From positions 1 through 64,000 of the forward strand of contig CANRFC010000010.1 in the NCBI GenBank assembly GCA_947629795.1: DNA of 64,000 nucleotides. Direction: 5' to 3'. The notes under the pieces are model-generated. The model made no database searches and was not told where the DNA came from. It worked only from the letters and a program-made list of their open reading frames with translations. Below are positions 1 to 64,000 of the stretch, in pieces; positions within the stretch are counted from its first letter, which is position 1, and each line of letters opens with the position of its first letter. The translations under genes were made by a program, and so were the position numbers. The stretch comes from an uncultured Oscillospiraceae bacterium (GTDB lineage: Bacteria > Bacillota > Clostridia > Oscillospirales > Oscillospiraceae).

Positions 1-629
1 AATGAGGTGATGATGTTTTTGGCGTTGTTGGTCCGATTGTCCACCATCGTCAGCAGGATGCCGTCGATCCTCAGCTTGGGGTTGATAGTCCTTCGCACCT
101 TTACGATGGAACCCATGAGCTGATTCAGACCTTTTGTGGAGAGATAGCTTGCCTGACAGGGAATGATGACGCTGTTGGCGGCGGCCAGAGCGTTGACGGT
201 GAGTACGTTGACTGACGGCATACAGTCAATGAGGATATAGTCATAGCTGTACTCTCTTTTGACCGGTCCAAGCCAGTTTCGCATGACGTACTCGCGGCTC
301 ATTACGTTCAAGAGCTGCGTTTCAAGCCCTGCCAGGTCAATGTTCCCCGGCATCAGGTCCACGCCCTCAATGCCTCTGATAATGCCTTTGTCCGGGCTGA
401 AAGGCTCGTCATTCACCACCATCTTCATCAGGTCCGCGAGGGTGGTATCAAGCTCGTCCGGCTGTTTTACGCCCATGCTGACGGAGAGGCTACCCTGGGG
501 GTCTGCGTCCACCAGAAGGACCTTCTTGCCCTTCTGAGCGAGGCCCACGCCCAGGTTGAGTGTGGTGGTGGTCTTGCCCACGCCCCCTTTCTGATTGGCA
601 ACGGCGATGACCTTACATCTGGTGTACAT
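1..629 (-). CDS. ParA-family partition ATPase, ICE type (C-terminus off the left edge)
   Basis: Reading leftward from ATG at 629 gives about 209 residues starting [20 protein letters not shown]. The deviant Walker A ([10 protein letters not shown]) is at about residues 14-23, Walker A' follows as [10 protein letters not shown], and Walker B is [11 protein letters not shown]. An AAGGAGG site lies about 10 bases before the start. ParA ATPases form ATP-dependent dimers on DNA and segregate plasmids, ICEs or chromosomes together with a ParB partner. The wording ([38 protein letters not shown]) resembles ParA proteins carried by clostridial conjugative elements more than chromosomal Soj. That is a judgement from memory of the family. 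The gene is open at the window edge, so the ParB partner and the element's other genes are not visible. It is co-directional with the acidic small gene upstream and with tRNA-Arg. Confidence 0.9.
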
Positions 630-660
630 GGCTCTACTTCCTCCTTCCTTTTAGAGTGTA

Positions 661-714
661 ATAGCCGCCGCACCCCTTGAAACGGCAGCTATGTATGTGG
701 GCCACGAGGCCCAC
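661..714 (-). repeat. Two hairpins in the leader of the parA-like gene
   Basis: Two inverted repeats lie between the stop of the acidic small gene and the ParA start. ATAGCCGCCG at 661-670 pairs, with one G-T wobble, with CGGCAGCTAT at 683-692. GTGGGCC at 697-703 pairs perfectly with GGCCCAC at 708-714 around a 4-base loop. Neither has a U-tract on the transcribed strand. They could stabilise mRNA, attenuate ParA expression or act as partition/operator sites. The role is inference only. Confidence 0.5.
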
Positions 715-717
715 AGG

Positions 718-1137
718 TCAGTCGCTCAGGTCGTCCATCTCGAAGTACCCTTCGGAACCGTCCTCGTCCTCGTCTGCGAGGTCATCCCCGCCAGCGGCGA
801 AGTCGTCCAAAATCTCGTCCGACTCTGCCAGAAACTCATCCATGAACAGTTCCAGGAGGTCAGGCCGTTTCTGGATAGCCGCCAGTTCACAGGGCATATC
901 CAGGTCCACGATGTCGTACAAGGCGGTGAGGATGTCCATGGCGCTCTCATACTCATCGTGGTCGGCCAGCGTCTCCATGGCCCTCTGGAGGGCTCTTGCG
1001 GCGTCCAGGCTGGGGTCCCACCAGACTTCCTCCGCGCAGTTGTACGCCACCTCGCGCACCTTTTCCTCCAGCCGGTGTTTCTGCTCCGGCTTCTGACCTT
1101 TCGGCCTCAACGTGATATTGATGATCTTCACTTCCAT
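718..1137 (-). CDS. Acidic hypothetical protein upstream of ParA
   Basis: This encodes 139 residues and I recognise no family. The N-terminal half is basic to neutral (MEVKIINITLRPKGQKPEQK). The C-terminal third is extremely acidic, with runs such as DEDEDGSEGYFEMDD, and probably disordered. The start has AAGGAGGATCAGAG in front, a good ribosome-binding site. It runs in the same direction as ParA, separated by a 90-base leader with two hairpins, so it is probably part of the same element-borne transcription unit. An acidic small protein next to ParA could be an accessory partition or DNA-mimic protein, but nothing in the sequence proves this. The opposite frame also stays open over this stretch. 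I prefer the minus strand because of the ribosome site and amino-acid composition. Confidence 0.7.
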   Translation of the reverse strand: MEVKIINITLRPKGQKPEQKHRLEEKVREVAYNCAEEVWWDPSLDAARALQRAMETLADHDEYESAMDILTALYDIVDLDMPCELAAIQKRPDLLELFMDEFLAESDEILDDFAAGGDDLADEDEDGSEGYFEMDDLSD

Positions 1138-1236
1138 CTCTGATCCTCCTTAAATAGAATAAGCCGGCCTGTTTCCAGACCGGCTATGTACGGTTATGCA
1201 GTTCCGAGATGTTTTGCACTATGACGGACCGCTTTT

Positions 1237-1324
1237 GAAATTAGCAGGATTTTTCGAGTTCAAAATCAAAAATTAGCTGGAGGCCGTTTTTCGGAGCAAA
1301 AATCGGGCCTCGCTTGCTAATTTC
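1237..1324. repeat. 10-bp perfect inverted repeat enclosing a second hairpin
   Basis: GAAATTAGCA at 1237-1246 is perfectly complementary to TGCTAATTTC at 1315-1324. Inside, AGGCC at 1281-1285 and GGCCT at 1306-1310 form the ends of an imperfect hairpin, and ATTAGC recurs at 1273-1278 and 1326-1331. The nested symmetry resembles an iteron, partition or recombination site at an element end, but no protein-binding consensus is recognised. Confidence 0.5.
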
Positions 1325-1491
1325 ATTAGCAGGAAACCATCTATTGACTTTTTTGGCTGTTCAGAGTATTGTTGAACTGATGACATGGGTTGCAATAGGC
1401 GATAGCTTCTTCACGTTTGCCTTGCTAATCAAAATTGTAACTATTTCATTCGCTTTTTCAAATGTAGATTGTTCAATTTTGTGCAACTACA

Positions 1492-1545
1492 CAAAAAAAC
1501 ACCGATTTTTGTGTGCTTTCTGACGAAAACAGAGGCAAAAATCGG
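1492..1545 (-). terminator. Terminator downstream of tRNA-Arg
   Basis: On the minus strand CCGATTTTTG (1545-1536) pairs with CAAAAATCGG (1511-1502) across a 24-base loop and is followed by a T-rich run (complement of the A-tract at 1493-1499). It lies just after the 3' end of the tRNA gene. Confidence 0.6.
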
Positions 1546-1554
1546 CGCTTTTTG

Positions 1555-1631
1555 TGGCACGCCTGAGAGGATTCGAACCTCCGGCCTACCGCTTAGGAGG
1601 CGGTCGCTCTATCCTACTGAGCTACAGGCGC
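1555..1631 (-). tRNA. tRNA-Arg (anticodon CCU)
   Basis: The minus strand folds as a complete tRNA. The acceptor GCGCCTG pairs with CAGGCGT, the D-arm begins GCTC and closes GAGC, the anticodon stem ACCGC/GCGGT encloses loop CTCCTAA (anticodon CCT), and the T-arm GGAGG-TTCGAAT-CCTCT follows. The discriminator is G and the 3' CCA is encoded. tRNA-Arg(CCU) reads the AGG codon. tRNA 3' halves are classical attachment sites for tyrosine integrases. An ICE-like ParA region lies just 3' of this gene, so this is the likely insertion site. Confidence 0.95.
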
Positions 1632-1695
1632 ATGTGAGTTAAGTTGTACTGTATGCCTTCCGCTTTTCAGGAAAAAGGCGATTGCTTCTCCGTCT

Positions 1696-1745
1696 GCTTA
1701 GGAGGCGAGTGCTCTATCCAACTGAGCTACGGGCGCATATGAGAT
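1696..1745 (-). pseudogene. tRNA-Arg(CCU) 5'-half fragment, copy 2
   Basis: The minus strand reads an acceptor 5' strand (GCGCCCG), TA, a full D-arm and an anticodon arm still carrying CTCCTAA. The T-arm and 3' acceptor strand are missing or unrecognisable. Similarity to the intact tRNA stops just after the anticodon loop. Confidence 0.75.
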
Positions 1746-1777
1746 TTTTGGTGCCATTGGCGGACGAAGTACGCACA

Positions 1778-1827
1778 CTTAGGAGGCGGTCGCTCTATCC
1801 TGCTGAGCTACGTGGGCATATGAGATT
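1778..1827 (-). pseudogene. tRNA-Arg(CCU) 5'-half fragment, copy 3
   Basis: The D-arm and the 5' part of the anticodon arm, including the CTCCTAA loop, are retained almost identically. The acceptor is altered and the 3' half decayed, although a vestigial GGCACCA occurs on the minus strand near 1753. This leaves open a degraded whole tRNA rather than a pure att fragment. Confidence 0.7.
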
Positions 1828-1866
1828 TGCTGATTTGCCATAGGCTTGTGCTGTCTGCCGGGCAGC

Positions 1867-1896
1867 AGGAAATATCCTGCTGCGCTACGTGGCCTA
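1867..1896 (-). pseudogene. tRNA-Arg D-arm remnant, copy 4
   Basis: Only about 25-30 bases resembling the acceptor/D-arm of copy 3 remain (minus-strand ACGTAGCGCAGCAGGAT). The D-arm landmarks of copies 1-4 are spaced about 105, 81 and 77 bases apart. Confidence 0.5.
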
Positions 1897-1917
1897 TTCT
1901 ATCCGAAATCGGGGCAC

Positions 1918-1946
1918 TTGTCAACTGTGGAAAACCTTGCTATAAT
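1918..1946 (+). promoter_or_regulatory. Sigma-A promoter of the HAD gene
   Basis: A -35 TTGTCA at 1918-1923, a 17-base spacer and a -10 TATAAT at 1941-1946 lie 26 bases before the HAD start. It is close to consensus. Confidence 0.8.
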
Positions 1947-1972
1947 CGTAGAAAATCCCTGGGAGGCGCTTT

Positions 1973-2626
1973 ATGTTTGACGGGATCCTCTTTGACCTGG
2001 ACGGCACCCTGTGGGACGCGGTGCCTGAGATCGCCCGGAGCTGGAACGCGGTGCTCCGCCGTCGGGGGGTGGACCGGCCCCCCATCACTCCGGAGGAGCT
2101 GACGCCTTGCATGGGCCTGCTTCTGCCCGACATCGGGGAGCGGCTCATGCCCGGTCTGCCCCGGGAGGAGATGCTGGATATCCTGGACGCGTGCTGCGCC
2201 GAGGAGGTGGCGTGGCTCTCGGTCCACGGCGCCGCCCTCTTTCCCGGGGAGGAGGAGACCCTGGCGGCTCTGGCGGCGCAGGTCCCCCTCTTCGTGGTGA
2301 GCAACTGTCAGGACGGATACATCCAGGCGTTCTTCCGGGGCACCGGGCTGGAGAGGTATTTCGCCGGCTTTGAGTCGGCGGGGCACACCGGCCTGACCAA
2401 GGCGGAGAACATTTCCCTGGTGGCGAAGGGCTATGGGCTGAAAAGGCCGGTCTACGTGGGGGACACCGCCCTGGATCAGTCCTCTGCCCGGTGGGCGGGC
2501 GTCCCCTTCCTCCACGCCGCCTACGGCTACGGCACGGTGGAGGGCGCTCCGGCAGCGGAGCGATTTGAGGACATCCCGGCGGTCCTGGCGGAAATGAGTT
2601 TACAATCGGGGGAAGATTCGGTATAA
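1973..2626 (+). CDS. HAD-family hydrolase (phosphoglycolate phosphatase-like)
   Basis: This encodes 217 residues with all haloacid dehalogenase motifs. Motif I is DLDGT at 8-12 (nucleophile D8, acid/base D10), motif II is S110 in FVVSN, motif III is K143 and motif IV is GDTALD at 163-168. The helical cap between motifs I and II is of the C1 type, as in Gph/PGMB-like phosphatases acting on small phosphorylated metabolites. The substrate cannot be told from sequence. The ATG follows GGGAGG with normal spacing and a near-consensus promoter 30 bases upstream, so it is probably expressed alone or with the downstream prfC. Confidence 0.85.
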   Translation: MFDGILFDLDGTLWDAVPEIARSWNAVLRRRGVDRPPITPEELTPCMGLLLPDIGERLMPGLPREEMLDILDACCAEEVAWLSVHGAALFPGEEETLAALAAQVPLFVVSNCQDGYIQAFFRGTGLERYFAGFESAGHTGLTKAENISLVAKGYGLKRPVYVGDTALDQSSARWAGVPFLHAAYGYGTVEGAPAAERFEDIPAVLAEMSLQSGEDSV

Positions 2627-2724
2627 TAAGAGCGCTATTCTGAGATAAAGGGGAATCCCAATGTAAACGAGCTGTATTATTGAAATGAAGAACTACACTG
2701 AGTATTTGATTTGGAGGGATACCC

Positions 2725-4332
2725 TTGTCCAAATATGAAAGCGAGATCGCCCGGCGGCGGACCTTTGCCATTATCTCCCACCCTGACGCCGGCAAGACCA
2801 CCCTCACCGAGAAGTTCCTGCTCTACGGCGGCGCCATCGCCCAGGCGGGGCAGGTGAAGGGCAAGAAGAACACCCGGGCCGCCACGTCGGACTGGATGGA
2901 GATCGAGAAGCAGAGGGGCATTTCGGTGACTTCCTCGGTGATGCAGTTCCAGTACGAGGGCTACTGCGTCAACATCCTGGATACTCCCGGACACCAGGAC
3001 TTCTCCGAGGACACCTACCGCACCCTCATGGCCGCCGACTCGGCCGTCATGGTCATCGACGCCGCCAAGGGCGTGGAGGCTCAGACCCGGAAGCTCTTCC
3101 ACGTATGCGCCCTCCGGGACATCCCCATCTTCACCTTCATCAACAAGCTGGACCGGGAGGCCCGGGACCCCTTTGAGCTGTGCGAGGAGCTGGAGCATGA
3201 GCTGGGCATCGAGACCTGCCCCATGAACTGGCCCATCGGCTGCGGCAAGGACTTTAAGGGCGTCTACGACCGGGAGAAGCATGAGATCATCCACTTCACT
3301 TCCAACGGCGGCGCCAAGGCCGCCACCGCCACCGAGGTGGCGCTGGACGACCCCGGCCTGGACGGCCTGCTGGGCACCGCCCTCCACGCCAAGCTCAGCG
3401 AGGACGTGGAGCTTTTGGACGGTGCCGCCGCCGAATTTGATCTGGAGAAGGTCCGCCACGGGAAGCTCTCCCCGGTGTTTTTCGGCTCCGCCCTCACCAA
3501 TTTCGGCGTGGAGCCCTTCCTGGAAGGCTTCCTGCGCATGACCACCCACCCCTTGCCCCGGACGGCGGGGGAGACCGTCATCGATTCCATGGACGACGAC
3601 TTTTCCGCCTTCGTCTTCAAGATCCAGGCCAACATGAATGCCCATCACCGGGACCGCATCGCCTTCATGCGGGTGGTCTCGGGCAAGTTCGAGGCGGACC
3701 GGGAGGTCTACCACGTCCAGGGCAAGAAGAAGCTCCGCCTCTCCCGGCCCCAGCAGCTTATGGCCGCCGAGCGGGAGATCATCGAGGAGGCCTACGCCGG
3801 GGACATCATCGGCGTGTTCGACCCCGGCATCTTCTCCATCGGGGATACCCTGTGCACCCCGGGGAAGAAGTTCAAGTTCGACCCCATTCCCACCTTCGCC
3901 CCCGAGCACTTCCGCCGGGTCCGGCCCATGGACACCATGAAGCGCAAGCAGTTCCTCAAGGGTGCCGAGCAGATCGCCCAGGAGGGCGCCATCCAGATGT
4001 TCAAGGCCCCCTACACCGGCATGGAGGAGATCATTGTGGGCGTGGTGGGCACCCTCCAGTTCGACGTGCTGGAGTACCGCCTGAAAAACGAGTACGGCGT
4101 GGACGTGTTCATGGAGGGCCTGCCCTACGAGTACCTGCGGTGGATCACCACCGCCGACGGGGAGCCCGCCAAGGAGGAGGACCTGATCCTGGGCACCGAC
4201 ACCAAGCTGGTGGAGGACTTCAAGGGCCGGCAGCTGCTCTTGTTCGGCTCTCAGTGGGCGGTGAACTGGACCGGGGAGCGCAATCCCCAGCTCACCTTCT
4301 CTGAATTCGGCCGCCCGGAGGAGGACGAGTGA
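2725..4332 (+). CDS. prfC: Peptide chain release factor 3
   Basis: This encodes 535 residues, the usual RF3 length. It is a translational GTPase with P-loop HPDAGKTT at 19-26, G3 DTPGH at 86-90 and G4 NKLD at 140-143, followed by EF-G-like domains. RF3 uses GTP to eject RF1/RF2 from the ribosome after peptide release. The likely start is TTG at 2725, preceded by GGAGGG seven to eight bases away; the next residues SKYESEIARRRTFAIISHPDAGK match RF3 N-termini. A small gene overlaps its stop codon. Confidence 0.97.
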   Translation: MSKYESEIARRRTFAIISHPDAGKTTLTEKFLLYGGAIAQAGQVKGKKNTRAATSDWMEIEKQRGISVTSSVMQFQYEGYCVNILDTPGHQDFSEDTYRTLMAADSAVMVIDAAKGVEAQTRKLFHVCALRDIPIFTFINKLDREARDPFELCEELEHELGIETCPMNWPIGCGKDFKGVYDREKHEIIHFTSNGGAKAATATEVALDDPGLDGLLGTALHAKLSEDVELLDGAAAEFDLEKVRHGKLSPVFFGSALTNFGVEPFLEGFLRMTTHPLPRTAGETVIDSMDDDFSAFVFKIQANMNAHHRDRIAFMRVVSGKFEADREVYHVQGKKKLRLSRPQQLMAAEREIIEEAYAGDIIGVFDPGIFSIGDTLCTPGKKFKFDPIPTFAPEHFRRVRPMDTMKRKQFLKGAEQIAQEGAIQMFKAPYTGMEEIIVGVVGTLQFDVLEYRLKNEYGVDVFMEGLPYEYLRWITTADGEPAKEEDLILGTDTKLVEDFKGRQLLLFGSQWAVNWTGERNPQLTFSEFGRPEEDE

Positions 4333-4526
4333 TGGAGGACGCCCGGGAGCTGTCCGCCTTCCGGCAGATGCGTGCCGACGTTCAGGCGGAGTACGAAGCC
4401 GCGGTGCGGACCATGGCCGAGCTGAAGGCCCAGGGGAAGGAGAAGACGGTCACTTTCCGCACCGCCTTCGCCGCGAAGCTCTCCCTGGGCGACCTGCTGG
4501 ACCGATATGAGCGGTACGGATTGTAA
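4332..4526 (+). CDS. Small conserved-looking protein translationally coupled to prfC
   Basis: This encodes 64 residues (MEDARELSAFRQMRADVQAEYEAAV), mostly helical, with alternating charged residues and no cysteines or membrane segment. The ATG at 4332 overlaps the prfC stop by one base (TGATG), and GGAGGAGG at 4317-4324 gives correct spacing; a GTG at 4329 is a weaker alternative. Overlap implies translational coupling with RF3. I do not recognise the family. A strong bidirectional terminator follows, so it closes the prfC operon. Confidence 0.65.
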   Translation: MEDARELSAFRQMRADVQAEYEAAVRTMAELKAQGKEKTVTFRTAFAAKLSLGDLLDRYERYGL

Positions 4527-4532
4527 AAGATA

Positions 4533-4567
4533 ACAGGGCCCCGGAGCATCCCGCTCCGGGGCCCTGT
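4533..4567. terminator. Bidirectional terminator between prfC operon and merR-RDD gene
   Basis: A perfect 15-bp stem (ACAGGGCCCCGGAGC at 4533-4547 with its complement at 4553-4567) sits between convergent genes. The flanking T-tracts are weak. Confidence 0.8.
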
Positions 4568-4573
4568 TCGATG

Positions 4574-6049
4574 TCAGTCCGTATCCCGCTCCGCCCGGAA
4601 GTCCAGCCGAAGGGAGACGGGAGTGCCATGCTCCCTTGCCATCACGGCGGTGGCCCCATACAGGCTGTGCAGCTCTCCTCCCTCCGCCGTCAGGGTGTAA
4701 TCTGCGCTCCAGCCCGCCCAGCGCTCGCCGCGGCTCCCCTCCTGGGGGCTCCGCAGCCGCTCCACCGCCAGAGCCAGCGGGTCTTGCGCGCTGGCGTAAA
4801 AGACGCCATGGCCGGACAGGGCCTGCAGGGTCAGGGCCATTTCCTCGCCGGGGACACGGAGCAGTAGGCCCTCAGAGGAGGTATACTCGTAGGAGAAGAA
4901 AACGGCGGTGAGCCCGTCCTCCCCGGTCTCAAATTGGAAGAGGGGAGGATAACCCTCTGTGAGCTCCAGGGTAAGAACGTTTTCCTGGCCGTCGTTGTAC
5001 AGCGCCCAGGTCCCGTCGGGGAGCAGGGTCCGGTAGGGCTCCTGCGGGGCGTTGAGGTAGCGGAGGATGTGATTGTAATTCTCCACAAACTGATCGGAGC
5101 TGCGGACCTCCCGGTGGGGCGGTTGGGCGACGTGGAACTCCAGCCCCGCCAGAGCGAGGAAAGCGACCGCATAGGCCCCCAGGAAGAGCGGGACCGCCCT
5201 GAACCGGAGAGCGCTGTTCCAGAACTGCCCGCCGGCCCTGTCCTCATAGGCCTCGTCCCACTGCTCCCACAGCTGTTCCCTCCCGTTCCGGTTCCGATGC
5301 CAGGCGTAGGCTGTGGCGATGAAGCCGGCAACGGGGATCTGAAGGCCCAGGCCAAAGACCAGAACGCGCCCGGTGCGCCGCAGGGCCTCGCCATACCCCA
5401 GGGGGCTGCCGTCGGAGCGGGTGAGCCCCAGGCCGAAGACCCACTTGCCCGGCGTGGTGCGGAAAAAGTGGAGAAAGAGGGGCTCCAGCAGAAGCATCAG
5501 AGCCAGAGCGGCCGCCGTGGCAAGGATATTTCCGCCGGTGTCCATATGTAGGATGCTCTTTCTCAGCACAAGCCCCTGGAGGAGATACCACAGGAGACTG
5601 CACAGCAGGAAGTCCAGCGACCGGGCAAAACACCGCCGCCAGGGGCAGGAGAACCGGGGGTCGGGGACCTCGGGCAGGGGCGGCTCCGGGGGCAGCTCCC
5701 GCAAATACTGCTCCGGCTCCAGGGTGGCGTACTCTACCCCATCGGAGCGCAGCCGCTGACAGATGGCCCTGGCCCGGTCCAGCCGGGCCTGATCTCCCTC
5801 CAGGGCGGAGAGCCGCCCCCAGAGCACCGCGTCCAGGGCCGTTTCCCCGGCCTGCAGGGCCCTGATGTCCTCCAAAGAGCACTCCAGCTCCCGCAGCAGC
5901 TTGATCTTCAGGAGGGTCTCAACATCGGCCTCGGAATAGTCCCGATAGCCGTTCTCTCCCCGACTGGGGGAGATCAGCCCCTCCGATTCGTAATAGCGGA
6001 CGCTGGCCCTGGGCAGGCCGGTGCGCTCCTCCACGTCCTTGATGGTCAT
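4574..6049 (-). CDS. Membrane-anchored MerR-type regulator (MerR HTH fused to RDD domain)
   Basis: This encodes 491 residues. Residues 1-70 are a MerR winged helix (MTIKDVEERTGLPRASVRYY, then GLISPSRGENGYRDY), and residues 70-105 form a helical linker. At 138-147 the RDD signature begins (RRCFARSLDF), followed by hydrophobic segments near 146-161, 174-193, 231-250 and 298-317. The C-terminal 170 residues form an extracytoplasmic or cytoplasmic soluble domain I do not recognise. RDD proteins are small membrane proteins of poorly known function. A MerR DNA-binding domain tethered to the membrane would be a one-component signal transducer. Its own promoter has a 19-bp spacer, the hallmark of MerR control, so autoregulation is likely. 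The reading frame is uninterrupted, so the fusion is real. Confidence 0.85.
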   Translation of the reverse strand: MTIKDVEERTGLPRASVRYYESEGLISPSRGENGYRDYSEADVETLLKIKLLRELECSLEDIRALQAGETALDAVLWGRLSALEGDQARLDRARAICQRLRSDGVEYATLEPEQYLRELPPEPPLPEVPDPRFSCPWRRCFARSLDFLLCSLLWYLLQGLVLRKSILHMDTGGNILATAAALALMLLLEPLFLHFFRTTPGKWVFGLGLTRSDGSPLGYGEALRRTGRVLVFGLGLQIPVAGFIATAYAWHRNRNGREQLWEQWDEAYEDRAGGQFWNSALRFRAVPLFLGAYAVAFLALAGLEFHVAQPPHREVRSSDQFVENYNHILRYLNAPQEPYRTLLPDGTWALYNDGQENVLTLELTEGYPPLFQFETGEDGLTAVFFSYEYTSSEGLLLRVPGEEMALTLQALSGHGVFYASAQDPLALAVERLRSPQEGSRGERWAGWSADYTLTAEGGELHSLYGATAVMAREHGTPVSLRLDFRAERDTD

Positions 6050-6070
6050 TGCCTTGCCCCCTTTTGCCCC

Positions 6071-6101
6071 ATTGTAAAGTATGAAGGAGGTTTACAGTCA
6101 A
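6071..6101 (-). promoter_or_regulatory. MerR-type promoter (19-bp spacer) of the merR-RDD gene
   Basis: On the minus strand, -35 TTGACT (6101-6096) and -10 TACAAT (6076-6071) are separated by 19 bases. TGTAAA and TTTACA form a dyad spanning the spacer. An over-long spacer with a dyad is the classic arrangement that MerR proteins untwist to activate transcription. Confidence 0.65.
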
Positions 6102-6116
6102 GGCCTTTTTGAGATT

Positions 6117-7025
6117 TTACTGCCCATCCAGCCACTGGCAGGCGGCGGTGGCGGCCACCGAGCCGTCGGCGGCGGCGGTGGTGAGCTGGCGCAGGCTCTT
6201 TGCCCGGCAGTCCCCGGCCACAAAGACGCCGGGGGTCCTGGTCCGGCAGTCCTCGCCGGCGATAAAGTAGCCGCTCTCGTCCAGCTCGGCCAGGGGGGCG
6301 AAGGGGGTGTTTTCCGGGGCCTGCCCCACCGCCACGAAGAGGCCGGGGACGGCCAGGCGCTCCGTCCCGCCGGTGGTCACGTCCCGCAGGACCAGGCCGG
6401 TGAGCTTGTCCTCCCCCTCCAGGGCCTGGATGGTGCGGGAGAGCTTCAGGACTATGTTTTCCCGCTCCCGGACCCGCCGGGCCAGGATCTCCGAGCCCCG
6501 GAACTCCTCCCGGCGGTGGATGAGATAGACCGTTTTGCAGATGCCGGAGAGGTAGAGGGCGGACTGGAGGGCGCTGTCCCCTCCGCCGGCCACCGCCGTC
6601 TCGCCCCCGGCGTAAAAGGCCCCGTCGCAGGTGGCGCAGTAGCTCACCCCCCGGCCCACAAGCTCCTCCTCCCGGGGAAGGCCCAGGTGGCGGTGCTTGG
6701 CCCCGGTGCACAGGATGAGGGCGCGGCCCTCAAAGCTCTTGCGGCCTGCGGTTAACATAAAACCACCCTCGATGGGCTCCGCCGCCTTCACCTGGCGGAA
6801 GGCGGTCTCCACCCCCAGGTCGGCGGCCTGCCGGGAAAGGGCCTCAGACCAGTCGGCGCCGCTGACGGCGGCCTGCCCCGGCCAGTTCTCCACCAGGGGG
6901 GAGGAGAGGATCTGTCCGCCCAGACCGGAACCCTCCACCACCAGGACGGACTTGCCCGCTCTGCGGGCGTAAATGGCGGCGGTGAGCCCCGCGGGGCCGC
7001 CCCCCACGATCAGGATATCATACAT
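6117..7025 (-). CDS. trxB: Thioredoxin reductase
   Basis: This encodes 302 residues, the low-molecular-weight TrxB size. The FAD-binding GGGPAG is at 8-13, the redox-active disulfide CATC is at 130-133, a second NAD(P)H-binding glycine motif (AGGGDSA) is near 147, and a C-terminal FAD motif GVFVAGD closes it. It reduces thioredoxin using NAD(P)H or, in some anaerobes, ferredoxin. The nucleotide-binding residues were not examined closely enough to decide which. GGGAGGAAAGG precedes the start. It is downstream of the repair gene at 7110-7877 in the same direction but separated by an 84-base gap containing one copy of the recurring 10-mer. Confidence 0.93.
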   Translation of the reverse strand: MYDILIVGGGPAGLTAAIYARRAGKSVLVVEGSGLGGQILSSPLVENWPGQAAVSGADWSEALSRQAADLGVETAFRQVKAAEPIEGGFMLTAGRKSFEGRALILCTGAKHRHLGLPREEELVGRGVSYCATCDGAFYAGGETAVAGGGDSALQSALYLSGICKTVYLIHRREEFRGSEILARRVRERENIVLKLSRTIQALEGEDKLTGLVLRDVTTGGTERLAVPGLFVAVGQAPENTPFAPLAELDESGYFIAGEDCRTRTPGVFVAGDCRAKSLRQLTTAAADGSVAATAACQWLDGQ

Positions 7026-7109
7026 GGCCTTTCCTCCCGGAATAGTTTACATAATTTTAGAGCAAATTGCCCACGGTCGCCGCAGGCACGGAATGTCAGG
7101 ACCATTCTA

Positions 7110-7877
7110 TCATCCCAAGGCGGGGCGGTCAATATTCTCCTCCTGAAATTCGGTCATCACGCCCCGGTAGCGCTTGGGCAAATGGGTGGCCTGGCACTTG
7201 GGGTTGCGCCGGCCCTCGATGGCGATGGTCTTGAAAAACCGCCGCCACAGGGCCCGGTACTGCTCCTCCACCAGGCCGGCGGGGCCCATGTGGAAGTCCT
7301 CCACCGGGACGATGCGCCACTGGCGGTTGACATAAAACAGCGCCTCCCGGTTGGTCCTGTCGTGGAGGACGAACTTCTCCAGGGGCAGGCGCAGGGCGAA
7401 GTGGGGGGCCAGCAGGGGCAGGACCCGGTTTTTGGGTTCGATCTCCCCCACCAGTACCCCGTCCAGGTCGGAAAAGCGCACGAAGCCCTTGAGGTGGTCC
7501 ACCTCGGTGTCCAGCTTCCGGATGGCCAGCATGAGCCGGGCCACCGTGGGCTCGGTGAGGTCCAGCCTGGCCCGGTCACCCTGGGCAAAGCCCCGGCGGA
7601 TGAGGGTGTACAGGGCCAGCTCCCGCTCCGGGAGGCAGGTGAGGAAGCCCTTCTCGATGATGTGCTGGAACCGCTCCGACATCCGCCCCGCCAGGGCCCG
7701 GTAGACCCGCAGAGCGTGGGGGCGGGAGCTTTCCACCGTCCGCTCCCGCCAGAGGAGCTGCTCCCCCTCCGCCGCAGTGAGGAAGGCGGCGGGGGTCTCC
7801 TTGTTTACATAACTTTCAAAAATACAGGTCAGAAACCCCTCGAACGTGCCATCATAGCGGTAGCAAACCTGCTCCAA
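7110..7877 (-). CDS. TIGR03915-type putative DNA repair protein (DUF4130)
   Basis: This encodes about 255 residues. The sequence (YDGTFEGFLTCIFESY near the start, then LVGEIEPKNRVLPLLAPHF and the C-terminal KRYRGVMTEFQ) matches the family that is almost always found with the radical SAM protein TIGR03916, which is encoded two genes away. The pair is predicted to act in DNA modification or repair and is biochemically uncharacterised. I chose TTG at 7877, because GAGGAGG lies eight bases before it; a GTG at 7886 abuts the same site too closely. The promoter region carries three 14-bp-spaced repeats. Confidence 0.88.
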   Translation of the reverse strand: MEQVCYRYDGTFEGFLTCIFESYVNKETPAAFLTAAEGEQLLWRERTVESSRPHALRVYRALAGRMSERFQHIIEKGFLTCLPERELALYTLIRRGFAQGDRARLDLTEPTVARLMLAIRKLDTEVDHLKGFVRFSDLDGVLVGEIEPKNRVLPLLAPHFALRLPLEKFVLHDRTNREALFYVNRQWRIVPVEDFHMGPAGLVEEQYRALWRRFFKTIAIEGRRNPKCQATHLPKRYRGVMTEFQEENIDRPALG

Positions 7878-7904
7878 ACCGGTCACCTCCTCGGCCGCAT
7901 CAAA

Positions 7905-7941
7905 TTATGTAAATAAGATTATGTAAACGACTTTATGTAAA
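7905..7941. repeat. Three direct repeats TTATGTAAA with exact 14-bp period
   Basis: TTATGTAAA occurs at 7905-7913, 7919-7927 and 7933-7941, in the 65-base gap upstream of the TIGR03915 gene. In the minus orientation each copy reads TTTACATAA, close to a -35 box, so this may be overlapping promoters or a tandem operator array. The period of 14 is not a whole number of helical turns. Confidence 0.75.
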
Positions 7942-7942
7942 G

Positions 7943-8347
7943 TTACCGGGCACCGGGACCGGGGTATGGCTCCTGCTTTCCGGTGAGCAGCAACCGCTCC
8001 AAACGCGCAGGATCTTCTATGCCATCGTAGTCCCCGGTGATGCCCTGGCGGTGGTAGACGATTCCCCTGGCCTCGTTCGCCTCCAGGCACGTCAGCAGCC
8101 TTGCCATCCCGTGCTTGCGGATAAACAGCGTGAAGCCGCAGGGCTTGGGCTTGGCCAGCAGGCCCTTCCGGCAGGTCTCCTCCGGGCACTGCCAGCACCC
8201 CTCCAGGCCCTTTTCCATGGAGCATGTTCGGTTTTCACACCGATCCCTGTCCCGGCAGCCCTCGGCCCGGCAGCCGGGGCAGGCGGTGTTTTCCGAGCAA
8301 AGACAGCAGGCCAACCCGCAAGGGGCGATCCCCAGTTCTTTCTTCAT
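7943..8347 (-). CDS. DUF3795-family cysteine-rich protein
   Basis: This encodes 134 residues with about eleven cysteines in the first 70, grouped as CGLACCLC, CPGC, CRDRDRCENRTC and CWQCPEETC. That is typical of DUF3795 proteins, which probably bind zinc or an iron-sulfur cluster. The function is unknown. The C-terminal half (YHRQGITGDYDGIED) lacks cysteines. GGAGG precedes the ATG with normal spacing. It sits between the two halves of the TIGR03915/TIGR03916 pair, suggesting participation in the same process or chance operon membership. Confidence 0.8.
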   Translation of the reverse strand: MKKELGIAPCGLACCLCSENTACPGCRAEGCRDRDRCENRTCSMEKGLEGCWQCPEETCRKGLLAKPKPCGFTLFIRKHGMARLLTCLEANEARGIVYHRQGITGDYDGIEDPARLERLLLTGKQEPYPGPGAR

Positions 8348-8376
8348 TTCCGCTCCTCCATGGAAAATTATGTCAA

Positions 8377-9651
8377 CTAACCGGCTTGCATGTCGTCAAA
8401 CAGGCTGAGCTGCTGGCACTCGGCCGCCGGGAGGGCCTCCCGCTCCAGGCCCGCCAGGCGGCGGTAGACTCCCTCGGGGCTCACCCGGAGGCCGGGGAGC
8501 ATCCTGCCGCCGCAGGTGATGAAGTACTGGGCCCGCTTGAGGACCACCCCCAGGCGCTTCAGGCCCTCGAAGGTGATGGGCCCCACCCGCCGGGCGGTGA
8601 CGATGCGCTGGGCGTTGCGCACCCCGATGCCGGGGACCCGGAGGATGGCCTCGTAGTCCGCCGAGTTCACCTCCACCGGGAAGAACTCCGGATGGCGCAG
8701 GGCCCAGTCCGCCTTGGGGTCCAGGGCGGCGTCAAAGTTGGGGTGGCTCTCGTCCAGCAGCTCTTCGGCGGAGAAGCGGTAAAACCGCAGGAGCCAGTCA
8801 GCCTGATAGAGCCGGTGCTCCCGGAGCAGCGGGGGCTTGAAGTCCGCCGGGGCGGGGAGGAGAGTGGAGTTTGACACCGGCATGTAGGCCGAGAAAAAGA
8901 CCCGCTTGAGCTGGTATTTCCGATAGAGGGCGGCGCTGAGGTCCAGGATGTGCTTGTCGCTCTCCGGGGTGGCCCCCACGATCATCTGGGTGGACTGCCC
9001 CGCCGGGGCAAACCGGGGGGCGTGGCGGTAGAGCTTCAGCTCCTGTCTGGACTGGGCTGCCCCGTCCCGGATCTGGGCCATGGGGGCCAGGATGGCCCCC
9101 TTTTTCTTGTCCGGGCACAGCAGATTCAAAGACTGCTCCGAGGGCAGCTCGATATTCACCGAGAGCCGGTCGGCCAGCAGCCCCAGCTGATAGGTGAGAG
9201 CGGGGTCGGCCCCGGGAATGGCCTTGGCGTGGATGTACCCGGCAAAGTGGTACTCGGTGCGCAGCAGCCGCAGAGCCTGGATCATCCGCTCGGTGGTGTA
9301 GTCGGGGCTCACCAGCACCGCCGAGGACAGGAAGAGCCCCTCGATGTAGTTGCGGCGGTAAAACTGCATGGTCAGCTCGCACAGCTCCCGGGGGGAGAAG
9401 GCCGCCCGGGGCAGGTCGTTGGAGCGGCGGTTGACGCAGTAGGCGCAGTCGTAGCAGCACACGTTGGTCATCAGAACCTTCAGCAGGCTGATGCACCGCC
9501 CGTCGGCCGAGAAGGAGTGGCAGCACCCGGCGAGCATGGTGGAGCCGATGGTCCCCGGTCTCCGCTCCCCCCGGCCCACCCCGCTGGAGGTGCAGGCGGC
9601 GTCATACTTGGCCGCATCGGCCAGAATGGTCAGCTTGTCCATGAGTTCCAC
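8377..9651 (-). CDS. Putative DNA modification/repair radical SAM protein (TIGR03916)
   Basis: This encodes 424 residues. The radical SAM cysteines form CxxxCxxC at C65, C69 and C72 (CCYDCAYC). A helix-hairpin-helix near residue 340 (VPGIGVRNAQRIV) is the usual DNA-contacting motif of this family. Together these suggest 4Fe-4S/SAM radical chemistry on nucleic acid. No reaction has been demonstrated for the family, to my knowledge. The GTG start at 9651 has AAAGGGG at correct spacing; an in-frame ATG lies three codons in. It is downstream of the TIGR04076 gene with an 18-base gap, so co-transcription is likely. Confidence 0.9.
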   Translation of the reverse strand: MELMDKLTILADAAKYDAACTSSGVGRGERRPGTIGSTMLAGCCHSFSADGRCISLLKVLMTNVCCYDCAYCVNRRSNDLPRAAFSPRELCELTMQFYRRNYIEGLFLSSAVLVSPDYTTERMIQALRLLRTEYHFAGYIHAKAIPGADPALTYQLGLLADRLSVNIELPSEQSLNLLCPDKKKGAILAPMAQIRDGAAQSRQELKLYRHAPRFAPAGQSTQMIVGATPESDKHILDLSAALYRKYQLKRVFFSAYMPVSNSTLLPAPADFKPPLLREHRLYQADWLLRFYRFSAEELLDESHPNFDAALDPKADWALRHPEFFPVEVNSADYEAILRVPGIGVRNAQRIVTARRVGPITFEGLKRLGVVLKRAQYFITCGGRMLPGLRVSPEGVYRRLAGLEREALPAAECQQLSLFDDMQAG

Positions 9652-9669
9652 GCCGCATTTCCCCTTTCC

Positions 9670-9984
9670 TTACGCTCCAAACTCGGTTGCTTCCAGCAAA
9701 AAGCTCACCGGGCGCACTCCATCGGAACAGCACACGATGTTCACCCCGTCCCGCTTTTGCCAGGGGGTGCAGGTGGCTCCCTGAGCCAAGGCGTTGACGC
9801 TGGGATAGATGTCCACCCAGGCCCAGGGGCAGAATCCCGCTGGCATCTCCGCCCCGCCGGTGTAGAGGAAGGAATCTCCCTCCGCAAAGAAATCGCAGGC
9901 CACATGGGGATAGTCGGACAGATATGTTTCCGCCATATCCTCATAGAGTTGTTTGCGCAGCACCGTGATTCTCACACGCTTCAC
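9670..9984 (-). CDS. TIGR04076-family protein
   Basis: This encodes about 105 residues. The landmarks of this small uncharacterised family are present: GFCPWAWVDIYP, then VCCSDGVRPVSF near the C-terminus. The conserved cysteines may bind metal. The start is uncertain. TTG at 9999 would leave a leader of only about 12 bases from the predicted transcription start, so an in-frame GTG at 9984 (or 9975) is more likely. It is the first gene after a consensus promoter and heads the unit containing the TIGR03916 radical SAM protein. Confidence 0.8.
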   Translation of the reverse strand: MKRVRITVLRKQLYEDMAETYLSDYPHVACDFFAEGDSFLYTGGAEMPAGFCPWAWVDIYPSVNALAQGATCTPWQKRDGVNIVCCSDGVRPVSFLLEATEFGA

Positions 9985-9997
9985 TGCCCTCACCGCC

Positions 9998-10045
9998 AAT
10001 CAAACATTTGTACAATTATTATAATACATTTGTTTGATTTGTCAA
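9998..10045 (-). promoter_or_regulatory. Consensus promoter inside an imperfect 40-bp palindrome
   Basis: On the minus strand, -35 TTGACA (10045-10040), a 16-base spacer and -10 TATAAT (10023-10018) precede the TIGR04076 gene. An imperfect palindrome at 9998-10037 (ends ATCAAACA and TGTTTGAT, with inner TGTA/TACA pairs) covers the spacer, the -10 and the expected start site. This is the geometry of a repressor operator. The regulator is unknown. Confidence 0.75.
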
Positions 10046-10093
10046 CTGCCAGATATTGCACCCAAGGCTGTTCCTCCGGCCACATCTTGGGAC

Positions 10094-10123
10094 AAAAAGA
10101 GGGCGGGCCCTCTCGGCCCGCCC
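10094..10123 (-). terminator. Terminator of the MocR gene
   Basis: GGGCGGGCC at 10101-10109 pairs with GGCCCGCCC at 10115-10123. On the minus strand it is followed by TTTTT (A-tract 10094-10098). Confidence 0.9.
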
Positions 10124-10133
10124 CATTGAGTTC

Positions 10134-11498
10134 CTATGTCACCGCCCGCAGAAGCGCCCCCACGGCGGCGGGGGCCTCCTCCTGAGAAAGTCCCGCGAAG
10201 CCCAGCACCAGGGCGCCGGGGGGCGTGGGAGCGGCGATGGCGTACTCCCCCAGTCCCCGCACCCGATAGCCCTCCTCCGCCGCCCGGCGGACCATCTTCC
10301 CCTCGTCCCTGCCGGGGACGGTGAAGAGGAGGTGGAGCCCCGCGTCGGCCCCGGCGATCTCCCCCCGGCCCTCCAGGAGGGAGACCAGGGCGTCCCGCCG
10401 CCGGCGGTAGAGCAGCCCCTCCCGCCGCAGGTGGCGGCTGTACGCCCCCGAGGCCAAGAACCGGGCCAGGGCCTCCTGCTCGAACCGGGACACGGTGCAG
10501 GCGGCGTGGCCGGACCGGGCCCGGTAGCTCTCCAGCAGCTCCGGGGGCAGGATGAGGTAGGCCACCCGGATGGCGGGAGCCAGGGTCCGGGAGAAGGTCC
10601 CCAGGTAGATGACCTTTTCCCCTCCGTCCAGTCCCTGCATGGCGGGGATGGGCCGGGAGCCGTAGCGGAACTCGGCGTCGTAGTCGTCCTCGATGAGCCA
10701 CCGTCCCGGCCTTTCATAGGCCCACCGCAGCAGCTCTCCCCGCCGCCCCACGGGCATGGTCACCCCCAGGGGGAACTGGTGGGAGGGGGTGACGTAGGCC
10801 ACGTTGGCCGACGAGGCACCCAGGGCGGCGGCGTCCATCCCCCGCCCGTCCAGGCCGATGGGGACATAGGGCCGGCCCAGATTGTCCAGCAGCCGCCGCA
10901 GAGCGGCGTAGCCCGGGTCCTCCAGGGCGAAGACCCCGTCGGGCAGGAGCTGGAGGAGCACCCACATCAGGGCCTCCAGCCCCGCTCCCACCACGATCTG
11001 CTCCGGGGCGCACCGCACCCCCCGGTACTGGCGCAGAAAATCCCCCAGGGCCCTCCGGAGGGGCAGGTCCCCCTGGGCCTCCCCCCGCTGGAGGAGCTCG
11101 GGATTCTGATACACCGCCTCCTTGGACAGCCGGGCCCAGGTGGCGTAGGGGAACAGGGAGGTGTCCACCGCCGAGGTGGAGAAGCAGTCGTTCAGCCGGG
11201 GCTCATCCTCCCGCCGGGGCAGCGGGGGAGCGGGAGGCGTCTCCCCCGGCGCTCTCACATCGGCGCACACCCGGCACCCCGACCGGGGCCGGGACTCCAC
11301 ATAGCCCTCGCTGAGCAGCAGGCCGTAGGCGCGCTCCACCGTGGTCAGGCTCAGGCCCAGATGGGCGGCCAGCGCCCGCTTGGAGGGCAGCTTCTCCCCC
11401 TCCCTCAGCTCCCCGGCGCGGATGAGGGAGACGATGTGCCGGTAGAGCTGCTGGTAGAGGGGGCTCTTCTCGTCAAAGGAAGGGGTCAGGTCGGTCAT
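10134..11498 (-). CDS. MocR/PdxR-like regulator (GntR HTH plus aminotransferase domain)
   Basis: This encodes 454 residues. The N-terminal winged helix spans about residues 10-75 (SPLYQQLYRHIVSLIRAGEL, LPSKRALAAHLGLSLTTVERAY). A proline-rich linker follows, then a fold-type I aminotransferase domain of about 340 residues containing IEDDYDAEFRY and the lysine region YLGTFSRTLAPAIRVAYL. MocR proteins bind PLP and commonly regulate vitamin B6 synthesis or uptake, GABA use or amino-acid genes. In the usual PLP-lysine motif GTFSK the lysine follows the serine, but here it reads GTFSRT. Loss of the Schiff-base lysine, if confirmed, would be notable. It is divergent from an ECF transporter S component, so the two probably form a regulator-target pair. 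Confidence 0.9.
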   Translation of the reverse strand: MTDLTPSFDEKSPLYQQLYRHIVSLIRAGELREGEKLPSKRALAAHLGLSLTTVERAYGLLLSEGYVESRPRSGCRVCADVRAPGETPPAPPLPRREDEPRLNDCFSTSAVDTSLFPYATWARLSKEAVYQNPELLQRGEAQGDLPLRRALGDFLRQYRGVRCAPEQIVVGAGLEALMWVLLQLLPDGVFALEDPGYAALRRLLDNLGRPYVPIGLDGRGMDAAALGASSANVAYVTPSHQFPLGVTMPVGRRGELLRWAYERPGRWLIEDDYDAEFRYGSRPIPAMQGLDGGEKVIYLGTFSRTLAPAIRVAYLILPPELLESYRARSGHAACTVSRFEQEALARFLASGAYSRHLRREGLLYRRRRDALVSLLEGRGEIAGADAGLHLLFTVPGRDEGKMVRRAAEEGYRVRGLGEYAIAAPTPPGALVLGFAGLSQEEAPAAVGALLRAVT

Positions 11499-11512
11499 GG
11501 CGTGCCTCCCAT

Positions 11513-11558
11513 CTGGCCCCTTTAAAAATATAAAAACTGGGTCTTTTCAAGGGGCCAG
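11513..11558. promoter_or_regulatory. 10-bp inverted repeat between mocR and the ECF gene
   Basis: CTGGCCCCTT at 11513-11522 is perfectly complementary to AAGGGGCCAG at 11549-11558. The second arm lies just before a -10-like TATGAT (11566-11571) for the rightward gene, which lacks a good -35. This arrangement would suit activation by the divergent MocR protein. Confidence 0.6.
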
Positions 11559-11611
11559 TTTCTGGTATGATGGTAGCAGAATTTCTGCCCACTGTCAAGG
11601 AGGTCCTTTCC

Positions 11612-12130
11612 ATGCGTTCAAGCAGTTCTTCCCATGCCCTGGTCCGCACCCTGGTCCTGGCGGCTCTCTTCGCCGCCGCCGTGGCGGTGACCACCGCCTA
11701 CATCCTCCACATCCCTCTGCTCACCGGGGGCTACATCCATGTGGGAGACGCCCTGATCTACCTGGCGGCCTCTCTGCTCCCTCTGCCCTGGGCCATGGCT
11801 GCCGGGGCCGTGGGCGGCGCCCTGGCCGACCTGCTCACCGCCCCCATGTGGGCCCTGCCCACCTTTGTCATCAAGATGGTGATCTGCCTGCCCTTCACCA
11901 GCCGGGAGGAGAAGGTCTTCTGCCCCCGGAACCTGGTGGCCGCCGTCATCGCCGCGGTGGTCTCGCCTACCCTCTACGGCTTTGTGAACGTGTTCTTCAC
12001 CGGGGACTGGGCCGCCTTCCTGCCCCAGTTCATCGGCACCTTCATCCAGGGCGTGGGCTCCGGCGTGGTCTTCGTGGTGCTGGCCCTGGGCTTTGACAAG
12101 GCCGGCCTCAAGCGCCGCCTGGCCCGGTGA
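11612..12130 (+). CDS. ECF transporter S component (TIGR04002-like)
   Basis: This encodes 172 residues with about six hydrophobic segments and no ATPase domain, the form of a substrate-capturing S component that shares a common EcfAA'T module. The segment LTGGYIHVGDALIYLAASLLP is a typical S-component feature, where substrate and scaffold contacts lie. The start is ATG at 11612 with AAGGAGG eight bases upstream; in-frame extension to 11567 has no ribosome site. The substrate is unknown. The neighbouring MocR-type regulator makes vitamin B6 an attractive guess. EcfA/T genes are not in the window. Confidence 0.85.
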   Translation: MRSSSSSHALVRTLVLAALFAAAVAVTTAYILHIPLLTGGYIHVGDALIYLAASLLPLPWAMAAGAVGGALADLLTAPMWALPTFVIKMVICLPFTSREEKVFCPRNLVAAVIAAVVSPTLYGFVNVFFTGDWAAFLPQFIGTFIQGVGSGVVFVVLALGFDKAGLKRRLAR

Positions 12131-12302
12131 CGTCCTCTCCCCGCTCCCGCAGCAGGGCGGCCATAGCCTCCCGGTGGGGTCCCACCACCACGCTCATCCA
12201 CCGCCGCAGCACCTGGCTGCTCACAAAAGCGTAGCGCTTTTTCAGCTCCTCCTGGTCCTCCAGCTGGGCCAGGGGAGCCTGCCTGGGTTCGTCCTGTTCC
12301 AT
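12108..12302 (-). CDS. Small hypothetical protein, convergent with the ECF gene
   Basis: This encodes 64 residues (MEQDEPRQAPLAQLEDQEEL), charged and probably helical, including LRRWMSVVVGPHREAM. It overlaps the 3' end of the ECF gene by 23 bases. A GAGGGG lies about eight bases before the start and a closer GGGAGG abuts it. There is no family assignment. It is kept because composition and ribosome site look genuine, but it could be spurious. Confidence 0.4.
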   Translation of the reverse strand: MEQDEPRQAPLAQLEDQEELKKRYAFVSSQVLRRWMSVVVGPHREAMAALLRERGEDVTGPGGA

Positions 12303-12399
12303 CCTCCCGTCCCCTCTCTTTTTATGCTTCTCCCATTATACTCAATATATAGGTATAGTCAAGAGATGAAGTAGGGTACAATGGGCACGGTGATGGAAC

Positions 12400-12603
12400 A
12401 TGATCAGCTATGCGCCCTTCTACCAAACCCTCCTGCGCAAGGGGGTCATCGAATACCAGCTCATCTTCAAGCACGGTATGTCGGCGAACACCCTCCACCG
12501 CATGAAAAAGGGAGAGAATATCACACTGAAGACCGTGGACACCCTGTGCTTCATCCTGGACTGCCCCGTGTCCGATATCATCTGCTATACCCCCGACGAA
12601 TGA
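12400..12603 (+). CDS. XRE/Cro-type helix-turn-helix protein
   Basis: This encodes 67 residues and is a stand-alone Cro/C1-type DNA-binding domain. FYQTLLRKGVIEYQLIFKHGMSANTLHRMKKGENITLKTVDTLCFILDC aligns with the HTH_26/XRE pattern (helix 2-turn-helix 3 around residues 20-42). Such minimal XRE proteins are abundant in clostridia and usually control neighbouring genes. The next gene is tatD, 16 bases downstream. The ATG has only a weak ribosome site (GGTGATGGAAC). Confidence 0.85.
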   Translation: MISYAPFYQTLLRKGVIEYQLIFKHGMSANTLHRMKKGENITLKTVDTLCFILDCPVSDIICYTPDE

Positions 12604-12619
12604 CTGGAGAGGTAAGTCT

Positions 12620-13396
12620 ATGCGTCTCTTCGACTCACACGCGCACTACTACGACGAAAAATTCGCCCCCGACCGGGAGGCGGTCCTCTCCGCCCTCCCC
12701 GCCGCGGGGGTGGAGCGGGTAGTCTGCCCCGGCTGCGATCTGGAGAGCTCCCGGCAGAGCATGGCCCTGGCCGAGCGCTATCCCTTCCTGTACTTTGCCG
12801 CCGGCCTCCACCCGGAGAACCTGGAGGGGACCACCCTGGACGACATCGACGCCCTCCGCCCCCTCCTGGCCCACCCCAAGTGCGTGGCGGTGGGGGAGAT
12901 CGGCCTGGACTACTACTGGCTCAAGGACCCCGGCGAGCGGCAGCGCTCCCGGCTCTACTTTGACCGGCAGCTCTCCCTGGCGGAAGAGCTGGACCTGCCC
13001 GCCATCGTCCACGACCGGGACGCCCACCGGGACGTGATGGACCTGGTAAAGGCCCACCCCGGGGCCCGGGGGGTGTTCCACTGCTGCGCCCTGTCTGCCG
13101 AGGATGCGCTGACCATGGTAAACCTGGGCTGGTACGTGTCCTTTACGGGAAACGTGACCTTCAAAAACGCCCGCCGCGCCCTGGAGGTCATGGCAGCCGT
13201 GCCCCTGGAGCGTATCATGATCGAGACCGATTCCCCCTATATGACTCCCGAACCCTATCGGGGCAAGCGGAACGATTCCCGTTATGTCAACCGGGTGGCC
13301 GAGACCCTGGCCCAGGTGAAGGGCCTCTCCCCGGAGGAGGCCGCCGAGGCCACCTGTCAGAACGCCTTGCGATTTTTCGGATTGGAGGACAAGTAA
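12620..13396 (+). CDS. tatD: TatD-family metal-dependent DNase
   Basis: This encodes 258 residues. The metal ligands of the TatD/amidohydrolase barrel are visible: HxH at H7 and H9 (DSHAHYYD), E93 (GEIGLDYYW), H131, H154 and D204 (IETDSPYMTP). TatD enzymes are 3'-5' exonucleases and D-aminoacyl-tRNA deacylase-like hydrolases, implicated in DNA repair and RNA quality control. The next gene, three bases downstream, encodes a radical SAM protein of the TatD-linked family. A copy of the 10-mer TTATGTCAAC lies in the coding sequence at 13282-13291. Confidence 0.93.
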   Translation: MRLFDSHAHYYDEKFAPDREAVLSALPAAGVERVVCPGCDLESSRQSMALAERYPFLYFAAGLHPENLEGTTLDDIDALRPLLAHPKCVAVGEIGLDYYWLKDPGERQRSRLYFDRQLSLAEELDLPAIVHDRDAHRDVMDLVKAHPGARGVFHCCALSAEDALTMVNLGWYVSFTGNVTFKNARRALEVMAAVPLERIMIETDSPYMTPEPYRGKRNDSRYVNRVAETLAQVKGLSPEEAAEATCQNALRFFGLEDK

Positions 13397-13399
13397 GCC

Positions 13400-14020
13400 A
13401 TGATGACCATTTCCTATGAGTACGAGGGAGCACTTTATGTAAACCTCACAAACCGGTGCGACTGCGCCTGCGTCTTCTGCCTGCGGCACAACGGCCACAA
13501 GGGCAGCATCTACGCCGACGACCTCTGGCTGGAGCACGAGCCCGACCGGGAGGAGATCTGGGCAGACTTCCAAAAGCGGGACCTGACCCGGTACCGGGAG
13601 CTGGTGTTCTGCGGCTTTGGGGAGCCCACCTTCCGCTGGGACGACGACGCCTGGCTCATCGACGAGCTCCGCAAGGTCTACGGGGACAAGCTGCCCCCGG
13701 TGCGCATCAACACCAACGGCCACGCCAACCGCATCCTGGGCCGGGACATCACCCCCGAGCTGGCCGGGCGGGTGGATACCATCTCCATCTCCCTCAACGG
13801 CGCCGACCGGGCCGAGTACACCGCCGTCACGCAGCCCTCCACCGGAGAGCAGGGCTGGGACGACATGCTGGACTTCACCCGCAAGGCGGCCAGGTACGTG
13901 CCCCAGGTGGTCATGACCATCGTGGACAAGGACAAGACCGAGGCCGATATCGCCGCCTGCCGCGCCCTGGCCGAGAGCCTGGGCGCTCACCTCCGGGTCC
14001 GGGCCTACATCCCCAACTGA
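13400..14020 (+). CDS. TatD-linked radical SAM protein (TIGR04038)
   Basis: This encodes 206 residues. The radical SAM CxxxCxxC is C20, C24 and C27 (NRCDCACVFC), followed by FCGFGEPTFR, the glycine-rich SAM-binding strand. The short barrel and the position next to tatD are the defining traits of TIGR04038, whose reaction is unknown. GGAGG within the tatD 3' end serves as ribosome site; the two adjacent ATGs at 13400 and 13403 are equivalent candidates. The pair suggests a coupled function in nucleic-acid or modified-residue processing. Confidence 0.9.
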   Translation: MMTISYEYEGALYVNLTNRCDCACVFCLRHNGHKGSIYADDLWLEHEPDREEIWADFQKRDLTRYRELVFCGFGEPTFRWDDDAWLIDELRKVYGDKLPPVRINTNGHANRILGRDITPELAGRVDTISISLNGADRAEYTAVTQPSTGEQGWDDMLDFTRKAARYVPQVVMTIVDKDKTEADIAACRALAESLGAHLRVRAYIPN

Positions 14021-14058
14021 CCCCCTGAAGGACTTGAAGAACGGAAGATTGGATAAAA

Positions 14059-14088
14059 ACAGCCCCTTGGCGGCCGCCAAGGGGCTGT
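14059..14088. terminator. Bidirectional terminator, 30-base perfect palindrome
   Basis: A perfectly self-complementary 30-mer (begins ACAGCCCCTTGG, centre GGCC) lies between convergent genes, with TTTTATCC following on the minus strand. Confidence 0.85.
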
Positions 14089-14140
14089 TGTTATCTTGCC
14101 GCGGCAAAGGTGTCCCACCCCGGAAAAGGGAAGGGGGCGT

Positions 14141-14920
14141 TCAGTCTTTCCGCTTGCCCAGCAAACGGACCTCCAGGCCGGTGACATAGTTGTCGGGGTG
14201 GCCCTCGGAGAACTGGTCGATGATGTTCAGGGTCACCACGCAGGGGTCCAGCTCATAGCCCCGGGCAGCTCCCTCCTCCTGCAGGCGCCGGATGCTGTCC
14301 CGGATGCTGGTATAGGGTCCGTAGTGATAGCCCCGGAGGTAGTCGCCTGCCGGGATGACGGCCGGCGTGGCCCCGGTCTCCCGGAGGAGGCGGCCGGCTC
14401 GGGGGTCCTTGTACAGATAGGCTCCGAACCACTTCCGGTCCTCCGTGTAGAAGCCCACAAGGGGATAGAAGTAGAAGGGTTCATAGGTGAACAGGTCGAT
14501 CTCCTCCCCGATGTGGATGAACTGCCGGTCCGGGTAGGACAGAGAAAAGAAGGCCCCCTCCCTGGCCTGTTCCATCTCCTCCCGGATGAAGCGGATCTTC
14601 TTCTGGATGATGTCCACCGTGGTCATCAGCTCCCGGCACTGCCGCTGGAGCTCGTCGGCCTGGGCCTCCATGGAGTCCATATTCTTGCTCACGTCGCTGT
14701 TGGCCACAAAGGAGGCGATCTGCTCCAGGGAGTACCCCAGCTTTCGCAGATACCGGATGGTGGCCAGGAGGTAGACCTGGTCAAAATGGTAATACCGCCG
14801 CCCGTTCATCTCGTTGCGGACAGAGGGTACCAGCAGGCCCCTGGCGTCATAGTAGCGCAGAAGCTGCACATCCATGCCGAAGATCTTCGCGATCTCTCCA
14901 ATGGAAAGATATTCCTTCAT
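14141..14920 (-). CDS. MerR-family regulator with GyrI-like effector domain
   Basis: This encodes 259 residues. The N-terminal MerR winged helix (YLSIGEIAKIFGMDVQLLRYYDARGLL, then NGRRYYHFDQVYLL) spans 1-70, a coiled-coil dimerisation helix about 85-125, and the C-terminal GyrI/BmrR-like ligand pocket about 130-259. Such proteins sense small aromatic or drug-like ligands and activate promoters with overlong spacers. Exactly such a promoter, with an 11-bp-arm dyad, lies in the divergent intergenic region before the purine salvage operon. This gene is therefore the probable activator of that operon. Confidence 0.9.
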   Translation of the reverse strand: MKEYLSIGEIAKIFGMDVQLLRYYDARGLLVPSVRNEMNGRRYYHFDQVYLLATIRYLRKLGYSLEQIASFVANSDVSKNMDSMEAQADELQRQCRELMTTVDIIQKKIRFIREEMEQAREGAFFSLSYPDRQFIHIGEEIDLFTYEPFYFYPLVGFYTEDRKWFGAYLYKDPRAGRLLRETGATPAVIPAGDYLRGYHYGPYTSIRDSIRRLQEEGAARGYELDPCVVTLNIIDQFSEGHPDNYVTGLEVRLLGKRKD

Positions 14921-15036
14921 CTCTGTCCTCCCTGTACCGGATGGAACTTTTTACAAAAAAAACAGGACTGTTTTGCACTAAAATCATAAAAAGCACTGCC
15001 CGGATTTGTGGTTTCCTACAAAGTTGAAATTGGGAC

Positions 15037-15067
15037 TTGAACCTATAACTGTTATAGGTTCTATTCT
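15037..15067 (+). promoter_or_regulatory. MerR-type promoter with perfect 11-bp-arm dyad
   Basis: -35 TTGAAC at 15037-15042 and -10 TATTCT at 15062-15067 are separated by 19 bases. GAACCTATAAC (15039-15049) and GTTATAGGTTC (15051-15061) form a perfect dyad centred in the spacer. This is textbook geometry for activation by a MerR-family protein. The MerR gene is divergent, 117 bases away. Confidence 0.9.
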
Positions 15068-15136
15068 TATTTTAGCACAAGATCTCATCCCGTTCAACCG
15101 CGGCTTTCCATAACAGAAAAAAAGAGGAGGAATCGT

Positions 15137-16498
15137 ATGCAGACCTATCTGAAAAACGGCTACATTGTGACCATGGGCGCAGACGAGACCGTCTATGACG
15201 GCGGCGGCGTCCTGGTAGACGGGGAAAACATTGTGGCCGTAGGCAAGATCGACCCCGCCCAGGTCAGCCCCGACGCCGAGGTCATCGATCTGCAGGGCAA
15301 GTACGTCCTGCCCGGCTTCGTCAACACCCATGTCCACACCTCCCAGCAGATCTCCCGGGGGGTGGGCGACGACGTGGACTTCATCACCTGGCTCCACAAG
15401 CGGATGTGGCCTTACGAGAGCAACATGACCGAGGAGGACTCCTACGTCTCCACCCTGATGACCGCCCTGGAGCTGATCCGCTCCGGCGTCACCTCCTTTG
15501 CCGAGCCCGGCGGGCAGTTCGTCTCCGGCATGGCCCGGGCCACGGCGGAGTCCGGCCTGCGGGGCAAGCTGGCCAAGTCGGTGATGGACTGCGGCGAGGG
15601 CCTGCCTCCCATCTGGCAGCGCTCCATGGAGCAGGAACTGGAGCAGCAGGTGGAGGACCTGGAGAAGTACCACAACACCGCCGGCGGCCGGGTCCAGGTC
15701 TGGTTCGGCCTGCGTACCATCTTCAACAATACCGACGAGCTCATCGTCAAAACCAAGGAGCTGGCGGACAAGTACGGCGTGGGCGTCCACATGCATGTGG
15801 CCGAGGCCAAGGAGGAGAAGGAGTACACCTACCAGCGCTGGGGCGAGGGTACCGTCAAGCACCTGGAGGGCCTGGGCGTGCTGGATAAGAACCTCCTGGC
15901 CGTCCACACCGTCTGGCTCACCGACGAGGAGCTGGAGCTGTTCAAAAAGCGGGACGTAAAGGTCTCCCACAACCCGGCCTCCGCCATGCGGGTGCTGGGC
16001 TTTGCCCGCATCCCCAAGATGCTGAGCATGGGCATCAACGTCTCCATCGGTACCGACGGCGCCTCCTCCTCCAACCACATGGACATGGTGGACGAGATGT
16101 GGCTGACCAGCCTGATCCACAAGGGCTGGCGGCTGGACCCCACGGTGGTCCCCGCCCAGGACATCCTCCGCATGGCCACCCGGTGGGGTGCCCGCGCCCT
16201 GCTGGACGAGGACCTGTACGGCACCCTGGAGGTTGGCAAGAAGGCCGACCTCATCGTCATCGACCCCCACGGCCCCTCCATGATGCCGGTCAACGACAAG
16301 ATCGCCGCCCTGGTCACCGCCATGCACTCTTCCAACGTCCAGTCCACCATGTGCAACGGCAAGTGGCTCATGCGGGACCGGAAGATCCTCACCCTGGACG
16401 AGGAGGCCATCCTGAAGGAGGCCTGCGCCCGGGGCGCCGCCATCTATGACCGGGCGGGCATCGTCCTGCCCGACCGCTTCCCCGTGGTCAAGGTATGA
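15137..16498 (+). CDS. Amidohydrolase of the TrzA/AtzB/MtaD (aminohydrolase) type
   Basis: This encodes 453 residues. It is a metal-dependent deaminase or chlorohydrolase of the cytosine/SAH-deaminase-like group: HxH in VNTHVHTSQQ near 64-70, a third histidine in VHMHVAEAKEE, a fourth in AVHTVWL and the catalytic aspartate in GTDGASSSNHMD. These enzymes hydrolyse amino or halo groups on purine-, pyrimidine- or triazine-like rings. The operon context (adenine deaminase and purine permease downstream) points to an aminopurine or nucleoside-derived substrate. Guanine or SAH/MTA deamination are alternatives. GAGGAGG precedes the ATG. It overlaps the following transporter gene by four bases. Confidence 0.88.
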   Translation: MQTYLKNGYIVTMGADETVYDGGGVLVDGENIVAVGKIDPAQVSPDAEVIDLQGKYVLPGFVNTHVHTSQQISRGVGDDVDFITWLHKRMWPYESNMTEEDSYVSTLMTALELIRSGVTSFAEPGGQFVSGMARATAESGLRGKLAKSVMDCGEGLPPIWQRSMEQELEQQVEDLEKYHNTAGGRVQVWFGLRTIFNNTDELIVKTKELADKYGVGVHMHVAEAKEEKEYTYQRWGEGTVKHLEGLGVLDKNLLAVHTVWLTDEELELFKKRDVKVSHNPASAMRVLGFARIPKMLSMGINVSIGTDGASSSNHMDMVDEMWLTSLIHKGWRLDPTVVPAQDILRMATRWGARALLDEDLYGTLEVGKKADLIVIDPHGPSMMPVNDKIAALVTAMHSSNVQSTMCNGKWLMRDRKILTLDEEAILKEACARGAAIYDRAGIVLPDRFPVVKV

Positions 16499-17430
16499 CC
16501 GGCCCCTGGCCCAAGGCGCTTTTCCTGGGGGTCCTCTCCTCTCTGTTTTTCTCCTTCACGTACCTCATCAACAATTCCATGGCCCAGAGCGGCGGAGACT
16601 GGCTGTGGAGCACGTCCCTCCGGTTTTTGCTGATGCTCCCCGCTCTGGCGGTCCTCACCGCCCTCCGGGGCGGCTGGGAGCCCATCCTGGCCGAGGTGCG
16701 GAAAAGCCCCGGCAGGTGGCTGCTCTGGAGCACGGTGGGCTTCGGCGTCTTCTACGCCCCCCTGTCCTTCGCCTCCGCCTATGGCCCCAGCTGGATGGTG
16801 GCGGGGACCTTCCAGTTCACCATCCTGGCCGGAGCTCTGGAGACCCCCCTGTTCCGGGACGCCGACGGCCGGCGGCAGCGGATCCCCGCCCGCCTTTTCC
16901 CCGCCTTCCTGGTGATGATCGCCGGGGTGTTCCTCCTCCAGATGGAGCACATGGGGCAGGGCAGCGTGCAAAGCGCCCTCCGCTTCGCCCTCCCCGTCCT
17001 GCTCTCCGCCTTTGCCTACCCCCTGGGCAACCGCAAGACCATGGAGCTGTGCGGAGGAAGGCTCACCACCCTCCAGCGGGTGTTCGCCATGACCCTGTGC
17101 AGCCTGCCCCTCTGGCTGCTCCTGGCGGGAGCGGCCCTGGCCCGCGGGGGCCCGCCCCCGGCAAGTCAGACCCTTCAATGCCTCATTGTGGCCCTCTTCT
17201 CCGGTCTCATCGCCACCCTGATCTTTTTCCACGCCACCCAGTTGGTCCGCCATCAGCCCCAGCGGCTGGCCCTGGTGGAGTCCTGCCAGTGCGGAGAAGT
17301 CCTCTTCTCCCTGCTGGGAGGCATCCTGTTCCTTCGTGATCCCTGGCCGGGTCCCGCCGGTTGGCTGGGCCTGATCCTCATCGTAAGCGGCATGCTGGTC
17401 AACGCACGGCTCACCACAGCGCAAACCTGA
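16495..17430 (+). CDS. DMT-family exporter (EmrE-like, PF13536 type)
   Basis: This encodes 311 residues with about ten hydrophobic helices, the size of two-repeat DMT transporters. The N-terminus (ALFLGVLSSLFFSFTYLINNSM) and C-terminal helices (AGWLGLILIVSGMLV) match the putative multidrug resistance efflux family of Firmicutes. The start ATG overlaps the amidohydrolase stop (ATGA), implying translational coupling. In this operon it could export a toxic analogue or deamination product, which would fit ligand-responsive MerR control. The substrate is not determinable. Confidence 0.85.
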   Translation: MTGPWPKALFLGVLSSLFFSFTYLINNSMAQSGGDWLWSTSLRFLLMLPALAVLTALRGGWEPILAEVRKSPGRWLLWSTVGFGVFYAPLSFASAYGPSWMVAGTFQFTILAGALETPLFRDADGRRQRIPARLFPAFLVMIAGVFLLQMEHMGQGSVQSALRFALPVLLSAFAYPLGNRKTMELCGGRLTTLQRVFAMTLCSLPLWLLLAGAALARGGPPPASQTLQCLIVALFSGLIATLIFFHATQLVRHQPQRLALVESCQCGEVLFSLLGGILFLRDPWPGPAGWLGLILIVSGMLVNARLTTAQT

Positions 17431-17462
17431 CCCATCAAAAAAATCATTCTGGGAGGTACATC

Positions 17463-19229
17463 ATGAACAAAAAACTGCTGTCCGTCGCCAAGGGCCTTGC
17501 GCCCGCCGATCTGGTCATCAAAAACGGGAAGATCGTCAACGTGTACTCCGGCGAGATCTATGAAGGCGGCGTGGCCGTCTGCGGGGACACCATCGCCGCC
17601 GTGGGCGATGTGGACTACTGCGTGGGCGAGGGGACTAAGGTCATCGACGCCAACGGCAAGTACCTGACCCCCGGCTTCCTGGACGGCCACATCCATCCCG
17701 AGAGCTCCTCCCTGTCCATCCGTCCCTTTGCCGAGGCCGTGCTCTCCCACGGCACCACCGGCATCATGACCGACCTCCACGAGGTGGGCGTGGTCTCCGG
17801 CCTGGAGGGCATCGAGGCCATCCTGAAGGAGGCCGAGGCCACCGACCTGAAGATCTACTTCGTGGTCCCCTCCCACGTGCCCTTCTCTCCCAACCTGGAG
17901 ACCAGCGGCGGCCGCTTCAACCCCGAGATCATCCGCAAGGCCCTCCAGCGGCCCGACGCCGTGGGCCTGTCCGAGTGTGTGGGCCCCTACATCGTGGCGG
18001 AGTTCCCCGACCTGATGGAGGCCTTTGACGACACCAAGGCCATGCCCGGCAAGACCCTCCAGGGCCACCTGCCCGACATGTACGGCCACGACATGAGCGC
18101 CTGCGTGGCCGCCGGCGTCTACACCGACCACGAGTCCTTCTGCGAGAAGGACGTGTTCGAGCGCCTGCGCAACGGCTGCCACCTGATGATGCGGGAGGGC
18201 TCCGCCGCCCGCAACATGACCACCCTGCTCAAGACCGTCATGGACAACGATCTGGACACCTCCATGGTCAGCATCGTCACCGACGACCTGCACACCGTGG
18301 ACCTCCAGGAGATGGGCCACCTGGATGCCTCCCTGCGCACCGCCCTGGCCCAGGGCCTGGACTTCGTCAAGGCCATCCAGATGGTCACCGTCAACTGCGC
18401 CCGGGCCTTCCACCTGGACCAGGAGATCGGCGGTCTGGCCCCCGGCCGCCGGGCCGACATCAACATCACCACCGGCCCCGAGGACTTCAAGGTCCTCACC
18501 ACCTTCGCCGGCGGCCGCCAGATCACCGACAACGGCAAGCTCCTGGTCCACTATGAGCCCGCCGTCCATGACCCCTGCGTGCTGGGCACCATGCACCTGG
18601 TCAACCCCATCACCGCCGACAGCTTCAAGATCCATGCCCCCGCCGGAGCCAAGAAGGTGAAGGCCCTGGTGATGGACACCCTGCCCTACATCCCCTTCAC
18701 CAACCGCCGGGACGTGGAGCTCAGCGTGGTGGACGGCGTGGTCCGGTGCGATGTGGAACAGGACGTGCTCTACATCGCCCAGGTGGAGCGCCACGGCAAG
18801 AACGGCAACATCGGCAAGGGCTTCATGGGCGGCTTCCACATCCGGGGCGGCGCCATGGCCTCCTCCGTGGGCCACGACAACCACAATGTCATCGTCATGG
18901 GCGACAGCTTTGAGGACATGGCTCTGGCGGTGAACCGCTGCGTGGAGCTGGGCGGCGGCCAGGTCATCGTCCGGGACGGCAAGGTGGCCGCCGAGGTGGC
19001 CTACCCCGTCTGCGGCCTGCTCAGCGACCTGTCTCTGGACGAGCTGGCCGAGCAGAAGAAGGCGCTGAACAAGGTGGCCCATGAGATGGGCACCGAGATC
19101 GCCATCCCCTTCATGTTCCTGAGCTTCATCTGCCTGGCCGCCATCCCCGCCTACGCCATCACCGACTGCGGCTTCATCGACGTGCCCACCCAGAAGGTCA
19201 TCGACCCCATTCTGGAGGTCCTGGAGTAA
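17463..19229 (+). CDS. ade: Adenine deaminase
   Basis: This encodes 588 residues, full length for the Ade/AdeC family. LTPGFLDGHIHPESSSLS carries the HxH plus ESS signature, GHLPDMYGHDMSA the next ligands, and a C-terminal domain ends with VPTQKVIDPILEVLE. It converts adenine to hypoxanthine and ammonia, feeding purine salvage. The start is ATG at 17463 after TGGGAGG; in-frame extension further upstream overlaps the DMT gene and has no ribosome site. Coding lies between the DMT exporter and the NCS2 permease, all co-directional. Confidence 0.95.
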   Translation: MNKKLLSVAKGLAPADLVIKNGKIVNVYSGEIYEGGVAVCGDTIAAVGDVDYCVGEGTKVIDANGKYLTPGFLDGHIHPESSSLSIRPFAEAVLSHGTTGIMTDLHEVGVVSGLEGIEAILKEAEATDLKIYFVVPSHVPFSPNLETSGGRFNPEIIRKALQRPDAVGLSECVGPYIVAEFPDLMEAFDDTKAMPGKTLQGHLPDMYGHDMSACVAAGVYTDHESFCEKDVFERLRNGCHLMMREGSAARNMTTLLKTVMDNDLDTSMVSIVTDDLHTVDLQEMGHLDASLRTALAQGLDFVKAIQMVTVNCARAFHLDQEIGGLAPGRRADINITTGPEDFKVLTTFAGGRQITDNGKLLVHYEPAVHDPCVLGTMHLVNPITADSFKIHAPAGAKKVKALVMDTLPYIPFTNRRDVELSVVDGVVRCDVEQDVLYIAQVERHGKNGNIGKGFMGGFHIRGGAMASSVGHDNHNVIVMGDSFEDMALAVNRCVELGGGQVIVRDGKVAAEVAYPVCGLLSDLSLDELAEQKKALNKVAHEMGTEIAIPFMFLSFICLAAIPAYAITDCGFIDVPTQKVIDPILEVLE

Positions 19230-19267
19230 ATCATTCAAAAGGCAAACAGAGAGAGGAGAGACCCCCG

Positions 19268-20596
19268 ATGAAAAATGATTTCTTCCGCCTGGAGGAGCGG
19301 GGCAGCTCGGTCAAGCGCGAGGTCCTGGCCGGCGTCACCACCTTCATGACCATGGCCTACGTCCTGGCCGTCCAGCCCGCCGCCATCTGCGGATTTGGCC
19401 CCGACCCCTACATCACCGACATCAACGGCCTGGTCATCAGCAAGTCCGCCCTGCTGGTGATGTGCGCCCTCATCAGCGGCATCATCACCCTGTTCATGGG
19501 GCTCTACGCCAACCTGCCCCTGGCCCTGTCCACCGCCATGGGCAGCAACTTCATCCTGGGCGGTCTGGTGAACAGCGGCGCCTTCTCCTTCGGCTGGGCC
19601 ATGGCCCTCCTGCTGTGCTCCGGCACCCTGTTCATCCTGGTCACCGTCCTGGGTGTGCGGAAGATGGTGGTGGACCTGCTCCCCAAGAACCTGAAGATCG
19701 CCATCCCAACGGCGGTGGGCTTCTTCATCGCCTACCTGGGCTTCTCCAACACCGGCCTGGCCGTGTTTGAAGACGGCCTGGCCCTGGGCGACTTTACCCA
19801 GCCCTCGGTCCTGCTGGCCCTGATCACCATGATCATCATGGGCGCCCTCACCGCCTACAAGGTCCGGGGCGCCATCCTCATCGGCATCATCGCCGGCACG
19901 ATCATCAGCATCCCCATGGGGGTGTCCACCCTGCCCACCTCCCTGTTCTCCCTGCCCGATATGGGGGCCGTGAGTAACCTGGTGTTCAGCTACGACTTCA
20001 GGTCTCTCCTGGCCGACATCCCCGGCGCCCTGGTGTGGATCTTCATCCTGTTCACCAGCGACTTCTTCGCCACCTTCGGCGCCCTTATCGCCGTGGGGGC
20101 CCAGACCAACATGCTGGACGAGGAGGGCAACTTCCCCAACATCGAAAAGCCCTTCCTGGTGGACGCCGTGGGCACCGTGGTGGGTTCCGCCACCGGCTGC
20201 ACCACCATCTCCACCTTCATCGAGTCCACCATCGGCGTGGAGGCCGGCGGCCGCACTGGCCTGACCGCCATCGTCTGCGGCGTGCTGTTCCTGGTGTGTA
20301 TCTTCCTCTCCCCTCTGTTCCTGATGATCCCCACCGCCGTCACCGGCGTGGCCCTGATCTTCGTGGGCTTCTCCATGCTCTCCGGATTCACCAAGCTGGA
20401 CTTCTCCGACTTCAAGAGCTGCTTCGGCCCCTTCGTGATGATCATGTTCGGCACCTTCACCGGTGATATCGCCGCCGCCATCTGCCTGGGCGTCCTGTCT
20501 GACGTGCTGATGAAGGTCATCACCGGGGACGCCAAAAAGGTCCATCCCGTGCTCTACGTGCTGTGCATCCCCCTGGTGCTGTATTTCATCGTCTGA
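19268..20596 (+). CDS. NCS2/AzgA-family purine permease
   Basis: This encodes 442 residues and about 12-14 membrane helices. AzgA-type signatures are present: KREVLAGVTTFMTMAYVL near 18-35, ALSTAMGSNFILGG, and GTVVGSATGCTTISTFIESTIGVEAGGRTGL. AzgA-type proteins are proton symporters for adenine, hypoxanthine or guanine. It follows ade by 38 bases with GAGAGGAG before the ATG. Together with the two deaminases it forms an import-and-deaminate module. Three stacked terminators end the operon. Confidence 0.92.
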   Translation: MKNDFFRLEERGSSVKREVLAGVTTFMTMAYVLAVQPAAICGFGPDPYITDINGLVISKSALLVMCALISGIITLFMGLYANLPLALSTAMGSNFILGGLVNSGAFSFGWAMALLLCSGTLFILVTVLGVRKMVVDLLPKNLKIAIPTAVGFFIAYLGFSNTGLAVFEDGLALGDFTQPSVLLALITMIIMGALTAYKVRGAILIGIIAGTIISIPMGVSTLPTSLFSLPDMGAVSNLVFSYDFRSLLADIPGALVWIFILFTSDFFATFGALIAVGAQTNMLDEEGNFPNIEKPFLVDAVGTVVGSATGCTTISTFIESTIGVEAGGRTGLTAIVCGVLFLVCIFLSPLFLMIPTAVTGVALIFVGFSMLSGFTKLDFSDFKSCFGPFVMIMFGTFTGDIAAAICLGVLSDVLMKVITGDAKKVHPVLYVLCIPLVLYFIV

Positions 20597-20672
20597 GCCC
20601 ATCGCCGCAGGCGGGAGCACCCCGGCAAGCCGCAGTTCCACAAGCTGTTTCTGCACACTGCATCCATCATGA

Positions 20673-20712
20673 GGGGCGCCGCCCCGGCCACCGGCCGGGC
20701 GGCGCCCCTTTC
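20673..20712 (+). terminator. Terminator 1 of the purine operon
   Basis: A GC-rich stem of about 16 bp (GGGGCGCCGCCC with one bulge against GGCCGGGCGGCGCCCC) is followed by TTTCC. Confidence 0.75.
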
Positions 20713-20748
20713 CGCAGCGGGCAGGCGCGGGACGCGCCTTTGGGGGGC

Positions 20749-20772
20749 AGGCAAGCACCTGGCTTGCCTTTT
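20749..20772 (+). terminator. Terminator 2 of the purine operon
   Basis: AGGCAAGC at 20749-20756 and GCTTGCCT at 20762-20769 form an 8-bp perfect stem followed by TTT. Confidence 0.65.
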
Positions 20773-20782
20773 CAAAACAAGC

Positions 20783-20820
20783 AAAAAAGTGCTGGATCTC
20801 TTTTGAAATCCAGCACTTTT
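20783..20820. terminator. Bidirectional terminator between permease and luxC-like gene
   Basis: AAAAGTGCTGGAT at 20785-20797 pairs perfectly with its complement at 20808-20820, flanked by A and T tracts, so it works in both directions for the convergent units. Confidence 0.9.
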
Positions 20821-20826
20821 GCCTGC

Positions 20827-22083
20827 TTACCTCTCGATATCTACCAGTTTTGTATAGCGGGCGAGGGGGTACTCGCCGTCGTGGGCCTCGCCGGGGAAAG
20901 CGGCGGACATGTGGCCGGGGCGGGTGATGCGGGTGACGCCGGCGCGGGCGAGCAGATCGGTCAAAAGCGCTCTATCCCTTGGGGGACAAAGGAGAGCGGC
21001 GGTCTGCAGGTACTCCTTCCGGGCCCTCAGAACCGGCAAAAGCTGCTCCCGGGGCAGGCATTTGACGAAGACGTTGCCCTCCATGGGGGAGAGCTCCAAT
21101 TGGGGGTCCTCGCAGGCGATGAGGGAACAGCCGTGATCCCGGAAGAGCTTCTCTCCCAAGGCTTTGCCGGTGACCACCCGCTCCAGGAGGGCGGTGTGTC
21201 CGTACAGGGAGGACAGGGCCCGGGTGCTCTCGAACCGCCGCGCCATCCCCCCCAAAATGGGCGCGAACCCCTCACAAAAAGTCTCCATGAAGGCGCGGTC
21301 GGCGGTGTCTAAGTAAATGATCTGGCAGGAGGAGCACAGTCTTCCCCCGGTGGACAGGATGTGCTCGGCCAGGGCGGCCAGGTCCTCCTCCGGGAAGTCC
21401 TCCCCGGAGAGGTAGGCGAAGCTCAGCCGGTGTCCCCACTCCATGAGCTTGCAGTTGGGGCCGGCCAGCTGCCGGGCGGCCAGGATGGCGGCGTCGGAGC
21501 CCCAGGTCACCACCCCGTCGGCCAGGCCGGCCAGGGTTTGGAGCTCCTGGGTGTGGGAGGAGGGGAGGTCGAAGGCGTAGAGGAAGTCGGCCAGGGCGGG
21601 CTGGGTCTGGCAGAGCAGGGACAGGGCGGCCAGGGAGAGCCCCTTGTCCCCGTGGGGGAGCTTCAGCAGGTTGATGTTGCCGGTGAGGAGCCCCTCCAGG
21701 GCGGAGTAGACCGGCAGGCCGGGCTGGTTGCCGGCGGCGATGTGGAGCAGGACCCCCAGGGGAAGGCGGTGGGTGACGGTTTCCGCCTGCTCCTTGGGGG
21801 CGAAGGGGTCCTCCCCCAGCTCCGCCCGGAGCTTTTCTTCCCAGAATTCCCGGCTGAGCAGGGGCAGCAGCTCCCCGGCTGTCACGCCGGGGGGCAGATA
21901 CCGGGAGAGCAGGTCGTCGAACTCCCCGGCGCGGACCCGGTCCCCCAGGGCGGCCAGGGCGTCCACGACCAGGTCGGGTGACAGGCGCTTTTGGGCCAGG
22001 GTGGCGTCGATCTCCTCCCGGAGCCGGGAGAGGACCTGGGGGCGGGCAGAGTCGGGCAGGAGCTTTCCGTGGGCCAGGAGCAT
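20827..22083 (-). CDS. LuxC-type acyl-CoA/acyl-protein reductase
   Basis: This encodes 418 residues. The sequence matches the LuxC family of NADPH-dependent long-chain acyl reductases: LGVLLHIAAGNQPGLPVYSALEGLLTGN, and a probable acyl-accepting cysteine C250 in GGRLCSSCQII. LuxC takes an acyl group from LuxE and reduces it to a fatty aldehyde. A LuxE-like gene lies two genes upstream in the same direction with a cardiolipin synthase between. No luciferase genes are present, so the aldehyde must serve another purpose. The ATG has AAAGGAGG upstream with normal spacing. Confidence 0.88.
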   Translation of the reverse strand: MLLAHGKLLPDSARPQVLSRLREEIDATLAQKRLSPDLVVDALAALGDRVRAGEFDDLLSRYLPPGVTAGELLPLLSREFWEEKLRAELGEDPFAPKEQAETVTHRLPLGVLLHIAAGNQPGLPVYSALEGLLTGNINLLKLPHGDKGLSLAALSLLCQTQPALADFLYAFDLPSSHTQELQTLAGLADGVVTWGSDAAILAARQLAGPNCKLMEWGHRLSFAYLSGEDFPEEDLAALAEHILSTGGRLCSSCQIIYLDTADRAFMETFCEGFAPILGGMARRFESTRALSSLYGHTALLERVVTGKALGEKLFRDHGCSLIACEDPQLELSPMEGNVFVKCLPREQLLPVLRARKEYLQTAALLCPPRDRALLTDLLARAGVTRITRPGHMSAAFPGEAHDGEYPLARYTKLVDIER

Positions 22084-22119
22084 GGGGGGACCTCCTTTCC
22101 GTGGGTCAGGGGCGGCCGT

Positions 22120-23661
22120 TTACAGCAAAGGGGCGAAGAGCCGCAGCAGGCACTGCAGGATGGTGGGGGGCTTGCTGCGGCCTGCGCGGCGCTCCTCGGT
22201 GACCTCCCGGGAGGCGGCAAAGAGGGAGAGAAAATCCTTTTCCACCTCTTTTACCGCCCGGAAGCCGGTGAAGAGACAGCCGTTTTCAAAGTGGTGGTAG
22301 AGACTGCGAAAGTCGAAATTGATAGTGCCCACGGTGGCGGTCTTGCCGTCGCAGAGGACCTGCTTCTGGTGGAGGAAGCCGGGGGTGTACTCATACACCC
22401 GGACCCCGGCGGCGGCCAGGGGGACGCAGTAGGCCCGGGAGAACTGGTAGATGAGCTTTTTGTCCGGGATGCCGGGAATGACCAGGCGCACGTCCACCCC
22501 CCGGCGGGCGCACAGGCACAGGGCCCGGGTCATCTCGTCGCTGAGGATGAGATAGGGGGTGGCGATATAGAGGCTCTCCCGGGCCGAGGCGATGAGGTTG
22601 AGGTACACGTCCTCCCCCAGGGGGATGTTGTCCAGGGGACTGTCGGCGTAGAGCTGGAGGAAGCCGGTCTCTTGGGGCCGGTAGGGCTCCCGGCAGAAGT
22701 AGGGGTCGTAGTCGGCGTCGGTCTCTCCCATGGCGTTCCACATCTCCAGGAACATGCCGGTGAGGGCCTCCACCCCCTCTCCCCGGAGCATGATCCCGGT
22801 GTCCTTCCAGTGGCCGTAGGGGTGGGTGAGGTTGAAGTACTCGTCGGCCAGGTTGTAGCCCCCGGTGAAGCCCACCTTCCCGTCGATGACGGTGATCTTC
22901 CGGTGGTCCCGGTTGTTCATGAAGAAGTTGAGGGCGGGCACCACCGGGTTGAACATCCGGCACTGGACCCCGATGGAGCCCATCCGCTTGATGAAGCCGG
23001 GGTCGATAAAGCCGATGCTGCCCACGTCGTCGTAGAGCACCCGGACCTCCACCCCGTGGGCCGCCCGGTCGGCCAGGACGGCCTTGAGCCGGGCGAAGGC
23101 GGCACCCTCTTCAATGGCGTGATACTCCATGAAGATGAACTTCTCCGCCCTGGCCAGCTCGGCGAGCTGGGCCTCGAAGCCCTGGGCGGCGTCGGGGAAG
23201 AAGGCCAGGTCGGTGTTGTGATAGACCGGATAGCCGCTCTGGGCGCGGATGTACCGGCACTGGTTGGCCACAGCGCGGTCGAAGTCCTCCAGCTCCTCTG
23301 CCGCCGCCGGGTCTTGGGCGATCTCGGCGAGGAGCTTGGGGTCGATCTTCTCAAAGCGGCGGCGCATGCGCTTGGTCACATCCTTGTGCCCGAAGAGGCA
23401 GAAGAGGAACATGCCCAGCACCGGAGAGGCCAGGATGAGGATGATCCAGGGCATCTTGAAGGCGGCGTTCTCCTGCCCGCCGTAGATCTTCAGAGCCACC
23501 ACCAGGGCCAGAACCGCGGTGAGGGCGCTGATGACCGCAGACCACTCGTTGAGCCGGGCGGCCAGAATGTAGAGCCAGACCAGCTGGATGAGGATGCACA
23601 CGGCGGCGAAAAGGGCCCGGCCGATGCTGTTTTTGACGTTGGTCTTTTCCTCGGTGCGCAT
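22120..23661 (-). CDS. cls: Cardiolipin synthase
   Basis: This encodes 513 residues. Two N-terminal membrane helices (about 16-36 and 41-60) plus a third hydrophobic stretch near 70-90 precede two phospholipase D domains with complete HKD motifs, H253-x-K255-x4-D260 and H431-x-K433-x4-D438. It condenses two phosphatidylglycerols into cardiolipin at the membrane. Placement between LuxE- and LuxC-like genes is unusual. It could synthesise or remodel an alternative phospholipid using products of the reductase. Gene spacing is 36-45 bases on both sides. Confidence 0.93.
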   Translation of the reverse strand: MRTEEKTNVKNSIGRALFAAVCILIQLVWLYILAARLNEWSAVISALTAVLALVVALKIYGGQENAAFKMPWIILILASPVLGMFLFCLFGHKDVTKRMRRRFEKIDPKLLAEIAQDPAAAEELEDFDRAVANQCRYIRAQSGYPVYHNTDLAFFPDAAQGFEAQLAELARAEKFIFMEYHAIEEGAAFARLKAVLADRAAHGVEVRVLYDDVGSIGFIDPGFIKRMGSIGVQCRMFNPVVPALNFFMNNRDHRKITVIDGKVGFTGGYNLADEYFNLTHPYGHWKDTGIMLRGEGVEALTGMFLEMWNAMGETDADYDPYFCREPYRPQETGFLQLYADSPLDNIPLGEDVYLNLIASARESLYIATPYLILSDEMTRALCLCARRGVDVRLVIPGIPDKKLIYQFSRAYCVPLAAAGVRVYEYTPGFLHQKQVLCDGKTATVGTINFDFRSLYHHFENGCLFTGFRAVKEVEKDFLSLFAASREVTEERRAGRSKPPTILQCLLRLFAPLL

Positions 23662-23706
23662 GGAGAGACTTCCTTTCTCTGATGGGGGCGGACAAAAGGC
23701 GGGAGG

Positions 23707-24831
23707 TCAGAAGGCCTCCCCCTGGCCCAGGAGCTCAGAGGCCCCGGCGGCGCAGGTGGTGATGCCGGCGGCCCCCACCCGGCCCAGGATGTGGAGGACG
23801 GGGCTTTTCCGCCCGCAGGAGCACTCCTCCCCCGGGGAGAGCCAGCCCAGATCGTCGGTCATCACGCTGAGGGTGGGGGTGGCGGTCATCAGGGGGGAGA
23901 TGAGGTCAATGAGCCCCACCTGGCCCATGGGCAGGGGCTCCAGGGTGGCCGGGTCCCGGATGAGGATGCGGCCGTAGATGGGGACGTGGAATTGGTGACG
24001 CTCACAGGCGTTGTAGAAGATGGGGTGCTCCACCGCCCCGAAGAGCTCGTTGACGTGGTCGGGGGGGATGCCCAGGACCTTCCGGGCCAGGGCGTAGAGG
24101 ACATTCTTGTCCACCTCGGCGTCGGCGTGCTGCTTCCAGCCCCCGGCCAGGATGATCCGGGAGCGGGGGCGGAGCTGTACCTGCAGGCCCAGCTCCTCCA
24201 TGCGTTTGAGGCCGAACCAGAGGTAGGAGGGAAAGCCCACGATGCGGGTGGGGAAGGGGGAGCGGGCACATTGTTCCAGAGCCTTGGCCACCCCGTCCAG
24301 GTCGGGGACGTAGGCGCCGTTTTCCCGGCGCAGGGCGTAAAAGCGCCGCAGGGGCGGGGAGAAGAAGGTCAGGCCGAACATGGTGCGGGTGACTCCGGTG
24401 TGGTTGTCCCTGTCCGGCTTGTACCCCAGCACCACGCAGTTGGAGGGCACCGGGGAGACCAGGTGGTGGGCAAAGCCCAGGCGGAGGACCATGGGGACCT
24501 CGGCCAGGATGCAGCCCCAGTCAAAGCCGATGCGGCTGAAGCTGCCGCTGGTGCCCGAGGAGGTGACCTTCATGGCCATGCGCCACTCCGGCATGGAGAA
24601 GAGGGCATGGCGCTTGAAAAAGAGAGTGGGCAGGACGGGGATCCTGGCCAGGTCGTCCATGGTCTTCAGGTCCTCCGGGCGGAAGGAGAAGTGGTCGCAG
24701 ATGGCGGCGTAGTCGGGACAGTGGGCTATGTGGTAGGCGGCGTTGTCCCGGCAGGCGCGGAGGAAGGCGGCGTCAGACCGGGGCAGGTCATAGGGCCTGC
24801 CCATCCAGAAAAGCCGCTGGCGGGAGAGCAT
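23707..24831 (-). CDS. LuxE/PaaK-like acyl-activating protein
   Basis: This encodes 374 residues. It belongs to the ANL-related LuxE acyl-protein synthetase family. The P-loop-like TSSGTSGSFSRIGFD near 90-105 binds ATP, and RSRIILAGGWKQHADAEV near 225-245 is a family landmark. A late cysteine pair (CSCGRKSP) resembles PaaK proteins. LuxE activates a fatty acid with ATP and hands the acyl group to LuxC for reduction. GAGGAGG precedes the ATG. It appears to be the second gene of a four-gene leftward unit beginning with a secreted protein. Confidence 0.85.
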   Translation of the reverse strand: MLSRQRLFWMGRPYDLPRSDAAFLRACRDNAAYHIAHCPDYAAICDHFSFRPEDLKTMDDLARIPVLPTLFFKRHALFSMPEWRMAMKVTSSGTSGSFSRIGFDWGCILAEVPMVLRLGFAHHLVSPVPSNCVVLGYKPDRDNHTGVTRTMFGLTFFSPPLRRFYALRRENGAYVPDLDGVAKALEQCARSPFPTRIVGFPSYLWFGLKRMEELGLQVQLRPRSRIILAGGWKQHADAEVDKNVLYALARKVLGIPPDHVNELFGAVEHPIFYNACERHQFHVPIYGRILIRDPATLEPLPMGQVGLIDLISPLMTATPTLSVMTDDLGWLSPGEECSCGRKSPVLHILGRVGAAGITTCAAGASELLGQGEAF

Positions 24832-24857
24832 GGAAGGACCTCCTCTCTGGGGAAGCG

Positions 24858-25436
24858 TCAGTACTGGTAGGGCTTGTTGGTCTCGATATACACGCCACGC
24901 TCCCCGGACCAGCCCACGTTGAAGCCCAGGGCCTGGCCCAGGTCACGGAGCTTGTAGTAGGTGTGCCAGCCCCCCTGGCTGTCGGTGAGGACGAAGGAGC
25001 TCAGAGCCATCTGGACGCTGCCCACGTAGGTGGCGGTGCCCCAGCGGTAGCTCTGGTTCCCGGTGAAGGGGGAGGCCGAGAGCTCGGTGCCGTTGGGGAC
25101 GTAGGTCTGGCCGGGGCGGAGGGTCACAAGGCCGTCCCACTCCACGGCGAACTCGGCCCGGGTGCCCGTCAGGCGGACGGCCAGGTCCCGGAGCTTCACG
25201 TAGTTGGTGGGGTTGCCCTGCTCGTCCATCAGGGCGTACATCTGGAACTCCACTTTGCGGCCGTCCAGGTCCACCGTCTGGGTGGAGACGTAGGCGATGT
25301 CGGGGTCGTAGACCACCAGGGCGGCGGGCTCTGAGGCCTCCGGAGCGCCCTCCGGGACCTGGGGGGCCTCTTCGGCCAGGGCCGGGGTCAGGAGCAGGGC
25401 GGCGGAGAGGAGCAGGGCGGGAAATCGGGTGTGCAT
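24858..25436 (-). CDS. Secreted protein with copper-amine-oxidase-N/stalk-like repeats
   Basis: This encodes 192 residues. A signal peptide (MHTRFPALLLSAALLLTPALA) with a cleavage site near residue 21 precedes two similar modules with the YVKLRDLA and YYKLRDLGQALGFNVGW motifs. Such motifs occur in the copper amine oxidase N-terminal-like domain common in secreted clostridial proteins, usually next to SLH or other wall domains. The function is unknown. It lies 26 bases upstream of the LuxE-like gene and is probably co-transcribed with it. Confidence 0.75.
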   Translation of the reverse strand: MHTRFPALLLSAALLLTPALAEEAPQVPEGAPEASEPAALVVYDPDIAYVSTQTVDLDGRKVEFQMYALMDEQGNPTNYVKLRDLAVRLTGTRAEFAVEWDGLVTLRPGQTYVPNGTELSASPFTGNQSYRWGTATYVGSVQMALSSFVLTDSQGGWHTYYKLRDLGQALGFNVGWSGERGVYIETNKPYQY

Positions 25437-25472
25437 AGCGGGTTCCCCCTTTTTTCTGTTGAAAATAGTTTA

Positions 25473-25503
25473 CCCCTTGCCGGCCGTTCTGGCAAGGGGT
25501 TTT
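25473..25503. terminator. Hairpin between secreted-protein gene and membrane-protein gene
   Basis: CCCCTTGCC at 25473-25481 pairs with GGCAAGGGG at 25491-25499. T-rich sequence follows on the plus strand (TTTT). On the minus strand the tract is interrupted (TAAACTATTTTC), so termination there may be partial. Confidence 0.6.
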
Positions 25504-25511
25504 GAGAAAAA

Positions 25512-25964
25512 TCAGCTCTCCAGCAGGGTGTCGGAGAGGGGGCCCAGCTCCCGGGAGAGGGTCCCGGAGGAGGTCTCCACCCCCTGGGAAAGGGACTCCA
25601 GGTGGGTGCGCTCCAGGTCCCGCCAGCGGACGATGGCGGCACAGAGCACCAGGATGGAGGCCCACAGGTTGGCCTGGGCCGAGCGGGCGGCCTGGGGGGT
25701 GGCGGTGTCCCGGGTCAGCTCCACCGCCAGGCACAAAAAGAAGCCCAGGGCCCCCAGGACCAGGGCGGAGGCGCCGTGGCGCAGGGGGTAGACCTCCCCC
25801 ACCTCTGCCGCGGCGGCGTCCTCCCCGGCCAGGGCCAGGCGGAGGGCCTCCCGCTGCCGGAGGGAGGCCAGGAGGGAGAGGAGGACCGAGGCGATGATGA
25901 CGAGGATAAAAAAGATGGAGGAATCCAGAATGGCACGCTGTTGGCGCAGGTCGGGATCGGTCAT
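25512..25964 (-). CDS. Hypothetical membrane protein
   Basis: This encodes 150 residues. Hydrophobic segments lie at about 15-35, 66-85 and 98-113, separated by charged stretches; the C-terminus (LESLSQGVETSSGTLSRELG) is soluble. I recognise no family. It lies 24 bases after the M16 peptidase gene in the same direction and is probably co-transcribed, with a hairpin marking the end of that unit. Confidence 0.65.
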   Translation of the reverse strand: MTDPDLRQQRAILDSSIFFILVIIASVLLSLLASLRQREALRLALAGEDAAAAEVGEVYPLRHGASALVLGALGFFLCLAVELTRDTATPQAARSAQANLWASILVLCAAIVRWRDLERTHLESLSQGVETSSGTLSRELGPLSDTLLES

Positions 25965-25988
25965 GGGGGCTCCTTTCGGGAAAGAGGG

Positions 25989-27239
25989 TCAGGAGAGAAG
26001 GGCTTGGTAGTCCTGGGCGGGGCGGACCTTGCCCACGGCGGACAGGGAGACTTGACGGAAGTCCAGCAGCTCTTGGGCCAGGACCTGCACGTCCCGGGGG
26101 GTGACGGCGTCGTAGGCGGCGATGACCTCCTGGGGAGAGAGGACCCGGTCCAGAAGGAGCTCCCCCCGGCCCAGGGCGGACATGTGGGACTGGGTGGACT
26201 CCAGGCCCATGAGGACGTTGGCCTTGGACTGCTCCCGGGCCCGGTCCAGCTCGGCGTCGGTGACCCCCTCTTGGGTGAAGCGCTCCACCTCCCGGCGGAT
26301 GGTGGCCAGGGCCTGTTCCTCGGTGGCGGGGTTGGTGGCGGTGTAGACGCAGAAGGTGCCCAGGTCGGTATAGCCCGCGCCGTAGGTGTACACCGAGTAG
26401 CAAAGGCCGCTCTTCTCCCGGACCTGCTGCCACAGCCGGGAGGACATGCCACCCCCCAGAATGGAGGAGAGGAGCTGGAGGGTGAAGCGGCGCTGGTCGG
26501 CCAGGGGCAGGCCGGGGAAGGCCAGGGTCAGGTGGTTCTGCTCGGTGTGCCTGCGCTTGACGGTGAAGCCGGGGGTGTATTTTGCCCCCTTGCAGGAGGG
26601 GAGGGGCCTGGGCTCCAGGGCGGAGAAGCGCCGGCACAGGTCATCCACGTGGGCCTGGGTGAAGCTCCCCGCCAGGGTGACCACCAGGGCGGAGGGGACG
26701 TAGTGCCGGTCCCGCCAGTCCCTCAGACTCTCCCCGGTGAAGGCGTCCAGGGTGGCCTTTTTTCCCAGGATGGGCCGGGCCAGAGGGCAGCCCCGGTAGA
26801 TCCGGGCAGCCAGACGCTCGGCGCACAGGTCCTCGGGGTTGTCGGCGTACATGCCCATCTCCTCTAAAATGACCCCCCGCTCGGTGTCCACGTCGGCCTG
26901 GTCAAATTTGGAGCAGAAGAGCATGTCGCACAGCACGTCGATGGCCCGGGTGAGATGGGAGTCCAGGACCCAGGCGTAGAAGACCGTGTTCTCCTTGGTG
27001 GTGTAGGCGTTCATCTGGCCGCCCACGGCGTCCATCTCCTCGGCCAGCTCGGCGGCGGTGCGGCGGGCGGTGCCCTTGAAGGTCATATGCTCGATGAAGT
27101 GGGCGGTGCCGGCCTCGCCGGGGGACTCCTGGCGGGAGCCGGCTCCCACCCACACGCCGATGGCGGCGGAGCGGATGCCGGGGACATGCTCGGTGAGGAT
27201 GCGCACGCCGTTGGGAAGGGTCAGCTTGTCATAGTACAT
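25989..27239 (-). CDS. M16-family zinc peptidase
   Basis: This encodes 416 residues, the single-chain processing-peptidase length. The inverted zinc motif HxxEH is H47-F-I-E50-H51 (TAHFIEHMTFKGT), with the third ligand glutamate in ERGVILEEMGMY. The C-terminal domain carries GGGMSSRLWQQVREKSGLCYSV, the substrate-binding loop of M16B proteins. These cleave peptides or transit sequences. In Firmicutes the physiological role is uncertain. A good ribosome site, AAAGGAG, precedes the ATG. Confidence 0.92.
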   Translation of the reverse strand: MYYDKLTLPNGVRILTEHVPGIRSAAIGVWVGAGSRQESPGEAGTAHFIEHMTFKGTARRTAAELAEEMDAVGGQMNAYTTKENTVFYAWVLDSHLTRAIDVLCDMLFCSKFDQADVDTERGVILEEMGMYADNPEDLCAERLAARIYRGCPLARPILGKKATLDAFTGESLRDWRDRHYVPSALVVTLAGSFTQAHVDDLCRRFSALEPRPLPSCKGAKYTPGFTVKRRHTEQNHLTLAFPGLPLADQRRFTLQLLSSILGGGMSSRLWQQVREKSGLCYSVYTYGAGYTDLGTFCVYTATNPATEEQALATIRREVERFTQEGVTDAELDRAREQSKANVLMGLESTQSHMSALGRGELLLDRVLSPQEVIAAYDAVTPRDVQVLAQELLDFRQVSLSAVGKVRPAQDYQALLS

Positions 27240-27308
27240 GGGAAGGGCTCCTTTGTGTGGCTTTTTCCGATATTTTCCTCTATTCTGTCCGGTTTGTCAA
27301 TGGAGTAT

Positions 27309-27848
27309 TTACGTTCCCAGCTGCCACAGGCCCAGGGCGGTCAGGAGGGCCCCGGACAGGGGGAGGGCCAGCTCTCCCCAGTGGCGCAGCCGCTCCCCCA
27401 GCACCCGGCCCAGGGCCAGGGAGAGGAGGGTCACGGCGAAGTTGCACCCGGCGCACAGCAGAGGGGGCAGGCCGGTGACCCCGGCGGCCACCCCCACCCC
27501 GGCGTTGTTCACCGCCAGGGCGGCCGAGAGGGCCAGGGCGCTCTTGCCCTCCCCCCGGGGGGTGGGCGGGGCGCCCCGGAGGGCGTCCAGGATGTACCAA
27601 AGGCCCAGGGCGGTGAGGGCCACGCCCCCCAGGCGGTCGGCCAGGGCGGGGGGCAGGAGGGCGGCGCCGGCCTTGCCCAGGGCCAGGGAGAGGAAGGTCA
27701 CGGCGGTGGTGGCGGCCGAGACCATGAGGGCGGAGCGCAGGCACAGCCCCCGGCCCCGGGCCCCCTGGCCCACGGCGGCGGCCACGGTGTCCAGATTGCA
27801 GGCCAGAGCGAAGAGAAGAGCCGCCCCGAGGGCGGGAAAAAAGTCCAT
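27309..27848 (-). CDS. MntP/YtaF-family membrane protein
   Basis: This encodes 179 residues in two internally similar halves, each starting with an asparagine/aspartate-bearing helix: ALACNLDTVAAAVGQG near 14-29 and AALAVNNAGVGVAAGV near 112-127. This matches the DUF204 duplication of MntP manganese exporters and the sporulation protein YtaF. The NN in the second half resembles YtaF more than MntP. About five to six membrane helices. GAGGTG precedes the ATG. It is divergent from the HD gene. Confidence 0.8.
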   Translation of the reverse strand: MDFFPALGAALLFALACNLDTVAAAVGQGARGRGLCLRSALMVSAATTAVTFLSLALGKAGAALLPPALADRLGGVALTALGLWYILDALRGAPPTPRGEGKSALALSAALAVNNAGVGVAAGVTGLPPLLCAGCNFAVTLLSLALGRVLGERLRHWGELALPLSGALLTALGLWQLGT

Positions 27849-27965
27849 GGGAATTCACCTCTTCCCAGCCTATGGGGGGAGGGCTGTTTGGGTTCGGGGG
27901 GCTTGCCGGGAAGGGATTTCCGTGTTATAATGCTTGGTTGTCAAAAAAAGAAAGGGAGCGATGGC

Positions 27966-28556
27966 TTGGACGGGAAGGAAGAATTTCTGGAGCTCTTCCG
28001 GAGCAAGATCCACCGGGAGGGCAGCGAGGCGCTGCTGGACTACTTAGAGAACAAATCAGATTTCTTCACCGCGCCGGCCTCGGCCAGGTTCCACGGGGCC
28101 TATGCCGGGGGACTGTGCGAGCACAGCCTGAACGTCTATCACTGCCTGGTGGACTACCTGGCCCGGGAGCGGGTCCAGGAGCTCTACGGCATCGAGGTCG
28201 GCGAGGAGTCGGCGGCCATCGCCGCCCTGCTCCACGACGTGTGCAAGATCGGCTGCTACCGGGCGGGCACCCGGAACGTGAAAAACGAGACCACCGGGCA
28301 GTGGGAGAAGGTCCCCACCTTCTTCTACGAGGATAAGCTGCCCTACGGCCACGGGGAGAAGTCGGTCTACATCATCTCCGGGTTCATGCGCCTGACCCGG
28401 GAGGAGGCCATGGCCATCCGGTGGCACATGGGCTTTTCCGGCCAGGAGGACGCCCGGATGGTGGGCCAGGCCCTGGAGCAGTACCCCCTGGCCTTCGCCC
28501 TGAGCGTGGCCGACATGGAGGCAACCTATTTCCTGGAGGGTGAGGAGCATGCCTGA
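27966..28556 (+). CDS. HD-domain phosphohydrolase-like protein
   Basis: This encodes 196 residues starting at TTG 27966 (DGKEEFLELFRSKI), with GGGAG eight bases upstream. An in-frame opening far upstream exists but overlaps genes on the other strand and has no ribosome site. The HD-superfamily metal ligands are visible as GLCEHSLNVY and ALLHDVCK. The family resembles metal-dependent hydrolases of nucleotides or RNA annotated as hydrolase or HD family in clostridia. The substrate is unknown. The stop overlaps the start of the TauE/SafE gene. Confidence 0.85.
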   Translation: MDGKEEFLELFRSKIHREGSEALLDYLENKSDFFTAPASARFHGAYAGGLCEHSLNVYHCLVDYLARERVQELYGIEVGEESAAIAALLHDVCKIGCYRAGTRNVKNETTGQWEKVPTFFYEDKLPYGHGEKSVYIISGFMRLTREEAMAIRWHMGFSGQEDARMVGQALEQYPLAFALSVADMEATYFLEGEEHA

Positions 28557-29328
28557 GTTTCCCCTTCCGCCGCTGACCATGGTGTTTTTGTGCTTTATGG
28601 TGGGCCTGGCCGGGTTCGTGGACTCCTCCGCCGGGGGCGGAGGGCTCATCGCCCTGCCTGCCTACATGGCCGCCGGGCTGCCCATGCACACGGTCTACGC
28701 CTGCAACAAGACCTCCTCCGCCATCGGCACCACCTTTTCCACTCTGCGGTTCCTGAAAAACGGGGCGGCCGACCTGAAGGTGGGGCTCCTGGCCGCCGCC
28801 ACCAGCTTTCTGGGGGCGGGGCTTGCCAGCCAGGTGGTGCTCCTCATCCCCGACGCCGCCCTCCGGGTGGTGCTGCTCATTTTGCTGCCGGTGGCCGCGG
28901 TGATCATCTTTACCCGCCGGGCGGTGGCCGACGAGGACCGGTCCGACCGGCTCTCGGGCGCCAAAAAGTGGCTCATCGCCGCCGCTATCGGGTTCTTCAT
29001 CGGGGGGTACGACGGCCTCATCGGGCCGGGGACGGGGACCTTCGCCATCATCGCCTTTTCCACCCTGATGGGCTATGACCTGCGCAAGTCCTCGGGCAAC
29101 GCCAAGCTGCTGAACCTGGCCAGCAACTACGCCAGCGTCATCACGGTGGTGACGGCCGGGAAGGTGCTGTGGGCGGTGGCCCTGCCCTGTGGGCTGTGCG
29201 GCATCGTGGGGCACCTGCTGGGCAGCGGCATGGCTCTGAAGAAGGGGGCCCGGTTCATCCGGCCCATGATGATCGTGGTGCTCTGTCTCCTCCTGGCCGA
29301 TTTGGCCAAGGAGACCTTTTTCGCGTGA
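28549..29328 (+). CDS. TSUP-family (TauE/SafE) anion transporter
   Basis: This encodes about 260 residues with seven to eight hydrophobic helices. The N-terminal AGFVDSSAGGGGLIALPAYM and the mid-protein FFIGGYDGLIGPGTGTF are the two TauE/SafE repeat signatures. The family exports or imports sulfite, sulfoacetate or similar anions. ATG at 28549 overlaps the HD gene stop by eight bases, with GGAGGGTGAGG as ribosome site. Confidence 0.9.
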   Translation: MPEFPLPPLTMVFLCFMVGLAGFVDSSAGGGGLIALPAYMAAGLPMHTVYACNKTSSAIGTTFSTLRFLKNGAADLKVGLLAAATSFLGAGLASQVVLLIPDAALRVVLLILLPVAAVIIFTRRAVADEDRSDRLSGAKKWLIAAAIGFFIGGYDGLIGPGTGTFAIIAFSTLMGYDLRKSSGNAKLLNLASNYASVITVVTAGKVLWAVALPCGLCGIVGHLLGSGMALKKGARFIRPMMIVVLCLLLADLAKETFFA

Positions 29329-29343
29329 AGGGAGCGTTTTTTC

Positions 29344-30729
29344 TTGGCACAGGATAAGAATTCTCTGGGCACCGCCCCGGTGGGGAAGCTGATGGTGAAG
29401 CTGTCGGTGCCCGCGGTGGCGGCCCAGCTGGTCAATGCCCTCTACAACATTGTGGACCGGATGTACATCGGCCACATGGAGGGGGTGGGGGACCTGGCCC
29501 TCACCGGGCTGGGGGTGTGCTTCCCCATCCTCATGTTCATCTCGGCCCTGTCCGCCCTGGCGGGCATCGGCGGCGGTTCCCGGGCCGCCATCCGCATGGG
29601 CGAGGGGGACACCGACGGGGCAGAGACCATTCTGGGAGGCTCCACCGCCCTGCTGCTGGTGATGGCCGTCCTGGCCACCGGGCTGTTCCAGGTCTTCAAG
29701 GAGCCCCTTCTGCTCCTCTTCGGCGCCGGGGAGGGCACCACCCTGCCCTACGCCCTGGACTACCTTTCGGTCTATCTGTGGGGCTCGGTGTCGGTGCTGC
29801 TGTCCCTGGGGCTGAACAACTTCATCACCACCCAGGGCTTTGCCCTGTTCTCCATGCTCACGGTGGTCATCGGCGCGGTGTGCAACATCGTGCTGGACCC
29901 CATCTTCATCTTCGGTCTGGGCATGGGGGTGAAGGGCGCGGCCCTGGCCACCATCCTGTCCCAGACGGTCTCGGCGGTGTGGGTCCTGGCCTTCCTCCGG
30001 GGGAAGCGGACCCTCCTGAAGCTCCGGGGGAAGTACCTGCGGCTGAACTGGAAGGTCCTGGCCCCCGTGGTGGCCATCGGGGTGTCCCCCTTCATCATGC
30101 AGTCCACCGAGAGCCTGGTGTCCATCTCCTTCAACTCCTCGCTGAAGTTTTACGGCGACGACGTGTACGTGGGGGCCATGACCATCGCCTCGTCGGTGAT
30201 GCAGGTGGGCTCCATGCCCCTCCACGGCCTGGCCCAGGGGGCCCAGCCCATCGTGGGGTACAACTACGGGGCGGGGAACTTCGACCGGGTGAAGAAGGCC
30301 TTCAGGCTCCTGCTGGCGTCCTGCGTGGTGTTCACGGCGGTCTTGTGGGGGTTGGCGGAGTGCTTCCCCGACGTGTTCATCGCCCTCTTTAACGACAAGC
30401 CCGAGCTGGTGGAGGTGGCCCGGCGGACCATCCGGGTCTACATGGCGGGAATGTTCGCCTTCGGGGTGCAGTCCTCCTGCCAGCAGACCTTCGTGGCCCT
30501 GGGCCAGGCCAAGATCTCCCTCTTCCTGGCCCTGCTGCGGAAGATCATCCTGCTCATCCCTCTTATCTTCATCCTGCCCCACATCCTGGCAGACAAGGTC
30601 TTTGCCGTGTGGCTCTCCGAGCCTGTTGCCGATATCCTGGCTGCCATCACCACCGGGTGCATGTTCGCCTGGCGCTTCCCCAAGATCCTGGAGCAGCGGA
30701 AGGAGCAGCTGGAGCACCACGAGGAATAG
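29344..30729 (+). CDS. MATE-family multidrug/sodium antiporter
   Basis: This encodes 461 residues with twelve predicted helices in two halves. The N-terminal LGTAPVGKLMVKLSVPAVAA, VDRMYIGHMEGVG and GIGGGSRAAIRMGEG are landmarks of the NorM/DinF-like clostridial MATE exporters. It extrudes cationic drugs or metabolites using Na+ or H+. The likely start is TTG at 29344 with AAGGGAG upstream, 15 bases after the TauE/SafE stop. An intrinsic terminator follows directly. Confidence 0.93.
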   Translation: MAQDKNSLGTAPVGKLMVKLSVPAVAAQLVNALYNIVDRMYIGHMEGVGDLALTGLGVCFPILMFISALSALAGIGGGSRAAIRMGEGDTDGAETILGGSTALLLVMAVLATGLFQVFKEPLLLLFGAGEGTTLPYALDYLSVYLWGSVSVLLSLGLNNFITTQGFALFSMLTVVIGAVCNIVLDPIFIFGLGMGVKGAALATILSQTVSAVWVLAFLRGKRTLLKLRGKYLRLNWKVLAPVVAIGVSPFIMQSTESLVSISFNSSLKFYGDDVYVGAMTIASSVMQVGSMPLHGLAQGAQPIVGYNYGAGNFDRVKKAFRLLLASCVVFTAVLWGLAECFPDVFIALFNDKPELVEVARRTIRVYMAGMFAFGVQSSCQQTFVALGQAKISLFLALLRKIILLIPLIFILPHILADKVFAVWLSEPVADILAAITTGCMFAWRFPKILEQRKEQLEHHEE

Positions 30730-30736
30730 AATGGAT

Positions 30737-30766
30737 CGGGCCCCTGCTCCGGGGGCTCGATTTTTT
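30737..30766 (+). terminator. Terminator after the MATE gene, abutting the patatin ribosome site
   Basis: CGGGCCCC at 30737-30744 pairs with GGGGCTCG at 30752-30759 (one wobble), followed by A and TTTTTT. The next gene's GGAGGG begins about four bases later, so no separate promoter fits between. Either read-through feeds patatin or its promoter lies within the MATE gene. Confidence 0.75.
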
Positions 30767-30781
30767 GCTGGAGGGACGGCT

Positions 30782-31657
30782 ATGAAGGATTTCGGACTGG
30801 TTCTGGCCGGGGGCGGCGGGAAGGGCGCCTATCAGGTGGGCGTGTGGAAGTGTCTGCGGGAGTACGGCATGGACAGGCACATCAAGGCGGTGTCGGGCAC
30901 GTCGGTGGGGGCCCTCAACGCCGCTCTGGTGACCCAGGGGGACCTGGAAAAGGCCCTGGAGCTCTGGGAGGCGCTGAGCGCGGACCAGATCCTGGCCGCC
31001 AAGACCGCGGAGGAGCGGCTCCACAGCGAGGACATCCTGGCGGCGGGGCGGACTGCCCTGGAGAGCCTTCGGGACGCCGCCGGGACCTCGGTGCTGTCCA
31101 TGGCCACCCTCCAGGCCACGGCGGAGACCATGATCGGGGGCAGCCGGGGCATCTTTTCCCGGTCGGGGCTCCTCTCCCTCATGGAGGAGGGCATCGACTT
31201 CGGGGGCATCGCCGCCTCGGCCATCCCCTGTTTCGTCACCTGCCTGTCCTTCCCGGCGCTGAAGGTGGAGCGGTTTGATCTGCGGACGTGCTCGCCGGAG
31301 GAGGGGAAGGCCCTGCTTCTGGCCTCGTCGGCCATCCCCCTGGTGTTCAACGCCGAGCACTTCCGGGAGCGGGCCTACTACGACGGGGGCGTTCCCGGCC
31401 TGGGGGACAACGTGCCGGTGCGGCCCATCTACGACCTGGGGCTCCGGAATATCCTGGTTATCCATCTGGACAGGGGCCAGCCGGTGGACCGGGAGGAATT
31501 CCCGGGGGCCCACATCTACGAGGTGACCCCCAGTGTGGACCTGGGGAATTTCTTCACCGGGGCGCTGAACTTCTCCGCCGAGACCGCCAGGCTCCACATC
31601 GGCCAGGGATACGGGGACATGAAGGCCATCCTGGACCCCTTCGCCGACTGGGAGTAG
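30782..31657 (+). CDS. Patatin-like phospholipase
   Basis: This encodes 291 residues. The oxyanion loop GGGGKG is at 10-15, the nucleophile S41 in GTSVG at 39-43, and the catalytic aspartate D201 in DGG at 201-203, so the Ser-Asp dyad is complete. Patatin-type lipases hydrolyse acyl chains from membrane lipids. There is no signal peptide, so it is a cytoplasmic or membrane-peripheral enzyme. ATG at 30782 has GGAGGGACGGCT upstream; longer in-frame reading overlaps the MATE gene and is not credible. Confidence 0.9.
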   Translation: MKDFGLVLAGGGGKGAYQVGVWKCLREYGMDRHIKAVSGTSVGALNAALVTQGDLEKALELWEALSADQILAAKTAEERLHSEDILAAGRTALESLRDAAGTSVLSMATLQATAETMIGGSRGIFSRSGLLSLMEEGIDFGGIAASAIPCFVTCLSFPALKVERFDLRTCSPEEGKALLLASSAIPLVFNAEHFRERAYYDGGVPGLGDNVPVRPIYDLGLRNILVIHLDRGQPVDREEFPGAHIYEVTPSVDLGNFFTGALNFSAETARLHIGQGYGDMKAILDPFADWE

Positions 31658-31684
31658 AGAAGGACCCCATGCCCAAAGCATAAG

Positions 31685-31717
31685 AAAAGCCCTGAACGCG
31701 CGGCGTTCAGGGCTTTT
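31685..31717. terminator. Bidirectional terminator between patatin and mnmA
   Basis: A perfect 15-bp stem (AAAAGCCCTGAACGC at 31685-31699 with 31703-31717), three-base loop, with T-runs on both strands. Confidence 0.92.
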
Positions 31718-31726
31718 TTGCGCTGT

Positions 31727-32740
31727 TTACGCGATCCAGGCCGAGCCCAGTACCGTGTCGCCGTCGTAGAAAACGGCAAGCTGGCCGGGGGTGGGGGCCC
31801 GGACGGGGGTCTCGGCCTCCACCCGCACGCCGCCATCGGCGGGATGGATGACGCAGGCGGTCTCATCCTTGGAGTGGCGGAAGCGGGCGGTGACCTCCAT
31901 GGGGGCGTCCAGCCCGTCCACGGCGATCCAGTTGGGATCTGTGCAGAAAATGGTCCTGCGGCCCAGATCGGAGCCGTCGGAGAGGGTGATGGTGTTGGTC
32001 TCCGGGTCCAGCCGGGAGACAAAGTACCGGTGGGGGCCCGAGACCCCCAGGCCCTTACCCTGGCCCAGGGTGTAGCGGTGGATGCCCTTATGCCGGCCCA
32101 GGACGGTCCCATCGGGGCTCACGAAGTCGCCGGGGGGGAGGGCGCAGCCCCGGCCCTCCAGCCAGGCGGCGTAGTCGTTGTCCGGGATGAAGCAGATCTC
32201 CATGCTGTCCGGCTTGTCCGCCACGGAGAGACCAGATCCCGCCGCCAGTTCACGTACGGCGGACTTTTCGTAATCACCCAGGGGGAATATCACTCTCTGT
32301 AATATGCTCTGGGGCAGACGGGCCAGCATATAGGACTGGTCGTTGGCGGGCATGCCCTTTTTCAGCAGGGCCCGGCTGCCGGAGCGCTCCACCCGGGCGT
32401 AGTGGCCCGTGGCCACAAAGGGGGCGTGGAGCTCGTCGGCCACGGCCAGGAGAGCGGCAAACTTTACCGACGGGTTGCACAGCACACAGGGGTTGGGGGT
32501 CCTGCCGGCCAGGTAGGCCTCCGCAAAGGGCCGGCAGACCAGCGCCTCCAGGGCGGGGCGGATGTCGATGACGTCCAGGGGAAGTCCCAGCTCTCCGGCG
32601 GTGGCCCGGGCGGGGCCGGGATCGCTGACGCCGTTATCCAGATAGACGCAGGAGACCTGGAAGCCTTGCTCCAGCAGCAGCCGGGCCGCCACGGCGGAGT
32701 CCACCCCGCCGGAGAGCCCCAGGACAAGCTTGGGCTTCAT
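31727..32740 (-). CDS. mnmA: tRNA-specific 2-thiouridylase MnmA
   Basis: This encodes 337 residues, slightly shorter than the usual 355-370. The PP-loop SGGVDS is at 10-15, the first catalytic cysteine C85 in TPNPCVLCN and the second C183 in SMEICFIPD. It activates U34 of Lys/Glu/Gln tRNAs with ATP and inserts sulfur relayed by IscS-type proteins. MnmG, which builds the 5-substituent of the same base, is encoded four genes upstream on the same strand. Its start overlaps the stop of the VanW gene (ATGA). Confidence 0.96.
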   Translation of the reverse strand: MKPKLVLGLSGGVDSAVAARLLLEQGFQVSCVYLDNGVSDPGPARATAGELGLPLDVIDIRPALEALVCRPFAEAYLAGRTPNPCVLCNPSVKFAALLAVADELHAPFVATGHYARVERSGSRALLKKGMPANDQSYMLARLPQSILQRVIFPLGDYEKSAVRELAAGSGLSVADKPDSMEICFIPDNDYAAWLEGRGCALPPGDFVSPDGTVLGRHKGIHRYTLGQGKGLGVSGPHRYFVSRLDPETNTITLSDGSDLGRRTIFCTDPNWIAVDGLDAPMEVTARFRHSKDETACVIHPADGGVRVEAETPVRAPTPGQLAVFYDGDTVLGSAWIA

Positions 32741-33552
32741 GGCTCCTCCTTTCCCGGGGAGAGCATGGGGGAGTACATCATCACGGCGTGGTTTTCCGCC
32801 ACCAGTTCTTCCCCCAGAAGGGCGCCGGACAGGTCGTAGGTCAGCCGGAAGAGCTTGTTGTGCCGGGTGTAGCCCCCCCAGTACTCCCCCCGCATCTCGT
32901 GGTCCCGCTCCACGATCTCATAGCGGAAGACTGGGGGCGTCTCCCCCAGGATGGCCCCCTCCAGGTCTTTCTCCCCCACGTGGAGGGAGAGCTGGAAGGT
33001 CTCATCGGTGTCGTTGCGGAGCATCAGGTCGGCGTGGGGATAGGCGCAGGTGGCCCCGCTGCCGAAGGGCTGGGTGCGGCGGGAATCGGGGAACACGTCA
33101 TAGCCGTGGCGGTGGCGCTCCACCACCGTCAGGGGGGAGTGGAGGGCCATCCAGTAGATGAGGTTGGAGAGCTGGCACAGCCCGCCCCCGATGCCGGCGC
33201 AGACCTGGCCGTTGCGCAGGACCATGCCCTCCCGGAAGCCCCGGCGGCGGCTGGGATCGCCGATGAGATACCAATAGCTGAAGGTCTCCCCCGGCCGGAT
33301 GAGCACCCCATCCAGCTCCTTCACCGCCAGAGTGAGGTTGACCACCTTGTTGTCCTGGTACTTCATGTCCTCCCCCCGGAGCTGGCGGCGCAGAGGGGTG
33401 GCGTGCTGGAACTGCACACAGGGAAGCCGCCCCTCAGGCCGCTCCCTGGCGAAGGAGGGGGCCATCTTCAGCCACAGCAGGCGGCGCAGGACGCCGTAGT
33501 AACAGGCTCCCAGCCTGGCGCGGAGCCTGGAGCGGCGCTTGGGCTCTTCCAT
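32737..33552 (-). CDS. VanW-family protein
   Basis: This encodes 271 residues. The VanW core appears as LIRPGETFSYWYLIGDPSRRRGFREGMV and the strongly conserved GGGLCQLSNLIYW. VanW occurs in some vancomycin-resistance clusters and very widely in Firmicutes, probably acting on or binding cell-wall polymers. Its activity is unproven. The protein is shorter than multi-domain forms and lacks a signal peptide or G5 domain. ATG at 33552 has GGGAGGG upstream. No other van genes are near, so vancomycin resistance is not implied. Confidence 0.88.
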   Translation of the reverse strand: MEEPKRRSRLRARLGACYYGVLRRLLWLKMAPSFARERPEGRLPCVQFQHATPLRRQLRGEDMKYQDNKVVNLTLAVKELDGVLIRPGETFSYWYLIGDPSRRRGFREGMVLRNGQVCAGIGGGLCQLSNLIYWMALHSPLTVVERHRHGYDVFPDSRRTQPFGSGATCAYPHADLMLRNDTDETFQLSLHVGEKDLEGAILGETPPVFRYEIVERDHEMRGEYWGGYTRHNKLFRLTYDLSGALLGEELVAENHAVMMYSPMLSPGKEEP

Positions 33553-33575
33553 GGCGGTCCCTCCCCATAAAATGG

Positions 33576-34796
33576 TTATTTCACGCTGTTGATGGCCCCG
33601 CAGAAGACCACCTGGCCGGACTGGGTATCCCGGATGAGGAAGGCGAAGGGCCGGTCCAGGTAGACCTGCCTGACCTCTTTCTCCACCGGCATGGCGGCGG
33701 AGGTGGCCTCCACCATGATGGCGGTGACGGCGGCGGCCTCGGTGCCCTCCTCGTACATCTTCATATAGGTCTTGTGGAGCACGTCGGAGACGTGGGCCTC
33801 CCACTCCCCGGCCAGGGCCTCGTCGGTGAGGATGCCGTTGAGGCTTCCGGCGTCAAAGAGGCTCCCCAGGCCCAGGTTGGTGAGGGTGTCCACCAGGGAG
33901 GTGGAGTAGTCCAGCTCGAACTTGGGGATGCAGATGTCCACGTCGTAGTCGTAGGTCTTGCTCTCCAGGAAGGCGTCGATATCCAGCTTGGACAGGTCCA
34001 CGGTCCCCTCCTCCTCCGGGAGGATGCCGATGAACTCGTAGCCGTCCTCATAGCCCTTGGAGAAGCCGGTGAAGCCCTCGCTCTCGAAGTAGGTCCCCAG
34101 GCGCTGGTACATGAGCCGGGCGTCCTCCTCGCCGCTTTCGGCGCGGAACTTGCCGTCCTGGACCTGCCAGTCCTCAAAGGGGTCGGCCCACTTGCCGTTG
34201 AAGTAGAGGGCGTTGATGAGGATGGCCAGGGTGTCCGCCGTCAGGTTGTCGGGGGTGACGATGGAGTCGATCTTGTCGTGGGTCTTCTCCTTCACCCAGC
34301 CGTTGATCTTGCCGGCGTCGGCGGCGCTGCCGGGAGCGAAGGAGCCCTCCCCGGCGGCGTAGACCCCGGCGAGCCGGTCCTTGAAGTCCTGGTCCACCAG
34401 GTCATCCAGGCTCTGGTTGAACCACATGGAGTTGGCGATGGAGAGGGTGTCGTCCTTCTTTTGCAGATAGGGCGAGAGCAGGGCGTTGAGGGCGTCGGCG
34501 TCCATGCCCAGCAAGGTCTTCAGGGCCTCCTTCGCCTCCCCGTCGGCGCCGTTGGCCGCCATGGCCAGAGCCATCTCGATGGACAGGGGGGAGAGGATGA
34601 CGCTGCCGCCCTTGGCCTTGTCCTGCTCGCTCAGGAGCAGCCGGAGCACCAGCTCGTTGGCGGTGACCTGCTCCAGGACCACCGGCTCGTTGGGCTTTTG
34701 AGAGGTCACGGGTCCTACGGGCACCCTGGCCCCGGCGGCGCACCCGGCCAGCAGGGACAGACTGAGAACAGCGGAAAGGAAACGGACATTTTTCAT
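33576..34796 (-). CDS. Serpin (lipoprotein)
   Basis: This encodes 406 residues. A lipoprotein signal with lipobox LLAGC (C19) precedes a full serpin domain: LVLEQVTANELVLRLLLSEQ, NSMWFNQSLDDLVDQDFKDRL, INALYFNGKWADPF, and the C-terminal DRPFAFLIRDTQSGQVVF. The reactive-centre loop spans about 349-378. Its hinge EEGTEAAAVTA has small residues as in inhibitory serpins, so protease trapping is plausible. The P1 residue cannot be fixed without alignment. Gut bacterial serpins inhibit host elastases and self proteases. AAGGAGGG precedes the ATG. Confidence 0.93.
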   Translation of the reverse strand: MKNVRFLSAVLSLSLLAGCAAGARVPVGPVTSQKPNEPVVLEQVTANELVLRLLLSEQDKAKGGSVILSPLSIEMALAMAANGADGEAKEALKTLLGMDADALNALLSPYLQKKDDTLSIANSMWFNQSLDDLVDQDFKDRLAGVYAAGEGSFAPGSAADAGKINGWVKEKTHDKIDSIVTPDNLTADTLAILINALYFNGKWADPFEDWQVQDGKFRAESGEEDARLMYQRLGTYFESEGFTGFSKGYEDGYEFIGILPEEEGTVDLSKLDIDAFLESKTYDYDVDICIPKFELDYSTSLVDTLTNLGLGSLFDAGSLNGILTDEALAGEWEAHVSDVLHKTYMKMYEEGTEAAAVTAIMVEATSAAMPVEKEVRQVYLDRPFAFLIRDTQSGQVVFCGAINSVK

Positions 34797-34905
34797 GGGG
34801 GATCCCTCCTTTGCCCCTTTAGACGGCGGCGGAGGAAAAAAGTTCCCCAAACAAGGGCCCGGGCCCATGGGGACATGGGACCCTACGATTGATGGCATCG
34901 CGCAG

Positions 34906-34927
34906 GGGCGGATGTCCTCATCCGCCC
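34906..34927. repeat. REP-like GC hairpin between serpin and mnmG
   Basis: GGGCGGAT and ATCCGCCC form an 8-bp stem around GTCCTC. It lacks a T-tract and lies in a 155-base gap. Similar GGGGCGGAT...ATCCGCCC hairpins are, from memory, repeated in related genomes. I see no second copy in the window. Confidence 0.4.
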
Positions 34928-34951
34928 GCACATCATGCCCAAACAGGCAGT

Positions 34952-36766
34952 TCAGGGGCGGCACCGCTCCAGATATACCATCAGGGCGGCGATGTCGGCG
35001 GGGGAGACCCCGGAGACCCGGCTGGCCTGGCCCAGATTCAGGGGGCGGATCTGGGACAGCTTCTCCCGGGCCTCCAGCCGCAGGCCTTTCAGGTTGACAT
35101 AATCCAGATCCGGAGGGAGGGAGCGGCGCTCCAATTTCTTCATCTCCTCTACCTGCCGCTGCTGGCGGCGGAGGTAGCCGGCGTATTTGATCTCGATCTC
35201 TGCCGCCTGGGTCACCGCCTGGGGGAGAACAGGGCGGGTGGGGTCCAGGGCCGCCAGGGACTCGTAGGTGTTCTCCGGCCTTCTCAAAAGGTCGGCCAGA
35301 TGGCCCCCGGGACAGGGGGTCCTCTCCAGCCGGGCGATCTCGGCGTCCACGGCAGCGTACTTGTCCACCACCTTCTGATAGTCTTCGTCGCTGACCAGTC
35401 CCACCTCATGGCCGATATGGGAAAGGCGGCGGTCGGCGTTGTCCTGGCGCTGGAGCAGGCGGTACTCCGTCCGGGAGGTCATCATGCGGTAGGGCTCATT
35501 GGTGCCCTTGGTCACCAGGTCGTCGATGAGCACCCCGATGTACCCCTCCTCCCGGCCCAGGACCACGGGAGGTTGACATAATATCTTCCTGGCGGCGTTG
35601 ATGCCCGCCAGCAGTCCCTGGGCGGCGGCCTCCTCGTAGCCCGAGGAGCCGTTGAACTGCCCCGCGCCGTAAAGGCCGGGGACTTTTTTGTGCTCCAGGG
35701 TGGGTCTCAGCTCGGTGGGATCCACGCAGTCGTACTCGATGGCGTAGGCGGGGCGGGTCATCTCGGCCTGTTCCAGACCGGGGATGGTGTGGAGCATGGC
35801 CACCTGGACCTCCTCGGGGAGGGAGGAGGAGAAGCCCTGGATGTAGAGCTCCTCGGTGTTCAGGCCCATGGGCTCGATAAAGAGCTGGTGCCGCTCCTTG
35901 TCGGGGAAGCGGACCACCTTGGTCTCGATGGAGGGGCAGTACCGGGGGCCCACCCCCTCGATGGTGCCGTCGTAGAGGGGGGAGCGGGAGAGGTTTTCCC
36001 GGATGATGCGGTGGGTCTCCCCGGTGGTGTAGGTGAGGTAGCACACCGCCCGGTTCTTGGGGGGCTCCGGGGTGGAGAAGGAGAAGGGGGTGGGCTGGGC
36101 GTCCCCCTCCTGGAGCTCCATCCTGGAGAAGTCCACGCTCCGCCGGTTCACCCGGGGGGGCGTGCCTGTCTTGAAGCGGCGGAGGGTCACTCCCAGGGAG
36201 CGCAGGCTCTCCGACAGGGCCCCCGCCGCGGCCAGGCCGTCGGGCCCCGAGTCCCGGGTCACCTCCCCCACGATGGTCCGTCCCGCCAGGTAGGTCCCGG
36301 AGCAGACGATGGCGGCCTTCACGGCGTATACCGCCCCGTAGACGGTGCGCACGGCGGAGACCGCCCCGTTTTCCGTCAGGATGTCGGTGATCTCGGCCTG
36401 CTTGACCCACAGGTTCTCCTGCAATTCCAGGGTGTGCTTCATGACCTCCTGGTAGCGGCGGCGGTCGGCCTGGGCCCGGAGGGACCACACGGCGGGGCCC
36501 TTGCCCTTGTTCAGCAGCCGGTACTGGATGCAGGCCCTGTCGGCGGCCTTGGCCATCTCGCCCCCCAGGGCGTCGATCTCCCGGACCAGGTGGCCCTTGC
36601 CGGTGCCGCCGATGGCGGGGTTGCAGGGCATGTTGCCCACGGCGTCCAGGTTCACGGTGAAGCAGAGGGTGCGCAGTCCCAGCCGGGCGCAGGCCAGAGC
36701 GGCCTCGATGCCGGCGTGGCCCGCGCCGATCACCGCCACGTCAAATTCTCCCGCCCGGTAGTCCAT
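34952..36766 (-). CDS. mnmG: tRNA uridine-5-carboxymethylaminomethyl synthesis enzyme MnmG
   Basis: This encodes 604 residues. The FAD-binding [17 protein letters not shown] is at about 14-30, and [23 protein letters not shown] is the MnmG signature. The C-terminal domain ([16 protein letters not shown]-like end) binds MnmE. With MnmE it forms the 5-carboxymethylaminomethyl group of wobble U34 using 5,10-methylene-THF and FAD. mnmE and rsmG are not adjacent, unlike the common oriC cluster. Two copies of the GTTGACATAA 10-mer lie inside the gene, one encoding KILCQP with extremely rare codons. Confidence 0.97.
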
Positions 36767-36819
36767 GGCGCCCCTTCACCTCCCTGGGTGCAGACAAATG
36801 GTATTTTTGAATGAAAAAA

Positions 36820-37713
36820 TTACTTTCCGTAGACGATCTTCACCGGGGTGGGCACCACGTGGATGGCGGCCTCGGCGTGGTCGCCGCCGTACTCCCCGTC
36901 CAGGGTCATGGGCACCGGCTCGGCGCAGGTGATCCGGAACCGGGAGGAGTGGAGGGCGATGACCCCGCTGTCCGGGGTGTAGTCCTGGCTGGCCAGGGCC
37001 AGGATGATGTTCTGCAGGCCCTGCATGGTGGTGGGGGTGCGCACCAGCACAGATTCCAGCAGCCCGTCGTCCAGAGAGACCTCGTCCTGGGGCAGGCCGA
37101 TGAGCCCGCCCACCGAGATGGTGTTGGAGAACATGCCGTAGAGGAAATCTCCCTCCACCTCTCCCTCGTCGTGCTCCACCTTCAGGTGGTAGCTCTTGAG
37201 GTTGGCCAGCTCGGAGACCCCCCGGAACACATAGGCCAGGTGTCCGAAGATGTTCTTCAGGTCCTGGGGGGTGGAATAGGCAGTGTCGGTAAAGGCGCCG
37301 AAGGCGGCCACATAGATGAAATACTGGTCTCCCAGCCGGCCGATGTCCACCCCTCTGGCCTCCCCGGTCACAGCCTGGGTGGCCATCTCCTCCAGGGTCT
37401 TGGGCAGGTGGAGGTTCCGGGCGAAGTCGTTGGTGGTGCCGGCGGGAAGGTAGCCCAGAGGGGGCCGGGCGCTCTCGGGCAGGTCCAGCAGACCGGTGAT
37501 GACCTCGTGGAGGGTGCCGTCCCCGCCGCAGCAGGCCACCCGGTCGTACTCCGCGGCCGTGCGGGCGGCGGCAGTGGCGTCGCCGGGGCCCTGGGTGGGC
37601 CAGACGGTGACCAGAGCCCCCGCCCTGGCAAAGGCGTTCAGAATACCTGCCAGCTTGCTCCGCACCCGCCCTGTCCCGGCGTGGGGGTTGTAGATAAACA
37701 GCAGCTTTTCCAT
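36820..37713 (-). CDS. Diacylglycerol-kinase-family lipid kinase (YegS/DgkB-like)
   Basis: This encodes 297 residues. The catalytic-domain signatures are YNPHAGTGR near 8-16, CCGGDGTLHEVITGL near 60-74 (GGDGT nucleotide motif) and PAGTTNDFARNL. It phosphorylates a lipid such as diacylglycerol or a related alcohol. The start is ATG at 37713 with GGAGG eight bases upstream. A -10 TATAAT lies on this strand at 37776-37771 without a strong -35. Confidence 0.9.
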   Translation of the reverse strand: MEKLLFIYNPHAGTGRVRSKLAGILNAFARAGALVTVWPTQGPGDATAAARTAAEYDRVACCGGDGTLHEVITGLLDLPESARPPLGYLPAGTTNDFARNLHLPKTLEEMATQAVTGEARGVDIGRLGDQYFIYVAAFGAFTDTAYSTPQDLKNIFGHLAYVFRGVSELANLKSYHLKVEHDEGEVEGDFLYGMFSNTISVGGLIGLPQDEVSLDDGLLESVLVRTPTTMQGLQNIILALASQDYTPDSGVIALHSSRFRITCAEPVPMTLDGEYGGDHAEAAIHVVPTPVKIVYGK

Positions 37714-37936
37714 GTGTCGAGCCTCCAGAACAGATGGACCGGAACACCCGCAGTCCATGATTTATTAGGTATTATAATCCCTTTGCACAGGAAAGAAAAG
37801 GGGGATTTGAAAACAAATTGCCGGCCCCTTGAGAAGGAGGGCCGGAAGAGGCCGCTGCACGGTCCCCGACGGAGAAAGCAGGAGCCGTTCGGCAATCTCT
37901 CCAAAAATTTTGACCAAATCTTGTGAACAATGGCGG

Positions 37937-37965
37937 TTGACATTTCCAGAAACACGTTTTAGAAT
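37937..37965 (+). promoter_or_regulatory. Promoter of the dehydratase-permease unit
   Basis: -35 TTGACA at 37937-37942, a 17-base spacer and -10 TAGAAT at 37960-37965. The -10 box lies inside the left half of the 46-bp palindrome, so a bound protein would block RNA polymerase. Confidence 0.85.
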
Positions 37966-38001
37966 TCATTTTAGAACATGTTCTAAAATGAATTCTAAAA
38001 C
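37956..38001. promoter_or_regulatory. Perfect 46-bp palindromic operator
   Basis: Positions 37956-38001 are perfectly self-complementary with no loop (outer arms GTTTTAGAATTC, inner core TTTTAGAACA followed by TGTTCTAAAA). The 20-bp inner core alone has the size of a TetR-family operator, and TTTTAGAA repeats in the outer arms would let two dimers bind in nested fashion. A TetR-type gene lies downstream in the same cluster. ATG of the dehydratase is 20 bases after the palindrome. Confidence 0.8.
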
Positions 38002-38021
38002 TGGTTCGAAAGGGTGAGGAA

Positions 38022-39215
38022 ATGAAAATCGTCAGCATCGACACCATCATGATCCCGCCGGAGAAGGTCGGCTTTGGCACGGCCTGCCCGGTCCTGTGCC
38101 GGGTGAACACCGACGAGGGGATCTACGGCTACGGGGAAGCGGGCGTCACGTTTTTCCTGGGCTCCGAGTCCGTGGAGGCCATGATCCGGGATATGGGCCG
38201 CATGATCCTGGGGATGGACCCCATGGAGAATGAGGTGATCTGGGAGCACATTTACCGCAACGGCTATTGGACCAAGGGCAACGGCGCCATCCTGGTCTCG
38301 GCTCTCAGCGCCATTGACACGGCCCTGTGGGACATCAAGGGCAAGGCCCTGGGCAAGCCCATCTATGAACTCTTGGGCGGCAAGTTCCGCAGCAGGCTGC
38401 GCAGCTATGCCAGTCAGCTCCAGTTCGGCTTCTATGAGGAGTCGGTCCCCCAGTTCACCCCGGAGGATTACCGGAAGGTGACCCAGGTCGCCGTGGACAA
38501 GGGCTACGACGCGGTGAAGGTGGACCCCATCCTGTTCGCTGACGAGCCCGGCAAGGGGCGTCTGCTGGGGAACTTTGACTTCGGCTACTTCGACCACAAG
38601 ACCCTGGATGTGATCGCTGAGCGGATGCGCGTCACCCGGGAGGTGATGGGCAAGAACGGCGACGTGATCCTGGAGATGCACTGCTCCACCGACCTCCAGA
38701 CCGCCATCCAGGTGGCCAAAGCCTGCGAGCCCTATGACATCATGTACCTGGAGGAGCCCATCTCGCCCCTCTACCCCGACGCCACCAAGCGGCTCTCCCA
38801 GGCCACCTCCATTCCTCTGACCACCGGAGAGCGCAGCTATCTGCGGGCCGGCTTTATGCCCCTTCTTCAGGACCGGAGCCTGTCCATGATCCAGCCCGAT
38901 ATCGGCAACTGCGGCGGCATCACCGAGTGCAAAAAGATCGTGGATCTGGCCTATGCCTTCGATGTAGGCGTCCAGGCCCACGTGTGCGGGACCCCCATCA
39001 GTGTGGCTGCCGGCGTGCAGTTGGAGGCCGCCGCCCCCAATTTCATCATCCACGAGGCCCATATTTCCTCCCTGACCCAGGAGAACCGGGCCCTCGGCGT
39101 ATACGACGATTTCCTGCCCGTGGACGGCTATATCACGGTCCCCGACCGCCCGGGCCTGGGCCAGGAGCTCTCCCAGGAGGCTCTGAAGCGGGCCATCGTG
39201 AAGACGGTCCAGTAA
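38022..39215 (+). CDS. Enolase-superfamily dehydratase (mandelate racemase/galactonate dehydratase-like)
   Basis: This encodes 397 residues. The two-domain MR/MLE layout is clear: an N-terminal capping domain to about 130, then the barrel. Candidate metal ligands sit in VILEMHCSTDL, YLEEPISPLY and TTGERSYLR, and a late histidine in QAHVCGTPIS matches the catalytic base of galactonate or glucarate-type dehydratases. The enzyme abstracts a proton alpha to a carboxylate, usually dehydrating a sugar acid. Which acid is unknown. The clustered permease is APC-type, hinting at an amino-acid-like substrate or N-acyl/cyclic variant. Confidence 0.88.
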   Translation: MKIVSIDTIMIPPEKVGFGTACPVLCRVNTDEGIYGYGEAGVTFFLGSESVEAMIRDMGRMILGMDPMENEVIWEHIYRNGYWTKGNGAILVSALSAIDTALWDIKGKALGKPIYELLGGKFRSRLRSYASQLQFGFYEESVPQFTPEDYRKVTQVAVDKGYDAVKVDPILFADEPGKGRLLGNFDFGYFDHKTLDVIAERMRVTREVMGKNGDVILEMHCSTDLQTAIQVAKACEPYDIMYLEEPISPLYPDATKRLSQATSIPLTTGERSYLRAGFMPLLQDRSLSMIQPDIGNCGGITECKKIVDLAYAFDVGVQAHVCGTPISVAAGVQLEAAAPNFIIHEAHISSLTQENRALGVYDDFLPVDGYITVPDRPGLGQELSQEALKRAIVKTVQ

Positions 39216-39248
39216 CGGTTTCTTTTCCGGTACGCTTGCGGCGCGGTC

Positions 39249-39293
39249 GGCAAAGGACGTCCTTTGCCGCGTTCCATTTGAAGAATGGAACGC
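39249..39293. repeat. Two adjacent perfect hairpins between dehydratase and permease
   Basis: A 20-base perfect palindrome (GGCAAAGGACGTCCTTTGCC, 39249-39268) directly abuts a second stem, GCGTTCCATT (39269-39278) with AATGGAACGC (39284-39293). There is no T-tract, so this is more likely an mRNA-stability or processing element than a terminator. Confidence 0.7.
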
Positions 39294-39360
39294 GATAGGA
39301 CTTGGGCCGTCCGGCTCCGCGGGGGCAGCGGAAAAGAGAGATATGAAAGGGAGTAAGTTT

Positions 39361-40704
39361 ATGAGCGAAAAGACAAAAAAGCTGAACTTGTTTGCCCTGG
39401 TTTGCATCGCCACCGGCAACGTGGTGGGAGCGGGCATCATCACCACTACCGGCCTGGCCATCGCCCAGACCGGACGCTCTGTGTGGATCTCCTACGGTCT
39501 GGCGGTCCTCTTCGGATTCCTGTGGCTGCTGCCCGTGATCTTCTTTTCCAGCATTACCAAGAGCAAGGGCGGCATGTACACCATGGTCACCGCGTCCATG
39601 GGCGACCTGGCCGGCGGCCTCTATTCCCTGTGGTGGATGCCCATGTTCCTGATGATGGGCGTGATGGGTACGGCTCTGGGCCTGTACATCAGTTCCATTA
39701 CCCCGCTTCCCGCAAAGTGGGCCGGAATCATTGCCTTTACGGTCTTTTATGTGATCAACATGTTTGGCGTGGGTTCTATGTCCAAGTTCCAGAAGCCCAT
39801 GACCGTTTTCCTGCTGGTATGTCTGCTTGCCTTTGCTGTGGTGGGATTGTTCCATCTCAACGATGGCGCCCTTGACATCGGCAGCTCGGAGTACTACATG
39901 AACGGCGGCCTTGGCGTGATCAACGGCCTGATGCTACTGGTATATTCCACCAGCGGCCACTCTCTGGTGGTCTCCTGCAGCTGGGACGCTGAGCGGCCCA
40001 AGAAGGACATTCCCCTGGCCATCATGATCTCCACCCTGATCATCTTTGTCCTCTATGTGAGCGTGTCCTTTGTGGCCGGCAACGTCCTGCCCGTGGAGGA
40101 AGTGGCCGGTCAGCCCCTGACCTACGTGGCCAAGGTCCTCTTCCCCGGGGCCCTCTTCCTGGTGTTCATCATCGGCGGCCCCATCATGGCTCTGGCTACC
40201 TCGACCAATGCCGGCTTTCCTACGATGACCGCTCCCGCTCAGGGAGCCATCCAGAACGGCTGGCTGCCCAAGAGCCTGGCCAAGACCAACAAGCACGGCG
40301 CTCCTGTGATCCTCTATACCATCATGTACCTGCTGGGCGTGGTCCCCATGCTCTTCGGCGCCAGCCTCAGTGCCCTGACCGCCTACACCGTGATGGCCCA
40401 GCGGGTGGGCGCCCTTCTGCCCATCATTGCGGCCTTCTTCATTCCCACCAAGTTCAAGGCCGAGTGGGAGAAGTCCTGGCTCCACATGCCCAACGGCGTC
40501 TACTACGCGCTGATGACCTTCGCCCTGGTCACCGACGTGATCGCCATTGTGCTGAATATCCAAACCCTCTCCATGCCTGTTTTCCTGAGCAATCTGGTGG
40601 TGCTGGCTGCCCTGGCTCTGGTGGGCGTGGTGCGGTATAAGGCGGGCCTGACCCAGTCCCGCGCCATCTATACCTTTGATGAGGATCAGGAGGAGGAAGG
40701 CTGA
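39361..40704 (+). CDS. APC-superfamily amino-acid permease
   Basis: This encodes 447 residues with about twelve helices. The first helix carries GNVVGAGIITTTGLAIAQTG, the APC ligand-binding GxG-type unwinding. It probably imports an amino acid or derivative by proton or exchange coupling. I chose ATG 39361, where AAGGGAG is seven bases away, over the upstream ATG 39343. Cluster with the dehydratase and TetR regulator suggests uptake of the substrate the dehydratase acts on. Confidence 0.9.
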   Translation: MSEKTKKLNLFALVCIATGNVVGAGIITTTGLAIAQTGRSVWISYGLAVLFGFLWLLPVIFFSSITKSKGGMYTMVTASMGDLAGGLYSLWWMPMFLMMGVMGTALGLYISSITPLPAKWAGIIAFTVFYVINMFGVGSMSKFQKPMTVFLLVCLLAFAVVGLFHLNDGALDIGSSEYYMNGGLGVINGLMLLVYSTSGHSLVVSCSWDAERPKKDIPLAIMISTLIIFVLYVSVSFVAGNVLPVEEVAGQPLTYVAKVLFPGALFLVFIIGGPIMALATSTNAGFPTMTAPAQGAIQNGWLPKSLAKTNKHGAPVILYTIMYLLGVVPMLFGASLSALTAYTVMAQRVGALLPIIAAFFIPTKFKAEWEKSWLHMPNGVYYALMTFALVTDVIAIVLNIQTLSMPVFLSNLVVLAALALVGVVRYKAGLTQSRAIYTFDEDQEEEG

Positions 40705-40744
40705 CGCCTGTCTGTAAGCGCCCAAACTCCTCCACGGAAAAATC

Positions 40745-40781
40745 GGGTCCCCGGGGAATGAAGGTGGTTCCCCGGGGACCC
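40745..40781. terminator. Strong hairpin after the permease gene
   Basis: GGGTCCCCGGGGAA at 40745-40758 pairs perfectly (14 bp) with 40768-40781. There is no T-tract on the plus strand, but it is flanked by TTTT on the minus strand. Confidence 0.6.
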
Positions 40782-40805
40782 AGTCTGTTAAACAGGCAAA
40801 AATAT

Positions 40806-40834
40806 TTGCCAATTGACGGCCAATATGGTATAGT
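40806..40834 (+). promoter_or_regulatory. Promoter of the TetR gene
   Basis: -35 TTGCCA at 40806-40811, 17-base spacer, -10 TATAGT at 40829-40834, 37 bases before the TetR start. The large palindrome of the dehydratase promoter is not repeated here. Confidence 0.6.
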
Positions 40835-40871
40835 TACTTATGATACGGAAAGACCGGGCAGGTGAACAGAG

Positions 40872-41468
40872 ATGCAGAAAAACAGCCCTCGGGCGGTGAA
40901 AACAGAACAGACCAGGAAGAAGATCCTGGAGGTGGGCACCAGGCTGCTGCGGCACGATGGCTACGACAACACCTCCATCCGGCAGATCTGTGAGGAGGCC
41001 CAGGTGGCCACAGGGACCTTCTATCATCTGTTTGCCTCCAAGGAGAGTCTTCTGGAGGCCGTGTTTGGAGATACCAACAGCTATTATGCCACCCTGGAGA
41101 TGGACTTTGAGCGGGACGATCCTTTCCGGTTCGTGGACGCATATGTGGATGAGTCGGTCCGGATGTACAACGACCTGGGGCCCGAGACCATTTTCAGCGC
41201 GGTGTTCCTCCCCTCCGGCGGGAATAAGACCCTCTTTGACCCCAAGCGTTCCAGTAACCAGTTTGTCCACCGGGGTTTTCAGGGTTTGCAGGGGGCCGGA
41301 AAGCTGCGGGAAGGCCTTACCCCGGAAGAGATGCAGGAGGAGATGGGTGCCTGCCTGATCGGCGTTTTGTACAGTGTATACGCCATGGGGAATGTGGAAC
41401 AGTACGAGGGCAAGCTCCGCCGGCTCCTGTACTCCCTCTTTTCCTCCTATCTGAAAAAAGAGGATTGA
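40872..41468 (+). CDS. TetR/AcrR-family regulator
   Basis: This encodes 198 residues. The TetR HTH is at about 12-55 (TRKKILEVGTRLLRHDGYDNTSIRQICEEAQVATGTFYHLFASKESLL) with a helical ligand-binding C-terminus. It lies downstream of the dehydratase and permease with its own promoter. Its likely operator is the perfect palindrome upstream of the dehydratase, since palindromes of this kind are typical of the family and no other regulator is near. That link is inference. Confidence 0.9.
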   Translation: MQKNSPRAVKTEQTRKKILEVGTRLLRHDGYDNTSIRQICEEAQVATGTFYHLFASKESLLEAVFGDTNSYYATLEMDFERDDPFRFVDAYVDESVRMYNDLGPETIFSAVFLPSGGNKTLFDPKRSSNQFVHRGFQGLQGAGKLREGLTPEEMQEEMGACLIGVLYSVYAMGNVEQYEGKLRRLLYSLFSSYLKKED

Positions 41469-41624
41469 CCTTGCGCAAACGCTCCCCCTAAGCGACAGCC
41501 GGGGCCGACAGAGCCCGACAAAGAACGATGGAGTATGGTTCAGGGCAGGCAGCGTGCGGGAACGAGCGGGTAAAGTTCGTTTCAGGGCATGTGGAGTACG
41601 GCTTGGGGACCAATAAAAACGGGA

Positions 41625-41661
41625 AAAAGCAGCGGGCCTTTTATGAGGACCCGCTGCTTTT
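41625..41661. terminator. Bidirectional terminator after TetR
   Basis: AAAAGCAGCGGG (41625-41636) pairs perfectly with CCCGCTGCTTTT (41650-41661), serving the TetR gene and the convergent membrane-protein gene. Confidence 0.9.
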
Positions 41662-41697
41662 CTGCCTGGAGCTTTCTTTAGAACATTTCCTTGAACT

Positions 41698-42405
41698 CTA
41701 CTCCGCCTTATCAAAGACCATGGCGGGGATCTTTTTGTCGATGTACTCGTCGGGATAGACCCTGTCGAAGAATTCTCCGATGAAGGTCATGGGGGGCTGC
41801 CCCTGGTCCCGCATGGCCCGGCGGCCCATGGCCCCGTAGGAGAGCACCAGGTCCACGATCATCAGCACCAGGGCGATACGGTAGACCACGGTACCGATCT
41901 TATAGGGCACCTTTTCGATCCACCTGGAGATGAAGGGATAGACCGCCTTCATCAGCACCAGGCCCCCCAGGCCCCAGAAGAGCATGAAGGGGACGGTGGT
42001 GCGGCCCTGGATGTTCAGGGGGATGTTGGAGTAGTCCCAGATGGTGGAGCCGAAGACCTTCTCGGCGATGAGACTGGTGGCGTACTCGGTGACGCCGCCG
42101 ATGAGGGCGGACCAGAGCCAGGTCCTGAACAGAGAGCGCTGGGCATTGTGCCTGCCCAGAAAGACCACGAAGATGGCCACCCCCACACCGTAGATGGGGC
42201 TGAAGGGGCCGTAGAAGATGCCCTGGCGGTCCACCTTTTCGTGGAAGCGGATGAACCAGAGGATCTCCTCGTAGTAGGTGCCGATGACGCAGCCCAGGAC
42301 GAAGAAGACGAAGATCTTAATAAAGCAGTAGCCCTGGGCAAAGACCTTTTTTTCGGGCCCCGGCGGGGCCTGGGGGACGGTGGGGTTTTCCATCTGTTCG
42401 GTCAT
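41698..42405 (-). CDS. Putative ABC-transporter type IV membrane protein (PF06541-like)
   Basis: This encodes 235 residues with about five helices: one near 27-45, others around 73-85, 95-115, 133-160 and 170-190. FYGPFSPIYGVGVAI and YEEILWF are landmarks of the CmpB/PF06541 family, membrane proteins named after ABC transporters but of unproven function. ATG 42405 has CAGGAGG upstream; the longer frame to 42546 lacks a ribosome site. Confidence 0.8.
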   Translation of the reverse strand: MTEQMENPTVPQAPPGPEKKVFAQGYCFIKIFVFFVLGCVIGTYYEEILWFIRFHEKVDRQGIFYGPFSPIYGVGVAIFVVFLGRHNAQRSLFRTWLWSALIGGVTEYATSLIAEKVFGSTIWDYSNIPLNIQGRTTVPFMLFWGLGGLVLMKAVYPFISRWIEKVPYKIGTVVYRIALVLMIVDLVLSYGAMGRRAMRDQGQPPMTFIGEFFDRVYPDEYIDKKIPAMVFDKAE

Positions 42406-42599
42406 GGGAAGGACCTCCTGTTCTGTGGGGGACGGGGCTCCTGTCCGGGCCCCGACTTCTCTTCCCCCGGCGGCGCAGGACCACCACCTCAAAAGTATAC
42501 CACAAGAGGAAAAACAAGACCAGAGTTTCTGGGATATTCCCGTCACAAGGGGGGACAGATGGGTGGCGAGCGGGATTCGTAAGTTCCCAGAAAGTTTGC

Positions 42600-42945
42600 T
42601 TTCTTCAGAGTCGGAGGAGCGGTCGTAGTCATGTGTTCCACACGCTATGGGAGACAGTCAAAAAAAGCAAATGTATTCGCCGGGCAGCAGGGGGAATTGG
42701 TTAAAGGCAAGGGTGTCCACTGTGGGGCGGGATCTGAAGAAGGACGGTCATGGAAATGGAAGCCAAGATAATACCCACAGGACAAACTCTGCCTTGGAAA
42801 AGGCTGGACGATCGTAAATCCTATCTTAGAAGAAAGACTCGCACAGGAAGGATGCGATAGCATCCTTGGCCGGTGCGAGTCTCTGTATTCATGCAATTGA
42901 GCTGCCGAATGCCGAACGGCATGTACGAAGGGGCGAGATGACGGA
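42600..42945 (+). pseudogene. Degraded group II intron-like RNA (no reverse transcriptase)
   Basis: Several pieces resemble clostridial group II introns. GTGGGGCGGGATCTGAAG at about 42722-42739 recalls conserved intron sequence. A long hairpin follows (GACTCGCAC at 42837 to GTGCGAGTC near 42881, with inner AAGGATGC/GCATCCTT). Then TTCATGCAATTGAGC leads into GCCGAATGCCGAACGGCATG, which looks like the domain V-type GAGC/catalytic-hairpin region. No intron-encoded protein is present, so this would be a deletion remnant. The match is from memory, and boundaries are approximate. Confidence 0.45.
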
Positions 42946-42949
42946 ACCA

Positions 42950-42977
42950 AAAGCTTTGACTGCTCGAGTCAAGAAGC
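42950..42977 (-). terminator. Likely terminator of the leftward catabolic operon
   Basis: On the minus strand AGCTTcTTGACT pairs with AGTCAAAGCT and is followed by TTTT, 28 bases after the stop of the ASRT gene. Confidence 0.5.
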
Positions 42978-43005
42978 TGAAAGGACTGCTTGGCTTGTCA
43001 GGGGA

Positions 43006-43386
43006 TCAGTCCTGCCGGTCCAGAGTGATGTGGGGGACCATGGTGGTGGTGAAGGTCAGCTCGGGCTGGGAGGTGTCGCAGTGGCTGAATTGGAGGGGCA
43101 TATCCATGTCGCTCTCCACCACAATGGCGTAGCCAACGTTCATGGGAACGGGTTCACCCTTGTCGTTTTCCATAAGATCAAAGCGGGCGTGCTTGGTGCG
43201 CCGGGCGGGGACGATGCTGGTAAAGCCGCCCATGGGCTCCCGGTCCTGGAAATAGAAGGTAAAGCGGACGTGGGCGTCCCGGTCGGTCTCGTTGATAAAG
43301 GCGCAGCCCTCGTGGCTGGTGAAGTAGCCGGTGCCGCGGGAGTGCAGGTATGCGTCGGGGATGTACCACTTATATTTGTATTCCAC
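43006..43386 (-). CDS. ASRT-superfamily small-molecule-binding protein
   Basis: This encodes 126 residues. It matches the Anabaena sensory rhodopsin transducer superfamily: YFTSHEGCAFINETDRDAHV, RFTFYFQDREPMGG, VPARRTKHARFDL and YAIVVESDMDMPLQF. Comparative work proposed these beta-sandwich proteins as sugar or small-molecule sensors or carriers rather than rhodopsin partners. There is no rhodopsin here. It is the last gene of the catabolic operon. GTG is the start and its ribosome site is weak. Confidence 0.85.
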   Translation of the reverse strand: MEYKYKWYIPDAYLHSRGTGYFTSHEGCAFINETDRDAHVRFTFYFQDREPMGGFTSIVPARRTKHARFDLMENDKGEPVPMNVGYAIVVESDMDMPLQFSHCDTSQPELTFTTTMVPHITLDRQD

Positions 43387-43433
43387 GCTGATCCACTCGC
43401 TTTCTGTTATATTTTTGATGAGGTCCTGTTTTT

Positions 43434-43805
43434 TTATACTGCCGGGCCGTAGGAGCGCTTGTCCGGGTCATCCACCCAGCCCCAGGAGGGGCAGACATCG
43501 TGGGCCACAAAGATCCGCTCCTTCTGGATACCCAGGACCAGGCTCAGGTCGTTCATAAATTCCTCGGAGAGCATCTCACAGTTTTTGGGGCCGATGTCAT
43601 ATTCTCCGTGGATCTTAAAATTGACGAAGGCGGCGGGGGTGTCTCTGCCGCTGAAGAACATCTGCTGCTTGTCCTCCAGGACGATCATAAGCCACCGCTC
43701 CCGTTTGGTGGGCACCTTTTCCCAGGAGACGGCCAGGGCCGTTTTCAACTCTGCGGCCCGCTCCTTGGGGATCTCTACGTTGGTCCGAATGATGATACAG
43801 GGCAT
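43434..43805 (-). CDS. MIF/4-OT-like tautomerase, copy 1
   Basis: This encodes 123 residues. After loss of Met the chain begins Pro (MPCIIIRTNVEIP), the catalytic base of the tautomerase superfamily, and the length matches MIF/phenylpyruvate-type monomers. AAFVNFKIHG and LSLVLGIQKERIFVAHDVCPSWGW are shared with the adjacent paralogue. Expected chemistry is keto-enol tautomerisation of an alpha-keto acid or unsaturated acid. ATG 43805 has GGAAAGGAAGG upstream; extension to 43871 would bury the proline and is unlikely. Confidence 0.88.
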   Translation of the reverse strand: MPCIIIRTNVEIPKERAAELKTALAVSWEKVPTKRERWLMIVLEDKQQMFFSGRDTPAAFVNFKIHGEYDIGPKNCEMLSEEFMNDLSLVLGIQKERIFVAHDVCPSWGWVDDPDKRSYGPAV

Positions 43806-43837
43806 AAAAACCTTCCTTTCCTTGTCTGCGGGCGCCG

Positions 43838-44176
43838 TTAGGCGTCTTTTACCCAGCCCCAGGAGGGACATTCGTCGTGGGCCACAAAGATCCGCTCTTT
43901 CTGGATGCCCAGGACCTGGCTGAGGTCGGTCAAAAATTCTTGATTCAGGATCTCGCAGCTCTCAGCGCCCAGGCTGCCGTAGATCTTGAAATTTACAAAG
44001 GCCGCGGGGGTATCTTTCCCGCCAAAGTACATCTGCACATTATCGCGGATGGCGGTCATCAGCCACCGCTCACTTTTGCCAGGAAGCTTTTCCCAGGAGA
44101 CCACCAGGGCCTTCTTCAGCTCCTCCGCCTTGGGCTGGGGGACGTTTACATTGGTGTAGATCACGATACAGGGCAT
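43838..44176 (-). CDS. MIF/4-OT-like tautomerase, copy 2
   Basis: This encodes 112 residues, beginning MPCIVIYTNVNVPQPK. It is a close tandem paralogue of the next gene: the last 20 residues up to PSWGWV are nearly identical, and the body differs at many positions, so duplication is not very recent. Two copies may form hetero-oligomers, as in some 4-OT enzymes, or act on successive intermediates. AGAAAGGAGGAG precedes the ATG at 44176. Confidence 0.88.
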   Translation of the reverse strand: MPCIVIYTNVNVPQPKAEELKKALVVSWEKLPGKSERWLMTAIRDNVQMYFGGKDTPAAFVNFKIYGSLGAESCEILNQEFLTDLSQVLGIQKERIFVAHDECPSWGWVKDA

Positions 44177-44232
44177 ATTTGGCTCCTCCTTTCTCTTTAA
44201 TGGACAGCCGGGATCTGGGGGGCGGAGGCGAC

Positions 44233-45363
44233 TCAAAGGGCCTCCAGGTAGATCTGCCGGACCTCATCCCGGGACAGGGGCAGGGGATGGTTGCGCATAC
44301 TGCCGGCGAAGACGTTGACGCAGTTGTCGGTCAACCAGTCAATGCCGTCCTCCTCCACCCCCAGGTCCCGCAGCTTGCAGCGCAGGTGAATGGCGTCCAG
44401 GAAGCGCTCCACCGCCTGGGCACAGTCGGTCTCATCCTTGCCGCCCAGCAGCCGGGAGATGGCGGCATACCGCTCCGGCTTACTCTGGTAGGAGCGGCGG
44501 ATCAGGGGGGGCGTCAGGGCGGCCAGGCCCTGGCCGTGGACCACATTGTACTTGCCGCTGACCGGGTGCTCCAGGCCGTGACCGCCTCCCACGCCGGCGG
44601 TGTTGATGACTATGCCGCCCAACAGGCTGGCCAGGGTCACGTTTTCCCAGTCTTCCTGGGTACCCTGGGCGTTGCACAGGACAGGCAGGCTCTTTGCTCC
44701 CAGAGCGATGCCCCGGAGGGCCAGCTGGTCGGTGATGGGCTGGGAACGGGTGGCCAGGTAGCCCTCCATGTTGTGGGTCAGAGCGTCAAAGCCCACTGAG
44801 GCCAGCACACGGGGCGGCATGGTCTTCATAAGCTCGGGGTCCACGAAGGAGGCTTTGGGGTAGATCAGGTTACCCCACAGGGACTTCTTGTCCATGGTAG
44901 CCGGGTTGGTGAGCACGGCGAAGGGATTGGCCTCGCTGCCGGTGCCGCAGGTGGTGGGGACCAGGAGGATGGGCAGGCAGGCGGTCCCGGTACGGGCGCA
45001 GGAAATGTACTCGGTTACGTCCCCCTCATTGACGGCGGCAAAAGCCACAGCCTTGGCCGCGTCCATGATGGAGCCGCCGCCCAGACCGATGACCACGTCA
45101 CACTTTTCCCGGCGGGCCAGGGCGGCGCCCTCCATGACGGTGGTGGTGAGGGGGTTGGGCTCTACCTGGTCAAAGACGGTCACCGCCAGCCCCTCCTTGG
45201 AAAGCAGGCCGGAGACCCGGTCAAGCAGGCCGGACTTCTTGGTGCTGCTGCGGCCGGTGACGATGAGGGCGCGGCTGCCGTATTCCTTGGCCTTGCCGCC
45301 AAGCTGCTCCACCACACCGGAGCCGAAGAAGAGCCGCACGGGCATAAAGTAGGAAAATTCCAT
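44233..45363 (-). CDS. Iron-containing (group III) alcohol dehydrogenase
   Basis: This encodes 376 residues. NAD-binding GGGSIMDAAKAVA near 95-107 and the metal-site region FDALTHNMEGYLA plus GGHGLEHPVSGKYNVVHGQG identify the family. It interconverts an alcohol and aldehyde/ketone with NAD(P)H and Fe2+ or Zn2+. Operon position between nitrilase and tautomerases suggests it oxidises or reduces an intermediate of the pathway. ATG 45363 has GAGGTG upstream; the longer in-frame opening overlaps the nitrilase gene. Confidence 0.93.
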   Translation of the reverse strand: MEFSYFMPVRLFFGSGVVEQLGGKAKEYGSRALIVTGRSSTKKSGLLDRVSGLLSKEGLAVTVFDQVEPNPLTTTVMEGAALARREKCDVVIGLGGGSIMDAAKAVAFAAVNEGDVTEYISCARTGTACLPILLVPTTCGTGSEANPFAVLTNPATMDKKSLWGNLIYPKASFVDPELMKTMPPRVLASVGFDALTHNMEGYLATRSQPITDQLALRGIALGAKSLPVLCNAQGTQEDWENVTLASLLGGIVINTAGVGGGHGLEHPVSGKYNVVHGQGLAALTPPLIRRSYQSKPERYAAISRLLGGKDETDCAQAVERFLDAIHLRCKLRDLGVEEDGIDWLTDNCVNVFAGSMRNHPLPLSRDEVRQIYLEAL

Positions 45364-45385
45364 AAAAGACACCTCACTTAAAGAT

Positions 45386-46207
45386 TTACAGGGTATAGAG
45401 TTCGGGTCGGCGGTCCCGAAGGAGGGGGCCGTTGATCCTGGCCCTGTCCGCGTCCTCCAGATCCACCTGGGCCATGAGGATGGCGTTCTCCTCTTCGCCG
45501 GCCTGGCAGAGGACGGAACCGTCGGGACCGATGAGCATGCTGTGGCCGAAGAAAGAATACTGTCCCTCTTTGCCCGTTCGGTTGCAGGCGGCCACGAAAA
45601 GCTGGTTTTCAAAGGCCCGGGTGCGCAGCTCGGTCTCAAAGACCGGGAGCTCGGAGAAGCCGCCGGGCATGATGCTGCTGGAGATGGGGATCAGGATGAG
45701 CCGCGCGCCCTTCTTCATCAGCTCCCGGCAGGTCTCCGGGTAGCGCCGGTCATAGCAGATAGCCATACCCACCCGGCCAAAGGCGGTTTCGGCCACCACG
45801 AACTCAGGGCCCGGGGTGAAGTAATACCGCTCATAGCTCCTGGTACAGGGTACATGGACCTTTCGGTAGACTGCCCCAATCTCCCCCTCTGGGGTGAGCA
45901 GCGCCACCGAGTTGTAGTAGGTGCCGATGAGGCTCTTTTCAAAGAAGGGGAGCGCCAGATAGATGCCCAACTCCTGGGTCAGGCGCCGAAAACGGGTGAC
46001 GGTGGGGCCGGAGAGCTCCTCGGCATAGGCAAAGTATTTCTGATCCTTCTCCACCGGGAAGAACTCATCCAGGGCCAGCTCAGGAAGCAGGCAGAGCTGA
46101 GCGCCACGGCCGGCAGCCTGCCGGATCCGTTCCTCGGCCCGGCCCGAATTGTACGTCCGGCTGCCCGCCTGGGCGGAGAGCTGTATGGCGGCGATGGTCA
46201 CATTCAT
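45386..46207 (-). CDS. Nitrilase-superfamily carbon-nitrogen hydrolase
   Basis: This encodes 273 residues with a complete catalytic triad: E43 (LLPELALDE), K116 (VYRKVHVPC) and C151 (GMAICYDRRYPE). The family hydrolyses nitriles, amides or carbamoyl groups. The sequence is closer to omega-amidase or N-carbamoyl amidohydrolase types than to true nitrilases, a judgement only. Within the operon it would release ammonia or carbamate from the imported compound. Confidence 0.9.
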   Translation of the reverse strand: MNVTIAAIQLSAQAGSRTYNSGRAEERIRQAAGRGAQLCLLPELALDEFFPVEKDQKYFAYAEELSGPTVTRFRRLTQELGIYLALPFFEKSLIGTYYNSVALLTPEGEIGAVYRKVHVPCTRSYERYYFTPGPEFVVAETAFGRVGMAICYDRRYPETCRELMKKGARLILIPISSSIMPGGFSELPVFETELRTRAFENQLFVAACNRTGKEGQYSFFGHSMLIGPDGSVLCQAGEEENAILMAQVDLEDADRARINGPLLRDRRPELYTL

Positions 46208-46228
46208 GCTCGGCCTCTTTTCCGTCCC

Positions 46229-46978
46229 TCAGGACTCCACGGTGTAGCGGATGATATTGTGCCAGAAGGTCTTGATATAGGCCCAGTCGCAGAAGGCGGG
46301 GGGCATCCAGTGGGGGGCGCAGTCGGAGGCCCAGGCAAAGCTCTTTCCCTTTCCCCAGCGGTAGAAGGAGAGGATGGGGTCCCCCTGATAGGAGACGGCC
46401 ACCTCCGCGTCCGGCTTGGCCACCGCCTTATTGTACCCCAGCAGATAGGGCCACTGGGCAGGCAGGCCCTCCAGGGCGGGATGAGAGGCGGGGTCCACCA
46501 CCAGGTCGATGCCCTCGGGGTGCTCCTGCCGGTCGTCATAGGGCAGGAAGTCCACCGGAAGGACCTTCTCCACGGGGGAACCGTGGTAACAGCCCTTACC
46601 GCCGATGCCCTGGAAGGTCATATACCCGCCCATCATGCCCAGAGCGCCGCCCTGGGCCACGTAGCCAGCCAGAAGCTGAAGACGGTTGGGAAAGCGGACG
46701 CTCTGTGTGAACACCTGGGGGTGGAGCAGGAGGGTGTTGGCTCCTATATCGCTGAGGATCACGATGTCGTACTTTTGCAGCTCCTCCAGGGTGGAGGGGA
46801 ACTTCTCCCCCGCCTCGTGGGAGGGCAGGTGCGTGATCTGGGCGAAATCGTCCATGGCGGCGTGGATGCGGCCAATCTCGGTGCCGTAGCCACCCACGGA
46901 GAAGTCGTCCCAGCCCTTGACCTCCAGGTTATGGGTGAGCCAGGATTCGCCGACGAAGAGCATCTCATATTTTTTCAC
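46229..46978 (-). CDS. ThuA/PF07090-like putative glutamine amidotransferase-fold protein
   Basis: This encodes 249 residues. MLFVGESWLTHNLEVKGWDDFSVGGYG and YDIVILSDIGANTLLL resemble proteins annotated as putative glutamine amidotransferase (PF07090), related to ThuA sugar-utilisation proteins. A classic catalytic Cys-His-Glu triad is not evident. The start is GTG at 46978 with AAAGGAG seven bases upstream. The gene sits between the transporter and the amidase in the operon, consistent with a carbohydrate-related role. Confidence 0.8.
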   Translation of the reverse strand: MKKYEMLFVGESWLTHNLEVKGWDDFSVGGYGTEIGRIHAAMDDFAQITHLPSHEAGEKFPSTLEELQKYDIVILSDIGANTLLLHPQVFTQSVRFPNRLQLLAGYVAQGGALGMMGGYMTFQGIGGKGCYHGSPVEKVLPVDFLPYDDRQEHPEGIDLVVDPASHPALEGLPAQWPYLLGYNKAVAKPDAEVAVSYQGDPILSFYRWGKGKSFAWASDCAPHWMPPAFCDWAYIKTFWHNIIRYTVES

Positions 46979-47000
46979 GATGGTTCTCCTTTCCGCTGTA

Positions 47001-47975
47001 TCAGTTGCCGCAGAGATGGCATTTGACGATGTGGTCCGGTCCCACCGCTGTGCTGGGAGGGACCTCTTGGGCACACCGCTCCGTCCGGTAGGGGCACCGG
47101 GGGTGGTAGCGGCAGCCCGAGGGGGGACGGATGGGGCTGGGAAGTTCGATGGGGGGTTCCCGCTCCGCCGTGCGTAAATGGGCGCTGCCGCTGATCTGGG
47201 GGACTGAGCTGAGCAGCTCGCGGGTGTAGGGGTGCTGGGGGCTTTGACAGATCTCCTCTGCAGTGCTGTATTCGATGACCTCCCCCAGATAGAGCACGGC
47301 GATGTGGTCGCTCATGTACTCCACGACGCTCAAATCGTGAGAGATGAAGATCACAGAGATCCCAAACTGCTCCCGCAGGTCCTGGAACAGGTTGAGCACC
47401 TGGGCCTGGACCGACTTATCCAGCGCGGAGACGGGCTCGTCCGCCAGGATGATCCGGGGCTCCATGGCCAGGGCGCGGGCCACCGCCACCCGCTGGCGCT
47501 GCCCGCCGCTGAGACTGTTGGGAAATTTGTTGAGGTAGGAGCTCTGCATCCCCACCGCATCCAGATAGCGGCGGGCCCGCTCCGATGCCTCCTCCTTGGG
47601 GATGTGGTTGGCCGTCAGGCCAAACGTGATGTTCTGCAGGACGTTCATCTTTGGGTTGAGAGAGGAGTAGGGATTCTGAAAGACCATCTGCATGGCCCTT
47701 CGGAAATCCGCCAGGTCCTGGGACTTGACGCGGGCCATGTCATACTCCTTGCCGCACAGGCGCATGACGCCCTGGTCCGGCCGGATGCTGCCCAGAAGGA
47801 GCCGGGCCACCGTGGACTTGCCGCAGCCGGACTCTCCCACGATCCCCAGCACCTCTCCCTCCTCCAGATGGAAGGAGACGTGGTTGACCGCCGACACGAC
47901 GTCATTTTCGCCCAAAAGGCGCTTTTTGACCAGAAAGGATTTGCAGAAATCGCTAACCTCTAAAATGTGACTCAT
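47001..47975 (-). CDS. Opp/Dpp-type ABC transporter ATPase (OppF-like)
   Basis: This encodes 324 residues. Walker A GESGCGKST at about 50-58, signature LSGGQRQR, Walker B IILADEPVSALD, and the C-terminal oligopeptide extension with CRYHPRCPY cysteines that may hold an Fe-S or zinc site. It powers import together with the other ATPase at 51609-52583. GGAG precedes ATG 47975. Confidence 0.95.
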   Translation of the reverse strand: MSHILEVSDFCKSFLVKKRLLGENDVVSAVNHVSFHLEEGEVLGIVGESGCGKSTVARLLLGSIRPDQGVMRLCGKEYDMARVKSQDLADFRRAMQMVFQNPYSSLNPKMNVLQNITFGLTANHIPKEEASERARRYLDAVGMQSSYLNKFPNSLSGGQRQRVAVARALAMEPRIILADEPVSALDKSVQAQVLNLFQDLREQFGISVIFISHDLSVVEYMSDHIAVLYLGEVIEYSTAEEICQSPQHPYTRELLSSVPQISGSAHLRTAEREPPIELPSPIRPPSGCRYHPRCPYRTERCAQEVPPSTAVGPDHIVKCHLCGN

Positions 47976-48018
47976 GGCGTGCGCTCCAATCTTAGGATAT
48001 CGCTGGAAAGGGCGCTTT

Positions 48019-48912
48019 TCAGCCGGTGGCCTCCAGCGCGTCCTTCAGGGCGTCGGAGAGGATATTGACGCTCAAGGCGGTTACGAAGATAAACAGGCCG
48101 GGCACAATGGTGAGCAGCGGTTTGATGAAGATCTGCTGCCGCAGGGCGTTGAGCATGGAGCCCCACTCCGGCGTGGGGGCGGAGATGCCCAGGCCCAGGA
48201 AGGTCAGTCCGGAGGCGGACAGGATACTGACGCTGAACTGGGTGGTGCAGTAAATGAAGATCCGGCCGAAGGTGTTGGGGATGACGAAGAAGACAATGAC
48301 CTTCAGGGCGCCGGCACCGGAGGTCTGGGCGGCCTCAATAAAATCCTCCGGCATGATGTCCTGAACGGTGGCCTCGGCCACACGGGCAATGGGGGGCACC
48401 AAGATCACCGAGATGGGGATGATGATGCTGGAGAGCCCGGAACCCAGCACAGAGGAGAGGGCGATGGCCAGCAGGATGGAGGGAAAGGCGTAAAAGACGT
48501 CCAGGGTGCGCATGACGATCTGGGCGTAGGCCTTTCCGAAGTATCCCGAGATAATCCCCAGAATGCTGCCAATCACCGTGGCGATGGCAACCGGCAGAAA
48601 GCCCATGACCAGGCTGTACCGCCCACCGAAGAGACAGCGGGTCAGAATGTCCCGCCCCTGTTCATCGGTGCCCAGCAGATGGCCTGGCGTCCCCACGCTC
48701 TGAAGCCGTTCCGCCGCCACGCCGTCGAAGGGGTTGTAAGGGGTGAGGGCCGGGGCAAAAACGGCGGAGAGGAGGATCACGATCAACAGGATCAGGGCCG
48801 GCACCGCCATGGGGTAGGCGGCAAAGGTATGCAGAAAGCGGGCGCGGGCCTCTTTTTTGAAATCGGGCTCCGACAGCCGTTCCTGATCCTGTGCATACGA
48901 GGCGACAAACAA
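48019..48912 (-). CDS. Opp/Dpp-type ABC permease (OppC-like)
   Basis: This encodes 297 residues and about six helices. The inner-membrane permease signature EAAQTSGAGALKVIVFFVIPN is the EAA loop contacting the ATPases. The start is probably TTG 48912, nine bases after AAGGAG; a TTG at 48921 directly abuts that site. GLPxPY-type N-terminal cytoplasmic region LSEPDFKKEARARFLHTFAAYP is typical of OppC. Confidence 0.93.
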   Translation of the reverse strand: MFVASYAQDQERLSEPDFKKEARARFLHTFAAYPMAVPALILLIVILLSAVFAPALTPYNPFDGVAAERLQSVGTPGHLLGTDEQGRDILTRCLFGGRYSLVMGFLPVAIATVIGSILGIISGYFGKAYAQIVMRTLDVFYAFPSILLAIALSSVLGSGLSSIIIPISVILVPPIARVAEATVQDIMPEDFIEAAQTSGAGALKVIVFFVIPNTFGRIFIYCTTQFSVSILSASGLTFLGLGISAPTPEWGSMLNALRQQIFIKPLLTIVPGLFIFVTALSVNILSDALKDALEATG

Positions 48913-48940
48913 GAAGACCAACTCCTTCCCAGACAGGGGC

Positions 48941-49882
48941 TCATTTTCTCAGCCGGGGGTCTGCCACGATGCGCAGCAGATCAATGATCAGGTTGATGGA
49001 CACAAAGATGACCGCCACGATCAGGATGGCGGCCTGGGTCGTGGGAAAGTCGCTGGTGAAGATGCTCTGGTAGATGATCAGTCCGATACCCGGCCAGGAG
49101 AAGATAGTTTCTACCATGGTGGAGCCGCCCATGAGGTAGCCGAACTGCAGGCCGGCCACGGTCAGAAGGGTGGGAAAGCTGTTGCGCAGGACGTGGCGCA
49201 TAATGGCCGGCTCACTCAGTCCCTTGGCCCGCAGAGTTGTGACAAAGCTGCGGTTGCGGGTCTCGGCCACAGAGCTGCGCACCATACGGGTCATAATGCC
49301 CAGGGTCATGGCGCCTGCCGCCAGAGCGGGAAGGATCAGGTGCCGCAGCAGCGAGGAAAAGCTGTAATCGCCGCTGAAGTACATTCCGTTGGAAGGCAGT
49401 ACATGAAGGGTCACCGAAAAGATCCCGATCAGAATGAGGGACAGGCAGTAATTGGGGATGCTGATGCCTCCGATGCCGAAGATCGTGCCCACCCAAGACA
49501 GAATGGACTTGGGGCGGTAGGCGCTGTACACACCGATGACGATGCTCAGCAGGAAGGCTACGATGCTTGCCCCCAACGCCAGGATCAGCGTATTGTGCAG
49601 AGCCTCGCTGACGATGGTAAGGACCAGCCGGTTGTCGCTGACAGAGTTGCCGAAGTTCCCCCGCAGGGCGTTGCCCAGCCAGCAAAAATATTGAACGTAG
49701 AGAGGCTTGTCAAAGCCGTACTTCTCAATAATGGCCTGGCGCAGAGCGTCGGAGGCGTCCAGGGGAACGATGCTGTCAATGGGCTCTCCCGGCATCATTT
49801 GCAGCAGAGCGAACACAATGACCGTAACGCCGAACAGGGTCAGGAAGGCCAGGCCAATTCGCTTTAAGATAACCCGAATCAT
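48941..49882 (-). CDS. Opp/Dpp-type ABC permease (OppB-like)
   Basis: This encodes 313 residues. N-terminal helix MIRVILKRIGLAFLTLFGVT is the OppB/DppB type, followed by a large periplasmic-side loop and the EAA-loop region TTLRAKGLSEPAIMRHVLRN. Six helices. AAGGAG precedes ATG 49882. It forms the heterodimeric channel with the OppC-like gene downstream. Confidence 0.95.
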   Translation of the reverse strand: MIRVILKRIGLAFLTLFGVTVIVFALLQMMPGEPIDSIVPLDASDALRQAIIEKYGFDKPLYVQYFCWLGNALRGNFGNSVSDNRLVLTIVSEALHNTLILALGASIVAFLLSIVIGVYSAYRPKSILSWVGTIFGIGGISIPNYCLSLILIGIFSVTLHVLPSNGMYFSGDYSFSSLLRHLILPALAAGAMTLGIMTRMVRSSVAETRNRSFVTTLRAKGLSEPAIMRHVLRNSFPTLLTVAGLQFGYLMGGSTMVETIFSWPGIGLIIYQSIFTSDFPTTQAAILIVAVIFVSINLIIDLLRIVADPRLRK

Positions 49883-49956
49883 AGTAACTCCTTATTCCCA
49901 TGGGCTGCGGCCCGCATCAGGCCGCAGCCCACGGTTTGCTATGGAAGTTAAAGAGC

Positions 49957-51612
49957 TTATTTCTCGATGGTCACTGTGGTAAGGTCGGCATACCAGCTCT
50001 GAGACTGGACAAAGTTCTTCACATGGGGGGCCAGGACCCGGAGGTTCCGGTCGTTACAGACGATGACCCAGGGCAGCTCCTCAGCAAAGATCTCCTCGGC
50101 CTGGATGAAGTAGCCGGTGGACTCCTCCGGATCGGTGGCGGCGTAGGCCTTCTCAATGCAGGCATCGTATTCCGGGTTGCTGTAATTGCCGGTGTTGAAG
50201 GACCCGCCGGTGCCGGCAAACTTTTGGAACACATTGGGGAACATGGTGTAGAAGGAGGTATTCAGCGCGCCCACCTCGGCGTACTCATCCTTGAAGCCCA
50301 CCTTCATCACGTCCCAGACCCGCTCGGACTCAGACATATCCAGCTTGATGTTGATACCCACCTGGGCGGCACACTTCTGGATATACTCGTTCATCATCTG
50401 GGGGAACATGTTGCCCGAGCCGGAGGTGGGGCAGACAAAGGTGGTGGTAAAGCCGTCGGGATAGCCAGCCTCGGCCAACAGGGCCTTGGCGCCCTCCACA
50501 TCATAGTCGTACTCGTCCACATCGGCGTGCCAGGGGGAGCCGGGGTACATGAGCTGGGCCAGGGGGGTGCCCACACCCAGCAGCATATCGCGGCACAGCC
50601 CCTCCCGGTCAATGGACATACTGAAAGCCTGACGGACCCGGGCGTCGGCAAAGGGCCCGGACTCGGTGTTCATAATATACAGCCAGGCGTGGGGGTAGTC
50701 GTTGAGCTTGATCTGATAGCCCTGGCTCTCCAGAGCAGTGACGGATTCCACCGGGACGACCTCAGCCCAGTCCACCTCGCCGGACTGCAAGGCGGCCAAA
50801 CGGGCGGAGGGATCGGCGATGGGCTTGAGGATGAGGGTGTCGATCTTGGCCACATTGCCCCAATAGTTGTCGTTCCGGGCCATGACGATCTCCTGGCCAG
50901 CGATCTTACTGACGAACTTGAAGGGGCCGGAGCCCACGGGATCGTCGGCAAAGCCGTCGCCCTTCTCCATCACGGCCTGCATGGAGGGGATCATCACGTA
51001 GGGCAGGTCGTAGATCAGATAGGCGTTGTTGTCCTGCACGGTGTCGATGGTGACGGTGTAGTCGTCCACCTTGGCGTAGGACTCAATATTGGCCAGGAAG
51101 TTGCCCACCGAGGCGGCGCAGGAGGTGCTGTAATATTCAAAGTCGGGATTCATCACCCGGTCCAGGGCGAAAATCACACAGTCGGCGTTGAAGTCCGTGC
51201 CGTCGTGGAATTTCACGCCCTCCCGCAGATGGAAGGTCCACTGCTTCGGATTGTTGGGGTCCTGCTCCCAAGAGGTGGCCAGGCCGGGGATGATGGTGCT
51301 GGCCTCGGTTTCCGAGCTGATGTCCCACTTCACCAGGGCATCGTAGAGCTGGAAGCTGACAAAGCGGTATCCCTCCTGGCCCTGGGTGGGCTGGGAGTCG
51401 GTGTTGGGCAGGGCACCGCAGGTCATAGCGATGGTGAGAGTGCCGCCGGTGGTGCCCTCATCGGGCTGATTGCTGGCGGGGGCGCTGCTCTCTGCGGGAG
51501 CGGGAGTGGGGGAACTGGCCTGTTCCTGCGGCGCGCAGCCGCTGAAGGCGCAGACCAGCAACATGGCCAGGGTCAGGGTAAAAGCCAAAGCGCGGGTTCT
51601 CTTTTTCATCAT
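49957..51612 (-). CDS. Family-5 extracellular solute-binding lipoprotein (OppA/DppA-like)
   Basis: This encodes 551 residues. A lipoprotein signal with cysteine in CAFSGCAPQ near residue 27, followed by an SBP_bac_5 domain (ITIAMTCGALPNTD-like start; ATSWEQDPNNPKQWTFHLREGVKFHDGTDFNADCV). Such proteins bind peptides, nickel or oligosaccharides and opines. In this operon, with a sugar kinase and LacI regulator, a sugar or modified sugar amide is as likely as peptides. ATG pair at 51612/51609; the first overlaps the upstream ATPase stop. Confidence 0.93.
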   Translation of the reverse strand: MMKKRTRALAFTLTLAMLLVCAFSGCAPQEQASSPTPAPAESSAPASNQPDEGTTGGTLTIAMTCGALPNTDSQPTQGQEGYRFVSFQLYDALVKWDISSETEASTIIPGLATSWEQDPNNPKQWTFHLREGVKFHDGTDFNADCVIFALDRVMNPDFEYYSTSCAASVGNFLANIESYAKVDDYTVTIDTVQDNNAYLIYDLPYVMIPSMQAVMEKGDGFADDPVGSGPFKFVSKIAGQEIVMARNDNYWGNVAKIDTLILKPIADPSARLAALQSGEVDWAEVVPVESVTALESQGYQIKLNDYPHAWLYIMNTESGPFADARVRQAFSMSIDREGLCRDMLLGVGTPLAQLMYPGSPWHADVDEYDYDVEGAKALLAEAGYPDGFTTTFVCPTSGSGNMFPQMMNEYIQKCAAQVGINIKLDMSESERVWDVMKVGFKDEYAEVGALNTSFYTMFPNVFQKFAGTGGSFNTGNYSNPEYDACIEKAYAATDPEESTGYFIQAEEIFAEELPWVIVCNDRNLRVLAPHVKNFVQSQSWYADLTTVTIEK

Positions 51613-52583
51613 TCTTCCTTCCTTTCATATAGATGGCAAGCGGTTTGATGGGTCTGGGTCACGGGGGTCAGATGGGGGATCGAGGACTTGCAGATCTGCG
51701 TTGCATATGCACACCGGTCAGAAAAGGGACAGCCGGAGGGCATACTGACAATGGTGGGGGGCTGGCCGTCGATAGCCACCAGCCGGCCCCTGTCGCCGCT
51801 CTTGGGGAGTGCGGCGATGAGCGCCCGGGTGTAGGGATTGGCCGGCTCCTCCAGCACTTCCCGGGTGGAGCCATACTCCATGATGATCCCACCGTACATA
51901 ATGGCGATCTCGTCCGCCACCTGGGCGGCGACGCCGATGTCGTGAGTCACCATCATAATGGACATGCCGTCCTTCTCCTGCAGCTCCAAAAACAGGTTCA
52001 GGATCTGTTTCTGTATGGTCACGTCCAGGGCGGTGGTGGGCTCGTCCGCCAAGAGCAGATAGGGGCTGCAGCACAGGGACATGGCAATGACCGCCCGCTG
52101 CCGCATCCCGCCGCTGAGCTCGTGGGGATAGGTCCGCATCCGCTCCCTGGGAGAGGGAATGCCTACTTTTACGAAGAGCTGCTCGGCCTGCTCTCTGGCC
52201 TCCGCTCTGGAGACCGACTTCCGGTGGGCCCGGATGGTCTCGATGACCTGGTCACCCACCTTGTACATGGGGTCCAGGGCGGAGAGAGAGTCCTGGTAGA
52301 TCATGGAGATGCGGTCCCCCCGCAGCTCCCGCATCTCCTTCTCATTTTTGAGAAGAAGATCCTCTCCCATGAACTCCGCCGCGCCGTCTATGGCGGCGTC
52401 GTGAGGCAGGATGCGCAGCAGTGCCTTCATGTAGGTGCTCTTGCCCGAGCCGGACTCTCCCAGGATCACCAGGGTCCGTCCCTTTTCCAGGGACAGGGAT
52501 ACCTGTCTGACCGCCGGGACCAGGTCCTTTTTCACTTTGAAGGCCACGCTGAGATCGGTGGTCTTTACGATGGTATCGCTCAT
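51609..52583 (-). CDS. Opp/Dpp-type ABC transporter ATPase (OppD-like)
   Basis: This encodes 324 residues. Walker A GESGSGKST, Q-loop IYQDSLSALDP, signature LSGGMRQR, Walker B LLLADEPTTALD, and a C-terminal cysteine-bearing oligopeptide extension (CPFSDRCAYATQIC). The GAGGT upstream and ATG 52583 mark the start. The stop overlaps the start of the solute-binding protein gene by four bases. Confidence 0.95.
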   Translation of the reverse strand: MSDTIVKTTDLSVAFKVKKDLVPAVRQVSLSLEKGRTLVILGESGSGKSTYMKALLRILPHDAAIDGAAEFMGEDLLLKNEKEMRELRGDRISMIYQDSLSALDPMYKVGDQVIETIRAHRKSVSRAEAREQAEQLFVKVGIPSPRERMRTYPHELSGGMRQRAVIAMSLCCSPYLLLADEPTTALDVTIQKQILNLFLELQEKDGMSIMMVTHDIGVAAQVADEIAIMYGGIIMEYGSTREVLEEPANPYTRALIAALPKSGDRGRLVAIDGQPPTIVSMPSGCPFSDRCAYATQICKSSIPHLTPVTQTHQTACHLYERKEE

Positions 52584-52588
52584 ATCGT

Positions 52589-53521
52589 TTACCTCGTACT
52601 TTGGATAAACTGGACGACCTCTGCATACGACGGGATGGAGGGTTGGGCCCCCGGCTTGGACACCGCCAAGGCGGAGGCGTAGTTGGCAAACTGGATGGCC
52701 TCCTGGGGGGTGCAGCCCTCTGCCAGTTTCCGGGCCAGGGCGGCGTTGAAGGTGTCTCCCGCGGCGGTGGTGTCCACCACCTTGACCGAGGGGGGAGGAT
52801 AACACTGCCAGCCTTCCTGGGTGATGAGGATCGCCCCCCGACCGCCCAGGGTGACGATCACATGCCGGACGCCCTGAGCCAGCAGCTTCTGCCCGTAGGC
52901 GGCGATATCCTCCAGCTCTTCGGAGGGGCACCCGGTCAGCCGCTTGAACTCGCTTTCGTTGGGGGTGATAAAGTCCAGTCCCTGATAGATGTCCTCGGGA
53001 ATGTACTCCGGCACGGGAGCGGGGTTGAGGATCACGGTCTTTCCCAGGGCCTTGGCCCGGCGCACCGCGTAGCACACGCTCTCAAAGGGGATCTCCATCT
53101 GAAGCAGAACGATACTGCTGTCCTCTATGTAACGCAGGTTCTGCTCCAGATAGGCCACATCGCAGAGGCTGTTGGCCCCGGGGACCACCACGATGCTGTT
53201 GTCGCCTGCGTGGTCCACATAGACGATGGCCATGCCCGTATTCGCCTGACCGGCCTGGCGAATAGCCTTGGTACACACATTGGCCCGTTTCAGGTTTTCA
53301 ATAAGGACGTCCCCAAGCTCGTCCCGGCCTACCACGCTGAGAAACATGGTGTCGCCGCCCAGGCGGCCGCAGGCATAGGCCTGGTTGGCGCCCTTTCCTC
53401 CTGGGACTTTTTGAAACTCCTTGCACAAAAGGGTCTCGCCCAAGGCGGGCATATCTTCTACGTCCACGACGAAGTCCACATTCGCGCTTCCGATCACCAA
53501 TATCTTTTCCAAAGAACACAC
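52589..53521 (-). CDS. PfkB-family sugar kinase (ribokinase-like)
   Basis: This encodes 310 residues. The PfkB motifs are GGKGANQAYACGRLGG near 42-57, NPAPVPEYIP, and the catalytic DTTAAGDTFNAALA near 248-261. Ribokinase-like enzymes phosphorylate pentoses, nucleosides or modified sugars. GTG 53521 or TTG 53512 (better spaced from AAAGG) is the start. Together with a LacI regulator this marks the operon as sugar-related. Confidence 0.92.
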   Translation of the reverse strand: MCSLEKILVIGSANVDFVVDVEDMPALGETLLCKEFQKVPGGKGANQAYACGRLGGDTMFLSVVGRDELGDVLIENLKRANVCTKAIRQAGQANTGMAIVYVDHAGDNSIVVVPGANSLCDVAYLEQNLRYIEDSSIVLLQMEIPFESVCYAVRRAKALGKTVILNPAPVPEYIPEDIYQGLDFITPNESEFKRLTGCPSEELEDIAAYGQKLLAQGVRHVIVTLGGRGAILITQEGWQCYPPPSVKVVDTTAAGDTFNAALARKLAEGCTPQEAIQFANYASALAVSKPGAQPSIPSYAEVVQFIQSTR

Positions 53522-53577
53522 ACGCCTTTCCCATAGATTTTGCGGGTATTGCTCCGGAACACAGGGGGGAAGGAGAC

Positions 53578-54582
53578 TCAGAGGGCCCTGGTGGATCTTC
53601 GCGTCACCAGCTTGGGTTGAAGCCGGATGTTTTTAGGGCCGGAATAGCTTCGGTTGACTGAATCGATGATAATTGCCGCTGCCTTGCGCCCCATCTCGAT
53701 GGTGGGTTGCTGAATGGTAGTCAAAGGCGGGTCACACAACAGGGAGAAGCCAATGTTGTCAAAGCCAATGACCTCGATGTCTTCCGGGATGCGGTAGGAC
53801 AGCTCTTTGAGCGCCTGCATGGCTCCCAATGCCATGGTGTCGTTGGACGCCAGAAGGCCCGTGAACTGGATGCCCTCCCGTTCCAGCTCCATTACCGATT
53901 GATAGCCGCTGTCAAAAGTATAGTCTCCGTACTTTACCAGCCGCTCCTCAAAAGGGATGTGGTACTGGTTCAGGGCATCCTTGTAGCCCAGTACCCGCTC
54001 GGCGGCGGTGGAGATATTTTTGGGCCCGGAGAGAAACACAATGGTCTTGTTTCCATGCTTGATGAGCAGGCTGCAGGCCATGAACAGGGCGTAACTGTTG
54101 TTGAGAAAGACCCCGGCTGTGTACTCGATCCCCGATAGGAGGCGGTCCAGAAGGACGCAGGGGATGTTGTACTTTTTCAGGTACTTGTGGCTCTCATTGG
54201 CCTTTTGGGCGGTGGTCACCAGGATGATCCCATCCACCTTTTTTGCCGAGAACGTGGAGATATACTTGGATTCCTTCTCAATGGAAAAATCGGTATTTCC
54301 GAAAAGGACAGTATATCCCTGTTCAGAGGCATAGCTCTCGATGGCCTTGGCCAGTTCTCCGAAAAAAGGGTTGCCGATGTCGGGGATGATCAGCCCCAGG
54401 GTCTTCGACCTCTGCATTTGCTTGGGGAAGTTGACAGCCCGATAGTTGGTGTCCTCGATGATCTTCAAGACCCGGGCCCTGGTTTCCGGACCGACGCCCT
54501 CCGGGATCTCATTCACCACCCGGGAAACAGTCGCCTTGGACACGCCGGCCATTCTTGCGATGTCGTCCATTGTCACTCTCAT
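53578..54582 (-). CDS. LacI-family transcriptional regulator
   Basis: This encodes 334 residues. The LacI HTH is at 3-25 (TMDDIARMAGVSKATVSRVVNE), followed by hinge and periplasmic-binding-type effector domain (LGLIIPDIGNPFFGELAKAIE). It is the first gene of the leftward operon and probably represses it until a sugar-like effector binds. A putative operator overlaps its own promoter, suggesting autoregulation. Confidence 0.95.
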   Translation of the reverse strand: MRVTMDDIARMAGVSKATVSRVVNEIPEGVGPETRARVLKIIEDTNYRAVNFPKQMQRSKTLGLIIPDIGNPFFGELAKAIESYASEQGYTVLFGNTDFSIEKESKYISTFSAKKVDGIILVTTAQKANESHKYLKKYNIPCVLLDRLLSGIEYTAGVFLNNSYALFMACSLLIKHGNKTIVFLSGPKNISTAAERVLGYKDALNQYHIPFEERLVKYGDYTFDSGYQSVMELEREGIQFTGLLASNDTMALGAMQALKELSYRIPEDIEVIGFDNIGFSLLCDPPLTTIQQPTIEMGRKAAAIIIDSVNRSYSGPKNIRLQPKLVTRRSTRAL

Positions 54583-54685
54583 ACGCTTAGCCTTTTCCTC
54601 AAGTCAAGTTTCCTGATTCCCGTCCGGAGAACCCCGGCCTGCAAGCCTTGTGGGGCTTCCCTCTGTTTCTTAATGTAATTGAGTA

Positions 54686-54713
54686 ACTATGTTTCGTAAA
54701 TACATGAATCCAA
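54686..54713 (-). promoter_or_regulatory. Candidate LacI promoter with operator in the spacer
   Basis: On the minus strand -35 TTGGAT (54713-54708) and -10 CATAGT (54691-54686) are 16 bases apart. GTTTCGTAA (plus 54691-54699) overlaps the -10 and spacer and recurs as its exact complement TTACGAAAC at 54842-54850, about 150 bases away. This would suit two LacI-type sites looping DNA. Confidence 0.45.
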
Positions 54714-55103
54714 CCAAAAAGCCCCCACAATTTATGTGCAATTTTTACAAAAACTGATTTTCGGTCTTTGCACTTATTACCAAAGTAAACAAAGAAACAG
54801 GAAACCCTGTCCCTGGCGAAAATCGCCAATTTCTCCTGAAGTTACGAAACAGCGAAACAACGCCGCCGGTGCGGAATAAATGGCAGCTTCAGCAGCCACT
54901 CCCCAAATGACCTCTGCGTCGGCCGGAGCCGGGATGCGCCCCGCTTTACCCTATCATGCCCCGTTCTCTGAGATCAAACAGCCGGGGGCATGAAAGGATC
55001 CAGAGAAGAACTGCTTTCCTCCTGAAAAGATCCCCCTTGACGAATCCATAGAAAAGTACTATGATTAAAACCCGACAGGAAGAGCGGTTTTTTGAACCCA
55101 TCC

Positions 55104-55132
55104 TTGTATTCCACGTCTTATCGTGGTACAAT
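55104..55132 (+). promoter_or_regulatory. Promoter of the sufC-sufB unit
   Basis: -35 TTGTAT at 55104-55109, a 17-base spacer and -10 TACAAT at 55127-55132, 41 bases before the sufC-like start. Confidence 0.75.
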
Positions 55133-55173
55133 ACAACTTACTGTGAAAACCATCCACAAAGGAGCGTATCCTA

Positions 55174-55905
55174 ATGTTAGAGATCAGCCATCTCCGCTAC
55201 GACGTGACCGCCGAGGACGGGTCCGACCTGGGCATCCTCCGGGACGTGGACCTCACGGTGCCCGACGGCCGCCTGGTGGTCATCACCGGTCCCAACGGCG
55301 GCGGCAAGACCACCCTGGCCCGGAGCATCATGGGCCTGAACCAGCCCACCGACGGCACCATCCGCTGGAACGGGCAGGATATCACCCACATGTCCATCAC
55401 CGACCGGGCCAAGGCCGGGGTGAGCTACGGCTTTCAGCAGCCTCCCCGCTTCAAGGGCCTGAAGGTGAAGGACCTCATCGCTTTGGCTGCCGGGAAGCCC
55501 GACCTGGCCCCCGGCGAGGGCTGCCGGTACCTCACTCAGGTGGGCCTGTGCGCCGACGACTACATTGACCGGGAGGTGGACGCCTCCCTCTCCGGCGGCG
55601 AGGTCAAGCGCATCGAGATCGCCACCATCCTGGCCCGGAGGGCCGGCCTGATGATCTTCGACGAGCCCGAGGCCGGCATCGACCTGTGGTCCTTCGCCAA
55701 GCTCACCGAGACCTTCGAGGCCATCCACAAGACCGGGGAATATACCCTGCTCATCATCTCCCACCAGGAGCGGATCATCCAGCTGGCCGACGAGATCGTG
55801 GTCATCGAGAAGGGCGAGGTGGCCAAGCACGGCCCGCGGGAAGAGGTCTTCCCCCAGATCATGGCCCGGACCATCCCCGGCTGCGGCTACATGAAGGAGG
55901 CTTGA
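55174..55905 (+). CDS. sufC: SufC-type Fe-S assembly ATPase
   Basis: This encodes 243 residues. Walker A GPNGGGKTT (39-47), signature LSGGEVKR (139-146) and Walker B FDEPEAGID are the SufC hallmarks, notably the E-A-G-ID ending. SufC powers the SufBC(D) scaffold that builds Fe-S clusters. Here only one SufB/D-like partner follows, with no SufS, SufU or SufD, which matches the minimal system of anaerobes. Confidence 0.92.
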   Translation: MLEISHLRYDVTAEDGSDLGILRDVDLTVPDGRLVVITGPNGGGKTTLARSIMGLNQPTDGTIRWNGQDITHMSITDRAKAGVSYGFQQPPRFKGLKVKDLIALAAGKPDLAPGEGCRYLTQVGLCADDYIDREVDASLSGGEVKRIEIATILARRAGLMIFDEPEAGIDLWSFAKLTETFEAIHKTGEYTLLIISHQERIIQLADEIVVIEKGEVAKHGPREEVFPQIMARTIPGCGYMKEA

Positions 55906-55909
55906 GAGC

Positions 55910-56827
55910 ATGGACAAGACCGAATGGAAAATCTTGAAAGAGATCGCCGACCTGGAGAAGACCCCCCAGGGGGCCTATAACTTCCGGGTCAACGGCCAGC
56001 TGGACAGCCGGCACACCACCGCCAACATCGACATCGTCTCCAAGACCGACAAGCCCGGCATCGACATTATCGTCAAGCCCGGCACCAAGGGGGAGAGCGT
56101 CCACATCCCCGTGGTCCTCTCCATGACCGGCCTCACCGACGTGGTCTACAACGACTTCTACATCGGCGAGGGGGCCGACGTGGACATCGTGGCCGGCTGC
56201 GGCATCCACAACACCGGCTGCGAGACCGCCCAGCACGACGGCATCCACGTCTTCCACGTGGGGAAGAACGCCAAGGTCCGCTACGTGGAGCGCCACTACG
56301 GCGAGGGCCCCGGCACCGGCGAGCGGGTGCTCAACCCCCGCACCGAGGTCTACCTGGACGAGGGGGCCTCCATCACCATGGAGATGACCCAGATCCGGGG
56401 AGTGGACTCCACCGTCCGGGACACCGTGGCGGTGGTGGGCGCCGGCGGGGAGTGCATCATGAACGAGAAGCTCCTCACCGACGGGACGCAGCACGCCGAG
56501 TCCAACATGGAGATCATCCTGGACGGGGCCGACGCCACCGGCCGGGTGGTCTCCCGTTCGGTGGCCAAGGGGGACTCGGTGCAGGTCTTCCACCCCTGTA
56601 TGACGGGCAAGGCCAAGTGCTTCGGCCACGTCCAGTGCGACTCCATCATCATGGACAACGCCAAGATCAAATCCATCCCCGCCATCGACGCCCAGGACCT
56701 GGACGCCCAGCTCATCCACGAGGCGGCCATCGGCAAGATCGCCGGCGACCAGATCCTCAAGCTCATGACCCTGGGCCTCACCGAGGAGGAGGCCGAGGAG
56801 AAGATCCTGGAGGGCTTCCTGGAGTAA
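55910..56827 (+). CDS. SufB/SufD-family protein of a minimal SUF system
   Basis: This encodes 305 residues, much shorter than SufB (about 470) but with the beta-helical core: AGCGIHNTGCETAQHDGIHVF, RYVERHYGEGPGTGERVLNP, and the C-terminal helical GKIAGDQILKLMTLGLTEEEAEEKILEGFLE that docks SufC. Cysteines and histidines in GCGIHNTGC could be cluster ligands. It overlaps none but follows sufC by four bases, so it is translationally coupled. The pair matches the SmsCB-type minimal system described for anaerobic lineages. Assignment as SmsB is by architecture. Confidence 0.88.
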   Translation: MDKTEWKILKEIADLEKTPQGAYNFRVNGQLDSRHTTANIDIVSKTDKPGIDIIVKPGTKGESVHIPVVLSMTGLTDVVYNDFYIGEGADVDIVAGCGIHNTGCETAQHDGIHVFHVGKNAKVRYVERHYGEGPGTGERVLNPRTEVYLDEGASITMEMTQIRGVDSTVRDTVAVVGAGGECIMNEKLLTDGTQHAESNMEIILDGADATGRVVSRSVAKGDSVQVFHPCMTGKAKCFGHVQCDSIIMDNAKIKSIPAIDAQDLDAQLIHEAAIGKIAGDQILKLMTLGLTEEEAEEKILEGFLE

Positions 56828-56856
56828 GGGGAGTAAGGGAAACACACAGCAAAAAA

Positions 56857-56886
56857 GCACCCGGTATCCGAGAGGATACCGGGTGC
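56857..56886. terminator. Bidirectional terminator between suf and NlpC genes
   Basis: GCACCCGGTATCC (56857-56869) pairs perfectly with 56874-56886, with a six-base T-run on the minus strand. Confidence 0.92.
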
Positions 56887-56908
56887 CGTGTTTTGATATG
56901 ACCTGCTG

Positions 56909-58021
56909 TCAGATGATCCGCCGGGAGCCGAAGTAGACCCGGCTGTAATATCCCGTGGTCAGCTCGCTGATCTTCACCTCATTGGTGCCGTTGGTGGAGG
57001 CGTGGATGAACTTGCCATCCCCCACATAGATGCCCACGTGGGTCCCCCGCTTGCCGTTGGAGCTGAAGAAGATCAGATCCCCCGGCTGCCAGGCGTTCCA
57101 CTCCACCGAGGAGCCGCTCTCCATCTGGCCGGGAACGGTGCGCTTGAGGGAGTAGCCGAAGTGGGCGTAGACGTAGGAGGTAAAGCCGGAGCAGTCAAAG
57201 CTGTTGGGCCCGTTGGCGCCCCACACATAGGGCACACCCAAAAAGCCCTTGGCGTAGCTCACGATCTCCTCCCCCTTGGAGGTGTCCGCCGGCTGCTGCT
57301 CGGCAGCGGGGGTCTCCTCCGCCGGAGCCTCGGCCGCAGGGGTCTCGGCAGGCTGCTCCGGCTGAGCCGACTCCACGGGAGCGGGCTCCTGAGAGGGCTG
57401 GGGCTCAGCCGCCGCCTGCTGGACAGGCGCGGGGGTGGGAGTAGGCGTGGGGGTAGGCTTGGGCGTGGGAGCAGGGGTGGGCGCGGGCTTGGGGGCCTCG
57501 GCCTTGGCCGGGACGGCGCTCACCGCCTCACTGGTGACGCTCATGTAGTCACTGGAGACATAGCCGTCGATGTCCCCCCAGACGATGTGGAACCAGCCGG
57601 AGTCCATCCCCACGATCTTCACCACCGTGCCGGCGGGGAGCTGGCCCACCCGGGGCTGGTCGGTGCCGGGGGCGGAGCGGACGTTCAGGGCGCCGGAGGT
57701 CTTCACCACGCCGTTGCCCAGCTGGGAGCCGAAGCCGTTGGGGTCGATGTCCAGGTACTCGCCCAGCATGTAGCCCACCTGGCCCTTGTAGAAGACCTTG
57801 TACCAGCCCTCACCCATGTTGGTGCGGACCACCACCTTCTCCCCGGGGGTGACCGAGGTGACGGTGGAGCTGTCGGTGCTGGGGCCGGAGCGCAGCCGCA
57901 GGCCGCTGGAGGCGGTAACGGTGCCCACGCCGATGTACACGGCCCCCGCCCCGGTCACGCACAGGGCGGACAGGGTGACGGCCACAACGGCGGCGCGGAG
58001 AGCCTTGCGGGGGAAATTCAT
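56909..58021 (-). CDS. Secreted SH3b-SH3b-NlpC/P60 peptidoglycan hydrolase
   Basis: This encodes 370 residues. Signal peptide 1-27; two SH3b wall-binding repeats (about 33-93 and 104-163); a proline-threonine/alanine-glutamate linker (171-248) with many PTP units; and an NlpC/P60 endopeptidase domain (251-370) with catalytic C277 (DCSGF), H328 (GTHVGIYV) and H340. It cleaves peptidoglycan stem peptides outside the cell. ATG 58021 has AAAGGAAG upstream; a longer frame to 58081 lacks one. Confidence 0.95.
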   Translation of the reverse strand: MNFPRKALRAAVVAVTLSALCVTGAGAVYIGVGTVTASSGLRLRSGPSTDSSTVTSVTPGEKVVVRTNMGEGWYKVFYKGQVGYMLGEYLDIDPNGFGSQLGNGVVKTSGALNVRSAPGTDQPRVGQLPAGTVVKIVGMDSGWFHIVWGDIDGYVSSDYMSVTSEAVSAVPAKAEAPKPAPTPAPTPKPTPTPTPTPAPVQQAAAEPQPSQEPAPVESAQPEQPAETPAAEAPAEETPAAEQQPADTSKGEEIVSYAKGFLGVPYVWGANGPNSFDCSGFTSYVYAHFGYSLKRTVPGQMESGSSVEWNAWQPGDLIFFSSNGKRGTHVGIYVGDGKFIHASTNGTNEVKISELTTGYYSRVYFGSRRII

Positions 58022-58081
58022 CAGGATATCTTCCTTTCTGTCACGTCTGACGACGGCGAGGGGTGTCAAATTTGTAACCAA

Positions 58082-58110
58082 ATTGTAACATGTTGTCGCC
58101 GCTTTGTCAA
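58082..58110 (-). promoter_or_regulatory. Promoter of the NlpC/P60 gene
   Basis: On the minus strand -35 TTGACA (58110-58105), 17-base spacer, -10 TACAAT (58087-58082). Confidence 0.85.
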
Positions 58111-58262
58111 CAGCCGGAGAAAAAAGATTTTCCTGTGATTTTAAGGGGAAAAACCGCCCCGCCGCCCGGAGGACCGGCAGCCCCCTCCATCCGCCCTTGC
58201 GCGTTGTCCCCCGCCGTGCTATACTGGGGTATCCTTAATATGAAATGGAAGGAGTGGTCCGG

Positions 58263-58982
58263 ATGCGCACCGCGCTCATCACCGGCGGCAGCCGGGGCAT
58301 CGGTCTGGCCATCGCCGAGGAGCTGGCCGCCCGAGGCGTCCGGGTGGCTGTTTCCTACCGCGCCCAAAAGCCCCCTGTGGACGCCCTGTTCCTGACCCAA
58401 AACGGGGGGGCAGCGTTCCAAAGTGACGTCTCAGATCCCCGAAATTGCGTGCAACTGGTTGACACTGTGTTAGAAAAATTTTGTCAACTTGACATTTTGG
58501 TATGTAACGCCGGGGTGGCCTGGCAGGGCCTGACCCAGGACATGACTGACGAGGACTACCGCCGGGTGATGGCCACCGACCTGGACGGCGTGTTCTACGC
58601 CTGCCGGGCCGTCCTGCCCCACATGATCGGCCGGAAGCGGGGGCGGATCGTCACCGTTTCCTCCATGTGGGGCCAGGTGGGCGGGGCCTGCGAGGTGGCC
58701 TATTCCGCCGCCAAGGCGGGGGTCATCGGCCTGACAAAGGCCCTGGCCAAGGAGGTGGGCCCCTCGGGCATCACGGTCAACTGCGTCGCCCCCGGGGTCA
58801 TCGACACCGAGATGAACGGCCATCTGGGCCCCGAAGTCCTCTCAGACCTGGCGGAGGAGACCCCCCTGGGCCGGCTGGGGAGCCCCCGGGACGTGGCGGA
58901 ATGCGTGGCCTACCTCTGCTCCGCCGCCGCCTCCTTCTTCACCGGCCAGGTCCTCGCCCCCAACGGCGGCCTGGTCATCTGA
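58263..58982 (+). CDS. SDR oxidoreductase resembling EF-P 5-aminopentanone reductase
   Basis: This encodes 239 residues. Rossmann motif TGGSRGIG at 8-15, NAG motif, catalytic serine in SSMWG and YxxxK as YSAAK. The SSMWGQVGGACEVAYSAAKAGVIGL stretch resembles YmfI, which reduces 5-aminopentanone on EF-P; FabG-like fatty-acid reduction is an alternative. ATG 58263 follows GGAAGGAG by eight bases. An internal block of about 75 bases at 58433-58507 uses very rare, AT-rich codons. Confidence 0.82.
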   Translation: MRTALITGGSRGIGLAIAEELAARGVRVAVSYRAQKPPVDALFLTQNGGAAFQSDVSDPRNCVQLVDTVLEKFCQLDILVCNAGVAWQGLTQDMTDEDYRRVMATDLDGVFYACRAVLPHMIGRKRGRIVTVSSMWGQVGGACEVAYSAAKAGVIGLTKALAKEVGPSGITVNCVAPGVIDTEMNGHLGPEVLSDLAEETPLGRLGSPRDVAECVAYLCSAAASFFTGQVLAPNGGLVI

Positions 58983-59018
58983 TCCCCGCCCCAAAAGCTC
59001 CGGCCCCCGCCGCCGTGC

Positions 59019-59040
59019 CCTTTTGCGCCGACGCAAAAGG
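59019..59040. repeat. Perfect hairpin after the SDR gene
   Basis: CCTTTTGCG at 59019-59027 pairs with CGCAAAAGG at 59032-59040 around a 4-base loop; no T-tract follows. Confidence 0.5.
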
Positions 59041-59115
59041 ACCTGGCACCCCGGAGATCTGTGGAGCGCGTTCCGGGCCTGCCCCCCGACGGCCCGGCCA
59101 TCTGAAGACGGACTG

Positions 59116-59146
59116 AAAAGGACCCGCCCCAGGGGCAGGCCCTTTT
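59116..59146 (+). terminator. Terminator of the SDR gene
   Basis: AAAAGG...GCCCC pairs with GGGGC...CCTTTT (two single mismatches), followed by TTTTCTTC. Confidence 0.7.
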
Positions 59147-59205
59147 CTTCGTCAATAGATACAAAATCGGTGCCCTCGAATTGTGTATCTTGTTGAGAAC
59201 GACGG

Positions 59206-59234
59206 TTGACAATCCACAAAGCGAAACGTATAAT
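59206..59234 (+). promoter_or_regulatory. Consensus promoter of the liv operon
   Basis: -35 TTGACA at 59206-59211, 17-base spacer, -10 TATAAT at 59229-59234: both boxes perfect. A 7-bp inverted repeat AGATACA/TGTATCT at 59157-59190 lies just upstream and may be an operator. Confidence 0.92.
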
Positions 59235-59264
59235 GTCAACTAAACCCAAAGGAGGTTGTTTGAA

Positions 59265-60527
59265 ATGAAAAATCGCACTCTTGCACTGTTGCTGACCGGC
59301 GCCATGCTGGCCGGAGCCCTGGCGGGCTGCGGCGGCGGTGCTGCCGAGAGCAAAGCCCCCGCCGAGAGCCAGGCTCCTGCCGAGTCCGCTGCTCCCGCTG
59401 AGTCCAGCGCCCCCGCCGCCACCGGCTCCGTCTTCAAGCTGGGCGGCACTGGCCCCCTCACCGGCGGCGCCGCCATCTACGGCAACGCGGCCAAGGCCGG
59501 CGCGGAGATCGCCGTGGAGGAGATCAACGCCATGGGCGGCGACATCCAGTTCGAGCTGAAGTATGAGGACGACACCCACGACGCCGAGAAGGCCGTCAAT
59601 GCCTACAACACCCTGAAGGGCTGGGGCATGCAGATCTTCCTGGGCAGCGTCACCTCCACTCCCTGCGTGGCCACCTCTCAGGAGGCCAATGCCGACAAGA
59701 CCTTCCTGCTGACCCCCTCCGCCTCCTCCACCGACGTGCTGGGCGGCGTGGCCAACCCCCTCACCGGCACCGTGGACGTGCCCCGGAAGGACACCGCCTT
59801 CCAGATGTGCTTCATGGACCCCAACCAGGGCTCCGCTTCCGCCCAGTACATCTTTGACCAGAAGCTGGGCACCAAGGTCGGCGTTATCTACAAGAACGAC
59901 GACGTGTACTCCACCGGCATCTACAATTCCTTCGCCGCCAAGGCTGAGGAGCTGGGCCTGGAGGTCGTGTCCACCACCACCTTCACCGAGGATACTCAGA
60001 CCGACTTCTCCGTCCAGATCAGCGACGCCAAGGACAACGGCGCCGACCTGCTCTTCCTGCCCATGTACTATCAGCCCGCCTCCCTCATCCTGTCCCAGTG
60101 CAAGTCCGCCGGTTACGCCCCCAAGTTCTTCGGCGTGGACGGCATGGACGGCATCCTGACCCTGGATGGCTTTGACGTCACCCTGGCCGAGGGCGTCATG
60201 CTGCTGACCCCCTTCAACTCCGACGCCACCGACGACGCCACCAAGAGCTTTGTGGAGAAGTACAAGGCCAAGATGGGCGAGGTGCCCAACCAGTTCGCCG
60301 CCGACAACTATGACTGCGTCTACGCCATCTACAACGCCCTGAAGGCCGCCGGCGCCACCGCCGACATGTCCAATGAGGAGCTGTGCAACGCGCTGATCGG
60401 CCAGTTCACCACCATGACCTTCGATGGCCTCACCGGCGAGGGCATGACCTGGACCGCTGACGGCGCCGTGTCCAAGAGCCCCAAGGGCATGGTCATCGAG
60501 AACGGCGCTTACGTGGGCATGGACTAA
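59265..60527 (+). CDS. livK: Branched-chain amino-acid ABC substrate-binding lipoprotein
   Basis: This encodes 420 residues. A signal with lipobox ALAGC (C22), an alanine/glutamate/serine-rich tether (about 25-52), then a Leu/Ile/Val-binding type I periplasmic fold (VFKLGGTGPLTGGAAIYGNAAKAGAEIAVEEINAMGG). It captures Leu, Ile, Val or a similar amino acid for LivHMGF. ATG 59265 follows AAAGGAGG by nine bases. The perfect promoter suggests high expression. Confidence 0.93.
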   Translation: MKNRTLALLLTGAMLAGALAGCGGGAAESKAPAESQAPAESAAPAESSAPAATGSVFKLGGTGPLTGGAAIYGNAAKAGAEIAVEEINAMGGDIQFELKYEDDTHDAEKAVNAYNTLKGWGMQIFLGSVTSTPCVATSQEANADKTFLLTPSASSTDVLGGVANPLTGTVDVPRKDTAFQMCFMDPNQGSASAQYIFDQKLGTKVGVIYKNDDVYSTGIYNSFAAKAEELGLEVVSTTTFTEDTQTDFSVQISDAKDNGADLLFLPMYYQPASLILSQCKSAGYAPKFFGVDGMDGILTLDGFDVTLAEGVMLLTPFNSDATDDATKSFVEKYKAKMGEVPNQFAADNYDCVYAIYNALKAAGATADMSNEELCNALIGQFTTMTFDGLTGEGMTWTADGAVSKSPKGMVIENGAYVGMD

Positions 60528-60807
60528 CTCCTCGCAAGCTTCGCATCCTTTGCTTCCGGGCGCTGCCCGAAAGCGCAGCCGCTCCGCTGCTCGTCGTTTC
60601 CCCGCGAAAGCGGAGGACCGCTTTCGCGGGGGCCCCGAAGGGCAAGAGGCGCGGCACAGGGACCGTGTGATCCAAAAGAAATGAAGCGACGGCGGGCTGC
60701 CGGGAACGGCAGCCCGCTTCCTTCTTATTGTTGGGGTTTATCGGAAAGGGCCCGTTTTCCCCGGACCTTTTCCGATAAGCCCCCGGAGAGAATTGAGGTG
60801 TGGTAAT
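60528..60807 (+). promoter_or_regulatory. Three-hairpin intercistronic region between livK and livH
   Basis: The 280-base gap has no gene. It holds a 14-bp perfect stem near 60602-60633 (CCCCGCGAAAGCGG arm), an 11-bp stem plus T-rich tail at 60692-60725 (GCGGGCTGCCG), likely a partial terminator, and a 10-bp stem TTATCGGAAA/TTTCCGATAA at 60738-60778 just before livH. Together they could lower permease expression relative to the binding protein. Confidence 0.7.
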
Positions 60808-61713
60808 TTGAGCTTTCTGAACCATCTGATCAACGGCATGGGCCTGGGAAGCGTCTATGCCATCATCGCCCTGGGCTACACTATGGTCTACGGCATCGCC
60901 AAGATGCTGAACTTTGCCCACGGCGACATCATCATGGTGGGCGCCTACGTATGCTTCTTCGCCACGTCCACCTACGGCCTGCCTCCCCTGGTGGGGGTGT
61001 TGCTGGCCATGCTGGTGTGCACCGTGCTGGGCGTGGTCATCGAGCGCCTGGCCTACAAGCCCCTGCGGCAGGCTCCCTCCCTGGCGGTGCTCATCACCGC
61101 CATCGGCATGAGCTACTTCCTCCAGAACGCTGCCCAGCTTTTGTGGACTCCCAACCCCAAGATCTTCCCCCAGTTCTTCGCCACCACCAACCCCGACGGC
61201 ACCCAACAGACCGCCATCCCCCTGTTTGACGGGGCGCTGAACCTGAAGTACACCACCATCGTCAACGTGGCCGCCTGCGTCATCATCATGCTGGCCCTGA
61301 CCTGGTTCACCGGGAAGACCAAGATGGGCAAGGCCATGCGGGCCTGCTCGGAGAACAAGGCGGCGGCCCAGCTCATGGGCATCGACGTCAACGCCACCAT
61401 CTCCCTGACCTTCGCCATCGGCTCGGCCCTGGCGGCCATCGCCGGGGTGCTCTACCTGTCCTCCTACCAGACCCTGGTGCCCACCACCGGCTCCATGCCG
61501 GGCATCAAGGCCTTCACCGCCGCCGTCTTCGGCGGCATCGGCTCCATCCCCGGGGCCTTCCTGGGGGGCATCCTCCTGGGCGTCATCGAGATCCTGGCCG
61601 GCGCTTACATCTCCACCCAGCTTGCCAACGCCATCGTCTTTGCCGTGCTCATCGTCACCCTGCTGGTGCGCCCCGCCGGCCTGCTGGGCAAGCCGGTGGC
61701 CGAGAAAGTGTAA
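60808..61713 (+). CDS. livH: Branched-chain amino-acid ABC permease LivH
   Basis: This encodes 301 residues with about eight helices. LNHLINGMGLGSVYAIIALGYTMVYGIAKMLNFAHGDIIMVGAYV is the LivH start, and the EAA-like CSENKAAAQLMGIDVNATI follows the usual order. The start is TTG 60808 with GAGGTG seven bases upstream. It pairs with LivM to form the channel. Confidence 0.95.
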   Translation: MSFLNHLINGMGLGSVYAIIALGYTMVYGIAKMLNFAHGDIIMVGAYVCFFATSTYGLPPLVGVLLAMLVCTVLGVVIERLAYKPLRQAPSLAVLITAIGMSYFLQNAAQLLWTPNPKIFPQFFATTNPDGTQQTAIPLFDGALNLKYTTIVNVAACVIIMLALTWFTGKTKMGKAMRACSENKAAAQLMGIDVNATISLTFAIGSALAAIAGVLYLSSYQTLVPTTGSMPGIKAFTAAVFGGIGSIPGAFLGGILLGVIEILAGAYISTQLANAIVFAVLIVTLLVRPAGLLGKPVAEKV

Positions 61714-61726
61714 GGGGGTGGCGAGG

Positions 61727-62812
61727 ATGAAAAAGACTTTGAAGCTCAGCAAGACCTCCAAGGGCAACTTCGCCACCTACGGCATGGTCATCCTGGCCTA
61801 CGCCATCCTCCAGTTCCTGGGCAGCAACGCCGTCCGGGAGGGCGGGCTTCTCAGCCCCACCCTCCGGGGCCAGCTGGTGCCCATCTGCGCCTACGTGGTC
61901 ATGGCCCTGTCCCTGAACCTCACCGTGGGCATCCTGGGCGAGCTGAGCCTGGGCCACGCCGGCTTCATGTCGGTGGGGGCCTTTTCGGGCACCATCGCCG
62001 CCATCGCCCTCCAGAACACCATCCCCGCCGGCGGCCCCCGGCTGCTCATCGCCATGGTCATCGGCGCCGCCTTCGCCACCGTGGCCGGTATCCTCATCGG
62101 CATCCCGGTGCTGCGGCTCAACGGCGACTACCTGGCCATCGTCACCCTGGCCTTCGGCGAGATCATCAAGAGCCTGATCACCAACCTCTATGTGGGCAAG
62201 GACGCCAATGGCCTGCACTTCAGCTTCATCACCAATAACATGCGCCTGGGCGAGGGGGGGCAGATGCTCCTCAACGGCCCCATGGGCATCAACGGCATCA
62301 ACAAGATCTCCACCTTCACCGCCGGCTTCGTGCTCATCCTCATCGCCCTGTTCGTCATCTTCAACCTGGTCAACTCCCGCTCCGGCAGGGCCATCATGGC
62401 CCTGCGGGACAACCGCATCGCCGCCGAGAGCGTGGGTATCCCCGTGACCAAGTACAAGATGATGGCCTTTGTCACCTCCGCCGCCCTGGCGGGCTCTGCC
62501 GGCGCCCTGTTCGCCCTGGGGCAGAACAGCCTCATCTCCACCAAGTTCGACTTCAACACCTCCATCCTGGTGCTGGTCTTCGTGGTGCTGGGCGGCCTGG
62601 GCCGGATGTGGGGCTCCATCATCGCCGCCGCCGCCCTCACCATCCTGCCAGAGGCCCTGCGGCAGTTCTCCGACTACCGGATGCTGGTCTACGCCATCGT
62701 CCTCATCCTGGTGATGCTGGCCACCAACAACCCCACCCTCAAGGGCTTCTTTGCCAAGCTCTTCCGCAAGCCCGAAGAGGTCGAGACGGGGAAAGGAGGC
62801 GAGGGCAAATGA
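61727..62812 (+). CDS. livM: Branched-chain amino-acid ABC permease LivM
   Basis: This encodes 361 residues. Typical LivM features are the central LSLNLTVGILGELSLGHAGFMSVGAFSG and the late ALRDNRIAAESVGIPVTKYK EAA loop. GGGGGTGGCGAGG precedes ATG 61727. The stop overlaps the livG start (ATGA). Confidence 0.95.
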   Translation: MKKTLKLSKTSKGNFATYGMVILAYAILQFLGSNAVREGGLLSPTLRGQLVPICAYVVMALSLNLTVGILGELSLGHAGFMSVGAFSGTIAAIALQNTIPAGGPRLLIAMVIGAAFATVAGILIGIPVLRLNGDYLAIVTLAFGEIIKSLITNLYVGKDANGLHFSFITNNMRLGEGGQMLLNGPMGINGINKISTFTAGFVLILIALFVIFNLVNSRSGRAIMALRDNRIAAESVGIPVTKYKMMAFVTSAALAGSAGALFALGQNSLISTKFDFNTSILVLVFVVLGGLGRMWGSIIAAAALTILPEALRQFSDYRMLVYAIVLILVMLATNNPTLKGFFAKLFRKPEEVETGKGGEGK

Positions 62813-63663
62813 GCGAGCGCGTCAAGCGGGAACCCACCAAGCTGGTGCCGGTGCCCTCCACCAACATCATCCCCGAGCGGGACGTGGACAAGACCCCCAT
62901 CCTGGAGTGCCGCCACCTGGGCATCGACTTCGGCGGCCTCACCGCCGTCAACGACTTCAACATGGCCATCGGCCGCACCGAGATCGCCGGGCTCATCGGC
63001 CCCAACGGCGCGGGGAAGACCACCGTGTTCAACCTGCTCACCAAGGTCTATCAGCCCACCCGGGGCACCATCCTCCTGGGAGGTGTGGACACCCACTCCA
63101 TGTCCACCGTCCAGGTGAACAAGGCGGGCATCGCCCGGACCTTCCAGAACATCCGCCTGTTCGCCAACCTCAGCGTGGAGGACAACGTGAAGCTGGGATT
63201 GCACAACCACATTGGCTACGGCATGTGGACCGGGATCTTCCGCCTGCCCTCCTACTGGCGGGAGGAGCGCATCGCCCATGAGCGGGCCATGGAGCTGCTG
63301 TCCATCTTCGACATGGAGGGCCTGGCCGACGTGAAGGCCGGCAGCCTTCCCTACGGCGCCCAGCGCCGGCTGGAGATCGTCCGGGCCCTGGCCACCAACC
63401 CCTCCCTTCTCCTGCTGGATGAGCCGGCGGCGGGCATGAACCCCTCCGAGACCGCCGAGCTTATGGACAACATCGTGAAGATCCGGGACACCTTCCAGAT
63501 CGCCGTGCTCCTCATCGAGCACGACATGAGCCTGGTCATGGGCATCTGCGAGGGCATCTGCGTGCTCAACTTCGGCCAGATCATCGCCAAGGGCACCCCC
63601 GACGAGATCAAAAACAATCCCGAGGTCATCAAGGCTTACCTCGGATCGCGGAAGGAGGGCTGA
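62809..63663 (+). CDS. livG: Branched-chain amino-acid ABC ATPase LivG
   Basis: This encodes 284 residues. An N-terminal extension of about 25 residues precedes LECRHLGIDFGGLTAVNDFN, Walker A GPNGAGKTT and signature region SLPYGAQRRLEI (LivG-type, where the C-motif is YGxQRRLE), Walker B LLLDEPAAGMNP. AAAGGAGG precedes ATG 62809. Confidence 0.95.
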   Translation: MSERVKREPTKLVPVPSTNIIPERDVDKTPILECRHLGIDFGGLTAVNDFNMAIGRTEIAGLIGPNGAGKTTVFNLLTKVYQPTRGTILLGGVDTHSMSTVQVNKAGIARTFQNIRLFANLSVEDNVKLGLHNHIGYGMWTGIFRLPSYWREERIAHERAMELLSIFDMEGLADVKAGSLPYGAQRRLEIVRALATNPSLLLLDEPAAGMNPSETAELMDNIVKIRDTFQIAVLLIEHDMSLVMGICEGICVLNFGQIIAKGTPDEIKNNPEVIKAYLGSRKEG

Positions 63664-63666
63664 GCC

Positions 63667-64000
63667 ATGGCGCTTCTCTCAGTTCAGGACATCAACGTCT
63701 ATTACGGCGCCATCCACGCCATCAAGGGGGTCTCCTTCGAGGTGGAGAAGGGGGAGATCGTCACCCTCATCGGCGCCAACGGCGCCGGCAAGTCCACCAC
63801 CCTGAAGACCATCTCCGGCCTTCTGCGCACCAAGACCGGCTCCATCACCTTCCAGGATGAGAACATCGGCGCCGTCCCCGCCCACAAGCTCATCGCCAAG
63901 GGCCTGGCCCAGGTCCCCGAGGGCCGGGCGGTCTTCCTCAACATGACGGTGGAGGAGAACCTGGAGATGGGCGCCTTCACCCAGCCCAAGGACAAGGTGG
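63667..64000 (+). CDS. livF: Branched-chain amino-acid ABC ATPase LivF (truncated by window edge)
   Basis: The first 111 residues are visible: LLSVQDINVYYGAIHAIKGVSF, Walker A GANGAGKST, and the LivF hallmark LAQVPEGRAVFLNMTVEENLEMGAF. It starts at ATG 63667, four bases after the livG stop. The open end is the window limit, not a mutation. Confidence 0.93.
   Translation, partial: MALLSVQDINVYYGAIHAIKGVSFEVEKGEIVTLIGANGAGKSTTLKTISGLLRTKTGSITFQDENIGAVPAHKLIAKGLAQVPEGRAVFLNMTVEENLEMGAFTQPKDKV

Follow-up and report, generated by a model that had tools for sequence, protein, structure and literature searches.

We propose that two genes in a 64,000-nucleotide stretch of DNA from an uncultured Oscillospiraceae bacterium (the window) encode a luciferase-free carboxylic acid reductase, made up of a LuxE-like acyl-adenylating enzyme and a LuxC-like acyl reductase. 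The two genes are separated by a gene for a PLD-type cardiolipin synthase (Cls), and this insertion was unique in our sample. The explanation that we favor, with a probability of about 0.62, is that LuxE and LuxC form such a reductase, that the pair was relocated, that its operon was rebuilt, and that Cls is an accidental insertion.

A four-gene run without luciferase

The locus is a run of four genes on the minus strand. In order of transcription, they encode a putative secreted protein of 192 amino acids with a signal-like N-terminus (25436-24858); the LuxE-like protein, with 374 amino acids (24831-23707; PF04443 LuxE, 5.6e-33); the PLD-type Cls, with 513 amino acids (23661-22120); and the LuxC-like protein, with 418 amino acids (22083-20827; PF05893 LuxC, 8.5e-48). 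Both Pfam matches exceed the cut-off. From the first gene to the last, the intergenic gaps measure 26, 45, and 36 bases. A purine-rich stretch that resembles a ribosome site precedes each of LuxE, Cls, and LuxC. These coordinates and domain matches confirm the gene set of the original prediction, which was made from the sequence alone, along with its common direction, short gaps, and preceding secreted protein.

Upstream of the run is a promoter-like site (TTGCCA-17-TAAACT, 25495-25467, minus strand) that matches the consensus at 9 of 12 positions; 0.3 such sites are expected from shuffled sequence. The site alone is no evidence of function. An intrinsic terminator-like hairpin, with a 16-bp stem and a T tail, lies 3' of LuxC (20820-20785, minus strand). 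Given a promoter-like site before the first gene and a terminator after the last, it is plausible that all four genes would be transcribed together.

The 192-residue protein weakly resembles the copper amine oxidase N-terminal-like "stalk" repeat (PF07833, E = 0.024, below the cut-off). We considered it as a partner and rejected it, as no homolog was found near the relatives of LuxE or Cls that we tested. Elsewhere in the window (15137-20596), genes for an amidohydrolase, a transporter-like protein, an adenine deaminase, and a xanthine/uracil permease stand in a row and are likely to be involved in purine use.

The genome is a draft of 2.86 Mb in 83 contigs and is 98.6% complete. The luciferase family (PF00296) has no match anywhere in it, while the same search finds matches in 10 of 14 control genomes. 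Thus the LuxA and LuxB that a bacterial luminescence (lux) operon requires are lacking across this genome, and the prediction that the locus is without luciferase holds genome-wide.

Probable chemistry and substrate of the LuxE-LuxC pair

In LuxE, we identified an SSGTSG loop (residues 91-96) and a cysteine, C360, whose counterpart in a profile alignment is the acyl-transfer cysteine close to the C-terminus of Photobacterium LuxE. Similarly, C250 of LuxC aligns with the cysteine of YDQQACFSTQ in Photobacterium LuxC. The acyl sites of the Photobacterium proteins are Cys364 of LuxE and Cys286 of LuxC (PMC8301110). Both C360 and C250 are invariant in 18-sequence alignments of relatives. LuxE also contains a CX2HX2H motif (276-282) and a CxCG motif (337-340), which together are a possible metal site; the aligned region of Photobacterium LuxE shows neither motif.

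The top sequence matches in PDB for LuxE and LuxC are the two chains of the LuxC-LuxE complex from Photobacterium phosphoreum (7xc6). The predicted structure of LuxC (pLDDT 91) has a fold like that of aldehyde dehydrogenases: its first match is 7xc6_A (E = 1.9e-18), and aldehyde dehydrogenases follow. The model of LuxE, which has a pLDDT of 84 that is low in the C-terminal tail, resembles PaaK-type adenylating enzymes and ligases (2y27 and others). Compared to those structures, LuxE is shorter and ends near the conserved cysteine, and in its branch it is always paired with LuxC. The pair therefore shares with the luminous reductase two Pfam families, both acyl cysteines, the top sequence matches, and, for LuxC, the top fold match. 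It differs in its lack of a luciferase, the remoteness of the similarity, the two extra motifs in LuxE, and the Cls gene between its two genes. It would work like the luminous fatty acid reductase, yet we do not file it as a member of that group, because it scores far below the cut-offs of the NCBIfam luminescence equivalogs (73 of 550 bits for LuxE and 40 of 750 bits for LuxC; NF052244 and NF052251).

Because the catalytic cysteines are intact, the pair is likely to carry out acid-to-aldehyde chemistry, and the first prediction of a LuxE-like activator with a LuxC-like reductase stands. From the sequences and structural models, we infer the following scheme. With ATP, LuxE would activate a free acid (probably a fatty acid) as its adenylate and then bind the acyl group at Cys360, near its C-terminus. 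After transfer of this group to Cys250 of LuxC, LuxC would use NAD(P)H to reduce the resulting thioester, which would yield the aldehyde. Since there is no luciferase, the aldehyde would go elsewhere; for instance, a housekeeping dehydrogenase might convert it to the alcohol.

The remote similarity to the luminous enzymes makes a different acid possible, including an aromatic one, given that the closest solved folds of LuxE are of the PaaK type (phenylacetate-CoA ligase-like). The pair could act on an aromatic, branched, or amino-acid-derived acid and serve a small-molecule or glycan pathway. Genomic contexts lend this idea some support. In Clostridia, a divergent branch of LuxE-LuxC adjoins carrier proteins and acyl ligases and, in one locus, the halves of a transketolase. 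Two of these pairs sit beside a carrier protein (L050:7700-13163 and L142:5017-10751), and the acyl ligase and the transketolase halves are in L142. In another genome (L176:33-10351), LuxC and LuxE lie apart in a cluster with an AMP ligase, a carrier protein, and KAS-like, radical SAM, and aconitase-like genes. Also, LuxE, LuxC, and ACP occur together in islands for flagellin glycosylation in Enterobacteriaceae (PMC4875605). These islands and the divergent branch make the luciferase-free use of LuxE and LuxC a known theme, which does not by itself give the substrate in the window.

However, it is in the divergent branch that these biosynthetic contexts are found. The flagellin glycosylation sets are accompanied by carrier proteins, ligases, and FabG, none of which is found with the pair in the window. 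In the window's own branch, the pair stands alone among unrelated housekeeping genes that, from reading their sequences, are ZapA-, dUTPase-, Maf-, and MreC-like. We rejected the neighbors of the standalone pair as a clue to the substrate, as only unrelated housekeeping genes are found there in the Pseudoflavonifractor-like group. Overall, we consider a non-fatty substrate to be rather unlikely, and we favor a fatty acid.

Gene order in relatives and the position of Cls

LuxE and LuxC form a conserved unit in Clostridia. Outside the window, we measured 57 distinct pairs base by base, and the two genes are adjacent in all of them. In 50 of these pairs, the stop codon of one gene and the start codon of the other overlap by four bases (ATGA in 22, TTGA in 20, and GTGA in 8); the other seven overlap by up to 11 bases or are up to 223 bases apart. 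A scan of genome contigs found LuxC directly after LuxE in all 30 loci. Both genes are present in 14 of the 16 genomes of the genus, and they adjoin in all 13 besides that of the window. Across 200 genomes of the family, all 15 LuxE matches of comparable strength outside the window have LuxC beside them. In a sample of the class, LuxC adjoins LuxE in 20 of the 20 loci that we examined, including two in which both are in one reading frame. A simple hairpin rule identifies terminators after LuxC in about a quarter of the loci from relatives, which is uninformative.

Fused LuxE-LuxC frames of about 780-790 amino acids were found in L136 (7905-10247) and L140 (8229-10598), and G346 (contig C1, 9417-11300) has another such frame, of about 790 amino acids. 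We predict that these fusions are natural single-chain acid reductases. In L148 (8353-16261), LuxE is followed by a LuxC that is fused to a second AMP-binding domain and then by MATE-like, GNAT-like, and PaaK-like genes, all in one run.

In a sample of the phylum, one strong LuxE (from G853) lacks an adjoining LuxC, although a LuxC is encoded some 5 kb from it within one biosynthetic-looking cluster. The window is therefore a rare case of separated genes, but not the only one.

The original prediction described LuxE, Cls, and LuxC as a cassette and suggested checking whether the three genes co-occur across Clostridia. The LuxE-LuxC part of the cassette recurs throughout, as described above. 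In contrast, no Cls lies inside any other LuxE-LuxC pair, either among the 57 distinct pairs or in the 20 class-level loci. The closest relatives of Cls in the genus (68% identity in G208, 54% in G205, and 53% in G212) are all encoded away from LuxE. Based on the gene order in related genomes, we rejected Cls as a conserved partner of the pair. Cls itself is an ordinary member of its family, with 305.8 bits to TIGR04265 (cut-off 290). As predicted, both of its HKD motifs are intact (HRKITVID and HQKQVLCD, with HxKxxxxD at residues 253 and 431). It differs from other PLD-type Cls only in its position between LuxE and LuxC.

The surroundings of the locus point to a relocation. In several members of the genus, the pair adjoins the gene for RF3 and/or a flavin oxidoreductase gene, or else a radical SAM gene. 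The window contains the orthologs of these neighbors (RF3 at 2725-4332, the flavin oxidoreductase at 6117-7025, and the radical SAM gene at 13400-14020). A MerR-RDD gene, with no lux genes, is found between RF3 and the flavin oxidoreductase; the lux genes are at 20.8-24.8 kb. LuxE in the window keeps its C-terminus but ends in TTC-TGA, and no ATG, GTG, or TTG start overlaps its stop codon.

The two proteins also differ in their branch lengths: 0.67 for LuxC versus 0.33 for its sister, and 0.23 for LuxE versus 0.22. Relative-rate comparisons of LuxC to its sister show an excess with three outgroups (p of about 0.003-0.013) that is absent with the fourth and most distant (p = 0.37). LuxE shows no excess against the same sister; an excess for LuxE appears in one of seven comparisons. 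The placement of the window's LuxC in the tree is unsupported.

The simplest account is that the window holds a rearranged operon. In this lineage alone, the pair would have left its usual site and lost the overlapping stop and start codons. The operon would then have been rebuilt behind the gene for the secreted protein, with the PLD-type Cls between LuxE and LuxC. Cls would carry out its own reaction, in which two phosphatidylglycerols are converted to cardiolipin and glycerol, and it would at most be co-expressed with the pair.

Lipid pathways and the role of the pair

If Cls is not an accidental insertion, then the three enzymes might form a lipid pathway, in which Cls attaches the aldehyde made by LuxE-LuxC to a phospholipid or cardiolipin precursor, or takes part in doing so, to give for example an acetal or ether cardiolipin. 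The common direction, the short gaps, the promoter-like site before the run, and the terminator after it are as expected for such a pathway, and this Cls is the only PLD-type Cls that we detected in the genome. Glycerol acetals of plasmalogens are known from clostridia, and the synthesis of plasmalogens in bacteria is reported to use long-chain aldehydes, not alcohols (PMC9702350). Nevertheless, the lack of Cls in every other pair, the location of its close relatives in three members of the genus, and its ordinary membership in TIGR04265 make this pathway very unlikely.

There may also be a known route to plasmalogens in this genome, which would weigh against the three-enzyme pathway as well. 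Bacterial plasmalogens are made from diacyl lipids by PlsA/PlsR (PMC9702350). On contig C27 (L152:1261-5564), a 984-residue protein with two activase domains and DUF2229 is encoded beside a 447-residue open reading frame that matches no family. NCBIfam does not give either protein a plasmalogen name, but the architecture suggests a PlsA/PlsR-like pair. If so, LuxE-LuxC would be unneeded for plasmalogen synthesis, and we tentatively set aside the supply of plasmalogens as its role; other lipid roles would still be possible. The earlier suggestion that the aldehyde or alcohol feeds an ether or aldehyde-derived lipid gains no positive support from these results, and we found nothing in favor of the accompanying idea that the system repairs acyl groups.

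A narrower version is that the three enzymes cooperate in the window's lineage only, with an acid-derived aldehyde leading to a cardiolipin-type or acetal phospholipid, in a set that arose recently by rearrangement of the operon. The faster evolution of LuxC would then reflect a change of role. We give this version slightly less credence still. Least likely of all is an assembly artefact: the draft consists of 83 contigs, and the LuxE-Cls-LuxC order was not seen in a second genome of this species, but both joins lie precisely between genes, every gene retains a ribosome-site-like stretch, the start codon no longer overlaps, and the genes resemble each other in GC and GC3.

We return to our favored reading of LuxE-LuxC as a probable two-gene acid reductase with Cls as an accidental insertion. 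The insertion illustrates how a pathway may be suggested by gene order in one genome and yet find no support when genomes are compared. We found no paper in the open-licence literature on the function of LuxE-LuxC in Clostridia, nor any published characterization of the luciferase-free pair. With its genes overlapping in many gut Clostridia and fused in some, this pair is a putative acid-to-aldehyde machine of anaerobes. In the gut, it could be a source of aldehydes or alcohols; alternatively, it could serve as a compact carboxylic acid reductase.
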